From Methylocystis parvus OBBP (GTDB lineage: Bacteria; Pseudomonadota; Alphaproteobacteria; Rhizobiales; Beijerinckiaceae), in the NCBI RefSeq assembly GCF_027571405.1, contig NZ_CP092968.1:1-64000 (forward strand): a stretch of 64,000 nt of DNA, in the 5' to 3' direction. The notes under the pieces were generated by a model. That model did no database searches, was not told the origin of the DNA, and saw nothing but the letters and a program-made list of their open reading frames with translations. The translations under genes and the position numbers were made by a program. This document shows positions 1-64,000 of the stretch, one piece after another; position 1 is the first letter of the stretch, and each line of letters starts with the position of its first letter.

Positions 1-1503
1 ATGTCTGATCGTGAATCATCCAATGACGGGATTTCCGCCGAGGACCAGAAACGTTGGGAGCGCGTTCGGGAGCGGCTGCGGGCCGAGCTCGGGGACGCCG
101 TCTATAATTCCTGGTTCACGCGCCTCGAGCTCGAACGCCTTGCCAGCGAGACGGCCCATCTCACCGTGCCGACCAAATTCCTGAAAAGCTGGGTTCAGTC
201 GCATTATGCGACGCGCATAAAGGCCCGCGTTTCCGGCGAATTCAAAGGCGTCGAGCGCGTCATCATCGACGTGCGCAGCTCGGCGCGAAAAGCCAGGGCG
301 CGCGACTCCGGCTCCGAGAAGGACTCCGAGGCGACCCCCATCCTCAATGTCGCCGAGAAGACGCCGGCGCCTTTCGACGCGGGGATGGATTCCCTGAACG
401 CCGCCGCGCCGCGCCGCGCGCCGCGTACGCCGGGAATGCGGGGCGAGAGCGACTCCGTCATGGGCTCGCCGCTCGACCGCCGCCTGTCTTTCTCGACTTT
501 CCTCGTCGGTCCGTCGAACCAGCTCGCTTACGCCGCGGCCTGTCGCGTGGCGGAAGCACGTCCCGGCGAAACGCCGATGTTCAATCCGCTCTACGCGCAC
601 GCCGCGGTAGGTCTCGGCAAGACGCATCTCCTGCAAGCGCTCGCTCATGCGACCAACGACAATCGCCGACGCGCTGTCTATCTCACGGCCGAGCGATTTA
701 TGAGCGGCTTCGTGTCGTCGCTCAACAATCAGACGTCGCTCGCTTTCAAGGAGCGTCTGCGCGCGATCGACATGCTGATCATCGACGACGTGCAATTTCT
801 GCAGGGCAAGTCGATCCAGCAGGAATTCTGTCACACGCTGAACGCGCTGATCGACGCCGGCCGTCAGGTCGTCGTCGCTGCGGACCGGCCGCCGTCCGAT
901 CTCGAAACGCTCGACGAACGCGTCCTCTCGCGCTTCAAAGGCGGACTTTGCGTCGATATCGGCCCGCTCGACGAGTCTTTGCGCGTGAAGATTTTGCAGG
1001 CGCGCATCGCCGCGGCGCAGGAGACGCAGCCGGGCTTCCATGTGCCGCCAGACGTCATCAGCTATGTCGCGCGAACGATCCTGACGAATGGCCGCGACCT
1101 CGAAGGCGCCGTGAATCGCCTTCTGGCGCATGTCACGCTCAATGGCGCGCCGCTCACCGTCGAGACGGCCGAGACCGCGATCCGCGACCTCGTGCGCACG
1201 CAGGAGCCCAGGCGCGTCAAGATCGACGACATCCAGAAGCTCGTCGCCTCGCATTACAATATTTCACGCGCGGATATTCTGTCGTCGCGCCGCACGGCGA
1301 ATGTCGTGCGTCCGCGCCAGATCGCCATGTATCTGTCGAAGCAATTGACGCTGCGCTCGCTCCCGGAGATCGGCCGCCGCTTCGGCGGACGCGATCACAC
1401 GACCGTGCTGCACGCCGTGCGCAAGATCGAGGAGCTTGTCGCGAAGGACAAGGGCCTTGCGGAAGTAATCGAGTTGCTGAGGCGGATTTTGAGCGAGCAG
1501 TAA
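1..1503 (+). CDS. dnaA: Chromosomal replication initiator protein DnaA
   Basis: DnaA is the AAA+ ATPase that binds DnaA boxes and opens the origin. The 500-residue product has domain I at about residues 15-90, a variable linker to about 155, and an AAA+ domain with Walker A VGLGKTH (residues 203-209) and Walker B LIIDDVQF. The C-terminal DNA-binding domain carries the signature [15 protein letters not shown]. Length is normal for Rhizobiales. The frame opens at base 1, so promoter, ribosome binding site and any in-frame upstream start cannot be seen. The two residues before the Walker A core are Ala-Ala rather than the common Gly-Gly; from memory this occurs in related Rhizobiales, so it is not taken as a defect. 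Confidence 0.98.
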
Positions 1504-1521
1504 CGGCTTCCGCTTTACCAT

Positions 1522-1634
1522 CATTGCGAGGAGCGTAAGCGACGAAGCAAATCCAGAGCCGCAACAGCTGCTCTGGATTGCCTCGCATCTTGTCGAAGTC
1601 GGATATACCCGACGTCGAGCGAATGCTCGCAATG
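1522..1634. repeat. Palindromic repeat, copy A (about 113 bp)
   Basis: First of three copies of a composite palindrome in this window (others at 50866-50991 and 58148-58264). The outer arms are CATTGCGAG and CTCGCAATG. An internal pair of arms reads ATCCAGAG / CTCTGGAT. A near-perfect dyad around GTCGGATATACCCGAC lies towards the right end. It sits between the convergent ends of dnaA and the polyamine-binding protein gene, the normal setting for a dispersed intergenic repeat. Confidence 0.85.
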
Positions 1635-1658
1635 ACGATGTGTCGCCTGCGATCGCGC

Positions 1659-2738
1659 CTACCGTCCCGTCTTCACCATCGTCCAAAGACGGGTGATGAA
1701 TTTCTGCTCGGGCTGATTGGGCGTGGTGACGGTGAAGAGCCGATGCATCGTTCCTTCGCCGGGATAGACGGAAGGATCGTCGGCGATCGATCTGTCGATC
1801 AGCGCGCGCGACGGGCCGACGCCGTTCGCGAAGTTGGTCGCCTTGGTGTTGCGCGCCGCCACATCCGGGCGCAGCAGATAATCGATGAAGAGATAGGCCT
1901 CGGCGAGATGCGGGGCGTCGATCGGGATAGCAAGATTATCCAGCGACATCAGGGTGCCTTCGCTCGGGATCGCATAGGCGATCTCGACGTCGGAGCCGGC
2001 TTCGCGCGCACGGTTGCGCGCCTGCAGGCTGTCGCCCGCCCAGCCGATCGCGACGCAGATGTCGCCATTGGCGAGCGCGTTGATATATTCGGACGAATGG
2101 AATTTCTTGATGAAGCGCCGCAGCCCCGCGAGATGGTCGGCGGCGCGCTTGAGATCGGCTTCGCTCTTCGAGTTGGGATCGAGCTTGAGGTAATTCAGCG
2201 TAATCGCGAAAATGTCTTCGGGGCTGTCGAGAACATAGACGCCGCAATCGGCGAGCTTCTTCAGATTTTCGGGTTTGAGCGCCTGGTCCCAGCTCGTGAT
2301 CGGCCTGCCGATGCGCTCCTTGACCTTCGCGACGTTATAGGCGACGCCGGTCGTGTACCACATATAGTTGATCGCGTGCGCGCTGCCCGGATCGTAAGCG
2401 GAGAGCCGTCCGTCGATCTCGGTCCAGATATTGCCGGCGTTGGCGAGACGTTTCCGGTCGATCGGCTGCAGCACGCCCGCCTTGATCTGGCGTTGTAGGA
2501 AGGTCGCCGAGGGGACGACAATGTCGTAACCGGTCGCGCCGGCGAGCAGGCGCGACTCGAGCATCTCGTTCGAGTCGTAAGTGTCATAGACGACTTTGAC
2601 GCCCGTCTCGCGCGTGAAGTCCTCCAGAACGCCCGGGTCGACATAGTCGCTCCAATTGAAAATATTGACGACGCGCTCCGCCGCCGAGGCGGGCGCACAG
2701 GCGAGAGCGAACAGAAGGGCGACAAGAATTTTTTTCAT
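1659..2738 (-). CDS. Polyamine ABC transporter, periplasmic binding protein (PotD/PotF family)
   Basis: Predicted periplasmic receptor of a spermidine/putrescine importer. Residues 1-19 form a clear signal peptide (MKKILVALLFALACAPASA). The mature part starts with the family sequence VVNIFNWSDYVDP and contains NEMLESRLLAGATGYDIVVPS and YMWYTTGVAYN, typical of PotF-like proteins. The length of 359 residues is normal. No permease or ATPase gene is adjacent, so it is either an orphan receptor or works with transporter genes elsewhere. It is divergent from mmcB. Spermidine versus putrescine preference cannot be read from the sequence. Confidence 0.9.
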   Translation of the reverse strand: MKKILVALLFALACAPASAAERVVNIFNWSDYVDPGVLEDFTRETGVKVVYDTYDSNEMLESRLLAGATGYDIVVPSATFLQRQIKAGVLQPIDRKRLANAGNIWTEIDGRLSAYDPGSAHAINYMWYTTGVAYNVAKVKERIGRPITSWDQALKPENLKKLADCGVYVLDSPEDIFAITLNYLKLDPNSKSEADLKRAADHLAGLRRFIKKFHSSEYINALANGDICVAIGWAGDSLQARNRAREAGSDVEIAYAIPSEGTLMSLDNLAIPIDAPHLAEAYLFIDYLLRPDVAARNTKATNFANGVGPSRALIDRSIADDPSVYPGEGTMHRLFTVTTPNQPEQKFITRLWTMVKTGR

Positions 2739-2875
2739 GTGCGGGCCGGTGGGCGGCGCGCGCGGCTTGCGCCGCGGGCTGGAGGCGTCAGACTATCATG
2801 CTTGCCCTTAGCGCGCTTTCCGCCTGTACGGAATCGCGCAAAGCGCGTTTCAGGGGCGGGAGCGGAGATCGAAGG

Positions 2876-3349
2876 ATGCGATCCGGTATGACGGCAGTCC
2901 CGGAAGTCTGCGGTCGGCCAGAGGCGACGCGGCATGTCACGCGCGGCGCGCGGCGTTATTTGCGCGCCTGCGGCTTCGCCGTGATCGGCGAATTGCCTTT
3001 GCCCAACGGACGCCGCGCCGATCTGGTGGCGCTCGCGCCGGATGGCGGCTTGCGCATCGTCGAGGTGAAGTCCTCGCAAGAGGATTTTCGCGCCGACCAG
3101 AAATGGACTTGGTATCGCGACTATTGCGACCGTTTCTATTTCGCGATCCCCGTCGATCTTGACGCGGGGCCTTTCCCCGAAGACGCCGGCCTCATCGTCG
3201 CGGACGCGCATGGGGCCATGGTTGCGCGAGAGGCGCCGGCGCTCCGCCTGCCGCCCGCGAGCCGGAAGGCGATGCTGGTGCGCTTCGGAGCTTTGGCGGC
3301 GGAGCGTTATTGCGCGCTGGCCTTCGGGGACGAAAGGCTGGAAGGGTAA
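2876..3349 (+). CDS. mmcB: MmcB family DNA repair protein
   Basis: MmcB proteins are small PD-(D/E)XK-fold proteins linked to DNA damage tolerance in alphaproteobacteria. The product carries RRADLVALAPDG, RIVEVKSSQEDFRADQKW and DAGLIVADAHG, the core of the family with the D...ExK nuclease-like residues. The ATG at 2876 is chosen because a GGAG lies about 8 bases upstream; an in-frame ATG at 2888 (MTAVPEV) is an alternative four codons shorter. It is convergent with regA and divergent from the polyamine-binding protein gene. Confidence 0.82.
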   Translation: MRSGMTAVPEVCGRPEATRHVTRGARRYLRACGFAVIGELPLPNGRRADLVALAPDGGLRIVEVKSSQEDFRADQKWTWYRDYCDRFYFAIPVDLDAGPFPEDAGLIVADAHGAMVAREAPALRLPPASRKAMLVRFGALAAERYCALAFGDERLEG

Positions 3350-3370
3350 GCCCCTTGTTCGCTCAGGACG

Positions 3371-3964
3371 TCAGCGCGGCGCGCGCTTGGCGAGAATCCG
3401 TTGTAGCGTGCGTCGGTGCATATTGAGGCGGCGCGCCGTCTCCGAGACGTTCCGGTCGCAGGATTCGAACACGCGCTGGATATGTTCCCAGCGCACCCGA
3501 TCCGCCGACATCGGATTTTCCTGGGCGTCGGGTTTGTCGATCGTCGTCGCCATCAGCGCGTGGTAAATCTCATCCGCATCCGCGGGCTTGGCGAGATAGT
3601 CGAAGGCGCCGAGCTTCACCGCCGTCACCGCTGTTGCGATATTGCCGTAACCGGTGAGGATGATGCCGCGCGCATCCGGACGCGCTTCCTTGAGTCGCTG
3701 GATGACGTCGAGGCCGTTGCCGTCATTGAGACGCATGTCGATGATCGCGAAAGCCGGCGGGACGGATTCGAGCGCTGCGAGACCCTCGGCGACGGTTTCG
3801 CATTGCGTGACGACGAAACCGCGCTGCTCCATGGCGCGCGCCAAACGATGCAGGAAGGGCTTGTCGTCGTCCAGGATCAGCAGGGAGCGGTCTTCCGGAA
3901 GGCCGGGCGCGGCGAGCGCTTCGGCGTCGTCGTGTTCCGTTTCTCCGATGTCTTCGCGGTTCAT
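3371..3964 (-). CDS. regA: Two-component response regulator, RegA/PrrA/ActR family
   Basis: Global redox response regulator. The receiver domain covers about residues 26-140, with acidic residues in ILDDDKP, the probable phosphoacceptor Asp76 in IIDMRLNDGNG, and the conserved Lys in YLAKPAD. A Fis-type helix-turn-helix ends the protein (SETARRLNMHRRTLQRIL). The length of 197 residues is close to the family norm of about 180-190. It lies 69 bp downstream of the partner kinase regB on the same strand. In relatives this pair controls respiration, carbon fixation and nif genes; a link to the fix genes at the right edge is inference. Confidence 0.95.
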   Translation of the reverse strand: MNREDIGETEHDDAEALAAPGLPEDRSLLILDDDKPFLHRLARAMEQRGFVVTQCETVAEGLAALESVPPAFAIIDMRLNDGNGLDVIQRLKEARPDARGIILTGYGNIATAVTAVKLGAFDYLAKPADADEIYHALMATTIDKPDAQENPMSADRVRWEHIQRVFESCDRNVSETARRLNMHRRTLQRILAKRAPR

Positions 3965-4033
3965 GCCCCGATTTCTCCCAGCGTGATTTTTGTCAAAGCC
4001 TACTCCAAGGAATCTTTGCCGTCGACCCCGCCC

Positions 4034-5368
4034 CTAAGCTCCTGACGCCGCGAGCTTCCCGGTGGATATTTCGAGGGCCGGGCGCGGCCAGGTGACCTTC
4101 ACCACGGCGCCGGTGCGAGGCGGCGAGACATTGTAAGTCTCGACCGTCGCGCCGGAGCGTTCGAGCAGCGTCTTGGCGATGAAAAGGCCAAGGCCGAGGC
4201 CGGATTGGCTGTCGTTCTTCGTGCGGCGCTCGGTCGGCCGGCCCCGCAAATAGGGGTCGCCGAGCCTATCGAGAATAGTGGGCGAGAAGCCCGGACCATC
4301 GTCCTCGATCAGTATTGTGACGAGGTCGCGCGACCACCAGGCGTCGATGCGCACGCGAGTCTCGGCGAAGTCGATGGCGTTTTCGACGAGATTTCCGAGG
4401 CCGTAGAGAATGGCGGGATTGCGCGCCAGCGCCGGCGGAGAGGCGGCGCCGGCGCCGCGCTTGGTGATGTCGAGCTTCACGCCGAATTCGCGCTGCGGCT
4501 CGACCACTTCCTCGATCAGCGTGTCGATGGAGAGCACATTCATCATCGTGCCCTGGTCGGCCCCGAGCGAAGCGAGCTTGCCGAGAATCTCGCGGCAGCG
4601 GCCGGCCTCCTGGGCCAGCAGGTCGAGATCGTCCTTCAGACCCTCGGCGGGGCATTTGGACGAGGATTTCTGCAGTTCGCGGATGATGAGCGTAATGGTC
4701 GCGAGCGGCGTGCCGAGCTCATGCGCGGCCGCGGCCGCCAATCCGTCGAGCTGAGAAAGGTGCTGCTCGCGTTCGAGCACGAGTTCGGTCGCGGCGAGAG
4801 CGGTGGCGAGGAGGCGGCCTTCGTCCGAGACGCGGGCCGCGTATAGCGCGATGAAGGCAGCGGAGAGCGCGAGCGAGGCCCAGATGCTGGCGCGATAGAG
4901 CAGGGGGAAGCGCAGCGCCTCGTTCTCATACCAGGGCAGGGGCTCGAATTCGACGCACAGGAAGGTCGCGGCGGCGAGCATGGTGATGCCAAGGAACAAG
5001 GTCAGGTTGCGCGGCAGCGACACGGCCGAAATCGTCACGGGCGCAAGCAGCAGCATGACGAAAGGATTAGTGACGCCGCCCGTGAGATAGAGCAGGAAGC
5101 TCAGTTGAATGAGATCGTAGCTGAGCAGGACCACCGCTTCGAGATCGCTCAGCCGGAACGTGCCGGAAGTGCCGAAGCGCAGACCGAAATTGAGCGTGCC
5201 CGACGCGACGATGAAGACGAAGCAGAGGCCGACCGGAAAATCGAAATTCAGGATTAAATAGATGACGAGGCAGGCGATTGTCTGGCCAATGATCGCGATC
5301 CATCGCAGGGTGATCAGCGTGCCGACGCGCAAGCGTCTGCTGTCTTCGTCATAGACGTTGGGCCTCAT
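4034..5368 (-). CDS. regB: Redox sensor histidine kinase, RegB/PrrB/ActS family
   Basis: Membrane-bound sensor of quinone/redox state that phosphorylates RegA. The N-terminal half has about six membrane segments and the family's quinone-binding heptapeptide in TGGVTNPF. The H-box is AAAHELGTPLATI. A Cys in GRCREILGKL corresponds to the redox-active cysteine described in RegB of Rhodobacter. The ATPase domain has the N-box NLVENAIDFA, then DDGPGF and GLGLGLFIAKTLL. The 444-residue length is normal. It is co-directional with the squalene-synthase-like gene upstream (42 bp) and regA downstream. Confidence 0.95.
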   Translation of the reverse strand: MRPNVYDEDSRRLRVGTLITLRWIAIIGQTIACLVIYLILNFDFPVGLCFVFIVASGTLNFGLRFGTSGTFRLSDLEAVVLLSYDLIQLSFLLYLTGGVTNPFVMLLLAPVTISAVSLPRNLTLFLGITMLAAATFLCVEFEPLPWYENEALRFPLLYRASIWASLALSAAFIALYAARVSDEGRLLATALAATELVLEREQHLSQLDGLAAAAAHELGTPLATITLIIRELQKSSSKCPAEGLKDDLDLLAQEAGRCREILGKLASLGADQGTMMNVLSIDTLIEEVVEPQREFGVKLDITKRGAGAASPPALARNPAILYGLGNLVENAIDFAETRVRIDAWWSRDLVTILIEDDGPGFSPTILDRLGDPYLRGRPTERRTKNDSQSGLGLGLFIAKTLLERSGATVETYNVSPPRTGAVVKVTWPRPALEISTGKLAASGA

Positions 5369-5410
5369 GGCTCCCCCCTTCGCAACGGCCCTCGATCAAG
5401 GCGACGCCGG

Positions 5411-6220
5411 TCAGAGACCGACCCCGCGCGCGGCGCGCCACAGACGCCATTGCCGCCGCAGGGGCGAAGGCTCCGGCAGGCCGCGAAGAGGATCGTAATC
5501 TTTCCGCGTCATGCGTTCCAGATAAACGGGAACCAGCGCTGCGGGCAACAAGGCCTCTCTGCCGATTGCGAGGCCGCGCGCGGCGCGGCGCGCGGATTCG
5601 TAACGCGCCAGCGCCATATCCCGCAGCTCGGCGAGCGCCGCGCGGAGCGGCGGCGCGTTCGCATGGATCGTCGCGCCGTGCTTCGCCAGCAGGTCGGCGG
5701 GGATCAAGGGGCCGGAGGGCCGCCGCAGGACGCGCGCAAGCCCGAGCGCGACGCCCGCATCCTCCATGGCCGGGGAAGGCTCGGCGCCGAGAATGCGCGC
5801 CGCCCAGCGCATCGGCGCGGCGCTGGTCATGCGGCAATAGTCTTCGAGCGTCCCCACATCCGGCATCTGGTCGTCGTAGAGATCGGCGACGTGAGCGTCG
5901 GCCAAGGCGGTCAGCTCGTCGAGCGGAAGCGAAAAACGCCGCATCGTGTCGAGGAGCGCATCGGCGACGGGATGGGCGCGCGCGGCTTCCGAGTCCGGAC
6001 CGGAGAGAGCGTCGGTCCACCAGCGCAGGCGCATTTCGCCGAGCAAAGGCTGCGAGACCTTGGCGGGCGCCTCCGCGCATTCCTGCGCGAAGGCGTAGAC
6101 GGCGTGGATATGCCGGCGCGCCGGATGCGGCGCGAAGAGGCTCGCCAGCCAGACGTCGCGGTCGCGTTCGCGCAGTTGCGCCTCGCAGATCGCATAATGG
6201 TCTGGCGCGGCCGCGTCCAT
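5411..6220 (-). CDS. Squalene/phytoene synthase family protein (NDUFAF6-like)
   Basis: This 269-residue protein has the trans-isoprenyl synthase helical fold, seen in RLRWWTDAL, LYDDQMPDVGTLEDYCRMTSAAP and the C-terminal GLPEPSPLRRQWRLWRAA. The second Asp-rich motif of true squalene/phytoene synthases is not obvious. The nearest functional analogue is NDUFAF6, a mitochondrial complex I assembly factor with a degenerate synthase fold. The start ATG overlaps the stop of the Mth938-like gene as TGATG, so the two are translationally coupled. A hopanoid or carotenoid synthase role is less likely because no isoprenoid genes are nearby. The complex I role is inference. Confidence 0.85.
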   Translation of the reverse strand: MDAAAPDHYAICEAQLRERDRDVWLASLFAPHPARRHIHAVYAFAQECAEAPAKVSQPLLGEMRLRWWTDALSGPDSEAARAHPVADALLDTMRRFSLPLDELTALADAHVADLYDDQMPDVGTLEDYCRMTSAAPMRWAARILGAEPSPAMEDAGVALGLARVLRRPSGPLIPADLLAKHGATIHANAPPLRAALAELRDMALARYESARRAARGLAIGREALLPAALVPVYLERMTRKDYDPLRGLPEPSPLRRQWRLWRAARGVGL

Positions 6221-6594
6221 CAGACGGCGATCAAAAGCGCGCCGACTCGCCGGCCTTCGTCGAGAAGCATGTTGTATGTGCGAACGGCCGCGCCCGTCGC
6301 CATGGTTTCGCAGCCGACGCCGGCGTCGCGCAGGCGCGCGCGCAGCGGCGATGCGAGCGGCATGAGATCCTTGCCCGTTCCGACTATGAAAAGGTCCAGG
6401 CCGCCGCTGTCGCTCAGCGCGAGATCGATGGTCGCGGCGTCGATCTCTTTCCAGCTCGCCGTGGCGATGGCGCGGACGCCGGTCGGCAAAGCGAGGATCG
6501 AACCGCGATGCGACATGTCGGCGAAGCGAAAGCCGCCATCGCCATAGTCGTCGATCCTGAAACGGCCCGGGACATAGCCCTGGGGGGCGGTCAT
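6220..6594 (-). CDS. Mth938-like domain protein (DUF498, NDUFAF3-like)
   Basis: Small soluble protein of 124 residues made of a single Mth938-like domain, visible in GGFRFADMSHRGSILALPTG, LFIVGTGKDLMPL and the C-terminal AVRTYNMLLDEGRRVGALLIAV. NDUFAF3, a mitochondrial complex I assembly factor, belongs to the same family. It lies between secF (24 bp upstream) and the squalene-synthase-like gene, which it overlaps by one base. No enzymatic activity is established for the bacterial members. Confidence 0.88.
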   Translation of the reverse strand: MTAPQGYVPGRFRIDDYGDGGFRFADMSHRGSILALPTGVRAIATASWKEIDAATIDLALSDSGGLDLFIVGTGKDLMPLASPLRARLRDAGVGCETMATGAAVRTYNMLLDEGRRVGALLIAV

Positions 6595-6618
6595 GACGTC
6601 CGTCTTTTCGCTTGCGGC

Positions 6619-7704
6619 CTATCGCTTCCGGCGGCTCGTCGATTTCGATTTGCCGGCGGGCTTCGTCGCCGGGCGCTTGGGCGCGGCCGGCACGGGCGCG
6701 TCGCCAATGTCGTCCGACATGGACGCGGCGTAGAGTTCGGCCGATCCGTCATATTCGGTTTCGGCCCCGTCTTCGGGCTCCTGCTCCTGCTCGGCCTTGC
6801 GGTCCACGTCGTCGTTGCGCAGGCCGAGATAGATCAGCATGGGCGAGCAGATGAAGATGGAGGAGTAAGTCGCGACGAAAATGCCCCAGATCATCGCGAG
6901 CGAGAAGGAGCGAATGACCTGGCCGCCGAAGAAGACGAGCGCGAAAAGGGCGAGCATGACGGTCGTCGCCGTCATGATGGTGCGCGGCAGCACGGCGTTG
7001 ATCGACATATCGATCATCTGCGCCGTCGCCATTTTCTTGTATTTGCGCATATTCTCGCGAATACGGTCGAGCACGACGACGGTCTCGTTGAGCGAATAGC
7101 CGACGATGGTGAGAATGGCCGCGATCGACGTCGTGTTGAATTCGAGCTGCGTGATCGAGAAGAAGCCGACCGTCAGCAACAGATCGTGCATCGTTGCGAT
7201 CACGGCGCCGATGGCGAACTGCCACTCGAAGCGGAACCAGAGATAGGTGAGCACGGCGATGATCGAGAGGACGACGCCGAGCGTGCCCGACTGAACCAGC
7301 TCGTTCGAAACGCGCGGACCGACGACCTCGACGCGGCGCAGCTCATATTGCTCGCCCACGGCGCCGCGGACCTTCTCGACCGCCGCCTGCTGAGCCGCGT
7401 CTCCGCCGGCTTGCAGACCGAAACGCAGCGTGGCGTCGGCGGCGTTGCCGAAGGCTTGAACTTCGATGTCGCCGAGCTTGAGATTCTCGCCCAGCATGCG
7501 CAGCGTCCCGACTTCCGCCGCGCCAGACTTGGCGCGCAGCTCGATGACGGTGCCGCCCGCGAAGTCGATGCCGAAATTCATGCCCCTGAAGATGAAGAGC
7601 GCGACGGCGATGAGCGACAGCAGGGCCGAGAAGGGATAGCTCACGCGCCGGAAGCGCATGAACGGGAATTTCGTATTCTCCGGAGCGAGGCGCAGGAGTT
7701 TCAT
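6619..7704 (-). CDS. secF: Protein translocase subunit SecF
   Basis: Inner-membrane partner of SecD that uses the proton-motive force to pull proteins across after SecYEG. The 361-residue product has TM1, then the family motif GMNFGIDFAGGTVIELR, a periplasmic P1-like domain, and five more membrane segments including GYSLNETVVVLDRIREN and the GIFVATYSSIFI helix. A basic tail rich in Lys/Arg/Ser follows the last segment. secD ends 15 bp upstream, so the two are co-transcribed. Confidence 0.97.
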   Translation of the reverse strand: MKLLRLAPENTKFPFMRFRRVSYPFSALLSLIAVALFIFRGMNFGIDFAGGTVIELRAKSGAAEVGTLRMLGENLKLGDIEVQAFGNAADATLRFGLQAGGDAAQQAAVEKVRGAVGEQYELRRVEVVGPRVSNELVQSGTLGVVLSIIAVLTYLWFRFEWQFAIGAVIATMHDLLLTVGFFSITQLEFNTTSIAAILTIVGYSLNETVVVLDRIRENMRKYKKMATAQMIDMSINAVLPRTIMTATTVMLALFALVFFGGQVIRSFSLAMIWGIFVATYSSIFICSPMLIYLGLRNDDVDRKAEQEQEPEDGAETEYDGSAELYAASMSDDIGDAPVPAAPKRPATKPAGKSKSTSRRKR

Positions 7705-7719
7705 CGTTTCATTCGCCTC

Positions 7720-9309
7720 TTAGATCGGCAGCTTCGTCGGACGCGCATAGTGATACCAGACCGCGATCATCATGCGGGTCATGGTCACGGCGGTGACGAT
7801 GGTCGTGAGAATGCCGAGCGCCAGCGACACGGCGAAGCCGCGCACCGGGCCGGTGCCCAGGAAATAGAGGATCGCCGCGGCGACGAACATCGTGACGTTC
7901 GAGTCGACGATGGTCGCGAAGGCGCGGTTGAAGCCGGCGTCGAGCGAGGCGAGGATAGAGCGGCCCGCGTGGTTCTCCTCGCGTATGCGCTCATAGATCA
8001 GCACGTTCGAGTCCACCGCCATGCCGATCGTCAGAACGATGCCGGCGATGCCGGGCAAGGTCAGAGTCGAGCCGAGCAGCACGAGGCCCGCGAAGATGAA
8101 CGCGATATGGACGAAGAGCGCGAGATTCGCGAAGATCCCGAACACGCCGTAGGTGATGAGCATGTAGACGACGACGAGGCCCGCGCCGACATAGGCGGCG
8201 CGCTTGCCGGCGTCGATCGAGTCCTGGCCGAGGCCGGGGCCAACCGTGCGTTCCTCGACGATGTTGAGCTTGGCGGGCAGGGCGCCGGCGCGCAGCAGGA
8301 TGGCGAGATTATTCGCCTGCTCAACTGAGAAGCGGCCGGAAATCTGGCCGGAGCCGCCGGTGATCGGCGTGAGAATGCGCGGCGCCGAGATCACCTTGTT
8401 GTCGAGCACGATGGCGAAGAGGCGGCCGACATTCTTCGACGTGACGTCGCCGAATTTCTGCGCGCCGCGAATGTTGAAGCGGAAATTGACGACGGGCTCG
8501 CCGCTGCGCTGCTGGTCGAAGCCGGGCTGGGCGTCGGTGAGGTCTTCGCCCTGCACCATGACCTGCTTCTCGATCGGCAGCTTCTGCTGATCCTCGACCT
8601 GCTCCAATTCCTCGACTTCGGCGGGGTTCTGGCCCGGCTCGGCGACGAGGCGGAATTCCAGCTTCGCGGTCTGGCCGAGAATTTCCTTGAGCGTCTGCGG
8701 ATCCTGAAGGCCCGGAACCTGCACCAGCACCCGGTCGTCGCCCTGGCGCTGGATCGAGGGTTCGCGCGTGCCAAGCGCGTCGACGCGGCGGCGGATGACT
8801 TCAATCGACTGCTCGACGGCCTTGCGCGACTTGTCGCGAAGGCCCGCGTCCGTGACCGTGATGCGGACCAGCCCCTCCGGCGTCGTCTCGACCTCGAGCG
8901 GCGTCTGGCCGCCAATATTGGAGCTGAAGCTGTTGCGCAGGAGGCGGAATTTGGGAAGGATCTTTTCGCGGTCCGCTTCGTCGGCGACGCGAACCTGCAC
9001 GCCGCGCGGCGTGGTTCCAATGCCGCCCGTGATCGCCACCTTCTCCTCGCGGAGAATGCGGCGGACGTCGTCGCGCAGATTCTTGATCTGCGTCGAAATC
9101 AGATCCGCCTGATCGACCTCCAGCATGACATGGGAGCCGCCCTGAAGATCGAGGCCGAGCACAATGGTCGGCGGCATGAGCCAGGAGGGCAGCCGCGACG
9201 CGAGCGCCTGATAATTCGACGGCGACAACGTGCTCGGCGCCACCACGAGGATGGCGGCGAGCGTCATCGCCACGATTGCAAGGAATTTCCAGGTCGAGAA
9301 TCGCAGCAT
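7720..9309 (-). CDS. secD: Protein translocase subunit SecD
   Basis: Proton-driven secretion motor subunit of 529 residues. It shows TM1 near the N-terminus, the D1 motif LGLDLQGGSHVMLEVD, the large periplasmic domain with GTREPSIQRQGDDRVLVQVPG, and the C-terminal RND-type bundle with GIVLTIGMAVDSNVLIYERIREE. It lies between yajC and secF in the usual order yajC-secD-secF. No strong Shine-Dalgarno sequence is visible before the ATG at 9309. Confidence 0.97.
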   Translation of the reverse strand: MLRFSTWKFLAIVAMTLAAILVVAPSTLSPSNYQALASRLPSWLMPPTIVLGLDLQGGSHVMLEVDQADLISTQIKNLRDDVRRILREEKVAITGGIGTTPRGVQVRVADEADREKILPKFRLLRNSFSSNIGGQTPLEVETTPEGLVRITVTDAGLRDKSRKAVEQSIEVIRRRVDALGTREPSIQRQGDDRVLVQVPGLQDPQTLKEILGQTAKLEFRLVAEPGQNPAEVEELEQVEDQQKLPIEKQVMVQGEDLTDAQPGFDQQRSGEPVVNFRFNIRGAQKFGDVTSKNVGRLFAIVLDNKVISAPRILTPITGGSGQISGRFSVEQANNLAILLRAGALPAKLNIVEERTVGPGLGQDSIDAGKRAAYVGAGLVVVYMLITYGVFGIFANLALFVHIAFIFAGLVLLGSTLTLPGIAGIVLTIGMAVDSNVLIYERIREENHAGRSILASLDAGFNRAFATIVDSNVTMFVAAAILYFLGTGPVRGFAVSLALGILTTIVTAVTMTRMMIAVWYHYARPTKLPI

Positions 9310-9378
9310 CGTGTCGCTATTTGGTCAGAGAGATCGGGCGCGCGCGAAAGGCCGTCCGTTTTCGGGCTCAGCCGTCGA

Positions 9379-9870
9379 TCAGGACTTCGCCTTCGGCTGG
9401 GACGGTTTGGCGGGGGCTTTCTCCGCCGCCGGGGCCGGCGCGTCCTTCACGGGCTCGCCCTTGCTGCGCACTTCCGCAACGGCTGAGCGCAGGAGACGGA
9501 TGCGCGTGTTCTGCGCGATCTCGAGTTCGATCTCATTCTCGTCGATCGCCCTCGTGACCTTGCCGACGAGGCCGCCGCTCGTGACGATCGTGTCGCCGCG
9601 ACGGACGTTGCGCAGCGCCTCCAGCGCCGCTTTCTCGCGGCGCGCGCGCGGGCGAATGACCAGAATGTAGACGATGCCCATCACCACGAAAACGGGCACG
9701 AGCTGCGCCATGAGATCAGGCAGGGACGGCGGCTGGGCCGGGTCGGGGCCGTTGGCGCCTGTGCCCGACTGCGTCGCCGTCGGGGCGGTGGGCGGCGTCG
9801 GGGCGGCGGGCGCGGGAGCCGCCGGGGCCGGCTGTTCGGTTTGCGCCATGGCGTCCGTGATCAGTTTCAT
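9379..9870 (-). CDS. yajC: Preprotein translocase subunit YajC
   Basis: Accessory membrane protein of the SecDF complex. The start at 9870 (MKLITDAMAQ) is chosen over longer in-frame options, because everything upstream is Arg/Pro-rich out-of-frame-type sequence. The 163-residue product has a Pro/Ala/Thr-rich N-terminal stretch of about 45 residues, one membrane helix (VPVFVVMGIVYILVI), then the YajC core RNVRRGDTIVTSGGLVGKV and an Ala/Pro/Lys-rich tail. The low-complexity ends make it longer than the roughly 110-residue E. coli protein. Confidence 0.93.
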   Translation of the reverse strand: MKLITDAMAQTEQPAPAAPAPAAPTPPTAPTATQSGTGANGPDPAQPPSLPDLMAQLVPVFVVMGIVYILVIRPRARREKAALEALRNVRRGDTIVTSGGLVGKVTRAIDENEIELEIAQNTRIRLLRSAVAEVRSKGEPVKDAPAPAAEKAPAKPSQPKAKS

Positions 9871-10160
9871 CGCAGCGTCTCTGGTGTGGCGGCGCGACGC
9901 GCGTGATCGGCGTCGGCAGGCGTCGGAATGGGCGCGGACTATAGCCGCTCGACTTACGAAAGCAATGCCGGATGGCGCTGTTTCGGGCGCGTCTACCGGT
10001 GGTTGGCGCCTGGGTCGCGCGCCTGGCGGCCGGTCCGGCGCGTCGGAGTGACGAACCGAAGGGGCCTGCCGACGTTCACCCATGGTTCAGGCGATCGCGC
10101 CGATGCTCGTTACAAGCTTTGACGGTAATTCGCCGTCAGACCGTCACCAGGGAGAATACG

Positions 10161-10475
10161 ATGTTCAAAAAGATCGCATGCGCGGGCCTCGCAGCAGGCC
10201 TTCTTCTCACGTCTCCCGCGGCGCTGGCCGGCGGCTGGGGTCATGGCGGCGGGGGTCATGGCGGTTGGGGGCATGGCGGCGGTTGGGGGCATGGCGGCGG
10301 CTGGGGTCATGGGGGGCATGGCTGGCATGGCGGCTATTGGGGCGGCCGAGGCGCCTGGCATGGCGGCTATGGCTGGCGCGGCGGCGGATATTACGCGCGC
10401 CCCTATGGCTGGACGGGCGGTCACGGCGGCGCCTGCTGGCGCTGGTGGTATGGCCGTTGGGTCTGGGCCTGCTGA
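10161..10475 (+). CDS. Small secreted Gly/His/Trp-rich protein
   Basis: Unrecognised protein of 104 residues. A signal peptide (about residues 1-23, ending SPAALAG) is followed by short tandem repeats of the type GHGGGWGHGG with many His, Trp and Gly. The tail is GACWRWWYGRWVWAC. Its C-terminal pattern of a Cys-Trp-Arg-Trp block, aromatic residues and a final Cys is shared with the next gene (10586-11044). GGAGAA upstream serves as ribosome binding site. The His-rich body could bind metal, but that is inference; a cell-surface structural role is equally possible. Confidence 0.75.
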   Translation: MFKKIACAGLAAGLLLTSPAALAGGWGHGGGGHGGWGHGGGWGHGGGWGHGGHGWHGGYWGGRGAWHGGYGWRGGGYYARPYGWTGGHGGACWRWWYGRWVWAC

Positions 10476-10585
10476 CGAGGCGTCGGGCCAAAGCAGACAT
10501 ATGGGTTTCGATAGAGGCAGAGTTGTCCGTCGCCGCGAGGGGACGGGATCGTCGCGCGCCGTAAAAGGGCTGGAAAGGACGTAGA

Positions 10586-11044
10586 ATGGGAGTCGTGAGA
10601 AATTCGGCGCTGATCGTCGCCGCCATGGGCGCCTTGGCGTGGTCGGGGATCGCGCTGGCGCAGGGCTATGGCGGCGGATACGGCGGCGGAAGAGGCGACT
10701 ATGACGATGGGCGCGGCGGCTATGATGATGGGCGGAGCGGCTCCTACGAAGGAGCCGGCGCGCGCGGCCAAGGCGGCGGCCAGGGCGGCTGGGATTATGG
10801 CGACCAGGGAGGCTATGGCGACCAGGGCCGCGACGGGCGCGGCTATGGCGACCGCGACGGTCAGCGCTATGGCGATCCGGGCCGCGGCTATCCGCGCCCC
10901 GGCTGGGGCGGACCTGGCCCCGGTCCCGGAGGCCCCGGCCCCGGCGGTCAGCGCTGGTGGCGCGGCCGCTGGTGGGCGCCGGGCGTCGGCTCATGCTGGC
11001 GCTGGAGCCCCTGGCGCCAGAACTGGAAATGGGTTTGTTATTGA
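10586..11044 (+). CDS. Small secreted Gly/Tyr/Asp-rich protein
   Basis: Unrecognised protein of 152 residues with a signal peptide (about 1-26, ending GIALAQ). The body is rich in Gly, Tyr, Asp and Arg, with GYGD- and DDGRGGYD-type repeats, then a Pro-Gly stretch. The tail is SCWRWSPWRQNWKWVCY. That tail matches the upstream neighbour in layout (CWRW, tryptophans, final Cys), suggesting two related secreted proteins with different repeat bodies. AAGGA lies about 7 bases before the ATG. Confidence 0.75.
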   Translation: MGVVRNSALIVAAMGALAWSGIALAQGYGGGYGGGRGDYDDGRGGYDDGRSGSYEGAGARGQGGGQGGWDYGDQGGYGDQGRDGRGYGDRDGQRYGDPGRGYPRPGWGGPGPGPGGPGPGGQRWWRGRWWAPGVGSCWRWSPWRQNWKWVCY

Positions 11045-11173
11045 GGGAGGCCGCGCCGGACGGGCTCGCGAGCGTTTCGGCGGAATCGCCTCAACGCTGC
11101 AATGACGGACGGATTGCGGTAGAAAGCCAGAGCGCGCGTCACGCGAAAACAGGTCTTCTGTTTTGGGCGCGCG

Positions 11174-12331
11174 CTACGCCTCCAGCTCTCGCGCCAGGGC
11201 GCGCATGAATTCTACGCAGGCGGCCAGTTCCGACACGTCGACATATTCGTCGGGCTGATGCGCCTGATCGATCCGTCCGGGCCCGCAGACGACGGTTGGC
11301 ACGCCCGCGCGCTGGAAATGCCCCGCCTCGGTGGCGTAAGGGACAGCGATCGTATTGTTGCGGCGGGCAAGCCGGAGGGCGAGCGTTTCCGCGGCCGATC
11401 CCGGCTGGGGCGACAGGCCGGGCACTTTGACCAGCGTGTCGAGATCGACCCCGCATTGGGGAAAATCCGCGAAGACCGTTTTGCGCAAATTCTCGACATA
11501 AGGCGCGAGCCGGTTCTGCGCGAGCATGGGATCGGCGTTTGGAAGGCCGCGAAACTCCCATTCGAATTCGCAGTCCTTGGCCACGATGTTGCGCGCCGTC
11601 CCGCCCTTGATGACCCCGACATGGACCGTCGAAAAGGGCGGATCGAAACGGCCGGAAGGGTCGCCCTCGGCGCGAATCTCGTCGCCGATGCGCTCGAGCT
11701 CCGTCACCAGCCGACAGGCGACGTGAACGGCGCTGACGCCGCGATGCAGATTGGCCGAGTGAATCTCGAAGCCGCGCACGCGCGTCAGATGGGTCGTGAC
11801 GCTCTTATGCGCGTCGGCGACCTGCATCGAGGTCGGCTCGCCGACAATGACCGCATTCGGCCGGGGAAGATCGACGCCGAGCCGCGCGATCATATCGAGC
11901 GGGCCGAGGCAGGTCGTCTCCTCATCATAGCTGAGGAGAATATGAATGGGGCGCGTCAGCGCCGCCTTCTTGAATTCCGGGATCATCGCCAGGGCGACGG
12001 CGCCGAAGCCTTTCATGTCCACCGCGCCGCGTCCGTACAGCCGGCCGCCGTCGCGCCGCAGCGTGAAAGGATCGGAGGTCCATTCCTGCCCCTCGACCGG
12101 CACGACGTCGGTGTGGCCGGAGAGCACCACGCCGCCTTCCCTCATCGGCCCGATGGTGGCGAATATGGCCGCCTTGTCGCCTGCGGCGTTCGGCGCGCGC
12201 GAGAAGGCGATCTTCTGCTCCCGCAGATAGCTCTCGATGAAATCGATCAGCGGGATGTTCGACTTCGAGCTTTCGGTGTCGAAAGCGACGAGCCGGGCGG
12301 TCATGTCGATTGCGCGGTCGAGATCGTCCAT
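11174..12331 (-). CDS. argE: Acetylornithine deacetylase
   Basis: M20-family zinc hydrolase that converts N-acetylornithine to ornithine in arginine synthesis. The 385-residue product has the metal ligands in LSGHTDVVPVEG and GRGAVDMKGFG, and the catalytic/metal acidic pair in LSYDEETTCLG. The dimerisation domain follows, and HFQRAGVPTVVCGPG holds the last His. The start at 12331 overlaps the apaG stop as TGATG. Another M20 peptidase specificity is possible, but the motifs and length fit ArgE. Confidence 0.92.
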   Translation of the reverse strand: MDDLDRAIDMTARLVAFDTESSKSNIPLIDFIESYLREQKIAFSRAPNAAGDKAAIFATIGPMREGGVVLSGHTDVVPVEGQEWTSDPFTLRRDGGRLYGRGAVDMKGFGAVALAMIPEFKKAALTRPIHILLSYDEETTCLGPLDMIARLGVDLPRPNAVIVGEPTSMQVADAHKSVTTHLTRVRGFEIHSANLHRGVSAVHVACRLVTELERIGDEIRAEGDPSGRFDPPFSTVHVGVIKGGTARNIVAKDCEFEWEFRGLPNADPMLAQNRLAPYVENLRKTVFADFPQCGVDLDTLVKVPGLSPQPGSAAETLALRLARRNNTIAVPYATEAGHFQRAGVPTVVCGPGRIDQAHQPDEYVDVSELAACVEFMRALARELEA

Positions 12332-12723
12332 CAATTCAACGTGGGATTGGACATCGGACTGTCGAGCGAGAAGGCGGGAACCTCGACGTCGAAAGTTTCG
12401 CCCGAATCCGTGACCATCCGATAACTGCCCTGCATCATCCCCGAGGGAGTCGTCAGCGGACAACCGGACGCATAGCGGAAGGTCTCGCCAGGCTCGAGCA
12501 CCGGCTGCTCGCCGATCACGCCCGGCCCGCGCACCTCCTCCCGGCGGCCATTGGCGTCGATGATGACCCAATGGCGCGACAGGAGCTGCACGCGGGCGCG
12601 TCCGAGATTGGCGATTTCGATCGTGTAAGACCAGAAGAACCGGCCTTGGTCGGGATCGGACCGGTCGGGCAGAAAGTCCGGCAGGGCCGTTACCTGTATG
12701 TCTCTGGTGATGGCGATGTACAT
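12331..12723 (-). CDS. apaG: ApaG family protein
   Basis: Single immunoglobulin-like ApaG/DUF525 domain of 130 residues, starting MYIAITRDIQVTALPDFL. Typical blocks are YTIEIANLG, LLSRHWVIIDANGR, VRGPGVIGEQPVLEPGE and TPSGMMQGSYRMV. The precise function is unsettled; E. coli ApaG (CorD) is linked to Co/Mg resistance. It is translationally coupled to argE. In many Rhizobiales apaG neighbours metZ; here about 4.8 kb of accessory genes lie between them. Confidence 0.95.
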   Translation of the reverse strand: MYIAITRDIQVTALPDFLPDRSDPDQGRFFWSYTIEIANLGRARVQLLSRHWVIIDANGRREEVRGPGVIGEQPVLEPGETFRYASGCPLTTPSGMMQGSYRMVTDSGETFDVEVPAFSLDSPMSNPTLN

Positions 12724-12920
12724 GGCGGGACGGAGCTTAGAACGGCTTTGCGGAAAGGGGAACGCCAAACTGCAAGCGCTATGCCGCAGCTTTGTCCGTC
12801 AGCTTTGTGACAGATTCGCCACATCGCGCTTATTTCAGGCGCGAGCGCGAGAATTGGGCTTGGTCTCTGGCGAAGCATGGAGGACAAGTAACTGCTAAAT
12901 CTGTCCCATCGGGCTTTTAG

Positions 12921-13295
12921 ATGCGTTATTCGTCCCTGCGAGTTCTGCTGCTTGCGCTGGCTATGGTCTTGCAGGCCGTCGCCGGAGGCTGGGGCGTCGC
13001 GCATGCGTCCATGGACGGACAGAGAAACGTCGTCTCCCCGCATTGCTCCAAGATCGCTGACTCTCGTGAAGACTCCGGCGACGCAAACCGCGGGAGCATT
13101 CGCCATCATTGTCAATCTTGCTGCCTATGCGGCGACGCCCCGGCTGACTGTATCGACAATGTGACGTGGGAGACGATCGATCTGCGCGGCTCGACGGCCG
13201 CAGACTTCGATCTCCCGAATATCTCGGCGCCTGTCGCAAGACTCATTCAGGGCCGACGGGCGCGCGGACCGCCCAGGATCGCAGCGATCGCTTAG
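12921..13295 (+). CDS. DUF2946-like secreted Cys/His protein
   Basis: A signal peptide (about residues 1-29, ending GVAHA) precedes a Cys/His cluster, HHCQSCCLCGDAPADC, and a C-terminal RRARGPP. This layout resembles DUF2946 proteins, which often neighbour copper-related genes. It lies 136 bp upstream of the TonB receptor on the same strand and is the first of three such proteins in the island. No strong ribosome binding site is visible before the ATG. A metal-binding role is inferred from the Cys/His cluster and neighbours. Confidence 0.7.
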   Translation: MRYSSLRVLLLALAMVLQAVAGGWGVAHASMDGQRNVVSPHCSKIADSREDSGDANRGSIRHHCQSCCLCGDAPADCIDNVTWETIDLRGSTAADFDLPNISAPVARLIQGRRARGPPRIAAIA

Positions 13296-13431
13296 AAGCC
13301 GCACAGGACCGCCGACGCCGGCCGTTCGGTTCAAAGCCAGTCACGCCTGCAGCCATTCTTCCAGCCTTGCCTCGCGCCCGCCGCTCCCCAACGAGGGTTG
13401 CGCAATCGCCGACGCACAAGGAAAATCAACG

Positions 13432-15888
13432 ATGATCCGTCGCTCTCACCTTTTTGGCGGCGCAGCCGTCAACGCGCTCTGCCTGATCCTCTCAAGCGCG
13501 GCCGTCGCCCAGCAGTCCTTGCCGACCATCAATGTCGGCGCCGCGCGTGGTCCCGCCCGGCCCGGCCCGACGACCGCCGCCCGCACGACGGCGGCCCGCC
13601 CTTACGTCGCGCCGCGCATGACGACCCCCGCCGGCTCGCTTTCCACCTCGGCGAATCCGGATCTCGCAGCCGCGCCGGGCTTCAGCCCCCAGAAATTGGC
13701 CATGCCGGTTTATCGCCAGCCGACCGGCCAGACTTTCACGACGTTGCGGAGCGAGGATTTCCGCACCACGCCGATCGTTACCGTCCGCGAGTTGCTGCAA
13801 TATAGTCCCGGCGTGTCCTTCAAGCAGGGCAACGGCCCGCGCGACATCGTGATCTCGATCCGCGGCTCCTCCGCCCGCAATGGCTTTGGCGTGCGCAACA
13901 TCGTTTTGCTAGAAGACGGTTTTTCCGTCACGCAGCCCGACGGCCTCTCTCGCACGGACCTCACCGACCCGCACGCTTATGCGGGCGTCGACGTCTATCG
14001 CGGTCCGTCCTCCGCCCTTTTCGGCAATTTCGCCAATGGGGGCGCCATCAATTTCCGCACTCGGACGGGCGCTGAGATCGATGGCGTGGATTACGGCGCG
14101 GAGTTCGGCTCCTACGGCTATCTCAACAATTTTGCGGCGATCGGCAAAAAAATCGGCAATGTCGACATCGCGGTCTTTGCGAGCGACGTGCGCTCCGACG
14201 GCTGGACCTTCCATTCCCGCAGCGACACGCAGACGGTTAACGCGACCGCGCGCTGGCAGGTGACGCCGAACGATCTGCTCACCTTCAAATTCATCCACAA
14301 CCAGCTCTATGGCGATCTATCGTCCCGCCTGTCGCTCGCCCAATATTATCTCAATCCCTTCCAGCGCGGATGTTACGTGCTGCCCCAGGCCGGAAATGCG
14401 TCCTTTGCGGCTCAAGGATGGTGCGGTAACGCCAACGTGCCGATCAACGGCCTCAACGGAACCGGACAGGTCAATTACCGCACGACCGCCTTCCTCGCGG
14501 GTTTCGACCGCAACGACCGCCGCGATGTGCTCGGCCTGCGCTGGGAGCATGACTTCGACGCCAACACCAAGTGGCGCACGCAGGTCATCTACGACGACAA
14601 GAACATCATCCAGCCGACCGGCGGGACGGCAGCGCTTCAGGACGAACCGGCGGTGAACGCCAGCACCGACGTCACGCAGGTCGGCACCCTCGCCGGCTTC
14701 GAGGCGCGCCATTTCGCCGGGCTCTATTTTAATCGCACGCGCTATACGAGCTACACGAACAACACGCTCTTCGTCGGCGACGGCGCCACCGGCGCGCTCC
14801 AGGCCAAGCAGAACGCCATGATGCAGAATCTCGGCGCGCGCGGCCGCGAGGAGGTCGCGCTCTCCAAGGATGTGACCATGGTGCTCGGCCTCGCCTCCGA
14901 GATGACCAAGATCGCCGCCTGGCAGGAGACGTTCAGCTACATCCCCACGGGCGCGCGCGCCGCGCAGCCGGCGAGTTGGACCGGGGTTCCCGTCAACAAG
15001 ACTTATTGGAACTTCGGGCCGGAAGCCTCAGTGACGTGGCGCGCTACGCCCGAGCTTCTCACCCATTTCCGCGCGTCGAGCGGCTACGGCACGCCGAATC
15101 CCGGTCAGCTCTTCGTCACCCAGCAGGGCGTCAACGGGCCGAATGTCGACCTGAAGACCCAGCGCAACACGGGTATCGACATCGGCTTCGACTGGCGGCC
15201 GCAGGAAACTCTCCTCCTGAGCCTGACCGGCTTCCACGAGTGGTATCAGAACGAGCAGCTCACCCAGGCGCCTGGCGCCGGTCTGCAGAACTATACGTTC
15301 AACGCGCCAGGCTCGGTGCATCGCGGCGTGGAGGCGCTGCTCGACTGGCGGCCTATCGAGGGTTGGCGCTTCATGGCCAACTACTCTTACAACAACCAGA
15401 TCTTCACGCAGTTTACGGAGCTTCTCGGCACCGCCAATCCTGGTGGACGGACGGGATATTTCGACCGCTCGGGTTACAAAATTCCGAACGTCGCGCCGCA
15501 CACCGCTACGGCGCGGATCTCCTACGATCAGCCCTATGGCGACTTCAAAGGCCTCGGCGCCTTTGTGGAATACAACTACCAGAGCTCCTATTTTCTCGAT
15601 AACGGCAATGTGCTGACGATTCCGAGCTACGGCCTCGTCAACGCCAATCTTCACCTCGATCGCGACGTCGAGTTGGGTTGGCTGAAGCATGTCACCGCCT
15701 ATTTCGAGGTGCGCAACATCCTCGACCAGAATTGGGTGGCTTCGGCCAACAACATCCAGAACTCGGTGTCCCTCGTGAATGGCGCCGTCGTCCAGAACGG
15801 CTACGCGCAACTCGCGCTAAACGGCACGGGTTCGATCTATGCGGGCAATCCGCGTCTCTTCCAAGGCGGCGTGCGGTTCAAATTCTAA
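13432..15888 (+). CDS. TonB-dependent outer-membrane receptor
   Basis: Outer-membrane energised importer of 818 residues with a signal peptide (about 1-26). An Ala/Pro/Thr-rich linker leads to a plug domain (VTVRELLQYSPGVSF, IVISIRGSSARNGFGVRN, VDVYRGPSSALFGNFANGGAINF) and a beta-barrel ending in an aromatic residue (GGVRFKF). AAGGAAAA serves as ribosome binding site. The cargo is not evident: the plug resembles ferric-citrate/siderophore receptors, while the flanking DUF2946-like proteins suggest copper or a copper chelate. No methanobactin biosynthesis genes are adjacent. A strong terminator follows. Confidence 0.93.
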   Translation: MIRRSHLFGGAAVNALCLILSSAAVAQQSLPTINVGAARGPARPGPTTAARTTAARPYVAPRMTTPAGSLSTSANPDLAAAPGFSPQKLAMPVYRQPTGQTFTTLRSEDFRTTPIVTVRELLQYSPGVSFKQGNGPRDIVISIRGSSARNGFGVRNIVLLEDGFSVTQPDGLSRTDLTDPHAYAGVDVYRGPSSALFGNFANGGAINFRTRTGAEIDGVDYGAEFGSYGYLNNFAAIGKKIGNVDIAVFASDVRSDGWTFHSRSDTQTVNATARWQVTPNDLLTFKFIHNQLYGDLSSRLSLAQYYLNPFQRGCYVLPQAGNASFAAQGWCGNANVPINGLNGTGQVNYRTTAFLAGFDRNDRRDVLGLRWEHDFDANTKWRTQVIYDDKNIIQPTGGTAALQDEPAVNASTDVTQVGTLAGFEARHFAGLYFNRTRYTSYTNNTLFVGDGATGALQAKQNAMMQNLGARGREEVALSKDVTMVLGLASEMTKIAAWQETFSYIPTGARAAQPASWTGVPVNKTYWNFGPEASVTWRATPELLTHFRASSGYGTPNPGQLFVTQQGVNGPNVDLKTQRNTGIDIGFDWRPQETLLLSLTGFHEWYQNEQLTQAPGAGLQNYTFNAPGSVHRGVEALLDWRPIEGWRFMANYSYNNQIFTQFTELLGTANPGGRTGYFDRSGYKIPNVAPHTATARISYDQPYGDFKGLGAFVEYNYQSSYFLDNGNVLTIPSYGLVNANLHLDRDVELGWLKHVTAYFEVRNILDQNWVASANNIQNSVSLVNGAVVQNGYAQLALNGTGSIYAGNPRLFQGGVRFKF

Positions 15889-15942
15889 GGAAGCAGACGC
15901 CGCGCACTTTTTGAGGCATGCGGCGTCTTGCCGCAACGAAGT

Positions 15943-15986
15943 AAGCCGTCTCGGCAAGCGCCTGCTTGCCGAGACGGCTTCTTTTT
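15943..15986 (+). terminator. Rho-independent terminator after the TonB receptor gene
   Basis: A perfect 17-bp stem (15943-15959 with 15964-15980) has a 4-base loop and is followed by CTTTTT. A second, weaker hairpin (AGACGCCGC at 15895-15903 with GCGGCGTCT at 15920-15928) lies between the stop codon and this terminator. Confidence 0.9.
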
Positions 15987-16039
15987 GCTTGTATGAATGT
16001 TGTGCGAAGAATCTGCACAAGCTCGTCTAAGGCTTTTCA

Positions 16040-16405
16040 ATGCCCCGCAGGTGGTTGCCGACAGTCTTGTTCGTGCTGGCGTTGGCCGTTCAGGCCTTCC
16101 TGCCGGTCGCGAACGGCGTCGCCGCAGCGCGCGGCGTCGATGTGCACGGCCTGAGCGAAATCTGCCTGAAGGCGGGCAGCCCGGGTCATGATCATGGCCC
16201 GGCCGGTCACGCTCACGGGACTCACGATTGCGCCCTGTGTCAGGCTTTCTGCGACGGCGTCGCGCCGGTCGCGGCGAAGCCTGTCCTGCTCGGCATGGCG
16301 CCCGTCCAATGGAGAGACATCCGTTGGACGGTGGCGGACCGCGCCCTGCCCGCGCCCCCGCGCGATTATGACCGTCAGGCGCGCGCGCCGCCAAGTTTCT
16401 CCTGA
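16040..16405 (+). CDS. DUF2946-like secreted Cys/His protein
   Basis: Product of 121 residues with a signal peptide (about 1-29). A His-rich stretch (GHDHGPAGHAHG) leads into HDCALCQAFCDGVAP, a CxxCxxxC pattern, and the protein ends RARAPPSFS. This is the clearest DUF2946-like member of the three in the island. A TAAGG sequence just upstream may act as ribosome binding site. Co-directional with the TonB receptor but separated from it by a strong terminator. Metal binding is inferred from the His/Cys content. Confidence 0.78.
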   Translation: MPRRWLPTVLFVLALAVQAFLPVANGVAAARGVDVHGLSEICLKAGSPGHDHGPAGHAHGTHDCALCQAFCDGVAPVAAKPVLLGMAPVQWRDIRWTVADRALPAPPRDYDRQARAPPSFS

Positions 16406-16517
16406 TCCACTCATCTCCGCGTCATCGGGATGTCACGCGTAGCGCATATGCGCACGCGCGCCCCGAGGCCGGGCAACGATTGGAGCCGTCCGAGGACGGC
16501 GATGCGGGAGAATTCTC

Positions 16518-16730
16518 ATGCAGAAGAAGCGGCCGAGCGGTCGCGATTGCGCGCTGGCGCAGTCGGCCCTCGAAACTCTGAAAGAACGGGAGAGACGCGA
16601 GCAGGAGCTTGTCGCCTCCGCGTCTCCGGCCATCGCGCCGGTTGTCGCCATGTGGCGGGACGCCCGTAAGGGCGCGATCCGCCTCATCGATCTCGAGCGC
16701 CGCGCGCGCTTTGCGCGTCTTGCGGTTTAG
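16518..16730 (+). CDS. Small hypothetical protein
   Basis: Predicted soluble protein of 70 residues, starting MQKKRPSGRD, rich in Arg, Glu and Ala with likely helical segments (ALETLKERERREQEL, AVRLIDLERR-like end). No family recognised. GGGAGA lies about 7 bases before the ATG, and the frame lies between two DUF2946-like genes on the same strand. It is supported only by the ribosome binding site, context and codon use. Confidence 0.45.
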   Translation: MQKKRPSGRDCALAQSALETLKERERREQELVASASPAIAPVVAMWRDARKGAIRLIDLERRARFARLAV

Positions 16731-16806
16731 AGCGCTCCAGTTACCGGCTGCGGTTGGACGGCACCCGCCCGAACGCAGCCTGGATTCGGGACAAATCGAT
16801 CCTAAG

Positions 16807-17223
16807 ATGAAGCCTGCCTTCCCTCCATCCTTCCCGCCCGGCGCGGCGAGCGGCCTCGCCCGCGCGCTGCTGCTTGCGGCGGCCCTGCTGGCGAGCGCGC
16901 CCTTTGCGGCCCCGTTCGCCTTGGGGCTGAGCGGGACCAAGGAGCGAATTGCGTCGGCTTTCGTGTGTTTCGCGTCGGGCGCGCCCATGCCCGACGCGCA
17001 AAAGGGGCGACCGGGCCCCGCCAGCGACCGCGGCATTGATTGCGTCCTGTGCCAGACGCTCTGCCGCGGCGTGGCGCCCATGGCGGCGCGGCCCGGTCTC
17101 GTCGGCGCGACGCCCATCCTCGGCGACTCCCTCCGCTCGAGGATGGTGGCGGACCGCGTTGCGCCGACGCCCAGGCCCCTTTTGTCCAACCGGGCGCGGG
17201 CGCCTCCGTCCTCCCTGACGTAA
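16807..17223 (+). CDS. DUF2946-like membrane/secreted Cys protein
   Basis: Product of 138 residues with a hydrophobic signal or anchor at about residues 17-42. The conserved block IDCVLCQTLCRGVAP (CxxCxxxC) and the C-terminal RARAPPS match the gene at 16040-16405 closely, so the two are paralogues. It lacks the His-rich stretch before the Cys block. The chosen ATG at 16807 gives the N-terminus MKPAFPPSF; a longer in-frame start cannot be excluded. Confidence 0.68.
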   Translation: MKPAFPPSFPPGAASGLARALLLAAALLASAPFAAPFALGLSGTKERIASAFVCFASGAPMPDAQKGRPGPASDRGIDCVLCQTLCRGVAPMAARPGLVGATPILGDSLRSRMVADRVAPTPRPLLSNRARAPPSSLT

Positions 17224-17322
17224 GCCCTCAAGCGGATTTGCGTCGACGCTTGCGACCTCCTTGGGGCGTCGACGCGAATCCCGGGTCGTCAATCGCCGCC
17301 GCGCGCGGCATGGGAGAAACGC

Positions 17323-17460
17323 ATGTCCGAGACAATCTTCACCGTCAGCCTGGAAATCATCGCCGCGATTCTGTCCGCAAGCGTCTTCGTCGCCGATTGC
17401 CTCCGTCACGAGATGGACGCGGCAAAAGTGCGGATCGCCGTAAGGAAGCCGGTTCGCTAA
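17323..17460 (+). CDS. Possible small membrane protein (45 aa)
   Basis: Short frame MSETIFTVSLEIIAAILSAS... with a hydrophobic segment at about residues 5-25 and a basic tail ending RKPVR. GGGAGA lies 6 bases before the ATG, a good ribosome binding site. It is the last frame of the metal-related island and convergent with metZ. No family recognised; supported only by the ribosome binding site and composition. Confidence 0.35.
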   Translation: MSETIFTVSLEIIAAILSASVFVADCLRHEMDAAKVRIAVRKPVR

Positions 17461-17511
17461 GCGCCCGTGCGGGTTCGCCAAAGGCTCGCGCTTGCGCCGA
17501 TCTGAAATTCG

Positions 17512-18705
17512 TCAGCCACGACCGGCGGCGGCGAGGCCCGCCGCCAAATCGTCGATCAGATCGTCGGCGTCCTCCAGTCCGATCGAAAGACGCAGCATGC
17601 CGTCGGTGATTCCGAGCGTTGCGCGGGCTTCGGGCGTGAGGCGCTGATGGGTCGTCGTCGCGGGATGGGTGACAAGGCTCTTGGCGTCTCCAAGATTGTT
17701 GGAGATCTTGACGACCTGCAAGGCGTTAGCGAGCCTGAAGGCCGCTTCCTTGCTCTCCAGAAGGAAACTCACCAGCGTGCCGCCGCCGAGCATCTGCCTG
17801 CGCGCCAGCTCAGCCTGGGGATGGTCCTTGCGGAAGGGGTAGAGCACCTTCGTCACGCCCTTCTGCTCCGCGAGGAAGTCCGCGACCTTCGCGGCGCTCG
17901 CCGCCTGCTGACCGACGCGCAGAGGCAGCGTTTCTAGTCCCTTCAGCATCACCCAGGCGTTGAAGGGCGACATTGCGGGGCCGGTCTGGCGCAGGAAATT
18001 ATGGATGTTCTCCTCGATGATCGCCTGAGAGGAAAGGATGACGCCGCCGAGACATCTTCCCTGACCGTCAATATGCTTCGTCGCCGAATAGACGACGACG
18101 TCCGCGCCGAAATCGAAGGGCTTTTGCAGGAGGGGCGTCGCGAAGACATTGTCGACCACGAGCCGCGCGCCGGCATTGTGGGCGACGTCGGCGATGGCCT
18201 TGAGGTCGTATATTTCGAGGCCCGGATTGGTGGGGCTTTCGAGGAAGAAGAGCTTGGTCTCCGGGCGGACCGCCGCCTTCCATTGCGCGAGATCCGCTCC
18301 GTCCACGAGAGTCGAACTCACGCCGAAGCGCGGAAGCAGATCCTCCACGACATAGAGGCAGGAGCCGAAAAGCGCGCGGGCCGCCACCACATGGTCGCCC
18401 GCCTTCACCTGCGCCATCATGGCGGCGGTGACGGCGGCCATGCCGCTCGCCGTGGCGCGGGCGGCCTCGGCTCCTTCGAGCAGGCACATGCGCTGCTCGA
18501 ACATGGCGACGGTCGGGTTGGAGAAGCGCGAATAGATGAAGCCCGGATCGTCGCCCTTGAAGCGCGCCTCGGCCGCCTCCATCGTCGGATAGGCGAAGCT
18601 CTGCGTTAAAAACATCGCTTCGGAGATTTCGCCGAAAGAGGAGCGCGTCGTCCCGCCATGGACGAGCAATGTCGCCGGCTTCAGCTTGCGGGGGGCGTCC
18701 GTCAT
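17512..18705 (-). CDS. metZ: O-succinylhomoserine sulfhydrylase
   Basis: PLP enzyme of the Cys/Met metabolism family that makes homocysteine from O-succinylhomoserine and sulfide. The 397-residue product shows YSRFSNPTVAMFE, ATASGMAAV, LFFLESPTNPGLEI, the PLP lysine in VVYSATKHIDGQGR, and the C-terminal LRLSIGLEDADDLIDDL. The ATG at 18705 (MTDAPRKL) follows GGGAGAAGAG. A SAM-II riboswitch lies upstream, which supports a methionine-pathway role over cystathionine gamma-synthase-like alternatives. Confidence 0.95.
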   Translation of the reverse strand: MTDAPRKLKPATLLVHGGTTRSSFGEISEAMFLTQSFAYPTMEAAEARFKGDDPGFIYSRFSNPTVAMFEQRMCLLEGAEAARATASGMAAVTAAMMAQVKAGDHVVAARALFGSCLYVVEDLLPRFGVSSTLVDGADLAQWKAAVRPETKLFFLESPTNPGLEIYDLKAIADVAHNAGARLVVDNVFATPLLQKPFDFGADVVVYSATKHIDGQGRCLGGVILSSQAIIEENIHNFLRQTGPAMSPFNAWVMLKGLETLPLRVGQQAASAAKVADFLAEQKGVTKVLYPFRKDHPQAELARRQMLGGGTLVSFLLESKEAAFRLANALQVVKISNNLGDAKSLVTHPATTTHQRLTPEARATLGITDGMLRLSIGLEDADDLIDDLAAGLAAAGRG

Positions 18706-18791
18706 TCTCTTCTCCCTCGGGCGCATATGATGCGCCGAAACATGGGCGCGCTAGGGCGCGCGGACAAAAATACGGGCTTCCGTCGGGAGAC

Positions 18792-18850
18792 CCGGCCTTT
18801 TAGCGCTTTGTTTTTCGTGGCGGCAAGCCGGCCGGCTCAAATAACCACGG
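18792..18850 (-). promoter_or_regulatory. SAM-II riboswitch upstream of metZ
   Basis: Read on the minus strand, the leader matches the SAM-II aptamer. Stem P1 pairs CGTGG (18849-18845) with CCACG (18820-18816). The loop sequence CCGGCC (18835-18830) pairs with GGCCGG (18797-18792) to form the H-type pseudoknot. The conserved CGGCTTGC and GCGCTAAAAGG-type segments are present. SAM-II is known almost only from alphaproteobacteria, in front of metA/metX/metZ. Directly downstream, CGGG (18794-18791) can pair with CCCG (18776-18773) before a TTTTT run, a possible attenuator overlapping the pseudoknot arm. The metZ start is 86 bases downstream. Confidence 0.9.
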
Positions 18851-19094
18851 CTCAGTAATCCGAAATGGCGGGCGGCGTGTCAATCGTCTCTTTGACGCCG
18901 TCAGGGCAGGCCATATCCCGCAGGGACGCCAAAACCCTTCGCTTCATGCCCGGCGACCAGTCTTTCTTTCCGGGCCAGAGATGGACCCGCGGCGCGGTAA
19001 AGGCTATTCGGAAGAGCAGGGGCGTCTGCTCTAGCTCGCCGGCGGCGCCCGTTTCCTTGCGGGCGGTTCGTTTCGAGTCAGGGGACGGCGCGTC

Positions 19095-20213
19095 ATGACG
19101 CCTTTGGACAAAAAGCGGGGCGGCGTCCTCTCCAGCCGGCAGATTCATTTCATGGCGGAGACCGGAGCCATTCGCGCCGCCGCGCCGCTCGCCCGTGGGC
19201 AGATTCAGCCGGCGAGCCTCGATCTGCGGCTCGGCCCCAAGGCCTACCGCGTTCGCGCGAGCTTCCTGCCCGGCAAGGAGCGCGGGGTCGGCGACATTCT
19301 CGCGGCGCTCGCCTATGACGAGATGTCTCTCGAGGGCGAAGGCGCGATCCTCGAGCGCGGCTGCGTTTATGTCGTGCCCCTCACGGAGAGCCTGGGGCTG
19401 GCGGGAGACGTTTCCGGCGCCGCGAACCCCAAAAGTTCGACGGGCCGCCTCGATATCTTCACCCGCCTCATCACCGATCGCGGCGAACGTTTCGACGAGG
19501 TGGAGCCGGGCTATTGCGGACCTCTTTACGCCGAGGTCTCGCCGCGCAGCTTTTCGGTGCGCGTGCGCAAGGGTTCGCGCCTCAACCAGTTGCGCTTCCG
19601 CGCACGTCCCGAGGGGCAGATCGGCTTCGCGCTGACGGATGCGGCGCTCGCCGCGATTCACGAAAAGACGCCGCTCGTCGACGACGCGCTCAATCTGCGC
19701 GACGGCGTCGTGCTGCGCGTCGCCCTGGGCTGCGACGCATTCGGCGGGATCATCGGCTATCGCGCGCAGAAACATACGGACGTCATCGACGTCGATAATG
19801 TGAGCGCCTATCGGATCGACGATTACTGGGATCGCCTGCCGGCGCGCGACGGCCGGCTGATCCTCGATCCGGGCGATTTCTACATCCTCGCCTCGCGCGA
19901 GCGGCTCGCCATTCCGCCCGACATCGCCGCCGAAATGGCGCCGATGGACGCCGCCATTGGCGAGTTTCGCGTGCATTACGCCGGATTCTTCGACCCCGGT
20001 TTCGGCGCGGGCGGAGACGGCCTGCCCGGCGCGCGCGCGGTGCTCGAGGTCCGTTCGCGCGAAGTGCCCTTCATTCTGGAAGATGGTCAATTCATCGGCC
20101 GGCTTGTCTATGAGCGCATGGCGGAGACGCCTCGGGCGCTTTATGGCGAGGAGGGCGCTTCCAATTATCAGGGGCAGGGGCTGAAGCTCTCAAAGCATTT
20201 CTGCGTGGAGTAG
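19095..20213 (+). CDS. dcd: 2'-deoxycytidine 5'-triphosphate deaminase, bidomain type
   Basis: Converts dCTP to dUTP for thymidylate synthesis. At 372 residues it is twice the E. coli Dcd size, with two dUTPase/Dcd-like beta-barrel repeats. The first contains QIQPASLDLRLGPKAYR, the second DAAIGEFRVHYAGFFDPGFG, and the end is EDGQFIGRLVYERMAETP. This long form is typical of Rhizobiales. AGGGGA lies about 10 bases before the ATG. It is divergent from metZ and its riboswitch. Confidence 0.92.
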   Translation: MTPLDKKRGGVLSSRQIHFMAETGAIRAAAPLARGQIQPASLDLRLGPKAYRVRASFLPGKERGVGDILAALAYDEMSLEGEGAILERGCVYVVPLTESLGLAGDVSGAANPKSSTGRLDIFTRLITDRGERFDEVEPGYCGPLYAEVSPRSFSVRVRKGSRLNQLRFRARPEGQIGFALTDAALAAIHEKTPLVDDALNLRDGVVLRVALGCDAFGGIIGYRAQKHTDVIDVDNVSAYRIDDYWDRLPARDGRLILDPGDFYILASRERLAIPPDIAAEMAPMDAAIGEFRVHYAGFFDPGFGAGGDGLPGARAVLEVRSREVPFILEDGQFIGRLVYERMAETPRALYGEEGASNYQGQGLKLSKHFCVE

Positions 20214-20300
20214 CCATAAGCGGCGGCGCGTGCGCGGACGTTTGCGTTAAGCACGACTTGTCACTCTTCGGAAATGCTTTCGGCCTTAAGCTCGCGCCGA

Positions 20301-20771
20301 ATGTCGGATGAATTTTCGATCGATCGCCCGTTTCCGCATATGCTGCGGGCGATTCTTGGCGCAGTCGGTCTTTTGGCCATCGTCGCGCCGGCGTGGGACT
20401 TCAGGCGCGCGTTCCTGCATCCGGGCTGGCATTCGCTTTTCTTCGGCGTCATCACGCTTGGAGCCTGGGCCGTCGGCGTCGGCGGGGTCTGGGCCGCCGC
20501 CTTTGGCGAAGACCAGCGCTGGCGTGTGGATGACGGTGAGATAGAAATCGCGCGACGCAATCTCTTCCGTCGTTGGACCACGCGCCTGCGCTCAAGCGAC
20601 ATCGCCGAAATCTCGATAAGCGAAACGGAGTGGGACTCTCGGGCCAATACTTTCGGCGTCGTGCTGACGCTGCGGGACGGCGCGCGCTTCGAAACGGCGG
20701 GCGTCGAGACGTGCGCCGATGCGGAAGAGATCGAGCGGCGTTTGCGCGCCGCTCTGGGTCTTGCCGGATGA
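20301..20771 (+). CDS. Membrane protein with PH-like C-terminal domain
   Basis: Product of 156 residues if the ATG at 20301 (MSDEFSID) is used; an in-frame ATG at 20274 would add nine residues. Two membrane helices lie at about residues 12-34 and 46-68. A soluble domain of about 85 residues follows, whose pattern (WRVDDGEIEIARRN, SDIAEISISE, FGVVLTLRDG) looks like a bacterial PH/YdbT-type domain. Specific function unknown. It lies 87 bp after dcd on the same strand. Confidence 0.65.
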   Translation: MSDEFSIDRPFPHMLRAILGAVGLLAIVAPAWDFRRAFLHPGWHSLFFGVITLGAWAVGVGGVWAAAFGEDQRWRVDDGEIEIARRNLFRRWTTRLRSSDIAEISISETEWDSRANTFGVVLTLRDGARFETAGVETCADAEEIERRLRAALGLAG

Positions 20772-20902
20772 GCGAGGAGTCTCGCGGTCCATATATCGAC
20801 GAATTTTCTGGCGGCTTTAGCATTCGAGACGCGTAGTTTCGCGGCGCGCAGGCGGCGGAAAAACGCCTTGCGCGTCTCGCCGGCGCGCTGGGTCTCGATC
20901 GA

Positions 20903-22078
20903 TCAGCCGCGCAACGCTTTCACGCCCGCGATGAGGCGGCCCACGCCCTCCACTGCGGTATCCGGCTGAAGCGCGCCATAGGCGAGACGAAGGTTGCAGC
21001 CTCTTTCGAGGCCGAAGGCGTCGCCGGGAATGACGGCGACCTTATGCTGGCGAATAAGGCGCGTGACGTAATCTAGAGGCGCGAGCGCCGATTCGACGCG
21101 CAATAGAAAATAAAAAGCGCCTTGCGCCGGCGGGATTTGGGCGAGCCCATCTCTCTCCAGCGCGGCCAATTCGCCCAGCGCCATCGCGCGCGTCCGCGCA
21201 AGCGCGGCGACCTTTTCGTCGATGAAGGCGCGGCCGAGCGACATGGCGCCCGCGGCGGCGAACTGCGCGATGACGGGCGGGCAGATGATGACCGTGTCCT
21301 GTATCTTTCGCAGCGCGGCTCCGAGCGAAGCGGGAAAGACCATCCAGCCAATGCGCCAGCTGGCGAAGCCATAGGCCTTCGACATGGAGTAAAGCGAAAT
21401 CGTATGCGCGCTCGCCCCCGGAATGGAGGCGGGCGAGAAATGGCGCGCGCCGTCATAGGTGAAATATTCATACGCCTCGTCGCTGACGTGAAAAATTCCA
21501 TGTCGGGCGCAAAGCGCGTTGACCGCGCGCAGCGACTCTTCCGAATAGACCACGCCTGACGGGTTGTTCGGCGAGATCGTCACAATGGCGCGCGTGCGCG
21601 GCGTAATGGCGGCGGCGAGCGCGTCGAGATCGAGCTGATAATCGCTGTCCGTTGAAACGAGAACGGGGCGGGCGTTGGCCATTGTGATGGCCATCTCGTG
21701 ATTGAAATAATAGGGCAGCGGCAGGATGACGTCGTCGCCCGGATCGAGAATGGCGAGCATGACGTTCAAGAAAGCCTGATTTCCGCCGGCCGTGACCATC
21801 ACGCCATTGCCATGCGCGTCGCCCACTTCGACAGCGTTCTCGGTCGCGAGCTTCGCCGCGATTCTTTCGATCAGGGCGGGAATGCCTGCCGTTCCCTGAT
21901 ATTTGTGATTGTTCGGATCCGCAAAAAATCGTTCGATCGCTTCCGCGACGATCGGCGGCGGCGCGTAGTTCACCACGCCCTGACCCAGCGAAATCGTGCC
22001 CGGCGTGGCGCGGATAAGGTCGGCGATGGCGGGGATGATCGGCGTTTGGACGGCGCGGAGCCGGTTGGATTCATGCAT
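20903..22078 (-). CDS. Class I PLP aminotransferase
   Basis: Fold-type I aminotransferase of 391 residues, probably acting on aspartate or aromatic amino acids. Features are VMVTAGGNQAFLNVMLAILDPGDDVILPLPYY, the TISPNNPSGVVYS block, VSDEAYEYF with the PLP-contacting Asp and Tyr, the PLP lysine in LYSMSKAYGFASWRIGW, and the substrate-binding Arg in CNLRLAYG. The ATG at 22078 (MHESNRLRAVQ) is chosen as the first within conserved sequence. Exact substrate cannot be set from sequence alone. Confidence 0.88.
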   Translation of the reverse strand: MHESNRLRAVQTPIIPAIADLIRATPGTISLGQGVVNYAPPPIVAEAIERFFADPNNHKYQGTAGIPALIERIAAKLATENAVEVGDAHGNGVMVTAGGNQAFLNVMLAILDPGDDVILPLPYYFNHEMAITMANARPVLVSTDSDYQLDLDALAAAITPRTRAIVTISPNNPSGVVYSEESLRAVNALCARHGIFHVSDEAYEYFTYDGARHFSPASIPGASAHTISLYSMSKAYGFASWRIGWMVFPASLGAALRKIQDTVIICPPVIAQFAAAGAMSLGRAFIDEKVAALARTRAMALGELAALERDGLAQIPPAQGAFYFLLRVESALAPLDYVTRLIRQHKVAVIPGDAFGLERGCNLRLAYGALQPDTAVEGVGRLIAGVKALRG

Positions 22079-22180
22079 GGGAAGCTGAGCGATTTCCAAA
22101 ACGAAGCGTCGGCGGCGCTCTATTATGCGCGGCCTTCGCTGGCGCTGTCTAATTCGCGCGGGCAAGAGCGTCCGCGCTCC

Positions 22181-23254
22181 TCATTTCATATGCAATTCCG
22201 GATCGGATCGGCGCCGCCAGAACTCCAGCATGAGCGTCGTCGTCGTGAAGGCCAGGGGACCGAGGATCAGGCCCGCCGGGCCGAAGAGCTGGAGACCGCC
22301 CAGCATGGCGACGAAGGCCGGCGCCGTATGCAGGCGTAGCGTTTCGCCGACGAGCAAAGGACGCACGACGTTATCGGCGGTGGAAATGACGACGCCGCCC
22401 CAGAGGCCGAGCGTGATCGCGTCCGCCCAGCGTTCTTCCATGGCCAGATAGATGGTGGCGGGAATCCAGATCACGAAAGAGCCCAGCACGGGCGCGATCG
22501 ACAGCACGCCCATGACGATCCCCCAAAAAAGCGGCGACGGAAAATTGAGCCACCAGAAGATGATTCCGCCGAGCATGCCCTGCAAGGCCGCGACGCTCAG
22601 CGTGCCGTAGATCATCGCATGGATCGTATCGCGCGCGCGCACGATGAGCTTGCCCGTCTCGATGGAGGAGAAGGGCGAGAGGCGGATGATCGCGTCGAGG
22701 CCGGCGCGGCGGTCGCGCAGGAAAAAGAACAGCATGTAGAACGCGAGAAGCAGCGTGATGGCCTGTCCCGTGGATTGCGTCAGCAGCGCGCCGCCATTGC
22801 TGGTGATGAAGTCGCCAATGCGGCCGGCGAGCGTTCGCAGGTCGAGTTGATCGCCGATCCAGCGCAGCCAGGGATGCGCGTCGAGAAACCCGCCCCATCT
22901 CCCGTCGGAAAAAGTGGTCCCGACATAAGCGACCCCGGTGATCGCTTCATTGATCAGCCGTTCCGAAACGAAGAGGAGCGGTCCGACGACGATGACGGCG
23001 ATCAGAAAGACGGACGCCGCCGCGGCGGAATTGGCGCCGATATGCGCTTCCAGCCAGCGATGCGGCCCGATGAAGACGACCGCCAATACGAGCGCCCATG
23101 TCAGGCTTGCGAGATAGGGTTCCGCGATCAGCGCGGTGATGACGACGAAGATGGAGGTGAAGCCAAGTCGCGCGAGCAGGAAGATGTCGATCGGCTGATT
23201 CCGCGCGAAGGCCTCGCCGGTCGCGCTGTCGTCGCCTCTTTTTGGTTCCGTCAT
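22181..23254 (-). CDS. AI-2E family transporter (PerM/YdiK type)
   Basis: Inner-membrane protein of 357 residues with about eight helices and the family C-terminal blocks LGGIIFWWLNFPSPLFWGIVMGVLSIAPVLG, WGGVVISTADNVVRPLLVG and FGPAGLILGPL. Members have been linked to autoinducer-2 export or Na+/H+ antiport; which applies here is unknown. The ATG at 23254 (MTEPKRGDD) was chosen because the longer frame upstream lacks a ribosome binding site. Co-directional with the secreted protein gene 62 bp upstream. Confidence 0.88.
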   Translation of the reverse strand: MTEPKRGDDSATGEAFARNQPIDIFLLARLGFTSIFVVITALIAEPYLASLTWALVLAVVFIGPHRWLEAHIGANSAAAASVFLIAVIVVGPLLFVSERLINEAITGVAYVGTTFSDGRWGGFLDAHPWLRWIGDQLDLRTLAGRIGDFITSNGGALLTQSTGQAITLLLAFYMLFFFLRDRRAGLDAIIRLSPFSSIETGKLIVRARDTIHAMIYGTLSVAALQGMLGGIIFWWLNFPSPLFWGIVMGVLSIAPVLGSFVIWIPATIYLAMEERWADAITLGLWGGVVISTADNVVRPLLVGETLRLHTAPAFVAMLGGLQLFGPAGLILGPLAFTTTTLMLEFWRRRSDPELHMK

Positions 23255-23316
23255 CGTTGGCCCGCCGCTGCGTCGCAGAAGTTTCAGATAGAGCGACGGG
23301 GGCTGGCAAGCGATTT

Positions 23317-23883
23317 CTAGAAAACGCATTCCTTTGGCGGCGTCTTGTCTTCGTCCCAGTCCGCCAGTTTCTTCAAACCTGTCTTCACCTCGATCGGTCT
23401 GCCGTCGCGCTTGCCCTTGCCGGTCAGGAAATTCAGATCGCAGCTATGCGCGCCATTCGGTTCGACTGCGTCGTAGGCGTTGCGCGTCAATCCGGCGACC
23501 ACGAGCTCCTTGTTGCGGTAGACGACGGTGATCGTCTCGTCCCAACGGTCCCGGCCAACGCCCGTATTTTCCGATTTGATGAGAAGCGAGCCTTTGGCGC
23601 TGGTTTCGAGAGAGGGGAGCGCGCCCCACATGCCGCCGCTCCAGGCGATGTTTTTCTTGATGAGCGCAGGTTTCGCCGGCGTCGCCGCGCCACGCGTCCC
23701 GTCGAGATTCCGGTAGACGAAAAGATCCGCGCCCATGTCGCCATTTTCCACCAGCACGGCGCGGTCGGCGTCGCCGGCCTCGAAAGAAAGCGTCACTGAG
23801 GAAACGACGCGGGAATAATCGGGCTCGGCCCGCGTAGCGGAGACGGCGAGCAAGACGGACGAAGCGAGATAAAATTTGCGCAT
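23317..23883 (-). CDS. Secreted protein of unknown function
   Basis: Product of 188 residues with a signal peptide (MRKFYLASSVLLAVSATRA). The mature part is mainly beta-prone, with one Cys in HSCDLNFLTGKGK and another near the end (PPKECVF), which could form a disulfide. No family recognised. It lies just downstream of the pnp terminator on the same strand, so it probably needs its own promoter. Confidence 0.7.
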   Translation of the reverse strand: MRKFYLASSVLLAVSATRAEPDYSRVVSSVTLSFEAGDADRAVLVENGDMGADLFVYRNLDGTRGAATPAKPALIKKNIAWSGGMWGALPSLETSAKGSLLIKSENTGVGRDRWDETITVVYRNKELVVAGLTRNAYDAVEPNGAHSCDLNFLTGKGKRDGRPIEVKTGLKKLADWDEDKTPPKECVF

Positions 23884-23898
23884 GTCATGCCCCAAAAA

Positions 23899-23928
23899 TG
23901 AAAAAGCCGCCCGATAACGCCGGGCGGC
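23899..23928 (-). terminator. Rho-independent terminator of pnp
   Basis: On the minus strand the stem GCCGCCCG (23928-23921) pairs with CGGGCGGC (23913-23906), followed by TTTTTC. It starts about 24 bp after the pnp stop codon. Confidence 0.9.
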
Positions 23929-23951
23929 TCCAGGTTGAAATGTGCGGTCGA

Positions 23952-26105
23952 TCACTCGCCGCTCGCGGCGGCGGCTTCCTTCTCGGCCTTTTCCTTGGCT
24001 TCGAGATCTTCGCCCGTCTCCTGATCGACGACGCGCATGGAGAGGCGCACCTTGCCGCGGTCGTCGAAGCCGAGCAGCTTCACCTTCACGCGGTCGCCTT
24101 CCTTCACGACGTCGGTCGTCTTCGCCACGCGCTGCTTGGAGAGCTGCGAGATGTGGACGAGGCCGTCCTTGGCGCCGAAGAAGTTCACGAAGGCGCCGAA
24201 ATCGGCGGTCTTCACGACCGTGCCCTCATAGATCATGCCGACCTCCGGATCGGAGGCGATGGACTTGATCCAGTTGATCGCGGCCTTGATCGAATTGCCG
24301 TCGCTGGAGGCGACCTTCACCGTGCCGTCGTCCTCGATATTGATCTTGGCGCCGGTCTTTTCGACGATCTCGCGGATGACCTTGCCGCCCGAGCCGATCA
24401 CGTCGCGGATCTTGTCGGTCGGAATCTTCAGCGTCTCGATGCGCGGGGCGAACTCGCCGAGCTCCGCGCGCGACGAGGTGAGGGCCTTCGCCATTTCGCC
24501 GAGGATATGCAGGCGACCGTCCTTGGCCTGGCCAAGGGCGACGCGCATGATCTCCTCGGTGATGCCGGCGATTTTGATGTCCATTTGCAGCGAGGTCACG
24601 CCCGCCGCCGTGCCGGCGACCTTGAAGTCCATGTCCCCGAGATGATCTTCGTCGCCGAGAATGTCGGACAGAACCGCGAAGCGTTCGCCTTCGAGGATGA
24701 GGCCCATCGCGATGCCGGCCGTCGGCGATTTGATCGGCACGCCGGCGTCCATCAGCGCGAGCGAGGCGCCGCAGACCGTGGCCATCGAGGACGAGCCGTT
24801 CGACTCGGTGATCTCGGAGACGACGCGCAGCGTATAGGGGAACTCGGCCGCCGCCGGCAGCATCGGACGGATGGCGCGCCAGGCGAGCTTGCCGTGGCCG
24901 ATCTCGCGGCGGCCCGGCGAGCCCATGCGGCCCGTCTCGCCGACGGAGTAGGGCGGGAAGTTATAATGGAGCAGGAAGCGCTCCTTATAGGTGCCCTCGA
25001 GCGAGTCGACGAACTGCTCGTCCTCAGCGGTGCCGAGCGTCGCGACGACCAGCGCCTGCGTCTCGCCGCGGGTGAAGAGCGCCGAGCCATGGGTGCGCGG
25101 CAGGACGCCGACTTCGGCGACGATCGGACGAACGGTCTTCACGTCGCGGCCGTCAATGCGGACGCCCGTGTCGAGAATGTTCCAGCGGACAACCTTGGCC
25201 TGAAGCTCCTTGAAAACTTCGGCGACTTCTTCCTTGGTGAAGTTCGTCGTCTCGCCTTCCGGGAAGATCGCCGCCAGGACCTTCGCCTTCACCGCGTCGA
25301 CGGCGGCGTAACGGTCCTGCTTGACGGTGAACTTGTAGGCCGCGCGCAGCTCGGCCTCGGCGATATTGGAGACGAGCGCCGCGACTTCGGAGTTGTCCGG
25401 AACCATGAGATCGCGCGGATCCTTGGCGGCGCGCTCGGCGAGGCGGATGATGGCGTCGATCACGGGCTGGAAGCCGCGATGGCCGGTCATGACCGCTTCG
25501 AGCATCACCTCTTCCGAAAGCTCCTTGGCCTCCGACTCGACCATCAGCACAGCTTCCTGCGTGCCGGCGACGACGAGGTCGAGATCGGAGAGCTTCATCT
25601 CCTCGATCGTCGGATTGAGCTTGAGCTGGCCGTTAATATAGCCGACGCGGGCGCCGCCCACGGGGCCCATGAAGGGTACGCCCGAAAGCGTCAGCGCCGC
25701 CGAGGCGGCGACCATGGCGAGAATGTCCGGGTCGTTTTCGAGATCATGCGACAGAACGGTCACGATGACCTGCGTGTCGCAGCGATAGCCGTCGGGGAAA
25801 AGCGGGCGGATCGGACGGTCGATGAGGCGGGAGACGAGCGTCTCGCGCTCGGAGGGACGGCCCTCGCGTTTGAAATAGCCGCCCGGAATGCGGCCGGCGG
25901 CGAAGGCCTTTTCCTGGTAGTTCACGGTGAGCGGGAAGAAATCCTGGCCCGGCTTGGGAGCCTTGGCGGAGACGACGGTGGCGAGCACCGTGGTTTCGCC
26001 CCAGGTGGCGACGACGGCGCCGTCGGCCTGACGGGCGACCTTGCCGGTCTCGAGGACGAGCGTGCGGCCGGCCCAGTCGAGTTCTTCGCGGTGGATTTGG
26101 AACAT
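23952..26105 (-). CDS. pnp: Polyribonucleotide nucleotidyltransferase (PNPase)
   Basis: 3'-5' phosphorolytic exoribonuclease of the RNA degradosome. The 717-residue product has the RNase PH-like domain 1 (from [11 protein letters not shown]), an all-alpha linker, domain 2 with [21 protein letters not shown] and [17 protein letters not shown], then the KH domain ([15 protein letters not shown]). The S1 domain contains [27 protein letters not shown]. The start at 26105 is favoured over the upstream in-frame ATG because it begins the conserved sequence. rpsO lies upstream in the usual order. Confidence 0.98.
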
Positions 26106-26261
26106 GCGTGGTCTTTCTCTGATGAACCCCTGCGGGTCGTCATGAGCAAGACGGCGAGAAGCTGCGGAAGCGTTGTTTTTCGTTTTTTCGTCCACGCAGC
26201 GTCCGGCGATCCTGCCATGACGTTTGTTCGCGTCGGGTCTGTTGCGGGCGCGGCGCGCCCT

Positions 26262-26301
26262 CTCAAAAGGCGAAAGCGGCGCAGTGGCGCGCCGCTTTCG
26301 C
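26262..26301 (-). terminator. Terminator-like hairpin after rpsO
   Basis: A perfect 13-bp stem (26301-26289 with 26282-26270, minus strand GCGAAAGCGGCGC) with a 6-base loop is followed by CTTTT. It lies between rpsO and pnp and may also act as a processing site, as the rpsO-pnp intergenic hairpin does in E. coli. Confidence 0.8.
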
Positions 26302-26309
26302 GAGGCGTA

Positions 26310-26579
26310 TCAGCGGCGAATGCCGAGCCGCTCGATCAGGCTCTTATAGCGGGCTTCGTCCCGCTTCTTGACGTAGTCGAGAAGCTGGCGGCGCTGGGAC
26401 ACGAGCTTCAGAAGACCGCGACGCGAGTGATTGTCCTTCGCATGCGTCTTGAAGTGCTCGGTGAGGTTGACGATGCGCTCCGTGAGGATCGCGACCTGGA
26501 CCTCGGGAGAGCCGGTGTCGTCGGATTTGGTGGCGTATTCCTTGATGAGCGTCTGCTTGCGCTCGGCAGTGATCGACAT
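26310..26579 (-). CDS. rpsO: 30S ribosomal protein S15
   Basis: Primary 16S rRNA-binding protein of 89 residues, the standard length. Typical sequence: [13 protein letters not shown] [52 protein letters not shown] and [12 protein letters not shown]. It is followed by pnp in the conserved order, but truB, its common upstream neighbour, is absent from the expected place. Confidence 0.98.
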
Positions 26580-27216
26580 CCGTCTTTATCCTTATGTTTG
26601 AAAGTTTTCCGCTTGGCGCGGCCTTGGCCGGGATGTCGTCCAGCGAGGTCGCCTCAAAGCGGCGCCGCCCGGCTGGGCCGGGCGTGCGGGGGCCTTATAG
26701 CAGGTTTTGGCGGAAAGGGTAGGGGCGCGATGCGTCGCGGCACTATACCGGTCAGGGAAAGCTTCCCGCGAAAGACGATTGCCGGAAAGGCGACGCCGCC
26801 AACCGGCCTCATCAAACACCGTTTCTCGGCGTCCACGAAACCGGCAGCAGCTCAATAGACATAATCGCGGGTCGTGAAGCCCATGAGGGCGAAAGCGGGC
26901 GCGAGGACCAAAGCGCGCGCCACAACGCGTCGGGAAAACTGAAATTCGCCCAATAAAGTCCCCCAAAACCGATCTGCGCCCTCGAAGGCGATCGGCCTCC
27001 CGCTATTCCTTAATCAAACCGCGCGCAGCCCGCGCGCTCCGCTCAAGCTAGCGAAAGCGTGGCGCGCGTCAATCCGGCAGGCGCCGAGATTTCAGCCCTT
27101 TCGCTTATCCGCGCCTCCCGCCGCGCGAGTCGCGCCATGTGAGCCGGCGCATGTGACGCGGGGGCGTCGTCGTGACAATTTCTCCCCCCGGTCTTCCGGC
27201 TGCTGGGAGAATTGTA
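26580..27216. other. Intergenic stretch (637 bp) between rpsO and a secreted-protein gene
   Basis: No well-supported gene. It must hold the rpsO promoter (minus strand) and the promoter of the gene starting at 27217. The only candidate coding sequence seen is the short TTG-initiated minus-strand frame at 26852-26953, listed separately. No tRNA or other structured RNA was recognised. Confidence 0.6.
26852..26953 (-). CDS. Possible very small membrane peptide (33 aa, TTG start)
   Basis: A minus-strand frame starting TTG at 26953 encodes 33 residues with a hydrophobic core (VVARALVLAPAFALMGF) and ends TTRDYVY. GGGGGA lies about 6 bases before the TTG, better than many confirmed starts nearby. 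No family recognised, and such short frames arise by chance in GC-rich DNA. Confidence 0.25.
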   Translation of the reverse strand: MGEFQFSRRVVARALVLAPAFALMGFTTRDYVY

Positions 27217-27783
27217 ATGAAACGCATCTTGCTCGGCCTGGCGCTCTGCTGCGCCGCTTCGGCCGCTTGCGCGGCGGAGATTTCATCCGCCTATGCGCAG
27301 ATCGACATTCGCAAGGACTGCCGGCATCGCGCGGGCGTCGCCGTGGAGGATTACGGCGATTGGCGCTGCAAGGGCTATGCGGGCATGCCGATCTGGTTCG
27401 GGGCCGGCGATCAGCGCATGTATGTGAGCTTCGGGAAGAAGGCGAAAGACGAGCCGGCGGCGGGTGAAACGCTCGGACCCTTCAACGACTTCTACGACGG
27501 GACCATCGAATGGCGTCTTACGGAGGGCAAGCCTTTCGCGGCGATCATGCGCTGGAACTACAAGACGCCGGCCGAGATCGACAAGCCCACGACGAGCGGC
27601 CGGGTTCTGGTCGTCACCCGTCTGCCGCCGGGGACCGTTTGCCATGTCGGTTATGTCGATGCGCGCGCCAATCCCGACGCCAACGAACTTGCGCGCGAGA
27701 TCGCCGACAAGCATGCGAAGAATTTCGTCTGCGGCAGGGACAAGCCTGTCGTCCTCGGCAAAGCCGGACCCGAGCTGAAGTGA
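27217..27783 (+). CDS. Secreted protein of unknown function
   Basis: Product of 188 residues with a signal peptide (MKRILLGLALCCAASAACA). Mature features are KDCRHR, WRCKGYAGMPIWFGAGDQRMYVSFG, GPFNDFYDGTIEW, VTRLPPGTVCHVGYVDA and a Cys near the end (NFVCGRDK), giving four cysteines that could form two disulfides. No family recognised. GGGAGA before the ATG is a good ribosome binding site. Convergent with the sodium/solute symporter gene. Confidence 0.8.
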   Translation: MKRILLGLALCCAASAACAAEISSAYAQIDIRKDCRHRAGVAVEDYGDWRCKGYAGMPIWFGAGDQRMYVSFGKKAKDEPAAGETLGPFNDFYDGTIEWRLTEGKPFAAIMRWNYKTPAEIDKPTTSGRVLVVTRLPPGTVCHVGYVDARANPDANELAREIADKHAKNFVCGRDKPVVLGKAGPELK

Positions 27784-29559
27784 TCAGGCGCCCTTGTCGG
27801 GCGCGATGATCTCGCCGTCGCCATGCAGCAGCCGGCGCACGAAGGATTGCGCCTCCGGTTTCGCCTTCGGCGAAGCGAGAGCCGACATGACGCCCGCCGC
27901 GAGGCCGAGCGTCGCGCCGGCCAGAGCGGAAAGGCCGTAGACTTCGATCTTGCGGGCCGGTCCTGCGAGGATCAGCGCGCCGATGAGCCCCGCCGCGCCG
28001 CCTAAAAGCGCCGCCAGCGCCTCTCGGTCGCCCGCGCGCTCCCAGAAGAGGAGCGCGACGGCCGGCGCGACGCACGCGGCCGAGATGGCGAGGGCGAGCG
28101 CGATGAGCCCCCCTGGCGTCACGATCTGCGTGACGCTCGCGACATAGCTCGCCGTCGCGACGACGACGAGGGCGAGGCGCGTAATGGCGAGGCGTCGGCT
28201 GGTGAGGTCGATTTCGCCGCGCATCCGGTACAGGGCGTCATTGCCCACCGCCGCGCCGCAGGCCTGCAGGCCCATGGCGGCGAGCGCGAGGCCGAAGGCG
28301 ACGATGGCGGAGGCGAGGAGGCCGGACGCCGCCGCGCCGAGATCCGTCGCGCCAGGCAGCGCGCCAAGGAGATAAAGCCCGTCGAGCGGCCGCACGTCCG
28401 TCGCGCGCAAGGGCGCGCCGGGGCCGATCTTTTGGGCCGCGCAAGCGCGCTGCGCCTGGGACGGCGTGCGCGCCCGGGCGTCGCAGATCGCGACGAGCCC
28501 GCGACCGCTCGCAGCGTAGATTTGCTCCGGCAGGCGTTCGGCGGTCTGCCCGGAGACGGAAGCGGCGAGGCTCAAAGCCGAGGCGGCGATCGCCGCGGCG
28601 AGGAACAGAGCGAAAATGACGCTCCATCCGAAGGCAGCGACGCCGGAGGCGCGCGCGGCGCCGACATTGTCGGTCGTCACGGCCGGCGCGAGGACCGGCG
28701 CCAGCGCGCCGACGCCCATGGCCATGGCGAGCGTGGCGGCGAGCTCCACCTCGAGACCCATGGGCGAGGGCATGAGGCGCCAGCCGGAGAGAAGGCTCGA
28801 AGCCTCTCGCCAGCCCGGGCCGCCAAGCAGGCCGATGGGAAGCTCGCCCTGAAAGCTGAGCGCGAGGATGGGCCAGCCCAGGCCGAGAAGCGCGACGCCC
28901 GCCGCCGCCGCCGCCGCCCAGATGGCGGCGCCCAATCCGCCGGGGCCGGCGATCACGAGTCCCGCCGCCGCAACGGCGAAGGCCGCGAAGACCGGCCCCG
29001 CGCCGGTGAGGTCGACTAAACCGTCGACGGCGATTTGCGAACCCGCGACGGCGAGGAGGCCGGAGGAAAGCGCCACCGCCGCGATGAGCCCGAAGCGCGG
29101 AGCCGCGCCGGGAAAACGCGCGGCCAGCAGGCTCGACAGCGAATAGGCGCCCGATTTTCTCAGCAGCGGGCCGAGAAAGAGCGCCGCGCCGGCAAGACCG
29201 AGAAAGGCGCCGAAAACGACGCCGAGCCCCCATGAACGGCCGGCGAGCCGCGTCGCGAAGGGCAGCAGAAGCGCCACGGCGACGGCGGCGTTGGCGAAGC
29301 CGGAATAGGCGGCGGGCACGGCGCGCGCGCCTGCATAATAGAAAGAGACCCGCATCGAATGCAGCAGGAAGCCGATCGCGGCGAGGGCGAGCAAAGTGAA
29401 CCAGGGCGGCGCCGCCGCGACGAAACGCTCCGGCGCGCCGACGCGGTCGAGCAGCGCCGTGAAGCCATAGGCGAGAAGGAAGCTCGCTGTGACGAAGGCG
29501 ATGCGCGAATCCAGAATGGCGCGGTCGTAGAGAAAGGCTTCGCCGGAACGCTCGCGCAT
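27784..29559 (-). CDS. Sodium:solute symporter family protein
   Basis: Large membrane protein of 591 residues with about 13 predicted helices. Family-type segments are GLGAAIWAAAAAAGVALLG, APAVTTDNVGAARASGVAAFGWSVIFALF and MGLQACGAAVGNDALYRMRG. It resembles the long acetate/VC_2705-like branch of the SSS family, with an N-terminal segment FLYDRAILDSRIAFVTASF. The extramembrane loop SGRGLVAICDARARTPSQAQ is unusual for the family. The ATG at 29559 (MRERSGEAF) is preceded by GCGAGAG. Substrate unknown. Confidence 0.8.
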   Translation of the reverse strand: MRERSGEAFLYDRAILDSRIAFVTASFLLAYGFTALLDRVGAPERFVAAAPPWFTLLALAAIGFLLHSMRVSFYYAGARAVPAAYSGFANAAVAVALLLPFATRLAGRSWGLGVVFGAFLGLAGAALFLGPLLRKSGAYSLSSLLAARFPGAAPRFGLIAAVALSSGLLAVAGSQIAVDGLVDLTGAGPVFAAFAVAAAGLVIAGPGGLGAAIWAAAAAAGVALLGLGWPILALSFQGELPIGLLGGPGWREASSLLSGWRLMPSPMGLEVELAATLAMAMGVGALAPVLAPAVTTDNVGAARASGVAAFGWSVIFALFLAAAIAASALSLAASVSGQTAERLPEQIYAASGRGLVAICDARARTPSQAQRACAAQKIGPGAPLRATDVRPLDGLYLLGALPGATDLGAAASGLLASAIVAFGLALAAMGLQACGAAVGNDALYRMRGEIDLTSRRLAITRLALVVVATASYVASVTQIVTPGGLIALALAISAACVAPAVALLFWERAGDREALAALLGGAAGLIGALILAGPARKIEVYGLSALAGATLGLAAGVMSALASPKAKPEAQSFVRRLLHGDGEIIAPDKGA

Positions 29560-29835
29560 AATGGGCTCTCGCGGGATGATAGGGCGAGAGTTTAACGGAG
29601 GGGCGAGAAGGGGGGAAGGGTCGCCGCGCGGCGTAATCCAGGTAAAGCCGTCGCCTCTGGCGCGCTCATCAGCCTGAAAGGCGCGCACCGAGGCTCGCAG
29701 CTTGCGACGGGCGCCGAAGGCGTCGTCATCGCCATGCCGTGACGGGAGCGGCGCGGCCATCGACAAGCGGGCGGGCTATGGTTCATAAGGCCGCATGCCT
29801 TTTTCTTCCGACATTACGCGCTTGCGGAGCGCGGC

Positions 29836-30894
29836 ATGAGCGCGCCCGAGCCGAAGGGCGTGGGCGTCACCACCACGGCCGTCACCGAGGACGAGGCGGG
29901 GATGCGCGTCGACCGCTGGTTCAAGCGGCGCTACCCGACGCTCGCGCTGTCCCATCTCGCCAAAATCTGCCGAAAAGGCGAGGTGCGGGTCGACGGCAAG
30001 CGCGTGGAGACCTCGACGCGGCTCGAGGAGGGCCAGAAGGTCCGCGTGCCGCCGCTCAAGATCGAGACGCCGGCTGCGCCGGCCGTGAAGCGCGCAAACC
30101 CGGAGGACGCGCAGGCGCTCGCCAACATGACGCTCTTCGAGGACAAGGATCTCATGGTCCTCAACAAGCCCTTCGGCCTCGCCACCCAGGGCGGCTCCGG
30201 CCAGAAGCGGCACATTGACGGCATGCTGGAGGCGCTGGCCAAAGGCGATTCGCGCCCCGTGCTCGTGCACCGGCTCGATCGCGATACGTCCGGCGTGCTG
30301 CTCATCGCCAAGTCCCGTCGCATGGCGGCTGACCTGGGAAAGATTTTCCGCTCCCGGCAGGCCAAGAAAATCTACTGGTCGCTGGTCGAGGGCGTGCCGA
30401 AGCCCTCTCAAGGGCGGATTTCTCTGTATCTTGCGAAAGGCGCCGGGATGGAGAAGGCCCGCGGCGGGGGCAGGGACCTCGAAAAGATGCGGGTTGCAAG
30501 GCATGGCGACGCCGACGCCCAGCATTCGCTGACCTATTACGCCATCGTCGACAAGGTGGGGCCGAAATGCGCCTGGCTGTCGATGAAGCCGCTGACCGGC
30601 CGCACGCACCAGTTGCGGGCGCACGCCGAGGCGATCGGCCATCCGATCTTCGGCGATCCAAAATATGGCCATCGCCCCGAGGACGACGTGCGCCGCCGCG
30701 ACCCGCTGCGGGCCATGCCGGAGGGGCTGGAGCGCAAGCTGCATCTTCTCGCGCGCCGGCTCGTGCTGCCGCACCCGAAAGGCGGCGTGCTGGACGTCAC
30801 CGCGCCGCTGCCCGACCATATGCGAAAGAGCTGGGAGACGTTCGGCTTCGACGTGAAGCACTATGATCCGATCGAGGATGCGCCGGAGGAATGA
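29836..30894 (+). CDS. rluC: 23S rRNA pseudouridine synthase, RluC/RluD family
   Basis: Product of 352 residues. An S4-like RNA-binding domain at about residues 20-75 includes LAKICRKGEVRVDGKRV. The catalytic domain has the family motif HRLDRDTSGVLLIAKS with the catalytic Asp148, GRTHQLRAHAEAIGHPIFGDPKYG, and the C-terminal HARRL-like LLARRLVLPHPKGG. RluC rather than RluD is suggested by overall layout but is not certain. The stop overlaps the start of the next small gene as ATGA. Confidence 0.9.
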   Translation: MSAPEPKGVGVTTTAVTEDEAGMRVDRWFKRRYPTLALSHLAKICRKGEVRVDGKRVETSTRLEEGQKVRVPPLKIETPAAPAVKRANPEDAQALANMTLFEDKDLMVLNKPFGLATQGGSGQKRHIDGMLEALAKGDSRPVLVHRLDRDTSGVLLIAKSRRMAADLGKIFRSRQAKKIYWSLVEGVPKPSQGRISLYLAKGAGMEKARGGGRDLEKMRVARHGDADAQHSLTYYAIVDKVGPKCAWLSMKPLTGRTHQLRAHAEAIGHPIFGDPKYGHRPEDDVRRRDPLRAMPEGLERKLHLLARRLVLPHPKGGVLDVTAPLPDHMRKSWETFGFDVKHYDPIEDAPEE

Positions 30895-31145
30895 GAGAAT
30901 CCACGATCCTCAAAACAATTCTCGCCCGGGGCGGCGAGCGCCGGCTTGTTATTTACCAGCGCCTGGACGGGTTGTTCACCTATGAGGAAGAGGCGCTCAT
31001 GCCGCATTACGAGCCCGAACTGGCCAAGATGCTGGACGATTACAGCAAGTATTGGGTTCCGGTTTCGAGCGGGCTGACGCTGTGCGATTCCGAAAGTAAA
31101 GCAGAGCGGGAGGCCCGCGGCTCCGTGTCGTGGCTTCCGGAGTAA
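30891..31145 (+). CDS. Small conserved-looking hypothetical protein
   Basis: Product of 84 residues with a start overlapping rluC as ATGA, so it is probably translationally coupled. Composition is that of a soluble protein, with RLVIYQRLDGLFTYEEEAL and YEPELAKMLDDYSKYWVPVSSGLTLCDS. No named family recognised. It lies between rluC and the ATP12 chaperone gene, all on the same strand with almost no spacing, which supports a real gene. Confidence 0.72.
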   Translation: MRESTILKTILARGGERRLVIYQRLDGLFTYEEEALMPHYEPELAKMLDDYSKYWVPVSSGLTLCDSESKAEREARGSVSWLPE

Positions 31146-31150
31146 CGCGA

Positions 31151-31975
31151 ATGTCCGACCATCGTAGCGACTTCATCGCCGACTTCTTCGTCCCCGAAAG
31201 CGAGCGCGATCCCGTCAAGGCCGCGCGCGATCCGGCGCGTCCGCTGCCCAGGCGCTTCTATGAGGAAGCGACGATCGGGGACGCCGATGGCGGCTTCTCC
31301 ATCCTGCTCGACGGCCGCCCGGTCAATACCCCGGCTCGACGCCGCGTCGTCGTTCCCTCCCGCGAGCTCGCCGAGGCCATGGCGGCCGAGTGGGCGGCGC
31401 AGGGGGAGAAGATCGACCCCGCGACCATGCCGCTGACCAAGCTCGTCAACACGACGATCGACGGCGTCGCCGGGCAGATGGCCGAGGTCGAGGCGGAACT
31501 GGTCAGATATGCCGAGTCCGACATGATCTGCTACCGCGCCGGGGAGCCCGACAGCCTTGCTGCGGCGCAAAGGGCCGGCTGGGACCCGCTCCTCGCTTTC
31601 GCGCGCGACAAGCTCGGCGCCCGGATGACGCTGGCCGAGGGGGTGATGTTCGCCGACCAGCCTCGCGACGCCATCGATGCGCTGGCCGCCGCCATTCGCG
31701 GCCATGTGGGCGAAGGGCCGGACGCGCCCTTCCGGCTCGCCGCCCTTCACGTCATGACGGCGCTCACGGGGTCCGTGATTCTCGCTCTCGCCAAGTCGTT
31801 GAATGAAATCGATCTTGAGGCTGCCTGGCGCGCCGCCCATATCGACGAGGACTTCCAGATGCGGGCATGGGGCGAGGACGCCGATGCCCTGGCGCGACGA
31901 ACGGCGCGGTTCAAGGAAATGGCGGCCGCCGCCTTTGTCTCCGACAGCGTCGCCAGCGGCGGCCCGGGCGCCTGA
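31151..31975 (+). CDS. ATP12 family F1-ATPase assembly chaperone
   Basis: Product of 274 residues homologous to mitochondrial ATP12/ATPAF2, which chaperones the F1 alpha subunit. Motifs: LDGRPVNTPARR, AMAAEWAAQGEKIDPATMPLTKL, SDMICYRAGEPDSLAAAQ, WDPLLAFA and the C-terminal AWRAAHIDEDFQMRAWGEDADA. The family is largely restricted to alphaproteobacteria and mitochondria. The start at 31151 (MSDHRSDF) follows the upstream stop by 5 bases. No F1Fo genes are in the window. Confidence 0.93.
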   Translation: MSDHRSDFIADFFVPESERDPVKAARDPARPLPRRFYEEATIGDADGGFSILLDGRPVNTPARRRVVVPSRELAEAMAAEWAAQGEKIDPATMPLTKLVNTTIDGVAGQMAEVEAELVRYAESDMICYRAGEPDSLAAAQRAGWDPLLAFARDKLGARMTLAEGVMFADQPRDAIDALAAAIRGHVGEGPDAPFRLAALHVMTALTGSVILALAKSLNEIDLEAAWRAAHIDEDFQMRAWGEDADALARRTARFKEMAAAAFVSDSVASGGPGA

Positions 31976-32149
31976 TAATTCGCCAAATAGGGTCGAATGC
32001 GCGGCATAAACCCGGGCCGGCCGTCCTTGTCTCTTGCTTTGCACAAGGGGCTGCGTTACGGAACGCGCGGCCTGGAGCTTTTCCAACCTGCGAGTTCCCG
32101 AAAAGCGGCCTTCGCCCCGCCGCAAGTCGGACCGACCGGACACGACCCA

Positions 32150-32515
32150 ATGCCGATGCTGCTCGAACAATATATGCCGCTGGCGATCTTCATGGCGCTC
32201 TCGGCCATCATCGCTGGCGCGCTGCTCGTCGCGCCCTTCCTGCTGGCCTTCAAGGCGCCGGATCCGGAAAAGCTCTCCGCTTACGAGTGCGGCTTCAATC
32301 CGTTCAACGATTCGCGCATGAAATTCGACGTGCGCTTCTATCTGGTGTCGCTGCTCTTCATCGTGTTCGACCTGGAAGTTGCATTCCTCTTCCCCTGGGC
32401 GGTCGCCTTCAAGGAGGCGGGCGCCTTCGGTTTCTGGTCGATGATGCTGTTTCTCGGCGTGCTGACCGTCGGCTTTGTCTATGAGTGGCGCAAGGGCGCG
32501 CTGGAGTGGGATTGA
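32150..32515 (+). CDS. nuoA: NADH-quinone oxidoreductase subunit A
   Basis: Membrane subunit of complex I, 121 residues, three helices. The conserved loop [39 protein letters not shown] is complete, with the Cys that switches accessibility in the active/deactive transition of the mitochondrial homologue. First gene of the nuo operon; its stop overlaps the nuoB start as TGATG. The operon promoter probably lies in 31976-32149. Confidence 0.97.
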
Positions 32516-33078
32516 TGACGACGCTGATCGCTCCCGAACCCAAGGGCCTCATCGATCCGCGCACCGGCAAGCCGGTCGGCTCGGACGATCCCTTCTTCCT
32601 TCAGATCAACGAGGAGCTCGCCGACAAGGGCTTCTTCGTCACCGCAACGGACGACGTCATCAACTGGGCGCGCACCGGCTCGCTCATGTGGATGACTTTC
32701 GGCCTTGCCTGCTGCGCGGTCGAGATGATCCAGGCGGCCATGCCGCGCTACGATCTCGAGCGCTTCGGTTTCGCCCCGCGCGCGTCGCCGCGCCAGTCGG
32801 ACTGCATCATCATCGCCGGCACGCTGACCAACAAGATGGCGCCGGCGCTGCGCAAGGTCTACGACCAGATGCCGGAGCCCCGCTACGTCATCTCCATGGG
32901 CTCCTGCGCAAACGGCGGCGGCTACTACCATTATTCCTATTCGGTGGTGCGCGGCTGCGACCGCATCATTCCGGTCGACGTCTATGTGCCGGGCTGCCCG
33001 CCCTCGGCCGAGGCGCTGGTTTACGGCATGCTGCTGCTGCAAAAGAAAATCCGCCGCACGGGCACGATCGAGCGGTAA
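32515..33078 (+). CDS. nuoB: NADH-quinone oxidoreductase subunit B
   Basis: Peripheral-arm subunit of 187 residues that carries cluster N2, the last Fe-S cluster before quinone. The ligands are visible in [10 protein letters not shown] (tandem Cys), GSCANGGG and [10 protein letters not shown]. The N-terminus has a short extension typical of alphaproteobacteria. The start at 32515 is fixed by the TGATG overlap with nuoA. Confidence 0.98.
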
Positions 33079-33083
33079 GAGAA

Positions 33084-33156
33084 GCGAGTGGCGAATGGGG
33101 AGTAGCGAGTAGAATATCGACGGCGGTCTATTCGCTATTCGCTATTCGCTATTCGC
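33084..33156. repeat. Short tandem/inverted repeat between nuoB and nuoC
   Basis: The 101-bp nuoB-nuoC gap contains about four tandem copies of the heptamer ATTCGCT (33128-33156). A diverged opposite-strand set of the same kind of unit lies at 33084-33116 (GCGAGTGGCGAATG, AGTAGCGAGTAGAAT). The two halves can form an imperfect long hairpin in the transcript inside the operon. Confidence 0.8.
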
Positions 33157-33179
33157 CTTTGCGCGAGAAGGTCTGACGA

Positions 33180-33788
33180 ATGACGGCTGAACTGGAAGCT
33201 CTCGGCGCGAAGATCAGCAGCGCCTTGCCCGGCGCGATTGCGGCCGTGAAGATCGCCTATGGCGAACTCACGCTGACCGTCGCGCGCGAGCGCTGGATCG
33301 AGACCGCGACTTATCTTCACGACGACCCCGACTGTCTCTTCGTCAATTTCGTCGACGTTACGGCGGCGGACTATCCTGAGCGCGAAGAGCGTTTCGAGGT
33401 CGTCGCGCATCTCCAGTCGCCGAAGCACAATCGCCGCATCCGCATCAAGACACCGGCCGCGGAAGACACGCCGGTCGACTCGCTGGTCCCGCTCTTCCCC
33501 GGCGCGGACTGGTACGAGCGCGAGACTTACGACCTCTTCGGCGTCATCTTCTCCGGCCATCCGGACCTGCGCCGCATCATGACCGATTACGGTTTCGACG
33601 GTCATCCGCTGCGCAAGGATTTCCCGATGTCGGGCTATGTCGAGGTTCGCTACGACGACGAGCGCAAGCGCGTCGTCTATGAACCAGTCCGTCTCCAGCA
33701 GGAATACCGCAATTTCGATTTCCTCTCGCCGTGGGAGGGCGTCCAGTACAACCTTCCGGGCGATGAGAAGGCGAAAGGGCAGTCGTAA
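33180..33788 (+). CDS. nuoC: NADH-quinone oxidoreductase subunit C
   Basis: Hydrophilic connecting subunit of 202 residues (30-kDa subunit type, not fused to NuoD). Hallmarks are [58 protein letters not shown], and [26 protein letters not shown] lies about 7 bases before the ATG. It is separated from nuoD by a degraded S23-type gene. Confidence 0.98.
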
Positions 33789-33789
33789 A

Positions 33790-34229
33790 TCGGCAGTCGG
33801 CAATCGTGAGGCGGCGGGTTGGTTCAGCGGTCAAACGACGAAGGCATCAGATCGTATCGCGATCTACGCGTATGGAAGGAAGCAATGGATCTCGCGGTTG
33901 AATGCTACGGATTGACCAAAGGGTTCCCGAAGGAGGAAACCTTTGGCCTGACGTCGCAGATCAGGCGTGCAGCCGCTTCCATCGCCGCGAACGTCGCGGA
34001 AGGTTACGGGCGTGACAGCCCCGGCCAGTATGTGAACTTCCTACGCGTGGCGCAGGGCTCCCTCAAGGAGCTCGAAACCATGTGTTGCTCTCAAATAGGG
34101 TTGGCTTCGTCGCCGATGGGCGCGCGGAGGCGATACTCTCCAGATCAGAAGGCATCGGAAAAATGTTGCGTGGCCTGATCAGATCAATCCAGCGATCAAC
34201 AAGTCCGACTGCCGAAGCCCGACTGCCGA
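33790..34229. repeat. Inverted repeats flanking the S23-type pseudogene
   Basis: TCGGCAGTCGG at 33790-33800 has its reverse complement CCGACTGCCGA twice on the other side, at 34205-34215 and 34219-34229. Together they bracket the S23-type frame between nuoC and nuoD. This suggests a small inserted unit of about 440 bp, but no target duplication was identified. Confidence 0.65.
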
Positions 34230-34252
34230 AGCGGAGCGCGACCAATGAATGA
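33819..34252 (+). pseudogene. Frameshifted four-helix bundle protein (S23/IVS family)
   Basis: The first part (from a TTG at 33819) encodes SYRDLRVWKEAMDLAVECY, FGLTSQIRRAAASIAANVAEGYGR and GSLKELET, diagnostic of the S23 four-helix proteins originally found in rRNA intervening sequences. After LKELET (about 34079) the family sequence continues only in another frame, giving [31 protein letters not shown] and a stop at 34250-34252. That fits a one-base deletion. As written, the open frame ends with unrelated residues at 34178. The restored frame overlaps the nuoD start. It interrupts the nuo operon between nuoC and nuoD. Confidence 0.8.
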
Positions 34253-35465
34253 TCAAGCCGTCGCCCCCGCCAAGCCCGAAGCCCAGGGCATGCGCAACTT
34301 CAACATCAATTTCGGCCCGCAGCACCCCGCGGCTCACGGCGTTCTGCGCCTGATCCTCGAACTCGACGGCGAAGTCGTCGAGCGCGTCGATCCGCATGTC
34401 GGCTTTCTCCATCGCGGCACCGAGAAGCTGATGGAGGCGCGCACCTATCTGCAGAACGTGCCTTATTTCGACCGGCTCGACTATTGCGCGCCGATGAATC
34501 AGGAGCACGCCTTCTGTCTCGCGATCGAGCGCCTGCTTGGGATCGAAGCGCCGCGCCGCGCCCAGCTCATCCGCGTCCTTTACGCCGAGATCGGTCGTCT
34601 GCTCTCGCATCTCCTGAACGTCACCTCGCAGGCGATGGACGTTGGTGCGCTCACCCCGCCGCTGTGGGGCTATGAGGAGCGCGAGAAGCTCATGGTGTTC
34701 TATGAGCGCGCTTGTGGCGCGCGTATGCACGCCAATTATTTTCGTCCCGGCGGCGTCGGCCGCGACCTTCCGGATCAACTCGTCGAGGATATCGGCGCTT
34801 TCTGCGATCCTTTCCTCAAGGTTTGCGACGATCTCGAAGGCCTCTTCATCGAGAACCGCATCTTCAAGCAGCGCAATGTCGACATCGGCGTTATTACGCT
34901 CGAAGACGCGTGGAAATGGGGTTATTCCGGCGTGATGGTGCGCGGCTCCGGCGCGGCCTGGGATCTGCGCAAGGCGCAGCCTTATGAGTGCTACGAGGAG
35001 ATGGCGTTCGACATTCCCGTCGGAAAGAACGGCGACTGCTACGACCGCGCCGTCATCCGCATGGAGGAGATGCGCCAGTCGACCTTCATCATGAAGCAGT
35101 GCGTCGAGAAGCTGCTGTCGGAAACCGGCCGCGGGCCGGTATTGACGCAAAACCACAAGATCACGCAGCCCTCGCGCCCCGAGATGAAGCGCTCCATGGA
35201 AGCGCTCATCCAGCATTTCAAGCTCTTCACCGAGGGCGTCCACGTTCCGGCCGGTGAAATCTACGCCGCGGTCGAGGCGCCCAAGGGGGAATTCGGCGTC
35301 TATCTCGTTTCGGATGGCGGCGACAAGCCGTATCGCTGCAAGATCCGCGCGCCGGGCTTCGCGCATCTCTCGTCCATGGATTTCATGTGCAAGGGCCACA
35401 TGCTCGCCGACGTCTCGGCGATCCTTGGCTCGCTCGACATCGTCTTCGGGGAGGTCGATCGGTGA
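34245..35465 (+). CDS. nuoD: NADH-quinone oxidoreductase subunit D
   Basis: 49-kDa quinone-site subunit of 406 residues. Key segments are [40 protein letters not shown], the quinone-pocket region with [13 protein letters not shown], and the C-terminal [12 protein letters not shown] typical of the full-length protein. Reads continuously. It starts 66 bp after the S23 pseudogene's broken frame and is followed by a 561-bp insertion carrying a DUF559 gene before nuoE. Confidence 0.98.
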
Positions 35466-35475
35466 GTTTGATCCT

Positions 35476-35501
35476 TTCCCCAACCCTCCCCTTTGCAAGG
35501 G
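35476..35501. repeat. Palindrome related to the DUF559-flanking repeats
   Basis: The palindrome CCCTCCCCTTTGCAAGGGG followed by AGGG lies just after nuoD, outside the left 39-bp repeat. It belongs to the same sequence type (pyrimidine-rich arm, TTGCA-like centre, purine-rich arm) as the flanking repeats at 35528 and 35968. Confidence 0.75.
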
Positions 35502-35527
35502 GAGGGAGCCAGGCGGCTGCCGCATTT

Positions 35528-35566
35528 CTCCCTCCCCCTGAAAGGGGGAGGGTCGGGGTGGGGGTC
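35528..35566 (+). repeat. Left 39-bp terminal inverted repeat of the DUF559 unit
   Basis: A 39-bp sequence made of a G/C-rich hairpin (CTCCCTCCCCCT...AGGGGGAGGG) plus the tail TCGGGGTGGGGGTC. Its reverse complement occurs at 35968-36006 with a single mismatch (central GAA versus GCA). Confidence 0.9.
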
Positions 35567-35599
35567 AGCCTCCGTTCGCATCCGGATCGGGAGGCGAGC

Positions 35600-36022
35600 A
35601 TGACGCGCTTCGACCGAACGCGCGCCAAGACGGAGCGCGCTCGCCAATTGCGACGCGACATGACCGGCGTCGAGAAGAAGCTTTGGAGCCGCCTGACCAA
35701 TGCGCAGCTCGGCGTTTCGTTTCGCCGGCAGCATCCCATCGGACCCTATTTCGTCGACTTCTATTGCGCGACGGCGCGACTGGTTGTCGAACTCGATGGC
35801 GATCAGCATGGCTTCGATGCGGGGCTGGCGGCGGATGTGCGCCGCACCGCTTTCCTGTCGAGCAAAGGACTGCGCGTCCTTCGGTTCTGGAACAACGAGG
35901 TTGTGACCAATATTGACGGCGTCGTAGAGACGATCTGGCTCGCCGTTCAGCCGTTCCTTTCGAACTCGACCCCCACCCCGACCCTCCCCCTTGCAGGGGG
36001 AGGGAGTGAGCCAGTGGATTAA
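35600..36022 (+). CDS. DUF559 endonuclease-domain protein (Vsr-like fold) in the nuo operon
   Basis: Product of 140 residues with the DUF559 / very-short-patch-repair-like core: ERARQLRRDMTGVEKKLWSR, FVDFYCATARLVVELDGDQH (acidic catalytic-type residues 64-68) and LRVLRFWNNEV. DUF559 proteins belong to the PD-(D/E)XK superfamily; no substrate is established. The start ATG 35600 lies just inside the left 39-bp repeat, and residues 123-136 (TPTPTLPLAGGG region) are encoded by the right repeat. The gene has no link to complex I and interrupts the operon between nuoD and nuoE without changing strand. Confidence 0.88.
   Translation: MTRFDRTRAKTERARQLRRDMTGVEKKLWSRLTNAQLGVSFRRQHPIGPYFVDFYCATARLVVELDGDQHGFDAGLAADVRRTAFLSSKGLRVLRFWNNEVVTNIDGVVETIWLAVQPFLSNSTPTPTLPLAGGGSEPVD
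35968..36006 (-). repeat. Right 39-bp terminal inverted repeat of the DUF559 unit
   Basis: Inverted copy of 35528-35566 with 38 of 39 bases matching. It overlaps the 3' end of the DUF559 coding sequence, whose stop lies 14 bases beyond it. The nuoE start is 21 bases beyond the repeat. Confidence 0.9.
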
Positions 36023-36026
36023 AATA

Positions 36027-36635
36027 ATGTCCGTCCGTCGTCTCGCCGAAAAGCAGCCCGAGAGCTTCGAGTTCACCGACGCCAACAAGGCGTGGCTCGA
36101 GAAGCAGATCGCCAAATATCCCGACGGCCGTCAGGCCTCGGCGGTGGTGCCGGCCCTGTGGCAGGCGCAGAAGCAGCATAATTACTGGCTGCCGCAGGCG
36201 GCGATCGAGAAGGTCGCGGAACTGCTCGGCATGCCGAAGATCCGCGTCCTCGAGGTCGCGACCTTCTACACCATGTTCAATCTCGAGCCGGTCGGCAAAT
36301 ATTACATCCAGCTCTGCGGCACGACGCCCTGCATGTTGAGCGGTTCGGACGACCTCATCAAGGTGCTCGAGCGCAAGGTCGGGCCTCAGCGCGAGGTGAC
36401 GGCCGACGGCCTGTTCTCCTGGCTCGAAGTCGAGTGCCTCGGCGCCTGCTGCAACGCGCCCATGGTGCAGATCAACGATGATTATTACGAGGACCTCACG
36501 GCCGAGAATTTCGAGAAGCTTCTCGACGATCTCGCCGCAGGCCGTCCTGTGAAGACGGGCTCGCAGAAGGGTCGCGTCTCGTCCGAGCCCGAGGGAGCGC
36601 TCACCAGCCTCGCCTCGCTCTACGGTCAAAAGTAA
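36027..36635 (+). CDS. nuoE: NADH-quinone oxidoreductase subunit E
   Basis: 24-kDa subunit of 202 residues carrying [2Fe-2S] cluster N1a. The ligands are in QLCGTTPCML and ECLGACCNAP (Cys-x4-Cys and Cys-x3-Cys). Upstream, PDGRQASAVVPALWQAQ and VATFYTMFNLEPVG are typical. The start at 36027 (MSVRRLAEKQ) lies immediately after the DUF559 unit. The Shine-Dalgarno is weak, so the insertion may have altered nuoE translation. Confidence 0.97.
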   Translation: MSVRRLAEKQPESFEFTDANKAWLEKQIAKYPDGRQASAVVPALWQAQKQHNYWLPQAAIEKVAELLGMPKIRVLEVATFYTMFNLEPVGKYYIQLCGTTPCMLSGSDDLIKVLERKVGPQREVTADGLFSWLEVECLGACCNAPMVQINDDYYEDLTAENFEKLLDDLAAGRPVKTGSQKGRVSSEPEGALTSLASLYGQK

Positions 36636-36653
36636 GCGGAGGGAAAGAAGACG

Positions 36654-37958
<1,305 letters not shown>

Positions 37959-37994
37959 GATGAACCTGCGCGTCGAGACTTCGGAGATAGCGAA

Positions 37995-40055
37995 GTGACA
38001 AAAATTCTCGTCGATGGCGTCGAAGTTGACGTGCCGGCCGAATTCACGCTGCTTCAGGCATGCGAGGAGGCGGGCGCCGAAGTGCCGCGCTTTTGCTACC
38101 ATGAGCGCCTGTCGATCGCCGGCAATTGCCGTATGTGTCTCGTCGAGGTGAAAGGCGGCCCGCCGAAGCCGACCGCCTCCTGCGCCATGTCCGTCAGGGA
38201 TCTGCGTCCGGGCCCGAACGGCGCGCCGCCGGAAGTCCTGACCAAGTCGCCAATGGTGAAGAGGGCGCGCGAGGGCGTGCTCGAGTTCCAGCTCATCAAC
38301 CACCCGCTCGACTGCCCGATCTGCGATCAGGGCGGCGAGTGCGACCTGCAGGATCAGGCGCTCGCTTACGGCGCCGGCCGCTCGCGTTTTTCCGAGGACA
38401 AGCACGCGGTCGAGAATAAATATATCGGGCCGCTGGTGAAGACCGAGATGACGCGCTGCATCCACTGCACGCGCTGCGTCCGTTTCACCGCCGAAATCGC
38501 CGGCACGAGCGACATGGGCGCTACCGGCCGCGGCGAGGATATGGAGATCACCACCTATCTCCAGACGGCCATGACGTCCGAGTTGCAGGGGTGCGTCTCG
38601 GATCTGTGCCCGGTCGGCGCGCTGCTGCCCAAGCCGCAGAATTTCCGGGCGCGTCCGTGGGAATATCAAAAGACCGAGACGATCGACGTCATGGACGCGC
38701 TCGGCTCCAATATCCGCGTCGATTCGCGCGGCCGCGAGGTCATCCGCATTCTCCCGCGCGTCAATGACGCGGTGAATGAAGAGTGGATTTCCGACAAGAC
38801 GCGCCAGGTCGTCGACGGCCTCAAGACGCAGCGTCTCGACCGCCCCTATGTGCGCGAGAACGGCCGCCTGCGTCCGGCCTCGTGGAAAGAGGCCTTCGAC
38901 CTCATCGCCGCCAAACGGAAGGCGACCGCTCCGGCGCGCGCCGGCGCCATTGTCGGCGACCTTGCCGCGGCCGAAGAAATCTTCGCGCTGAAGCTTCTGC
39001 TGCAGCATATCGGCTCGCCCAATCTCGATTGCCGTCAGGACGGCGCGAGGCTCGATCAAAAATTCGGCCGCGCCTCCTATCTCTTCAACGCGACGGTCGC
39101 GGGCGTCGAGCAGGCGGATTCGCTGCTCATCATCGGCTCCAATCCGCGCAAGGAGTCGCCGGTCCTCAACGCCCGCATTCGCAAGCGCTGGCTCAAGGGC
39201 GGCTTCAAGGTCTCGCTAATCGGCGAAAAGGCCGATTTGACCTATGACTACGACTATCTCGGCGCGGGCCCGGATTCGCTCCTGCATTTCATCCAGACGG
39301 GAAAGCCGGCCGGCAAGCTGCTGGTGATCGTCGGGCAGGGCGCGCTGTCGCGTCCGGACGGCGACGCCGTTCTGGCGCTCGCAGCCCAGGCGGCGCAGAA
39401 GCTCGGCGGCGTCTCCGACGGCTGGAACGGCTTTTCGATGCTGCATACGGCGGCGTCCCGCGTGGGCGCGCTGGATATCGGCTTCACGCCGGCGCAAGGC
39501 GGACTCGACGCGCAGCGGATGGCGAAGGCCGGCGCCTTGGACCTGCTTTTCCTGCTTGGCGCGGATGAAATCGCGATCGAGCCGGGCGCCTTCGTCGTCT
39601 ATATCGGCACGCATGGCGATCGCGGGGCGCATCGCGCCGACGTGATCCTGCCGGGCGCGGCCTATACCGAGAAATCGGGCCTTTACGTCAATACGGAAGG
39701 CCGCGTGCAGCTCGCGTCGCGCGTCGTCTTTCCGCCGGGCGAGGCTCGCGAAGATTGGGCGATCCTGCGCGCGCTGTCGGCCGTTATCGGGCAGGCGCTG
39801 CCTTTCGACTCGCTCACCGAATTGCGCAAGAAGCTCGTCGAGGCGCATCCGCATTTCGCCCGTATCGATCAGATCGAAGCGGGGGAGGCGGCGGACATCG
39901 CCAAGCTCGCCGGCCATTCTGCGGTCGCGATGAAGGACCCCTTCGTCTCCGCGATCGCTGATTTCTACCTCACCAATCCGATCGCGCGCGCCTCGGCGGT
40001 CATGGCGGAATGCTCGGCCCTCGCGCAGGGCAAGCTGGCCCAGGCGGCGGAATAG
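37995..40055 (+). CDS. nuoG: NADH-quinone oxidoreductase subunit G
   Basis: 75-kDa Fe-S subunit of 686 residues with a GTG start at 37995. The N-terminal [2Fe-2S] ligands are in [21 protein letters not shown]. The [4Fe-4S] ligands are in [19 protein letters not shown], then [10 protein letters not shown] and [13 protein letters not shown] molybdopterin-oxidoreductase-like domain without cofactor makes up the rest. Typical alphaproteobacterial/mitochondrial size. Confidence 0.97.
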
Positions 40056-40065
40056 GAGCAAAGAC

Positions 40066-41112
40066 GTGAGCGATTGGATGAACGCCATCACCGCTTATCT
40101 GGCCGAAAGCCCTGTTCTGCTCGCCATCATCAAGAGCGTGCTGATCGCGGTCGTTCTGCTGATCTACGTGGCCTATGTCATTCTCGCCGACCGCAAGATC
40201 TGGGCGGCCGTGCAATTGCGCCGCGGACCGAACGTCGTCGGACCCTGGGGCCTGCTGCAGAGCTTCGCGGACTTCATCAAATTCGCGATCAAGGAGCCGG
40301 TCATCCCCGATACGGCGAATAAGGGGATCTTCCTGTTTGCGCCCTTCATCATGGCGACGCTCTCCATCGCCGCCTGGGCGGTGATTCCCGTGTCGGACGG
40401 CGGCTGGGTCGTCGGCGACATCAATGTCGGCATTCTCTATATCTTCGCGCTGTCCTCGCTCGGCGTTTACGGCGTGATCATGGGCGGCTGGGCGTCGAAC
40501 TCGAAATATCCGTTCCTCTCGGCGCTCCGCTCCGCCGCGCAGATGGTGTCCTACGAGGTCTCGATCGGCTTCGTCATCATCACCGTGCTGCTCTGCGCCG
40601 GTTCGCTGAACCTCACCGACATTGTGAGGGCGCAGGACACCGCCTACGGCATGGCCGGATGGTATTGGCTGCGCCTCTTCCCGATGTTCGTCATCTTCTT
40701 CGTCTCCGCGCTCGCTGAAACGAACCGTCCGCCCTTCGATCTTGTCGAGGCCGAGTCGGAGCTCGTCGCGGGCTTCATGATCGAATATTCGGCGACGCCT
40801 TATGTGCTGTTCATGCTCGCCGAATATGTGGCGATCGTGACCATGTGCGCGCTACTGACGATCCTGTTCTTCGGCGGCTGGCTGCCGCCCGCCAATATCG
40901 CGCCCTTCACCTGGGTTCCGGGCGTGATCTGGTTCATCCTGAAGGTCAGCTTCTTCTTCTTCTTCTTCGCCATGGTGAAGGCGTTCGTGCCGCGTTACCG
41001 GTACGATCAGCTGATGCGGCTGGGCTGGAAAGTCTTCCTGCCGATCTCGCTCGTCATGGTTGTCATCGTCGCCGCGGCGCTGCAGTTCGGCCCCGGCCTG
41101 ATCGCGAGCTAA
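40066..41112 (+). CDS. nuoH: NADH-quinone oxidoreductase subunit H
   Basis: Membrane subunit of 348 residues forming the quinone chamber entrance, with a GTG start at 40066. Eight helices are evident. The conserved loops [36 protein letters not shown] and the acidic [21 protein letters not shown] are complete. AGGAG lies about 9 bases before the GTG. Confidence 0.98.
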
Positions 41113-41115
41113 GCC

Positions 41116-41604
41116 ATGAGACTGGACCAAGCCGCCAAGTCGCTCTTCCTGTCGGAATTCGTCAGCGCCTTCTGGCTGTCGATGCGCTATTTCTTCAAGC
41201 CGAAGGCGACGATCAACTATCCGCACGAGCGCAATCCGCAGTCGCCGCGCTTTCGCGGCGAGCATGCGCTGCGCCGTTATCCGAACGGCGAAGAGCGCTG
41301 CATCGCCTGCAAGCTCTGCGAGGCGATCTGTCCTGCTCAGGCGATCACGATCGAAGCCGGCCCGCGCCGCAACGACGGCACCCGCCGCACGACGCGCTAC
41401 GACATCGACATGGTGAAGTGCATCTATTGCGGTTTCTGCCAGGAAGCCTGCCCGGTCGACGCGATCGTCGAGGGGCCGAACCAGGAATTCGCGACGGAAA
41501 CGCGCGAGGAGCTCTACTACACCAAGGAGCGCCTGCTCGAGAACGGCGCGCGCTGGGAACGCGAGATCGCGCGCAACATCGCGCTCGACGCGCCCTATCG
41601 GTAA
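41116..41604 (+). CDS. nuoI: NADH-quinone oxidoreductase subunit I
   Basis: 23-kDa ferredoxin-like subunit of 162 residues with two [4Fe-4S] clusters (N6a/N6b). The cysteine motifs are [16 protein letters not shown] and [16 protein letters not shown]. The amphipathic N-terminal helix [22 protein letters not shown] anchors it to the membrane arm. It starts 3 bases after the nuoH stop. Confidence 0.98.
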
Positions 41605-41653
41605 GAACGACTGCGAGCCGCGCCAGAGCGGTTCATGATGAGAGGATGAGGCC

Positions 41654-42256
41654 GTGGCGGCTGTATTTTTCTACCTCTTCGCGACGATCATGATCGCGTC
41701 GGCCTGCGTCGTGATCTTCGCGCGCAATCCGGTGCATTCGGTGCTGTTCCTGATCCTCGCCTTCTGCAACGGCGCGGGTCTTTTCCTTCTCGCGGGCGCC
41801 GAATTCCTGGCGATGCTGCTCATCGTCGTCTATGTCGGCGCGGTCGCGGTGCTCTTCCTCTTCGTCGTCATGATGCTCGATGTCGATTTCGCGGAGTTGA
41901 AGCAAGGCTTCGCCAAATATCTGCCGCTCAGCGCCGGCGTCGGCGTCGTCATCCTCGCCGAGCTCGGCATGGTCGCGGTCGGCTGGCAGCCATCGGGCGA
42001 AGCCAAGAACCTGCTCGAGACCCCGATCGCCGCGAATGTCTCCAACACTGCTGCGCTCGGCCAGGTGCTCTATACGAAATATGCGATTTTCTTCCAGACG
42101 TCGGCGCTGGTGCTGCTCACCGCCATGATCGGCGCCATCGTGCTGACGCTGCATCACAAGCCGAACGTCAAGCGCCAGAAGATCGCCGAGCAGAACGCGC
42201 GCAACGCCAAGAATGTCGTCGAGATCAAGAAAGTTCCGTTCCGGACGGGCGTCTAA
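41654..42256 (+). CDS. nuoJ: NADH-quinone oxidoreductase subunit J
   Basis: Membrane subunit of 200 residues with five helices; GTG start at 41654 (MAAVFFYLFATIM). The conserved TM3 region LLIVVYVGAVAVLFLFVVMMLD includes the helix that changes conformation during turnover. The Lys/Asn-rich tail QKIAEQNARNAKNVVEIKKV is typical of alphaproteobacterial NuoJ. Confidence 0.97.
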   Translation: MAAVFFYLFATIMIASACVVIFARNPVHSVLFLILAFCNGAGLFLLAGAEFLAMLLIVVYVGAVAVLFLFVVMMLDVDFAELKQGFAKYLPLSAGVGVVILAELGMVAVGWQPSGEAKNLLETPIAANVSNTAALGQVLYTKYAIFFQTSALVLLTAMIGAIVLTLHHKPNVKRQKIAEQNARNAKNVVEIKKVPFRTGV

Positions 42257-42268
42257 CGAGGAAAGTCC

Positions 42269-42577
42269 ATGACCATCGGCCTTACGCATTACCTCGTCGT
42301 CGCCGCCATTCTGTTCACGCTCGGCGTCGCGGGCATCATCCTCAACCGCAAGAACATCATCGTTATCCTGATGTCGGTGGAGCTGATCCTCTTGTCGGTG
42401 AATCTCAACTTCGTCGCCTTCTCGCAGTCGCTGGGCGATCTCGTCGGTCAGGTGTTCGCGCTCTTCGTGCTCACCGTCGCCGCCGCCGAGGCGGCCATCG
42501 GCCTCGCGATCCTCGTCGCCTTCTATCGCAACCGCGGCACGATCGCGGTCGAAGACATCAATGAGCTGAAGGGCTGA
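42269..42577 (+). CDS. nuoK: NADH-quinone oxidoreductase subunit K
   Basis: Three-helix antiporter-like membrane subunit of 102 residues. The two conserved glutamates are in [12 protein letters not shown] and [21 protein letters not shown] precedes the ATG. It starts 12 bases after nuoJ. Confidence 0.98.
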
Positions 42578-42586
42578 TCCAAAGCG

Positions 42587-44631
<2,045 letters not shown>

Positions 44632-44632
<1 letters not shown>

Positions 44633-46140
44633 TGTTCGGGTTCGGCATTCTTACCGGCCTTACGTTTCTTCCGCTCGTCGGCGCCGCCTTCCTGCTGACG
44701 CAGAAGGGGGAGGACGAGGCGACCCTGCGCAACATTCGCTGGGCGTCGCTCCTCACGACGCTCGCAACCTTCGCGCTGTCGCTTTACGTCTGGACCGGCT
44801 TCGATCCATCCAACCCGGCCTTCCAGTTCGTCGAGGAGAAGAGCTGGTTCGGCTCCGGCCTGACTTATAAGATGGGCGTCGACGGCTTCTCCATGCCGCT
44901 GCTGCTCCTCACCACCTTCATCATGCCCTTCTCGATCCTCGCCTCTTTCGAGTCGATCACGAAGCGCGTGAAGGAATATTTCATCGCCTTCCTCGTGCTC
45001 GAGACGTTGATGATCGGCGTCTTCTGCGCGCTGGATCTCGTGCTGTTCTACCTCTTCTTCGAGGGCGGCCTCATTCCGATGTTCCTCATCATCGGCGTCT
45101 GGGGCGGCAAGCGGCGCGTCTATGCGAGCTTCAAATTCTTCCTCTACACGCTCGTCGGCTCGCTTCTGATGCTGGTCGCGATCCTCGCGATGTACAATCA
45201 GGCGCATACGACGGACATCGCGGTTCTGCTGAAGACCGACTTTCCGAAGGACATGCAGATCTGGCTGTGGCTGGCCTTCTTCGCGTCCTTCGCAGTGAAG
45301 ATGCCGATGTGGCCGGTGCATACCTGGCTGCCGGACGCTCACGTCGAGGCGCCGACGGCGGGCTCGGTCATTCTGGCCGCGATCCTGTTGAAGATGGGCG
45401 GCTACGGCTTCATCCGCTTCTCTCTCCCCATGTTCCCGGACGCGTCGGTGTATTTCGCGCCGCTCGTCTACGCCATGTCGGTGATCGCCATTGTCTACAC
45501 CTCGCTCGTTGCGCTGGTGCAGGAGGACATCAAGAAACTGATCGCCTATTCCTCCGTCGCCCATATGGGCTATGTGACGATGGGCCTCTTCACGATGAAT
45601 CCGCAGGGCGTTCAGGGCGCGATGTTCCAGATGGTTTCGCACGGCTTCGTGTCGGGCGCGCTCTTCCTCTGCGTCGGCGTCATCTATGATCGCATGCATA
45701 CGCGCGAAATTTCCGCCTATGGCGGCCTCGTGAACCGCATGCCGGTCTACGCGTTCGTGTTCATGCTCTTCACCATGGCCAATGTCGGCCTGCCGGGCAC
45801 AACGGGCTTCATCGGCGAGTTCCTTTCCCTCGCCGGCGCCTTCAAGGCGAATAGCTGGGTGGCGTTCATCGCCACGAGCGGCGTCATCTTCTCGGCGGCC
45901 TACGCGCTATACCTCTACCGCCGCGTCGTGTTCGGCGCGCTGGAGAAGGCGAGCCTCAAGGACATCATGGATCTGACGCCGCGCGAGATCGTGATTTTCG
46001 CGCCGCTGATCGCCCTGACGATCTATTATGGCGTGCTGCCGGGGCAGATCCTGACCTCGACGCAGGCCTCGGTCGATCACCTTATTCAATCCCACACGGC
46101 CTTTCTCGACGCGGTGAAGATCGCCGCGGCGGCCCACTGA
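44632..46140 (+). CDS. nuoM: NADH-quinone oxidoreductase subunit M
   Basis: Antiporter-like proton-pumping subunit of 502 residues with about 14 helices. Conserved are [36 protein letters not shown] with the key Glu, [21 protein letters not shown], and [19 protein letters not shown]. Start is fixed by the TGATG overlap with nuoL. Confidence 0.98.
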
Positions 46141-46153
46141 CGGACGGCGGAAA

Positions 46154-47590
46154 ATGTCTTTCCTCGCAGAACTCGGACATCACTTCCTTCCCGAGGTCAT
46201 CCTCGCCATCGGCGTGATGCTGCTGATCCTCATCGGCGCCTTTCGCGGCGAGAAGGGCTTCAGCCTCGTCGATGAAATCGCGACCGGCGTTCTCGGCCTT
46301 GCGATCCTCGCGATCGTCCTGTCGAGCAAGCAGGCGGATGTGGCCGTTTTCGACGGCGCTTATATCGACGACGCCTTCTCCCGCTTCGTGAAGGCGCTGA
46401 CGCTGATCGGCGCCATGGCGTCGATCCTGCTGTCGGTCGACTGGCTCCAGCGCAACGGGCTCGAGAAGTTCGAATATCCGGTGCTGGTCCTTCTCTCGAC
46501 GCTCGGCATGATGCTGCTGATCTCGGCCGACAATCTCATCGCGCTTTATCTCGGCCTCGAATTGATGTCGCTCGCGCTCTACGTCATGGCCGCCTTCGCG
46601 CGCGACGACGGGCGCGCCTCGGAGGCCGGGCTGAAATATTTCGTTCTCGGCGCGCTGTCCTCGGGTATGATGCTCTATGGCTCGTCGCTGCTTTACGGCT
46701 TCTCGGGCACGGTCTCCTTCGCCGGCATCGCGCAGGCCGTGACGGAGCATCCGCCGATCGGCGTGATCTTCGGCCTTGTCTTCGTCCTGGCCGGTCTCGC
46801 TTTCAAAATGTCGGCCGCGCCTTTCCACATGTGGACGCCCGACGTCTATGAAGGCGCGCCGACGCCGGTCACCGCCTTCTTCGCCTCTGCGGCGAAAATG
46901 GCGGCTGTCGCCATCACCGTGCGCGTCGTCATCACCGCCTTCCCGGCGATCACGACGCAATGGCGCCAGATCATCGTGTTCCTCGCCATCGCTTCGACGC
47001 TGCTCGGCTCCTTCGCGGCGATCGGTCAGAACAGCATCAAGCGCCTCATGGCTTATTCGTCCATCGGCCATATGGGCTTTGCGCTGATCGGCCTCGCCGC
47101 CGGCACAGAGGCCGGCGTCAGAGGCGTCGCGGTGTATCTCGCCATTTATCTTGTGATGACGCTCGGCTCCTTCGCCGCGATCCTCGCCATGCGCGTCAAC
47201 GGCCGCAATGTCGAGAACATCTCCGATCTCGCCGGGCTGTCGCGCACCAACGGTCTCATGGCTTTCTTCCTCGCCATGCTGATGTTCTCGCTGGCCGGCA
47301 TCCCCCCGCTCGCCGGCTTCTTCGCGAAATATTACGTGCTTCTCGCCGCGGTGGATGCGGGGCTTTATCCGCTCGCCGTCGTCGGCGTGCTCGCTTCGGC
47401 GGTCGCGGCCTTCTACTATCTGCGCGTCGTGAAGGTCATGTATTTCGACGAACCCGCGCCGGGCTTCGATCGCTCGCCTTTCGCCGTGCGCGCCATTCTT
47501 GCAGCGTCGACGATCGCGATGCTCGGATTCTGGCTCTATCCGGCGCCGGTCATGAATGCGGCGACGGCGGCCGCCAAGTCTCTTTTCTGA
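46154..47590 (+). CDS. nuoN: NADH-quinone oxidoreductase subunit N
   Basis: Third large antiporter-like subunit, 478 residues, about 14 helices. Motifs: NLIALYLGLELMSLALYVMAAF, GLKYFVLGALSSGMMLYG, FHMWTPDVYEGAPTPVTAFFA and QNSIKRLMAYSSIGHMGFALIGL. Last structural gene of the operon, followed after 12 bases by the birA/RNase J frame on the same strand. Confidence 0.98.
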   Translation: MSFLAELGHHFLPEVILAIGVMLLILIGAFRGEKGFSLVDEIATGVLGLAILAIVLSSKQADVAVFDGAYIDDAFSRFVKALTLIGAMASILLSVDWLQRNGLEKFEYPVLVLLSTLGMMLLISADNLIALYLGLELMSLALYVMAAFARDDGRASEAGLKYFVLGALSSGMMLYGSSLLYGFSGTVSFAGIAQAVTEHPPIGVIFGLVFVLAGLAFKMSAAPFHMWTPDVYEGAPTPVTAFFASAAKMAAVAITVRVVITAFPAITTQWRQIIVFLAIASTLLGSFAAIGQNSIKRLMAYSSIGHMGFALIGLAAGTEAGVRGVAVYLAIYLVMTLGSFAAILAMRVNGRNVENISDLAGLSRTNGLMAFFLAMLMFSLAGIPPLAGFFAKYYVLLAAVDAGLYPLAVVGVLASAVAAFYYLRVVKVMYFDEPAPGFDRSPFAVRAILAASTIAMLGFWLYPAPVMNAATAAAKSLF

Positions 47591-47602
47591 TGAGGTGAGC
47601 GC

Positions 47603-50053
47603 GTGCAGTTGGGCAATATTGCGCGCGCTCGCGGCGTTCGCCTTCTAACCCTCGGTGACATCGACTCGACGAATGAGGAAGCGCGCCGTCTGATCGAAAC
47701 GGGCGAGCGCGGTCCGCTCTGGATCGTCGCCGCGCGCCAGACCAGAGGACGCGGGCGCCTCGGGCGGGAATGGGTTTCGCCGGCGGGCAATCTCTATGCG
47801 AGCTTTGTGTATAGCGAATTCGAGGATGCGCGGGTTGCGCCCGAACTCGGCTTCGTCGCTGGCGTGGCCGCGATCCGCGCGCTGCGCGCCTCGGCCGGAG
47901 CGAACGGGTTCCGATTGAAATGGCCGAACGACGTGCTGCTCGACGGCGCGAAGCTCGGCGGCATTCTCCTCGAATGCCTCAACGCGCAGACATCTCCCGT
48001 CGCGATTATAGGCATCGGCGTCAATATCGCCGAAGCGCCCGCCGATCTGCCATATCCCGCGCGCGCTTTGTCGTCGCTCGGACCCGCCGCCCCGGCTGCG
48101 GAAGCATTTTTCGAGCGCCTCTCCGACGCGCTGGCCGAGATTCTTGAAATCTGGCGGGCCGGAGAAGGCTTTGCGCAGATCCGCGACGAGTGGCTCGCCT
48201 CCGCCGCATCGCTTGGCGACGAGATTGGCGTGGCGACGGCGAATGAAACGCTTGTGGGCCGCTTCGACACGATCGACGCCATCGGCCGTCTGATCCTCGA
48301 AACGCAAAACGGGCGTCGCGCGATCGAGGCTGGCGACGTGCTGGTCGGCCCCCGCAAGACCCGAGGGAGCGCGCGCATGACGGCTGCTCCCCAGGCGGAT
48401 TTTGTTTTTGCGCCCTTTGGCGGCGTCGGCGAAATCGGGATGAACCTCGCGCTTTACGGCTTCGGGACGCCGCGTGCGCGCAAATGGCTGATGGTCGATT
48501 GCGGTCTCGGCTTTCCCGGCGCGGACCTGCCGGGCATCGACGTCGTCTTTCCCGACATCGCCTTTGTCGAGAAGATCGCCAAGGACCTTGTCGCCATCTG
48601 CATCACCCACGCGCATGAGGACCATATCGGCGCGCTGGCGACATTGTGGCCGAAGCTCAAATGCAAGGTCTATGCGACGCCTTTCGCGGCCGGGCTGCTG
48701 GAAGTGCGCCGCCTCAACGAGCCGGGCGCGCCCAATATCGACATTCACACGGTCAGCGCCGGGACCGTGCTCCAACTCGATCCCTTCACGGTCGAATATG
48801 TCGCGGTGGCGCATTCCATCCCCGAGGCCAATGCGCTCGCGATCAAGACGCCGCTCGGCGTCGTGCTGCATACCGGCGACTGGAAGATCGATCCGCAGCC
48901 AGGCGTCGGCAACCGTATCGACGAAGCGCGTCTGCGCGCGCTGGGCGACGAGGGCGTCGACGTTCTGATCTGCGACTCGACCAATATCCTTCGCGAGGGC
49001 GACAGTTTTTCGGAGAGCGACGTCGCCCGCGTGCTGAGGCCGCTGATCGCGGAAGCGCCGGGCCGCGTTCTGGTGACGACTTTCGCCTCCAATGTCGCGC
49101 GTTTGCGCGCGATCGCCGAAGCCGCTCTGGCCTGCGGCCGCACGGTCGTCGTGGCCGGCCGCGCCATGGATCGCGTCGTACAGGTTGCGCGAGATTGCGG
49201 CTATCTTGACGGCCTGCCGGGTTTTCATTCGCCGGACATGCTGCCGAACCTGCCGCGTGAAAAGACCGTCGTGATCGCGACGGGAAGCCAGGGCGAGCCG
49301 CGCGCGGCGATGATGCGCGCGTCGCAGAACGATCATCCCTCGATCAAACTCGTCGCGGGCGATCGGGTGATCTTCTCGTCGCGCACGATTCCCGGCAATC
49401 AGCGCGAGGTGCATCGCGTCATCAACAATCTCTGCAATCTCGGCGTCGAGGTGATCACCGATCACGATCACCTTGTCCATTGCTCCGGCCATCCGCGCCG
49501 CGGCGAGGTCGCGCAAATGTATGAGTGGGTGCGGCCGAAATTCGCCGTGCCTGTGCATGGCGAGGCGCATCATCTCACGCAGCATGTCGCCTTCGCCAGA
49601 TCGAAGGGCGTCGAGCATGTGATTTCGGCGCGTGACGGCGACATGGTGAAATTGCTGCCCGGCCCGCCGTCGATCGTCGAGCAGTTGCCGCATGGGCGTC
49701 TGCTGAAAGATGGCGACGTTGTCATCGGCGAGGATGACGGCGCGGTGCGCGAGCGCAACAAGCTCTCCTTCGCCGGGATCGTCTCCATCGCGCTCGCCGT
49801 CGACAAAAAGGGGGAGCTGGTCGGCGATCCGGATGTGGTGACGGCCGGCGTGCCCAAGAAAGGGAAATTCGGCGAGGATATGGGCGAAGTGATCGACGAG
49901 GCCCTCTTCGCGACCTTCGAGGGCTTGCCGCGCGCGCGCCGCCGCGACGCCGACGCCATCTCCACCGCCATCGAACGTTCGGTGCGCGGCGCGATAAATT
50001 CCGTTTGGGGCAAGAAGCCGATCGTGCATGTGATGGTCGTGTCGGCGTCGTAG
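47603..50053 (+). CDS. BirA-RNase J: two genes in one uninterrupted frame
   Basis: A single 816-residue frame begins at a GTG (47603) and contains two complete proteins. Residues 1-258 are a biotin-[acetyl-CoA-carboxylase] ligase: DSTNEEARRLIE, ARQTRGRGRLGREWVSPAGNLYAS, FRLKWPNDVLLDGAKLGGIL and IIGIGVNIAEAP, without the N-terminal helix-turn-helix of E. coli BirA. Residues 259-816 are RNase J. No stop codon separates them: the junction reads GDVLVGPRKTRGSAR then MTAAPQ. In related genomes birA and the RNase J gene are, from memory, adjacent separate genes after nuoN. A fused protein, an internal start, or both are possible. Confidence 0.88.
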   Translation: MQLGNIARARGVRLLTLGDIDSTNEEARRLIETGERGPLWIVAARQTRGRGRLGREWVSPAGNLYASFVYSEFEDARVAPELGFVAGVAAIRALRASAGANGFRLKWPNDVLLDGAKLGGILLECLNAQTSPVAIIGIGVNIAEAPADLPYPARALSSLGPAAPAAEAFFERLSDALAEILEIWRAGEGFAQIRDEWLASAASLGDEIGVATANETLVGRFDTIDAIGRLILETQNGRRAIEAGDVLVGPRKTRGSARMTAAPQADFVFAPFGGVGEIGMNLALYGFGTPRARKWLMVDCGLGFPGADLPGIDVVFPDIAFVEKIAKDLVAICITHAHEDHIGALATLWPKLKCKVYATPFAAGLLEVRRLNEPGAPNIDIHTVSAGTVLQLDPFTVEYVAVAHSIPEANALAIKTPLGVVLHTGDWKIDPQPGVGNRIDEARLRALGDEGVDVLICDSTNILREGDSFSESDVARVLRPLIAEAPGRVLVTTFASNVARLRAIAEAALACGRTVVVAGRAMDRVVQVARDCGYLDGLPGFHSPDMLPNLPREKTVVIATGSQGEPRAAMMRASQNDHPSIKLVAGDRVIFSSRTIPGNQREVHRVINNLCNLGVEVITDHDHLVHCSGHPRRGEVAQMYEWVRPKFAVPVHGEAHHLTQHVAFARSKGVEHVISARDGDMVKLLPGPPSIVEQLPHGRLLKDGDVVIGEDDGAVRERNKLSFAGIVSIALAVDKKGELVGDPDVVTAGVPKKGKFGEDMGEVIDEALFATFEGLPRARRRDADAISTAIERSVRGAINSVWGKKPIVHVMVVSAS
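48377..50053 (+). CDS. rnj: Ribonuclease J (internal start within the BirA-RNase J frame)
   Basis: Metallo-beta-lactamase-fold endo/5'-exoribonuclease of 558 residues if translation starts at the ATG at 48377. GAGGGAG lies about 7 bases upstream, a good ribosome binding site. Motifs: FGGVGEIGMNLALYG, the zinc-binding THAHEDHIGAL, VAHSIPEANALAI, LHTGDWKID, CDSTNILREG, TFASNVARLRAIAEAA, and HCSGHPRRGE / VPVHGEAHHL. The length matches other RNase J proteins, so the independently started product would be complete. Confidence 0.93.
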   Translation: MTAAPQADFVFAPFGGVGEIGMNLALYGFGTPRARKWLMVDCGLGFPGADLPGIDVVFPDIAFVEKIAKDLVAICITHAHEDHIGALATLWPKLKCKVYATPFAAGLLEVRRLNEPGAPNIDIHTVSAGTVLQLDPFTVEYVAVAHSIPEANALAIKTPLGVVLHTGDWKIDPQPGVGNRIDEARLRALGDEGVDVLICDSTNILREGDSFSESDVARVLRPLIAEAPGRVLVTTFASNVARLRAIAEAALACGRTVVVAGRAMDRVVQVARDCGYLDGLPGFHSPDMLPNLPREKTVVIATGSQGEPRAAMMRASQNDHPSIKLVAGDRVIFSSRTIPGNQREVHRVINNLCNLGVEVITDHDHLVHCSGHPRRGEVAQMYEWVRPKFAVPVHGEAHHLTQHVAFARSKGVEHVISARDGDMVKLLPGPPSIVEQLPHGRLLKDGDVVIGEDDGAVRERNKLSFAGIVSIALAVDKKGELVGDPDVVTAGVPKKGKFGEDMGEVIDEALFATFEGLPRARRRDADAISTAIERSVRGAINSVWGKKPIVHVMVVSAS

Positions 50054-50088
50054 GGAGGCGGTTGGTAGCAAGCCGACCCGCTTCTCGT

Positions 50089-50233
50089 CCGTCATGCCCG
50101 CGCTCGTCGCGGGCATCCACGCCGGGCGGCTTCTCTCCCGATAGACGAACGCTGAGGCGTTGTTCTCCGGTCCCTACCAGCGCTCGCCGCAGTTGACGGG
50201 CGTGGATGGCCGGGACAGGCCCGGCCATGACGG
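50089..50233. repeat. Composite inverted-repeat element (about 145 bp)
   Basis: The outer arms are CCGTCATG (50089-50096) and CATGACGG (50226-50233). Next to them lie nested hairpins: CCCGCGCTCGTCGCGGG with CATCCACGCC on the left, and GGCGTGGATG with GCCGGGACAGGCCCGGC on the right. It fills most of the 263-bp gap between RNase J and the DNA methylase. The type is common between alphaproteobacterial genes; it differs from the CATTGCGAG family. Confidence 0.8.
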
Positions 50234-50316
50234 TTGAGAGGTGACGATCGAGAGACGATCAGTTCGCGATTTTCGCGGTAATCGCTAAACTCATTTCGTG
50301 TCAACCCGAGTCGCCC

Positions 50317-51582
50317 ATGCCCGCCAAGCCCACCTTCTATGAATTTTTCGCCGGCGGCGGCATGGCGCGCGCGGGGCTGGGGGAGGGGTGGACCTGCCTC
50401 TTCGCCAATGATGTCGACGCCAGAAAAGCCGAGAGCTATCGCCGCAATTGGGGCGGAGAGGCGCTCCATGTCGGCGACGTCGCCAAGGTTGCGACCGCGC
50501 AGCTCCCCGGCCGCGCCGATCTCGTCTGGGCTTCCTTTCCCTGTCAGGACCTTTCTCTCGCCGGCGCCGGCGCCGGGCTGAAGGGCGCGCGCTCGGGAAG
50601 CTTCTGGCCGTTCTGGTCGCTGATGAAGGCGCTGCGCGCGGAGGGCAGGGCGCCCACGACGATCGTGCTGGAAAATGTCTGCGGCGCGCTCACCTCGCAT
50701 GGCGGCAAGGATTTCACGTCGATCTGCGCCGCGCTGGCGGATGAGGGTTACAGATTCGGCGCGCTCGTCATCGACGCGGCGCTGTTCCTCCCGCAGTCGC
50801 GGCCGCGATTGTTCATCGTCGCCGCGCGCGAGGATGTGGCGACGCTCGACGCTCTTTCGACGCTTCCCCGTTATTGCGAGGAGGCGAAGCCGACGAAGCA
50901 ATCCAAGGGCGGGGATGAGGCTCTGGATTGCTTCGCTGGTCTTGCGAAGTCGGGTATACCCGACTTCGAGAAAATGCTCGCAATGACGGGGAGGTCACCC
51001 TTTGTCAGCCGAGCGTTAATCGCTGCGTACAACCGCTTGCCGGACGATCTGAAAGCCAATTGGCTCTGGTGGCGTTTACCCGCGCCGCCTCCGCGCAATG
51101 CGACGCTCGCGAACGTCATCGAAGACCCGCCGCATGGCGTCTGCTGGCATGACGCGGCGAAGACGCAAAGACTCATTGGCCTGATGAGCGACGTGAATCT
51201 CGCAAAGATCGAAGAGGCGAAGCGCGCGGGCCGCAAGATGGTCGGCGCGCTCTATCGCCGCACGCGCTACGAGAACAGTGAGAAGGTTCAGCGCGCGGAG
51301 GCGCGTTTCGACGACGTCGCCGGTTGCCTGCGCACGCCCGCCGGCGGCTCGAGCCGACAATTCGTGCTTGTCGTGGAAAAGGGCGAGGTGCGCTCGCGGC
51401 TCATATCGGCGCGCGAGACCGCGCGGCTGATGGGATTGCCGGACGATTATATTCTGCCGGAACGCTATAATGAGGCGTATCATCTGACAGGCGACGGCGT
51501 CGTCGTTCCGGCTGTGCGGCACATTGCGGCGCATCTGATCGAGCCTTTGCTGAAGGCCTGCGTCATGCGGGAGGCGGCTTAG
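50317..51582 (+). CDS. dcm: DNA (cytosine-5-)-methyltransferase with in-frame repeat insertion
   Basis: C5-cytosine methylase of 421 residues. Motif I is FYEFFAGGGMARAGL, motif IV is WASFPCQDLSLAG with the catalytic Cys, motif VI is IVLENVCG, motif VIII is LPQSRPRLFIVAA, and the C-terminal RLMGLPDDYILP precedes motif X. Residues 184-225 are not methylase-like: they are translated from a 126-bp (42-codon) copy of the CATTGCGAG palindromic repeat inserted in frame between motif VIII and the target-recognition region. vsr follows 4 bases after the stop. No restriction endonuclease gene is adjacent. Recognition sequence unknown. Confidence 0.92.
   Translation: MPAKPTFYEFFAGGGMARAGLGEGWTCLFANDVDARKAESYRRNWGGEALHVGDVAKVATAQLPGRADLVWASFPCQDLSLAGAGAGLKGARSGSFWPFWSLMKALRAEGRAPTTIVLENVCGALTSHGGKDFTSICAALADEGYRFGALVIDAALFLPQSRPRLFIVAAREDVATLDALSTLPRYCEEAKPTKQSKGGDEALDCFAGLAKSGIPDFEKMLAMTGRSPFVSRALIAAYNRLPDDLKANWLWWRLPAPPPRNATLANVIEDPPHGVCWHDAAKTQRLIGLMSDVNLAKIEEAKRAGRKMVGALYRRTRYENSEKVQRAEARFDDVAGCLRTPAGGSSRQFVLVVEKGEVRSRLISARETARLMGLPDDYILPERYNEAYHLTGDGVVVPAVRHIAAHLIEPLLKACVMREAA
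50866..50991. repeat. Palindromic repeat, copy B, inside the methylase gene
   Basis: Outer arms CCCCGTTATTGCGAG and CTCGCAATGACGGGG pair except at one position. Inside are GAAGCAATCCA / CTGGATTGCTTC and the perfect palindrome AAGTCGGGTATACCCGACTT. Total 126 bp, divisible by three, and open in the methylase frame (residues 184-225). The other two copies lie outside coding sequence. Confidence 0.92.
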
Positions 51583-51586
51583 CCAT

Positions 51587-52000
51587 ATGCGTCTTTCCCG
51601 GCAGGTCGAAAGCCCCGCCCGACGCTCCGCCATCATGCGCGCCGTCAAATCGCGCGACACTGCTCCCGAGCGCGCCGTCCGCGCGATGCTGCGTTCCTTC
51701 GCGCCGGGCTATCGGCTGCACCGCAAGGATATTCCGGGCAACCCGGACATCGCCTATGTCGGGCGCAAGCAGGCGATCTTCGTGCATGGCTGTTTCTGGC
51801 ACGGGCATGATTGCGCGCGCGGCGCCCGCATGCCGAAAGCCAACGCCGATTATTGGCGCGCCAAGATCGCGCGCAATAAAGCGCGCGACGAGACTAATTT
51901 CGCGCGTCTCGCGGAACTTGGCTGGCGGACGCTGACGGTCTGGGAGTGCGAATTGAAGGACAAAGACGCTTTGGAGAAAAAACTGCGCGCATTTTTCTAG
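51587..52000 (+). CDS. vsr: Very short patch repair endonuclease (Vsr)
   Basis: Nicks T:G mismatches left by deamination of 5-methylcytosine, so it pairs functionally with the methylase just upstream. The 137-residue product has the full Vsr pattern: SRRSAIMRAVKSRDT-like ARRSAIMRAVKSRDT, GNPDIAYVGRKQAIFVHGCFWHGHDC with catalytic Asp and zinc-binding Cys/His, ADYWRAKIARNKARD and LTVWECELKD. Followed immediately by a hairpin at 52004-52030. Confidence 0.95.
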   Translation: MRLSRQVESPARRSAIMRAVKSRDTAPERAVRAMLRSFAPGYRLHRKDIPGNPDIAYVGRKQAIFVHGCFWHGHDCARGARMPKANADYWRAKIARNKARDETNFARLAELGWRTLTVWECELKDKDALEKKLRAFF

Positions 52001-52003
52001 CGT

Positions 52004-52030
52004 CCCTCTCCCAGCCTTGCAGGGAGAGGG
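52004..52030. repeat. Hairpin between the convergent vsr and efp genes
   Basis: CCCTCTCCC (52004-52012) pairs perfectly with GGGAGAGGG (52022-52030) around a loop containing CCTTGCA. It resembles the hairpin part of the 39-bp repeats beside the DUF559 gene. No T-run follows on either side, so a terminator role is not clear. Confidence 0.7.
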
Positions 52031-52040
52031 GAAAAGCGCG

Positions 52041-52610
52041 TCAGTCCTTCGCGCGCTCGACATAGGCGCCGTCTTCCGTCTGGATGACGACGCGCGTGCC
52101 GGCCTGGATGTGCGGCGGCACCATGACGCGGGCGCCGTTGGAAAGCTTCGCCGGCTTGTAGGAAGACGACGCCGTCTGACCCTTCACGACCGGCTCCGTC
52201 TCGATGATTTCGAGCGTCACGCGCGCCGGGAGCTGGATGCCCACCGCGACGCCGTTGAAGATGGAGAGGATGCACTGCATGCCCTCCTGCAGCCATTGCG
52301 CCTGATCGCCGACCGTATCCGCCGGGACGGCGATCTGCTCGTAGCTCGCCTGATTCATGAAGTGATAGCCGTCGTCGTCATTATAGAGGAAGCTGAAGTC
52401 CTGATCCTCGACGAAGGCGCGTTCGACCTGCTCGGTCGTCTTGTAGCGGTCGGAGACTTTCACGCCGTCGGAGAGGCGGCGCATGTCGATCTGCGTCGTC
52501 GGCGTGCCCTTGCCGGGAAAAAAGCTTTCGGCGGTAAGCACGACGTAAAGCTGGCCGTCCTCACGCTCAATGATATTGCCCTTGCGAATCGAGCTGGCGA
52601 TGACTCTCAC
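52041..52610 (-). CDS. efp: Translation elongation factor P
   Basis: Relieves ribosome stalling at polyproline stretches. The 189-residue product has three beta-barrel domains. The tip loop [10 protein letters not shown] carries Lys34, the residue that EpmA/EpmB modify with beta-lysine. The conserved end [15 protein letters not shown] is present. It is divergent from epmA, and epmB is 1.6 kb away, so the target and both modification enzymes are encoded together. Confidence 0.97.
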
Positions 52611-52759
52611 AGTTTTGTTCCTTCATTGCCGGCGCGCCGGCTCCGCGTTCATTGCCGGCCTCGGCCGGGCTGGTCTATGAACGGGGTAAGACCATATTTC
52701 GCGCGCAGGAGCAATCGGCCCTCGCCGAGGTCCCAACGCTCAAATCGCAAAGAGGGCCC

Positions 52760-53800
52760 ATGACGCGCGCTTCGCCCTGGTGGGCTCGGGATGTTTACGC
52801 CGATCGCAAGGCCGTTCTCAAGGCGCGCGGCGCGATAACGGCGGCGGCGCGGCGATTTTTTGGGGCCGAGGGCTTCGCCGAAGTGGAGACGGTCGCGCTG
52901 CAGGTCTCGGGCGGCAATGAAACCCATCTGACGGCTTTCTCGACGGAGCTGATCGGCGGCGACGGCGCGCGCAGCCGGCTCTATCTCCACACCTCGCCGG
53001 AATTTTCCTGCAAAAAACTCCTGGCGGCGGGAGAAGAGCGAATTTTCACGCTGGCGCGGGCGTTTCGGAACCGCGAGCGATCGGCGCTGCATCATCCGGA
53101 ATTCACCATGCTGGAATGGTATCGCGCCGGCGAGCCGACCTTGCGCATCTACGAAGACTGCGCCGGGCTGATGGCGGCGGCGGCGACGGCGGCGGGGACG
53201 TCGGACTTCGCTTGGCGCGGCCGGACTTGCGACCCCTTCGCGGAGCCGGAGATCGTCACGGTCTGCGAGGCCTTTGCGCGCTATGCGAGCGTCGATCTCG
53301 CGGCCGTGCTCGACGATCGCGAGGGTCTCGCGACAGCGGCGGCGCGGGACGGGATACGCGTCGCCCGGGACGACACATGGTCGGATCTTTTCAGCAAGAT
53401 CCTGTCGGAGAAGGTGGAGGAGCGTCTTGGAAGCGAGCGGCCGACGATCCTCTGCGATTACCCGGTCAGCGAAGCCGCGCTGGCGCGCGCCAGGGCGGAC
53501 GATCCGCGCTTCGCCGATCGCTTCGAGCTCTATGTCTGCGGGGTGGAGCTGGCGAACGGCTTTGCGGAGCTGACCGATCCGGCCGAGCAGCGCCGCCGTT
53601 TTGAAGCGCAAATGGCGGAGAAAGCGCGGATTTACGGGGAGCGCTATCCGATCGACGAGGATTTCCTGGCGGCGCTCGCTTTCATGCCCCCAGCTTCGGG
53701 CGTCGCGCTGGGGTTCGACAGGCTGGTCATGCTCGCAACGGGCGCCGAGCGGATCGAGCAGGTGCTGTGGACGCCGGTTGCGGAGCGCGGAACGCCCTGA
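52760..53800 (+). CDS. epmA: EF-P lysine lysyltransferase EpmA (PoxA/GenX/YjeA)
   Basis: Class II lysyl-tRNA synthetase paralogue of 346 residues without the anticodon-binding domain. It adds (R)-beta-lysine to EF-P. Motif 2 is FRNRERSALHHPEFTMLEWYRAG, and motif 3 is ASGVALGFDRLVML. Other family features are VSGGNETHL, LYLHTSPEFSCKKLLAAG and LYVCGVELANGFAELTDP. The ATG at 52760 (MTRASPWW) follows AGAGGG. Divergent from efp. Confidence 0.95.
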   Translation: MTRASPWWARDVYADRKAVLKARGAITAAARRFFGAEGFAEVETVALQVSGGNETHLTAFSTELIGGDGARSRLYLHTSPEFSCKKLLAAGEERIFTLARAFRNRERSALHHPEFTMLEWYRAGEPTLRIYEDCAGLMAAAATAAGTSDFAWRGRTCDPFAEPEIVTVCEAFARYASVDLAAVLDDREGLATAAARDGIRVARDDTWSDLFSKILSEKVEERLGSERPTILCDYPVSEAALARARADDPRFADRFELYVCGVELANGFAELTDPAEQRRRFEAQMAEKARIYGERYPIDEDFLAALAFMPPASGVALGFDRLVMLATGAERIEQVLWTPVAERGTP

Positions 53801-53804
53801 CGAG

Positions 53805-54011
53805 CTATTGATGCAGCATCATCAGCAGCGGGAGCACGGCTGCGACGGCTGTGAGTAGGATTCCGAGGCTCATTGTCTCGAAATGGCTGGCGTCCGCGCG
53901 CGATGCTGCGACCACGCGCGGCCGCGCGCTGAGATTCACATTCGCCGGAATGCGGACGCCCAGCGTCCTGGGGGCGGAACCGACGCCGTTTTGAAAATAG
54001 TCCAGACTCAT
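53805..54011 (-). CDS. Small protein with C-terminal membrane helix
   Basis: Unrecognised protein of 68 residues. The N-terminal part (MSLDYFQNGVGSAPRTLGVRIPANVNL) is soluble, and the last 22 residues are a hydrophobic helix (MSLGILLTAVAAVLPLLMMLHQ), suggesting a tail-anchored or small membrane protein. AGGAG lies about 8 bases before the ATG. The upstream region is strikingly AT-rich and contains dyad symmetries, one resembling an Irr iron-control box. Convergent with epmA, with 4 bp between stops. Confidence 0.65.
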   Translation of the reverse strand: MSLDYFQNGVGSAPRTLGVRIPANVNLSARPRVVAASRADASHFETMSLGILLTAVAAVLPLLMMLHQ

Positions 54012-54105
54012 TTCCGATCTCCTATTAGTCTACAGTTTAGATATTCTAATGGGCATGTCAATGTGATTTATTCTATATAACAATATATAATTGTTAATTA
54101 AGGCG
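54012..54105. promoter_or_regulatory. AT-rich control region with two dyads
   Basis: In GC-rich surroundings this stretch is mostly A/T. TTTAGATATTCTAA (54036-54049) is an inverted repeat TTAGA-TAT-TCTAA, close to the iron-control element bound by Irr in Rhizobiales as I recall it. AACAAT-ATATA-ATTGTT (54079-54095) is a second dyad. TTGACA is present on the minus strand at 54061-54056, though no well-placed -10 was found. The region lies between the divergent small membrane protein gene and epmB. Confidence 0.5.
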
Positions 54106-54211
54106 GATGAGCGCGCGTTGCGGTCCGAAGCGGCGAAAGCGATAAGAGCGCCTCGAAAGAAATCGGAGTGAAAATGCGAATTCCTGTCATCGGCGCGTTC
54201 CGCGGATCGGC

Positions 54212-55315
54212 ATGTCACTGACGCAAGAAGACGCGCCGGCGCGGTCGCCTTGCAAGCCGCAGCGCGAGACGCGGGGTCGAACGGCCGCTTCGGTCAGAGA
54301 CCTCGTCGCTTTCGGCTTGCTCCCGGCGGAGGGCGAGAGCGCAGCGCTCGCAAAGGTCGAGGCCCGATACAGCGTCGCCGTCACGCCGGAGGTCGCGGGG
54401 CTCATCGACCCTGCCGACCCTGTGGACCCGATCGCCCGGCAATTCGTCCCCGACTCGCGTGAACTCGTGACGCTCCAAGCCGAATTGGCGGACCCGATCG
54501 GCGATGAGGCCCATAGCCCGACGCCGGGGATCGTGCATCGCTATCCCGACCGCGTTCTCCTGAAGCTCCTCACCATTTGCCCGGTCTATTGCCGCTTCTG
54601 TTTCCGGCGCGAGACGGTCGGGCGCGGGAAGGGCGAATTATTGGGCGAGGCGGAGACGGCGGCGGCGCTCGATTACATTGGGCGAACGCCGGGCGTCGTT
54701 GAAGTCATTCTGACGGGCGGCGACCCTCTGCTGCTCTCGGCCCGCCGGCTTTCGGCGGTCGCCCGGCGCATCGCCGAGATCGAGCATGTTTCGCTCCTGC
54801 GCGTCCATACGCGCGCGCCGACCGCGGCGCCTGAACTCGTCACCGACGAGCGGCTGGCGGCGTTGCGCGAAAGCGGCAAGGCGCTTTACGTCGCGTTGCA
54901 CGTCAATCATTCGCGGGAGCTGTCCGAGTCCGCCCGCGCCGCGATCCTGCGGCTGCGAGAGGCGGGCGCGGCCTTGCTCTCTCAGACGGTGCTGCTCGCC
55001 GGCGTGAATAACGACCCGGACGCGCTGGAGCGACTGATGCGCGATCTGCTATCGCTCCAGGTGAAGCCCTATTATCTGCACCATCCCGATCTCGCGCCGG
55101 GCACCAGCCATTTCCGCCTGTCGATCGAGGAGGGGAAGCGCATCCACGCCGAACTTGCGCGGCGTCTCACCGGGATCGGCCTTCCCGCCTATGTGCTCGA
55201 CATTCCGGGCGGCTTCGGCAAGGTTCCAGTCGCCTCCATGGAGCCCGAAGCGCCCGGCTTCTGGCGGGTCTCCGACCGCGCGGGACGCGTGCATCGTTAC
55301 GCCGACGCCCTTTAG
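54212..55315 (+). CDS. epmB: EF-P beta-lysylation protein EpmB (lysine 2,3-aminomutase family)
   Basis: Radical SAM/PLP enzyme of 367 residues that converts (S)-lysine to (R)-beta-lysine for EF-P. The cluster-binding CxxxCxxC is CPVYCRFC (Cys123, Cys127, Cys130). EVILTGGDPLLLSARRL, LRVHTRAPTAAPELVTDE and VKPYYLHHPDLAPGTSHFRLS are typical of the family. Context with efp and epmA favours EpmB over a catabolic aminomutase. No epmC hydroxylase gene is seen nearby. Confidence 0.94.
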   Translation: MSLTQEDAPARSPCKPQRETRGRTAASVRDLVAFGLLPAEGESAALAKVEARYSVAVTPEVAGLIDPADPVDPIARQFVPDSRELVTLQAELADPIGDEAHSPTPGIVHRYPDRVLLKLLTICPVYCRFCFRRETVGRGKGELLGEAETAAALDYIGRTPGVVEVILTGGDPLLLSARRLSAVARRIAEIEHVSLLRVHTRAPTAAPELVTDERLAALRESGKALYVALHVNHSRELSESARAAILRLREAGAALLSQTVLLAGVNNDPDALERLMRDLLSLQVKPYYLHHPDLAPGTSHFRLSIEEGKRIHAELARRLTGIGLPAYVLDIPGGFGKVPVASMEPEAPGFWRVSDRAGRVHRYADAL

Positions 55316-55377
55316 AATCGCCCCAAGAATGACGCGATTCGCGTTTTATTCGCGTCTTCGCCTCCAGGAGATTCTCG

Positions 55378-58074
55378 TTGCGCAGACCGACGCTTATTTT
55401 CGCGCTTCTCTTCGTCGCCCTGGCCGGCTTGGCGACCTTGGCCGCGCGCGCCGACGAGCCGCCGACGACGCTCGAACAGGTCAATGCAAAACTCGACCGC
55501 ACGCGCGCCACGCTCGACGAGGCGCATAAGACGCTGGAGGAGCCCAATCTGACCGACAGCGCGCTGCGTCGCCTGCGCGACAGAATGGAGCCGCTGCAGC
55601 AGGACCTCGAAGCGACCATCAACGCGCTTACGCCCCGGCTCGCCGCAGTCGAGGCGCGGTTGAAAGAGCTGGCCCCGGCCGAGACGAAGCCGCCCGAGGC
55701 GAAGCCGGCGGAGGTCGCGCCTGTCGTCCCCGCGCCGCCGCCGCAAGTCGCGCCCGCGCCGGCCCCCGCCGCGCAATCAAAGGCCCCGCCGCTGCCGCCG
55801 GCGCGGCCGATTTTGCCGAAGCCGGACCCGAAGGCGGATCCCGCCAAGCCGCAGGCGCCGCCGCAGCCGCCGACGCCAGGCGACGCGGCTCCCTCCGCCG
55901 AGGCGGCGGCCAGCGCGGAACTTGTCGAGCAGCGCAAGCTCTTCGACGCCACTGACGCGACCTTGAAGCGCGCCCGCGCCATGCTGCTCGAGACGCGTCA
56001 GCTCACCGTGCAGATCGTCGCCCGGCAGCGCGACCTCTTTGCGAAGACGCTCTTTCTGCGAACGAGCGGCCTCTTCTCCGTCGATCTGTGGCGCGCGGCG
56101 ATCGCCGACGCGCCGAGCGTCTACACCGCCGCAAAGGCCTTCCTCTCGGATCGCGCCTCGAATTTCGCCGCGCGCGTGGAGAGCCGGCGCGTCGAGTTCT
56201 TTTTCGCCGTCGCGCTGATCCTGCTGGCGCTGCCGCCGGCTTTCGTTCTCTCTCGGCGCGTCCTGGCGCGCGATCACGGCGGCGTCAAAATCACGCCCGT
56301 CCGGCGCGCCGCGGCGGCCGGCTGGACGACGCTCGTGGCCGCCGCCGTCCCCGTCGTCGGGGCGGCGGCTCTTGGCGGAGCGCTCGACGGCTTCGACCTG
56401 CTCGACGCTTCCGTCGAACCGGTCTGGCGGCGTCTGTTCGAGGCCATCGCGCGCGTCTCCTTCGTCTATGGCGCCGCCCGCGCCGTCTTTGCGCCGACCC
56501 ATCCCGACTGGCGCGTCGTCGACCCCGGCGATCGTCTGGCCAAGCTCTTCGTCCGATTGCTCACCTCCGCCGCTCTCGTGCTTTCGCTGACCCGGCTCGT
56601 CGAACAACTCGAAGAGACGGTGCAGGCGAGCCTGCCGCTCGTCATCGTCACGCGCGGCCTGGGGGTGTTGATCATTGCGGGTCTGTTCTTTTGGGCGCTG
56701 CGGGCGCTGTCGCCGGCGAAGGCTTCCGCCGAGGGCGAAGCGGCGGCGACCGGCAAGGGCCGCGACTGGCTCGTGGCGGCCCGCTTTTTCAGCGGGCTCG
56801 CTTTGCTGATCGTCCTCGGCGCCTGCGCCGCCGGCTATGTCACCTTCGCCAATTTCACGATCATGGAGGCGGCCTGGACGGCGATCGTCGCCTTCCTTCT
56901 CTATGTTTTCGTCGTTCTCTCCGCAGGCGGCGTCGAGCACGCCTTTTCGGAGGAGGGCCTGCTGGGGCGCAGCCTCATCAGCGGGCTTGGCGTCAAGCGC
57001 GAGCAGCTTGCGCCCATCGGCGTCCTGTTGTCGGGGATCGTCATCATCCTCGCCTGGTTCGCTGCGGCCCTTCTGGCGCTCGCGCCATTCGGCTACGAGT
57101 CGAACGACATCGTCTCGAATACGCTGAACGCATTTTTCTCGTTCAAGATCGGCGACGTCACCATATCGCCGTCGGCGGCGGTCACGGCGCTCGGCCTGTT
57201 CTTCATCGTGCTCGCGGCGGTTCAGGGCTTCCGCCGCTGGCTCGATACGCGCCTCCTGCCGTTGACGCGGCTTGATACGGGCCTGCGCAGCTCCATCAAT
57301 TCGACGCTCGGCTATGCGGGCGCGATCGGCGCGGCGCTGACGGCCTTGTCGAGCCTCGGCGTCGGCGTCGAGAAGCTCGCCATCGTCGCGGGCGCGCTTT
57401 CGGTCGGCATCGGCTTCGGCCTCAAGGACATCATCAACAATTTCGTCTCCGGCCTGATCCTGCTGTGGGAGCGCGCCATTCGCGTCGGCGACTGGGTCGT
57501 GATCGGCGACGAGCAGGGCTATGTGCGGCGGATCAACGTCCGTTCGACGGAGATCGAGACGTTCGACCGCGCCACGATGATCGTGCCCAATTCCAATTTG
57601 ATCTCGGGCGTCGTGAAGAACTGGCTGCGCGGCGACAGGGTGGGGCGCATCAAAGTCGCCATCGCGCCGCATTCCGGCGTCGATCCCGAGCAGATTCGCG
57701 ACCTCATGCTCGCCGCCGCCAAGGCGCAGGAAGGCGTGCTGCGAATTCCCGCCCCGCAGGTGATGTTCATGGGAATGGAGGCGTCGTCCTTCAAATTCGA
57801 GCTTTGGTGCTATGTCGAAGACGTCGAGAAATCCTCGCGCCTGCGCAGCGATCTGCATTTCGACCTGCATCGCAGGTTGAGCGAGTCGGGCGTCAAAATG
57901 GCCGCCACGGTCGAACCGCCGAAGACGATTCTCCAGCTGCCCGAACTGGATAAGCTGGCGACCGCCGCAGCCGCGAGCGCTCTGGCGATCGAGACCGACA
58001 TCGTGCAGCTTGCGTCGCCGGATGATTCTTCTCTCGACGAGGCTGCCGCGTCCGTCGAGAAACAGGACGCCTGA
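55378..58074 (+). CDS. MscS-family mechanosensitive channel with DUF3772 domain
   Basis: Large inner-membrane channel of 898 residues with a TTG start at 55378, preceded by AGGAG. A signal peptide (to about residue 22) leads to a periplasmic helical DUF3772-type domain, interrupted by a Pro/Ala/Lys-rich linker (about 100-180). About ten membrane helices follow. The MscS core is SVGIGFGLKDIINNFVSGLILLWERAIRVGDWV with the Gly-rich pore helix, then the cytoplasmic beta/alpha-beta domains. Its role would be to relieve hypo-osmotic stress. Not adjacent to obvious functional partners. Confidence 0.9.
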   Translation: MRRPTLIFALLFVALAGLATLAARADEPPTTLEQVNAKLDRTRATLDEAHKTLEEPNLTDSALRRLRDRMEPLQQDLEATINALTPRLAAVEARLKELAPAETKPPEAKPAEVAPVVPAPPPQVAPAPAPAAQSKAPPLPPARPILPKPDPKADPAKPQAPPQPPTPGDAAPSAEAAASAELVEQRKLFDATDATLKRARAMLLETRQLTVQIVARQRDLFAKTLFLRTSGLFSVDLWRAAIADAPSVYTAAKAFLSDRASNFAARVESRRVEFFFAVALILLALPPAFVLSRRVLARDHGGVKITPVRRAAAAGWTTLVAAAVPVVGAAALGGALDGFDLLDASVEPVWRRLFEAIARVSFVYGAARAVFAPTHPDWRVVDPGDRLAKLFVRLLTSAALVLSLTRLVEQLEETVQASLPLVIVTRGLGVLIIAGLFFWALRALSPAKASAEGEAAATGKGRDWLVAARFFSGLALLIVLGACAAGYVTFANFTIMEAAWTAIVAFLLYVFVVLSAGGVEHAFSEEGLLGRSLISGLGVKREQLAPIGVLLSGIVIILAWFAAALLALAPFGYESNDIVSNTLNAFFSFKIGDVTISPSAAVTALGLFFIVLAAVQGFRRWLDTRLLPLTRLDTGLRSSINSTLGYAGAIGAALTALSSLGVGVEKLAIVAGALSVGIGFGLKDIINNFVSGLILLWERAIRVGDWVVIGDEQGYVRRINVRSTEIETFDRATMIVPNSNLISGVVKNWLRGDRVGRIKVAIAPHSGVDPEQIRDLMLAAAKAQEGVLRIPAPQVMFMGMEASSFKFELWCYVEDVEKSSRLRSDLHFDLHRRLSESGVKMAATVEPPKTILQLPELDKLATAAAASALAIETDIVQLASPDDSSLDEAAASVEKQDA

Positions 58075-58147
58075 GGCGTAGACCGGCTTATTTCCACCAT
58101 GCGCCGCGCGTGCTAGAGGGGCGCTCCCATTATTCGCGGCGCCCGCC

Positions 58148-58264
58148 CGTCATTGCGAGCGAGGCGAAGCAATCCAGAACCGTCACGCCTGCCGCTGGAT
58201 CGCTTCGTTGCATTTTCTCGAAGTCGGGTATACCCGACTTCGCATATGCTCCTCGCAATGACGG
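58148..58264. repeat. Palindromic repeat, copy C, upstream of gltX
   Basis: Third copy of the CATTGCGAG family, 117 bp, with arms CCGTCATTGCGAG and CTCGCAATGACGG, the pair GAAGCAATCCAG / CTGGATCGCTTC, and the same perfect 20-bp palindrome AAGTCGGGTATACCCGACTT as copy B. It ends 32 bp before the gltX ATG and is open in the gltX frame. Confidence 0.9.
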
Positions 58265-58296
58265 CGGAGGCCGCCCACAGGATCGCCGCCGCTCCC

Positions 58297-59715
58297 ATGT
58301 CCGAAGTCGTCACCCGTTTCGCGCCGTCGCCCACCGGTTTTCTCCATATCGGCGGGGCGCGCACGGCGCTGTTCAACTGGCTTTACGCTAGGCGCCATGG
58401 CGGGCGGATGATGCTGCGCATCGAGGACACGGATCGCGAGCGCTCCACTCAAGAGGCGATCGACGCCATTCTCGACGGGATGAAATGGCTCGGTCTCGAT
58501 TGGGACGGCGACGTCATTTACCAGTTCTCCCGAGCGGGGCGTCACGCTGAAGTGGCGCATGAGCTGCTCGCCAGGGGCAGCGCCTATCGCTGCTACGCCA
58601 CGCCGCAGGAACTCGAGGAGATGCGCGAAAAGGCGCGCGCCGAAAAGCGCCCGCCGCGCTATGACGGCCGCTGGCGCGACCGCGACCCGTCCGAGGCGCC
58701 CGCCGGCGCGCCTTACGTCGTGCGCATCAAGGCGCCGGAGGCGGGCGAGACGGTCATCGAGGACGCCGTGCAGGGCCGCGTCGTTTTCCCCAACAAGGAT
58801 CTCGACGACTTCATCCTGCTGCGCTCCGACGGCACGCCGACCTATATGCTCGCCGTCGTGGTGGACGATCACGACATGGGCGTCACGCAGATCATCCGCG
58901 GCGACGATCATCTGACCAACGCCGCGCGCCAGAAGCACATTTATGAAGCGATGGACTGGGAGGCGCCCGCCTTCGCGCATATTCCGCTTATCCACGGGCC
59001 GGATGGCGCCAAGCTCTCCAAGCGCCACGGCGCGCTCGGGGTCGACGCCTATCGCGCCATGGGCTATCTGCCGTCGGCGCTGCGCAATTATCTCGTGCGC
59101 CTCGGCTGGAGTCAGGGCGACAAGGAGTTTTTCTCGCTGCCCGAGATGATCGAGGCCTTCGATCTCGCCCAGGTGCATCGCTCGCCCGCGCGCTTCGATT
59201 TCGTGAAGCTCGAAAATATGAACGGCCATTATCTGCGCGACACGCCCGATGACGAGCTGTTCCAGATCCTCATCGACACGCTTCCCTTTCTCGAAGGCGG
59301 CAAGGCCGCGCTCGATGCGCTCGACGACAAGAAGCGCGCGCAGCTCCGCGCGGCGCTGCCTGGCCTCAAGGCGCGCGCCAAGACGTTGAACGAGCTTGTC
59401 GACGGCGCGGGCTTCCTGTTCGCGCAGCGGCCGCTGCCGATTGACGAAAAGGCGCAGAAGCTGCTTTCCGCCGAAGCGAAGGCGCGCCTCGCCGCGCTTG
59501 GGCCGAAACTTGCGATGGCGACGGAATGGACCGCCGCTTCGACGGAAGCGGTCGTGCGCGACCTCTCCGTAGAACTCGGCGTGAAGCTCGGCGACCTCGC
59601 GCAGCCTTTGCGCGCCGCGCTGACCGGCCGCTCGACCTCGCCCGGCATTTTCGACGTGCTCGAAATCCTCGGGCGCGAGGAGAGTCTGGGCCGCATCGGC
59701 GATCAGAGCGCGTGA
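58297..59715 (+). CDS. gltX: Glutamyl-tRNA synthetase
   Basis: Class I aminoacyl-tRNA synthetase of 472 residues from the ATG at 58297 ([14 protein letters not shown]). The HIGH motif is HIGG (residues 17-20) and the KMSKS motif is KLSKRHG. The anticodon-binding C-terminal domain ends NPGIF-like [17 protein letters not shown]. The frame stays open another 48 codons upstream through repeat copy C, but the conserved N-terminus begins at 58297. Rhizobiales often have two gltX genes, so tRNA-Gln charging by a relaxed enzyme is possible. Confidence 0.95.
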
Positions 59716-59794
59716 GCGCAACAGGGCGCCGCAAAAATCCTCTCGGCGTCATCCGCGGAAGCCTCAAGGCTAATCGTTTCGCAACGCTTTGAAG

Positions 59795-59821
59795 CTTGAC
59801 AGGCTTTGCGGTTGATATAGC
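59795..59821 (+). promoter_or_regulatory. Probable gltA promoter
   Basis: CTTGACA at 59795-59801 and GATATAGC ending at 59821 resemble alphaproteobacterial sigma-70 -35 and -10 elements. The spacing of about 14-15 bases is shorter than the ideal 17. They lie about 140 bp upstream of gltA in the 247-bp gap after gltX. Confidence 0.4.
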
Positions 59822-59962
59822 TTTTTTGCGCTGCACAAGACGGCCTCCCGGCCAAGGGTGCAAAATTCATGGCCTGCCAGCGTTGCGTCGCAATCCTATG
59901 CGAGCAGTGAGGCGCGCTGAGCGCAGCGTTCGCCGCGCCGGGGCCTATCAACGAGGTGCGCA

Positions 59963-61249
59963 ATGGCCGAGAGCAAGGGTTCATTCACAATCGGCGGCAA
60001 GACCATCGACCTGCCCGTCAAGGAGGGCACGATGGGACCCTCCGTCGTGGACATCCGGAATCTCTATTCAGAGACCGAGATGTTCACTTTCGATCCCGGC
60101 TTCACCTCCACCGCCTCCTGCGAATCGAAGATCACCTTCATCGACGGCGACGAAGGCGTGCTGCTCTATCGCGGCTATCCCATTGAACAGCTCGCTGAGC
60201 ATGGCGACTTTCTGGAGACGTGCTACCTGCTGCTCTATGGCGAGCTGCCGTCGGCGGCCGAGAAGGCGAATTTCGATTACCGCATCACGCGCCACACCAT
60301 GGTGCACGAGCAGATGGCCCGCTTCTTCCAGGGCTTCCGCCGCGACGCGCATCCGATGGCGGTCATGGTGGCCTCGGTCGGCGCGCTCTCGGCCTTCTAT
60401 CACGACTCGACGAACATTGCGGACCCGGTCGAGCGCATGGTCGCCTCGACGCGCATGATCGCGAAGATCCCGACGCTAGCGGCGATGGCCTATAAATATT
60501 CGATCGGCCAGCCCTTCGTTTATCCGAAGAACGACCTCGACTACACGTCGAACTTCCTGCGCATGTGCTTCGCCGTGCCCTGCGAGGAATATAAGGTCAA
60601 TCCGGTTCTCTCCCGCGCGCTGGACCGCATCTTCATCCTGCACGCCGACCATGAGCAGAACGCCTCGACCTCGACCGTGCGCCTTTCCGGCTCATCGGGC
60701 GCGAACCCCTTCGCCTGCATCGCGGCCGGCATCGCCTCGCTCTGGGGGCCGGCGCATGGCGGCGCCAATGAGGCCGTGCTCAAAATGCTTGCGGAAATCG
60801 GCACGCCCGACCGCATTCCGCAGTTCATCGCCCGCGCCAAGGACAAGAACGACCCGTTCCGCCTGATGGGCTTCGGCCACCGCGTCTACAAGAATTACGA
60901 TCCGCGCGCCAAGATCATGCAGCGCACGACGCGCGAGGTCTTGAACGAACTTGGCGTCAAGGACGATCTGCTCGACGTCGCGCTGGAGCTCGAGCGCATC
61001 GCGCTGTCCGACGACTACTTCATCGAGAAGAAGCTTTACCCGAATATCGACTTCTATTCGGGCATCACGCTGAAGGCGATGAACTTTCCGGTCGCCATGT
61101 TCACCGTGCTCTTCGCCGTCGCCCGCACGGTCGGCTGGATCGCCCAGTGGAAGGAGATGATCGAGGATTCGGGCTCCAAAATCGGCCGCCCGCGCCAGCT
61201 CTATACGGGCGAGAAGCGCCGCGACTACGTGCCCATGTCGAAGCGGTAA
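59963..61249 (+). CDS. gltA: Citrate synthase
   Basis: First enzyme of the TCA cycle, 428 residues, type II hexameric form. The catalytic residues are in [25 protein letters not shown] and [15 protein letters not shown], and the conserved [15 protein letters not shown] and PIDF-like [15 protein letters not shown] are present. Start ATG at 59963 ([10 protein letters not shown]). It stands alone, preceded by its own probable promoter. Confidence 0.97.
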
Positions 61250-61340
61250 AGGGTCGCGGCGACGATGTCTCCGCGCGCTCTCCCAAAATTGCGGCTCTTG
61301 GATTAGATGAGTTTCAGTCTCGTCGCTTCCTGGAGCCGCC

Positions 61341-62834
61341 GTGTCCTCCCAACTTTCCGATATCTGGTTTGAAACGCGGGTCGCGGCGGAAAGCCTCGCC
61401 GATTTCATGGCCGGGGCGCGCCTTCGGCTCGGCGTCACCGGTCTGTCCCGCTCCGGCAAGACGGTTTTCATCACCTCGCTGGTCCATCACCTCACGCGGG
61501 CGCTCGCCGCGGGCCGCAAGGCGCATCTCCCGGTCTTCCGCGCCCTTTCCGAGGGTCGCATTCGCTCCGCTCATCTCGATCCGCAGCCGGATTTCAACGT
61601 GCCGCGCTTTTCCTACGAGGAGCATCTGGACGCGCTGACGGGCGGGCCCGAGAGGCATTGGCCGCAATCAACCCGGCGCATCTCGGAATTGCGCGTCTCG
61701 ATCGAGTTCAATTCCAAGGCCTTTTCTCTCCGCCACATCGGTCAGGAGGCCTCGCGGCTGGATATCGACATCGTCGATTATCCGGGCGAATGGCTCCTCG
61801 ATCTGCCTCTCCTTGGGAAATCCTACGCCCAATGGTCGCATGAGACGCTGGAGGCGGCGAGCGTCGCGGCGCGCGCGCCCATCGCCGCCGAATGGCGTGG
61901 CGTGACGGCGGGCGTCGATCCGAAGGCGCGCTATTCCGAGCCGACGGCCCAGAAGCTCGCCAAATTGTTCACCGAGTATCTACGCACGGCGAAAACAGAG
62001 CGCTTTGCGCTCTCGACGCTGCCGCCCGGCCGCTTCCTCATGCCCGGGGACCTCGAAGGCTCGCCCGCATTGACCTTCGCGCCGCTGCCGGTGGAGGAGG
62101 GGACGGAGCTTCCGCATCGCAGTCTCGGCCGCGAAATGGAGCGTCGTTACGAAGCTTACAAAATGCATGTCGTGAAGCCGTTCTTTCGCGATCATTTCGC
62201 CCGGCTCGATCGGCAGATCGTGCTCGTCGACGCGCTCTCCGCTTTGAATTCCGGCCCCGAAGCGGTGCGCGATCTCGAAAATGCGCTGACCGACGTGCTG
62301 AACGCCTTCCGAACCGGGCGCTCCAATCTGATCTCTCAAATCTTCCGTCCCAAGATCGACCGCATCCTCTTCGCCGCGACCAAGGCCGATCACCTGCATC
62401 ATACGAGTCACGATCGATTGGAGGCGATCCTGCGCTTGTTGACGAACCGCGCCATTTCGAAAGCGGAGGGCGTCGGCGCGTCGATCGACGTCATCGCCTT
62501 GGCCGCCGTGCGCGCGACGCGTGAGGCGACGGTGCGTCACGAAGGCGAGAAGCTTTCCGCGATCGTCGGCACGCCGATCAAGGGCGAGCGCATTGGCGAC
62601 GATATTTTCGACGGAATGGCGGAGGGCGCGATCTTTCCGGGCGAATTGCCGGCGGACCCGAAAGCCGTGTTTCGCGGCGACGCCCTCGCGCTCGACGAGG
62701 AAGAAGCGGAGTTTCGCTTTCTGAAATTCCGTCCCCCGGTCGCAAAGCTCGCCAAAGACAATGAACCCTTGCCTTTGCCGCATATTCGGCTCGACCGCGC
62801 GATGGAGTTTCTGTTCGGAGACAAGCTCGCATAG
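61341..62834 (+). CDS. YcjX family P-loop ATPase (DUF463)
   Basis: Product of 497 residues with a GTG start at 61341 and GGAG 6 bases upstream. The Walker A is GLSRSGKTVF (about residues 34-43), followed by the family blocks DIDIVDYPGEWLLDLPLL and KIDRILFAATKADHLHHTSHDRLEAIL. The family is predicted to have a Ras-like GTPase/ATPase fold, linked to stress responses in E. coli. The DUF697 partner gene (ycjF), often adjacent elsewhere, is absent here. Confidence 0.9.
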   Translation: MSSQLSDIWFETRVAAESLADFMAGARLRLGVTGLSRSGKTVFITSLVHHLTRALAAGRKAHLPVFRALSEGRIRSAHLDPQPDFNVPRFSYEEHLDALTGGPERHWPQSTRRISELRVSIEFNSKAFSLRHIGQEASRLDIDIVDYPGEWLLDLPLLGKSYAQWSHETLEAASVAARAPIAAEWRGVTAGVDPKARYSEPTAQKLAKLFTEYLRTAKTERFALSTLPPGRFLMPGDLEGSPALTFAPLPVEEGTELPHRSLGREMERRYEAYKMHVVKPFFRDHFARLDRQIVLVDALSALNSGPEAVRDLENALTDVLNAFRTGRSNLISQIFRPKIDRILFAATKADHLHHTSHDRLEAILRLLTNRAISKAEGVGASIDVIALAAVRATREATVRHEGEKLSAIVGTPIKGERIGDDIFDGMAEGAIFPGELPADPKAVFRGDALALDEEEAEFRFLKFRPPVAKLAKDNEPLPLPHIRLDRAMEFLFGDKLA

Positions 62835-62868
62835 CGCGCGCTCACGCGGCTCAAACAAGGGGGCGGCG

Positions 62869-63234
62869 TCAGGCGTCGCCGGGCCTGCCGGAGAATTTCA
62901 CGAGGACGTCCTCGTAGCGCGGCACGAACTGGCAGGCGAGCCGATAGCGCGGTGCGATGTCTTTCGCCTCCGCGAGGCGAATGTCCTCCGGCGTCATTTT
63001 TCCGGCGGCCGAAAGACGCGCCTTTTCCTTCTCGGTGAGAATGGAGCCCAGCAATTTTCCGGAAAGCGTCAGCACGTCGATCATGCAGTCGCCGCATTCG
63101 CCTCGGCCGCAGACATGAGGGAGCGGAATCCTGTGGGCCTCCGCCAGGGCGAGGACGTTCGACGATTCCTCATCGGCGGTGAAAATAGTGACCGGATGAG
63201 AGAGCAAAGGCGATGAGAAGGTAACGTTCGGCAT
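62869..63234 (-). CDS. [2Fe-2S] ferredoxin
   Basis: Electron carrier of 121 residues. The cluster ligands are in CGRGECGDC plus a distant Cys in YRLACQFVPRYEDVL. It is a paralogue of the next gene upstream (63310-63675); both are 121 residues and share the layout MPNVTF, TEKEKARL and PGDA/PGGA endings. Similar ferredoxins occur in nif/fix clusters of phototrophs and methanotrophs, where they can feed nitrogenase; that role is inferred from context. Confidence 0.9.
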   Translation of the reverse strand: MPNVTFSSPLLSHPVTIFTADEESSNVLALAEAHRIPLPHVCGRGECGDCMIDVLTLSGKLLGSILTEKEKARLSAAGKMTPEDIRLAEAKDIAPRYRLACQFVPRYEDVLVKFSGRPGDA

Positions 63235-63309
63235 AACGTTGCCCCATAAGAACGGGCGGCGACTTCACGGCCGCCGCCATTCGTGATTTCCGCATCACGG
63301 CGACGAGCG

Positions 63310-63675
63310 TCAGGCGCCGCCCGGCTCGCCGGTGAATTTCACTAGAATGTCCTGGTCGCGGACGACATACTGACATGCGAGGCGATATTTCGGCGCAATG
63401 TCGTCGACCTCGGCGAGACGGATTTCGTCAGCGGTGATCTTGCCGAGCGACTTCAACTGCGCCTTTTCCTTTTCGGTCAGCGCCGAACCCATCGTCTTTC
63501 CGGAAAGCGTCACGACCTCGATGAGGCAGGAGCCGCATTCGCCGTCGCGGCAATCATGCGGGATCGGAATCTTATGCGCATCCGCAACAGCGAGAATGCT
63601 GGACGTGTCGCCGGCCACTGCATAGACGGTGACGTTCTTATGAAGAAGCGGCGACTGGAAAGTAACATTGGGCAT
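63310..63675 (-). CDS. [2Fe-2S] ferredoxin, nif/fix-associated
   Basis: Product of 121 residues, start at 63675 (MPNVTFQSPLLHKNVTV). Ligands lie in CRDGECGSC and YRLACQYVVRDQDIL. It starts 8 bp after the fixX stop codon, so it is in the same operon. Its tandem paralogue follows after 75 bp. FdxD-like function in nitrogen fixation is likely from context. Confidence 0.9.
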   Translation of the reverse strand: MPNVTFQSPLLHKNVTVYAVAGDTSSILAVADAHKIPIPHDCRDGECGSCLIEVVTLSGKTMGSALTEKEKAQLKSLGKITADEIRLAEVDDIAPKYRLACQYVVRDQDILVKFTGEPGGA

Positions 63676-63683
63676 GGCGTTTC

Positions 63684-63974
63684 CTATCCGAATTTGAACA
63701 ACACGCCGAAACCGCCGCGCGGGTAGTTCCAGGTGATGTCGCCGGACTCTTCGCAGAGCACGCGGCATGTTCCGCATTCGAGGCATCCGTCTGGGGTGAT
63801 TTCGACTTGTCCGGAGCTTGTTTCGGAGTAGCATCCTGCGGGGCAGATGCGGGTCATGGCGAGGAGGTTTTCGGAGGGTTTTTCGTGGGGACGGATGGCG
63901 ATATGTGGTTTGCCGGCGTCCACGAGGTAGCGATTTTGGAAGAGTTTCTCTTCGACACGGGCGGCGAGGGACAT
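63684..63974 (-). CDS. fixX: Ferredoxin-like protein FixX
   Basis: Component of the FixABCX electron-bifurcating complex that passes electrons from NADH to ferredoxin/flavodoxin for nitrogenase. The 96-residue product has the FixX pattern: [48 protein letters not shown] (4Fe-4S ligands) and the C-terminal [21 protein letters not shown] precedes the ATG. fixC is expected directly upstream, beyond the window edge. Confidence 0.95.
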
Positions 63975-63985
63975 GGGGGTTCTCC

Positions 63986-64000
63986 TCAGGCGACATTTTG
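63986..64000 (-). CDS. C-terminal end of an upstream gene, probably fixC (partial)
   Basis: Only the last four codons (Gln-Asn-Val-Ala) and a TGA are inside the window, ending 11 bp before the fixX start. Identity as fixC rests solely on the usual fixC-fixX order. Confidence 0.4.

Follow-up and report, generated by a model that had tools for sequence, protein, structure and literature searches.

A DUF559 nuclease gene between predicted triplex repeats is inserted in the nuo operon of Methylocystis parvus and is probably a transposase-free mobile element

Introduction

How does a small nuclease gene bounded by inverted repeats come to lie inside the nuo operon, and does the nuclease have a part in moving it? 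The window analysed here, a stretch of 64,000 nucleotides from Methylocystis parvus OBBP, raises this question with a gene of the DUF559 family (PF04480) between nuoD and nuoE. An earlier note on this DNA had read the arrangement as a minimal mobile unit that carries no transposase, similar to REP-associated single-gene systems with another enzyme family.

DUF559 proteins have so far been met in other settings. YcjD of Escherichia coli has been assigned to the PD-(D/E)XK superfamily, with a profile that picks up Vsr (PMC1189080). Caulobacter cells without the methyltransferase ScmA mount an SOS response for which the DUF559 protein VsrA is required (PMC12907096). The literature on intrastrand triplex repeats of E. 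coli, in turn, goes back to about 2000 (Hoyne et al., cited in PMC4666352). The triplex motif has 23 copies in E. coli K-12, is found in over 260 genomes and was linked with genome instability; the available text of that paper reports neither a transposase or integrase near the motifs nor a stable triplex in vivo (PMC4666352). The words 'endonuclease' and 'nuclease' are absent from its main text. Among the top-listed results of searches in the open-access literature without bioRxiv preprints, we found no link of DUF559 or ycjD with triplex repeats.

Results

Structure of the insert

The two main arms of the locus (repeats 2 and 3 in Table 1) are 39 nt long, complementary at 38/39 positions (97%) and spaced by 401 nt. 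Each is a hairpin followed by a G-rich tail. The right arm is translated throughout: the final codons of the gene pass through it (TPTPTLPLAGGG...), the protein ends in TPTPTLPLAGGGSEPVD and the stop codon lies just past the repeat. The observation of the earlier note is confirmed. A third hairpin (35484-35506, tail outward) pairs with the left arm and completes an inverted pair (REPIN) on the left side, so that the element extends beyond the limits first given. This REPIN (35477-35566, with a match to the hairpin motif at 35486) is homologous to other copies in the genome, and the right arm corresponds to the first half of such a pair, the second half being absent. With 300-bp flanks the locus has an inverted-repeat score of 36, the threshold being 14.

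Table 1. Coordinates of the insert, its parts and its neighbours in the window
Feature	Position	Strand	Remarks
nuoD	34245..35465	+	left neighbour of the insert, intact
Whole insert between nuoD and nuoE	35462..36024	+	563 bp in place of 1 bp, net 562 bp
Repeat 1	35478..35506	-	C-rich tail outward and hairpin CCCTCCCC-TTTGCAA-GGGGAGGG; first half of the left REPIN
Repeat 2 (left inverted repeat)	35528..35566	+	hairpin CCCTCCCCCT-GAA-AGGGGGAGGG, loop TCG, putative third strand GGGTGGGGGT towards the gene
DUF559 (Vsr-like, PD-(D/E)XK) nuclease gene	35600..36022	+	140 aa; PF04480
Repeat 3 (right inverted repeat)	35968..36006	-	putative third strand towards the gene, hairpin outward
Right outer remnant of the insert	36007..36024	.	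18 bp, then the restored TAATG of nuoE
nuoE	36027..36635	+	right neighbour of the insert, intact

Among the open reading frames and Pfam matches of the insert there is no transposase gene. The surroundings (32000-40000) consist of nuo genes and one IVP gene, a 23S_rRNA_IVP gene (33819-34178; PF05635, four-helix bundle) between nuoC and nuoD. In relatives, IVP genes have inverted arrays of short tandem repeats (GGCAGTC, GCGAATA or TTTAGTG types) on either side, with 4/8 loci reaching the threshold. Such genes are a second kind of one-gene unit bounded by repeats, here in the same nuo operon.

Empty sites in congeners

The limits of the insert were set by comparison with congeners and their positions read on the window sequence. 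The insert is absent from all 23 congeners readable at the nuoD-nuoE junction. In 22 of them the nuoD stop overlaps the nuoE start (GATCGCTAATGTCC), and none of these bare junctions carries a repeat; the exception (L073, genome G007) has an unrelated 80-bp spacer. Nineteen junctions were read by a two-sided pattern and those of L068-L070 from the nuoD stop and the start of the nuoE match; congener G012, with an unreadable nuoE, was set aside. No target-site duplication is evident between the window and the congeners. The insert provides nuoD with a new TGA stop, and TAATG is restored ahead of nuoE; neither frame is broken, as had been supposed. The segment is a discrete insertion, and in the congeners read the nuo site shows no ancestral copy of the gene, which answers an objection that the earlier note had raised against itself. 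It is close to certain on these data that the insert is a unit and that DUF559 genes are associated with such repeats.

A second DUF559 gene of the window genome (L004), downstream of greA, is absent from the 21 congeners with a readable greA end, where the DUF559 motif was sought in the next 900 bp (2/23 congeners' loci were unread, and G011 gave no match). The gap downstream of greA (L315-L338) holds other repeat families in several congeners and the DUF559 gene only in the window genome; it looks as if it were a repeated landing site. The family as a whole is patchy, with 0 to 7 matches per genome in one genus, fragments counted. Broken or partial matches occur in congeners (G015:C19, G018:C1:383663-383973 and G004:C44), and we take them as a sign of gain and decay.

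Several further places were considered as empty sites and rejected. The presence or absence of ycjD in E. coli does not qualify because other lineages have eefRABCD there (PMC12817139). Deinococcus strain QL22 is without the DUF559 gene between paaD and paaZ; its intergenic region is too diverged for placing the ends. At the free REPIN site L125, 22/24 congeners align with the two flanks but not with the repeats between them, and in the one pair read closely the gap is about 225 bp for an 89-bp repeat pair. At the free REPIN site L127, 8 congeners match the whole stretch at 70-76% and 12 match it in two pieces, so it does not serve as a precise empty site either.

The nuclease

The window protein matches PF04480 with E=4e-37 (126.9 bits, with a curated cut-off of 20.6), and Pfam gives only DUF559 and a weak MTES_1575 for it. 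The conserved E/W/D/E-x-D/H/D/R positions of the family are present, E25, D53, E64, D66, H70 and R95 among them. Over 127 aligned loci, conservation is 1.00 at E25, W29, D53, E64, D66, G67 and R95 and 0.99 at H70; the active site is conserved. The AlphaFold model (pLDDT 80) has its best matches among PD-(D/E)XK nucleases. The closest solved structure is 3hrl (NGO0050; Foldseek E 8.5e-7, 40% identity, profile E 1.3e-37), followed by the homing endonuclease I-Bth0305I (3r3p; Foldseek E 3.6e-5, profile E 6e-4), and E. coli Vsr is a weak structural match (Foldseek E 0.04). Profile matches to cholera toxin B (E 0.015 to 0.1) were taken as chance. One search returned 2445 homologues at E<=0.001, and many DUF559 homologues are named very-short-patch-repair endonuclease by their source.

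Bracketing of DUF559 genes

The window genome has four DUF559 genes; every one is bracketed, and the repeat family differs from gene to gene. The earlier note had proposed a search for the same kind of repeats around other DUF559 genes, and they are indeed widespread: an inverted repeat with a score of at least 14 was found at 43/45 loci in relatives, the window genome included, and at 54/82 loci across Alphaproteobacteria, which makes 97/127. These loci are not all independent, since near relatives share some sites. At the same score the controls gave 0/26 for PIN, 0/28 for nuoE and 1/127 with a shuffled right flank. When right flanks were swapped between class loci, 40/400 reached the threshold, which we read as a repeat superfamily common to unrelated loci. 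Truncated loci were set aside (7/52 of the relatives', 8/90 of the class, 4/30 PIN, 2/30 nuoE and 1/9 IVP), and about 50 further DUF559 matches, weaker, partial or lower-listed, lie outside the fetched loci. The 23S_rRNA_IVP gene was rejected as a negative control, as it bears its own inverted short-repeat arrays at 4/8 loci with a score of at least 14; PIN and nuoE therefore serve as controls.

Wider groups were sampled by the best 80 of 563 named matches, of which 76 remained after removal of 4 near contig ends. Here 56/76 loci are bracketed (Alpha- 20/25, Beta- 8/10, Gammaproteobacteria 9/14, others 19/27), and with the wider windows used for them the controls are still 0/26 (PIN) and 0/28 (nuoE). 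Among these best 80 of 563, bracketed genes occur in Xanthomonas (3/4 loci), Lysobacter, Herbaspirillum and Sphingopyxis, and in some Chloroflexi and Gastranaerophilales; in the same set the flank test found no repeats in Pseudomonas indica, P. weihenstephanensis, Bosea and others. The threshold was missed at 28/82 class loci, 2/45 relatives' loci and 20/76 of the wider loci from the best 80 of 563. Repeats are degenerate or missing at E. coli ycjD, at one N. gonorrhoeae and at two cyanobacterial DUF559 genes.

In the 97 bracketed alphaproteobacterial loci the polarity of the repeats is toward the gene in 58, outward in 7 and unassigned in 32. The reading frame continues past the right arm in 42 of them; in 44 it stops ahead of the arm and in 11 within it. 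A simple pattern finds the repeat-encoded type of C-terminal peptide in 77/120 homologous proteins among the matches listed.

Some single loci deserve mention. Two DUF559 genes on Deinococcus plasmids (L342 and L347) have long inverted repeats matching at 51/53 and 55/56 positions; the C-rich tail lies outside the hairpin, a polarity opposite to the usual one, and one of these genes is located between paaD and paaZ. On pSymB of S. meliloti (CP090106.1), a DUF559 gene has an entire REPIN on one side and, on the other, a REPIN truncated next to an IS, the arms matching at 110/114 positions. This REPIN (L346) recurs on pSymB and on other plasmids, with 162 records matching part of a query that also holds IS sequence. 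It may be, as we presume, a RIME element. A phage origin of the unit was rejected, since only 4/50,697 phage records match.

BLASTN between loci gave 91 gene-spanning alignments in which both loci have repeats. In 12/91 pairs both limits of the similarity fall no more than 20 nt from the outer edges of the arms. Examples are L002-L049 (1395-1908, arms 1394..1901), L010-L015 (1415-1880, arms 1415..1881) and L047-L050 (1413-1875, arms 1413..1874). Four arm-to-arm pairs lie in single genomes: L120-L153 (1311-1971, arms 1311..1971), L175-L192 (1411-1860, arms 1411..1854), L102-L145 (1409-1907, arms 1405..1910) and L114-L148. In another 60/91 pairs the alignment passes an arm at one end or both; 48 of these extend over 1.5 kb, as would copies that share a site. 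The remaining 19/91 fall short of the arms. In some pairs, then, the shared unit is delimited by the repeats.

The repeats as a putative triplex motif

The G-rich tail is a mirror image of the stem's purine arm (CCCTCCCCCT-GAA-AGGGGGAGGG-TCG-GGGTGGGGGT), and 10/10 purine-motif triplets are predicted from the sequence at both repeats 2 and 3. The tail is thus a candidate third strand, and the repeats match the published intrastrand triplex motif (TM/PIT), with a hairpin, a mirror purine third strand, at least 6-7 triplets and short loops. Across the 97 bracketed loci, 133/194 ends are predicted to be triplex-competent, both ends in 55 loci; the controls gave 0/52, 0/56 and 0/194.

The third strand goes with its own stem. 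With a free loop, the own downstream context gives perfect triplets in 99/142 stems, compared to 134/1420 when contexts were swapped from loci with another stem pattern. The perfect pairs are GGGAGAGG with GGGTGAGG (25 times), GGAAGAGG with GGATGAGG (19 times), GGGAGGGG with GGGTGGGG (16 times), GGGGAGGG with GGGGTGGG (15 times) and GGAGAGGG with GGTGAGGG (4 times). Covariation with the loop fixed at 3 nt (A/T at stem A in 126/271, about 84/263 when permuted) shows a weak contrast because many families have long second loops, and we relied on the free-loop swap instead.

In E. coli K-12, ycjD (1351407-1351760) is a DUF559 gene, and TM_ECO no. 9 (1351204-1351239) lies about 170 bp downstream of its 3' end. 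Its C-terminal SPSP is encoded by an apparently degenerate repeat, with an inverted-repeat score of 8. In the same fabI-sapF gap (L312, 2041-2827) an apparent decayed second DUF559 3' end was seen by eye between TM_ECO no. 9 and ycjD, so the place looks like an element graveyard.

Repeat numbers and repeat families

The window hairpin recurs at many places in the genome, often as inverted pairs. A repeat pattern has 55 matches in this genome, its reversed control 0, and repeats are mostly found without a DUF559 gene. To compare genomes, the motif GGGGAGN(2-30)GGGTGRGGG was counted in 289 Alphaproteobacteria, those with a match at E<=1e-15 being scored as DUF559-positive. Its density is 5.28 per Mb in the 68 positive and 0.51 in the 221 negative genomes (p=1e-23), with 0.21 and 0.14 per Mb for the reversed control, which differs between the groups as well (p=5e-4). 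In genomes of at least 3 Mb the medians are 10 with DUF559 and 0.5 without it, and contrasts within families went up in 19 cases and down in 7, with 1 tie (p=0.014).

After subtraction of four repeats per gene the density is 4.07 versus 0.51 per Mb, about eight times (p=2e-4; the DUF559-negative list behind this subtraction sums to 287, the expected sum being 286). The medians are then 0 in both groups, and at least 5 repeats remain in 25/68 positive versus 18/221 negative genomes. Within the genus (25 genomes) the number of repeats follows the gene with a rho of 0.84: the six DUF559-negative genomes, four of them less than 90% complete, have 0, 0, 0, 0, 1 and 6 matches and the others a median of 18; after subtraction the medians are 7 and 0 (p=0.016). 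The repeats are about ten times denser where DUF559 is present, with exceptions both ways. Repeat-rich genomes without DUF559 exist (G082 with 46, G218 with 35, G029 with 22 and G025 with 21 matches), and 24/68 positive genomes have at most 2 matches.

The earlier note had stated that repeats equally frequent away from DUF559 genes would speak against its reading. Half of this concern is justified, since repeats do occur away from the genes, as expected of a dispersed non-autonomous repeat; the other half is not, given the tenfold density in genomes with the gene.

The REPIN family of the window has nine pairs in its own genome, counting the one at the DUF559 locus, and a single weak match across 24 congeners. 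Since no more than 24 candidate places were scored in each genome, further copies may have escaped the search. In the aligned loci, the DUF559 proteins of congeners stay at or below 58% identity to that of the window. Over 82 loci, repeat similarity grows with protein identity. Pairs from the same genome with protein identity below 50% have a median repeat similarity of 0.31 (n=38), versus 0.56 (n=42) for non-syntenic pairs from different genomes with identity of at least 58% (p=8e-9). Judged by these similarities, the repeat family tracks the relatedness of the protein and not the genome.

Discussion

We consider it probable that a mobile element without a transposase has settled between nuoD and nuoE, in which the DUF559 nuclease mobilises its gene together with the triplex repeats; we infer its catalysis. 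The nuclease would recognise the folded hairpin-triplex in single-stranded DNA, during replication or repair, and cut at its own repeats. The cut would start the copying or insertion of the gene cassette and also, in trans, that of the gene-less REPINs. Copying, target choice and joining may use host replication or repair. The part of DUF559 for triplex repeats would be similar to that of RAYT for classical REPs. The bracketing of many DUF559 genes and the empty junctions support the minimal mobile unit of the earlier note. To that picture we add the REPIN structure, the predicted triplex motif, the link to an E. coli repeat and the kinship with a homing endonuclease.

Several other explanations were weighed. 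The gene could be a passenger of repeats that act as hotspots of recombination or breakage, with host recombination moving the genes trapped between them and the nuclease employed otherwise. The reported tie of the triplex motif to instability (PMC4666352) suits this, as do the many repeats without the gene and the bracketing of 23S_rRNA_IVP, although that is by unrelated short tandem arrays. However, PIN, a small accessory family of the same genomes, is bracketed at 0/26 loci, the repeat family follows the protein, and the nuo site is free of repeats in the 22 congeners with a bare junction. We therefore hold a passenger to be unlikely.

It is improbable, in our view, that DUF559 is a host structure-specific nuclease which removes or repairs triplex repeats and lies beside them for regulation, without spreading them. 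Such a role would explain the co-occurrence with the repeats, the protein has kin within the Vsr/PD-(D/E)XK fold, and the dependence of the Caulobacter SOS response on VsrA without the methyltransferase (PMC12907096) is in line with it. But the cassette is patchy and inserted, and an enzyme of containment gives no reason to expect genomes that have it to be richer in repeats.

It is very improbable that the gene is accessory cargo coding for a lone mismatch or restriction nuclease of the Vsr type, beside repeats that are only terminators or neutral intergenic DNA. The names given to many homologues by their source point that way, and VsrA was proposed to act with a solitary methyltransferase (PMC12907096). 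Against this, in 12 pairs the DNA in common takes in the two repeats and goes no further, the third strand is conserved in the repeats and needless for a terminator, and Vsr itself matches the structure weakly. Finally, a chance juxtaposition of abundant GC-rich palindromes is ruled out by the flank, reversed-pattern and triplex controls, even if the hairpin is common in the window genome and 40/400 swapped flanks reach the threshold.

The mobile element thus stands as our preferred reading, and the data suggest that the DUF559 family is the missing partner that spreads triplex repeats. We see about even chances for the wider proposal that DUF559 genes form a new, phylum-spanning mobile class on triplex ends, which is the source of the triplex/PIT repeats and left ycjD as a remnant in E. 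coli K-12. If true, a widespread and unassigned class of triplex repeats gains an agent and a family of unknown function gains a role. To our knowledge it would be the first nuclease to serve mobility by working on ends of triplex DNA, and the REP lifestyle would have a second type of enzyme behind it. If DUF559 is the enzyme of triplex repeats, a testable model is available in E. coli.

The repeat itself is best compared with TM_ECO (earlier PIT; Holder et al. 2015, PMC4666352), which has the hairpin CCCTCTCCC..GGGAGAGGG with a 3-nt loop and the third strand GGGTGAGGG, whereas the window family has the stem GGGGGAGGG and the putative third strand GGGTGGGGG. Inverted pairs are common to TM_ECO and the repeats flanking DUF559 genes. 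The CGTC-tagged REPs of Alphaproteobacteria are likewise reported to lack an attached transposase gene, but are described with a CGTC tag, A-T at the stem base and a CCA tail (PMC3733652); the repeats here differ, and an identity with CGTC REPs was rejected on that description.

Among nucleases, I-Bth0305I (3r3p) has a related domain and is a mobility enzyme. The 3r3p entry is a mobile intron protein, while the gene here is free-standing with terminal repeats; we saw no intron or intein, and insertion into the bare nuoD-nuoE junction is seen. NGO0050 of Neisseria gonorrhoeae (3hrl), of related fold, is described only as endonuclease-like; a N. gonorrhoeae DUF559 gene found by tblastn, which may be NGO0050 itself, has no good inverted repeat. 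VsrA of Caulobacter crescentus (CCNA_02930) shares the DUF559 domain and was proposed as a mismatch repair enzyme, the available text of that paper not discussing repeats (PMC12907096). YcjD of E. coli K-12 is DUF559 like the window protein, with degenerate flanking repeats.

The unit is not a classical insertion sequence, having no transposase and no evident target-site duplication. The closest system is RAYT (TnpA-REP, Y1 HUH, 'REPtron'; PMC3733652), where one enzyme gene is likewise bracketed by hairpin repeats, repeat-specific enzyme genes occur in species with several repeat families, and gene-less repeats are dispersed in the genome, here often as inverted pairs. In Alphaproteobacteria, a genome is reported to have no tnpA-Y1 gene or only a small number (PMC6006769). 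Pfam and structure matches gave no HUH domain for the window protein, and by eye no GTAG foot is present in the window repeats; because HUH transposase and GTAG tag are absent, the unit is not a RAYT member. The analogy with REP systems drawn in the earlier note nevertheless holds for the layout, a gene bracketed by hairpins, with a PD-(D/E)XK nuclease in place of the HUH/Y1 enzyme and a predicted triplex third strand in place of the GTAG tag.
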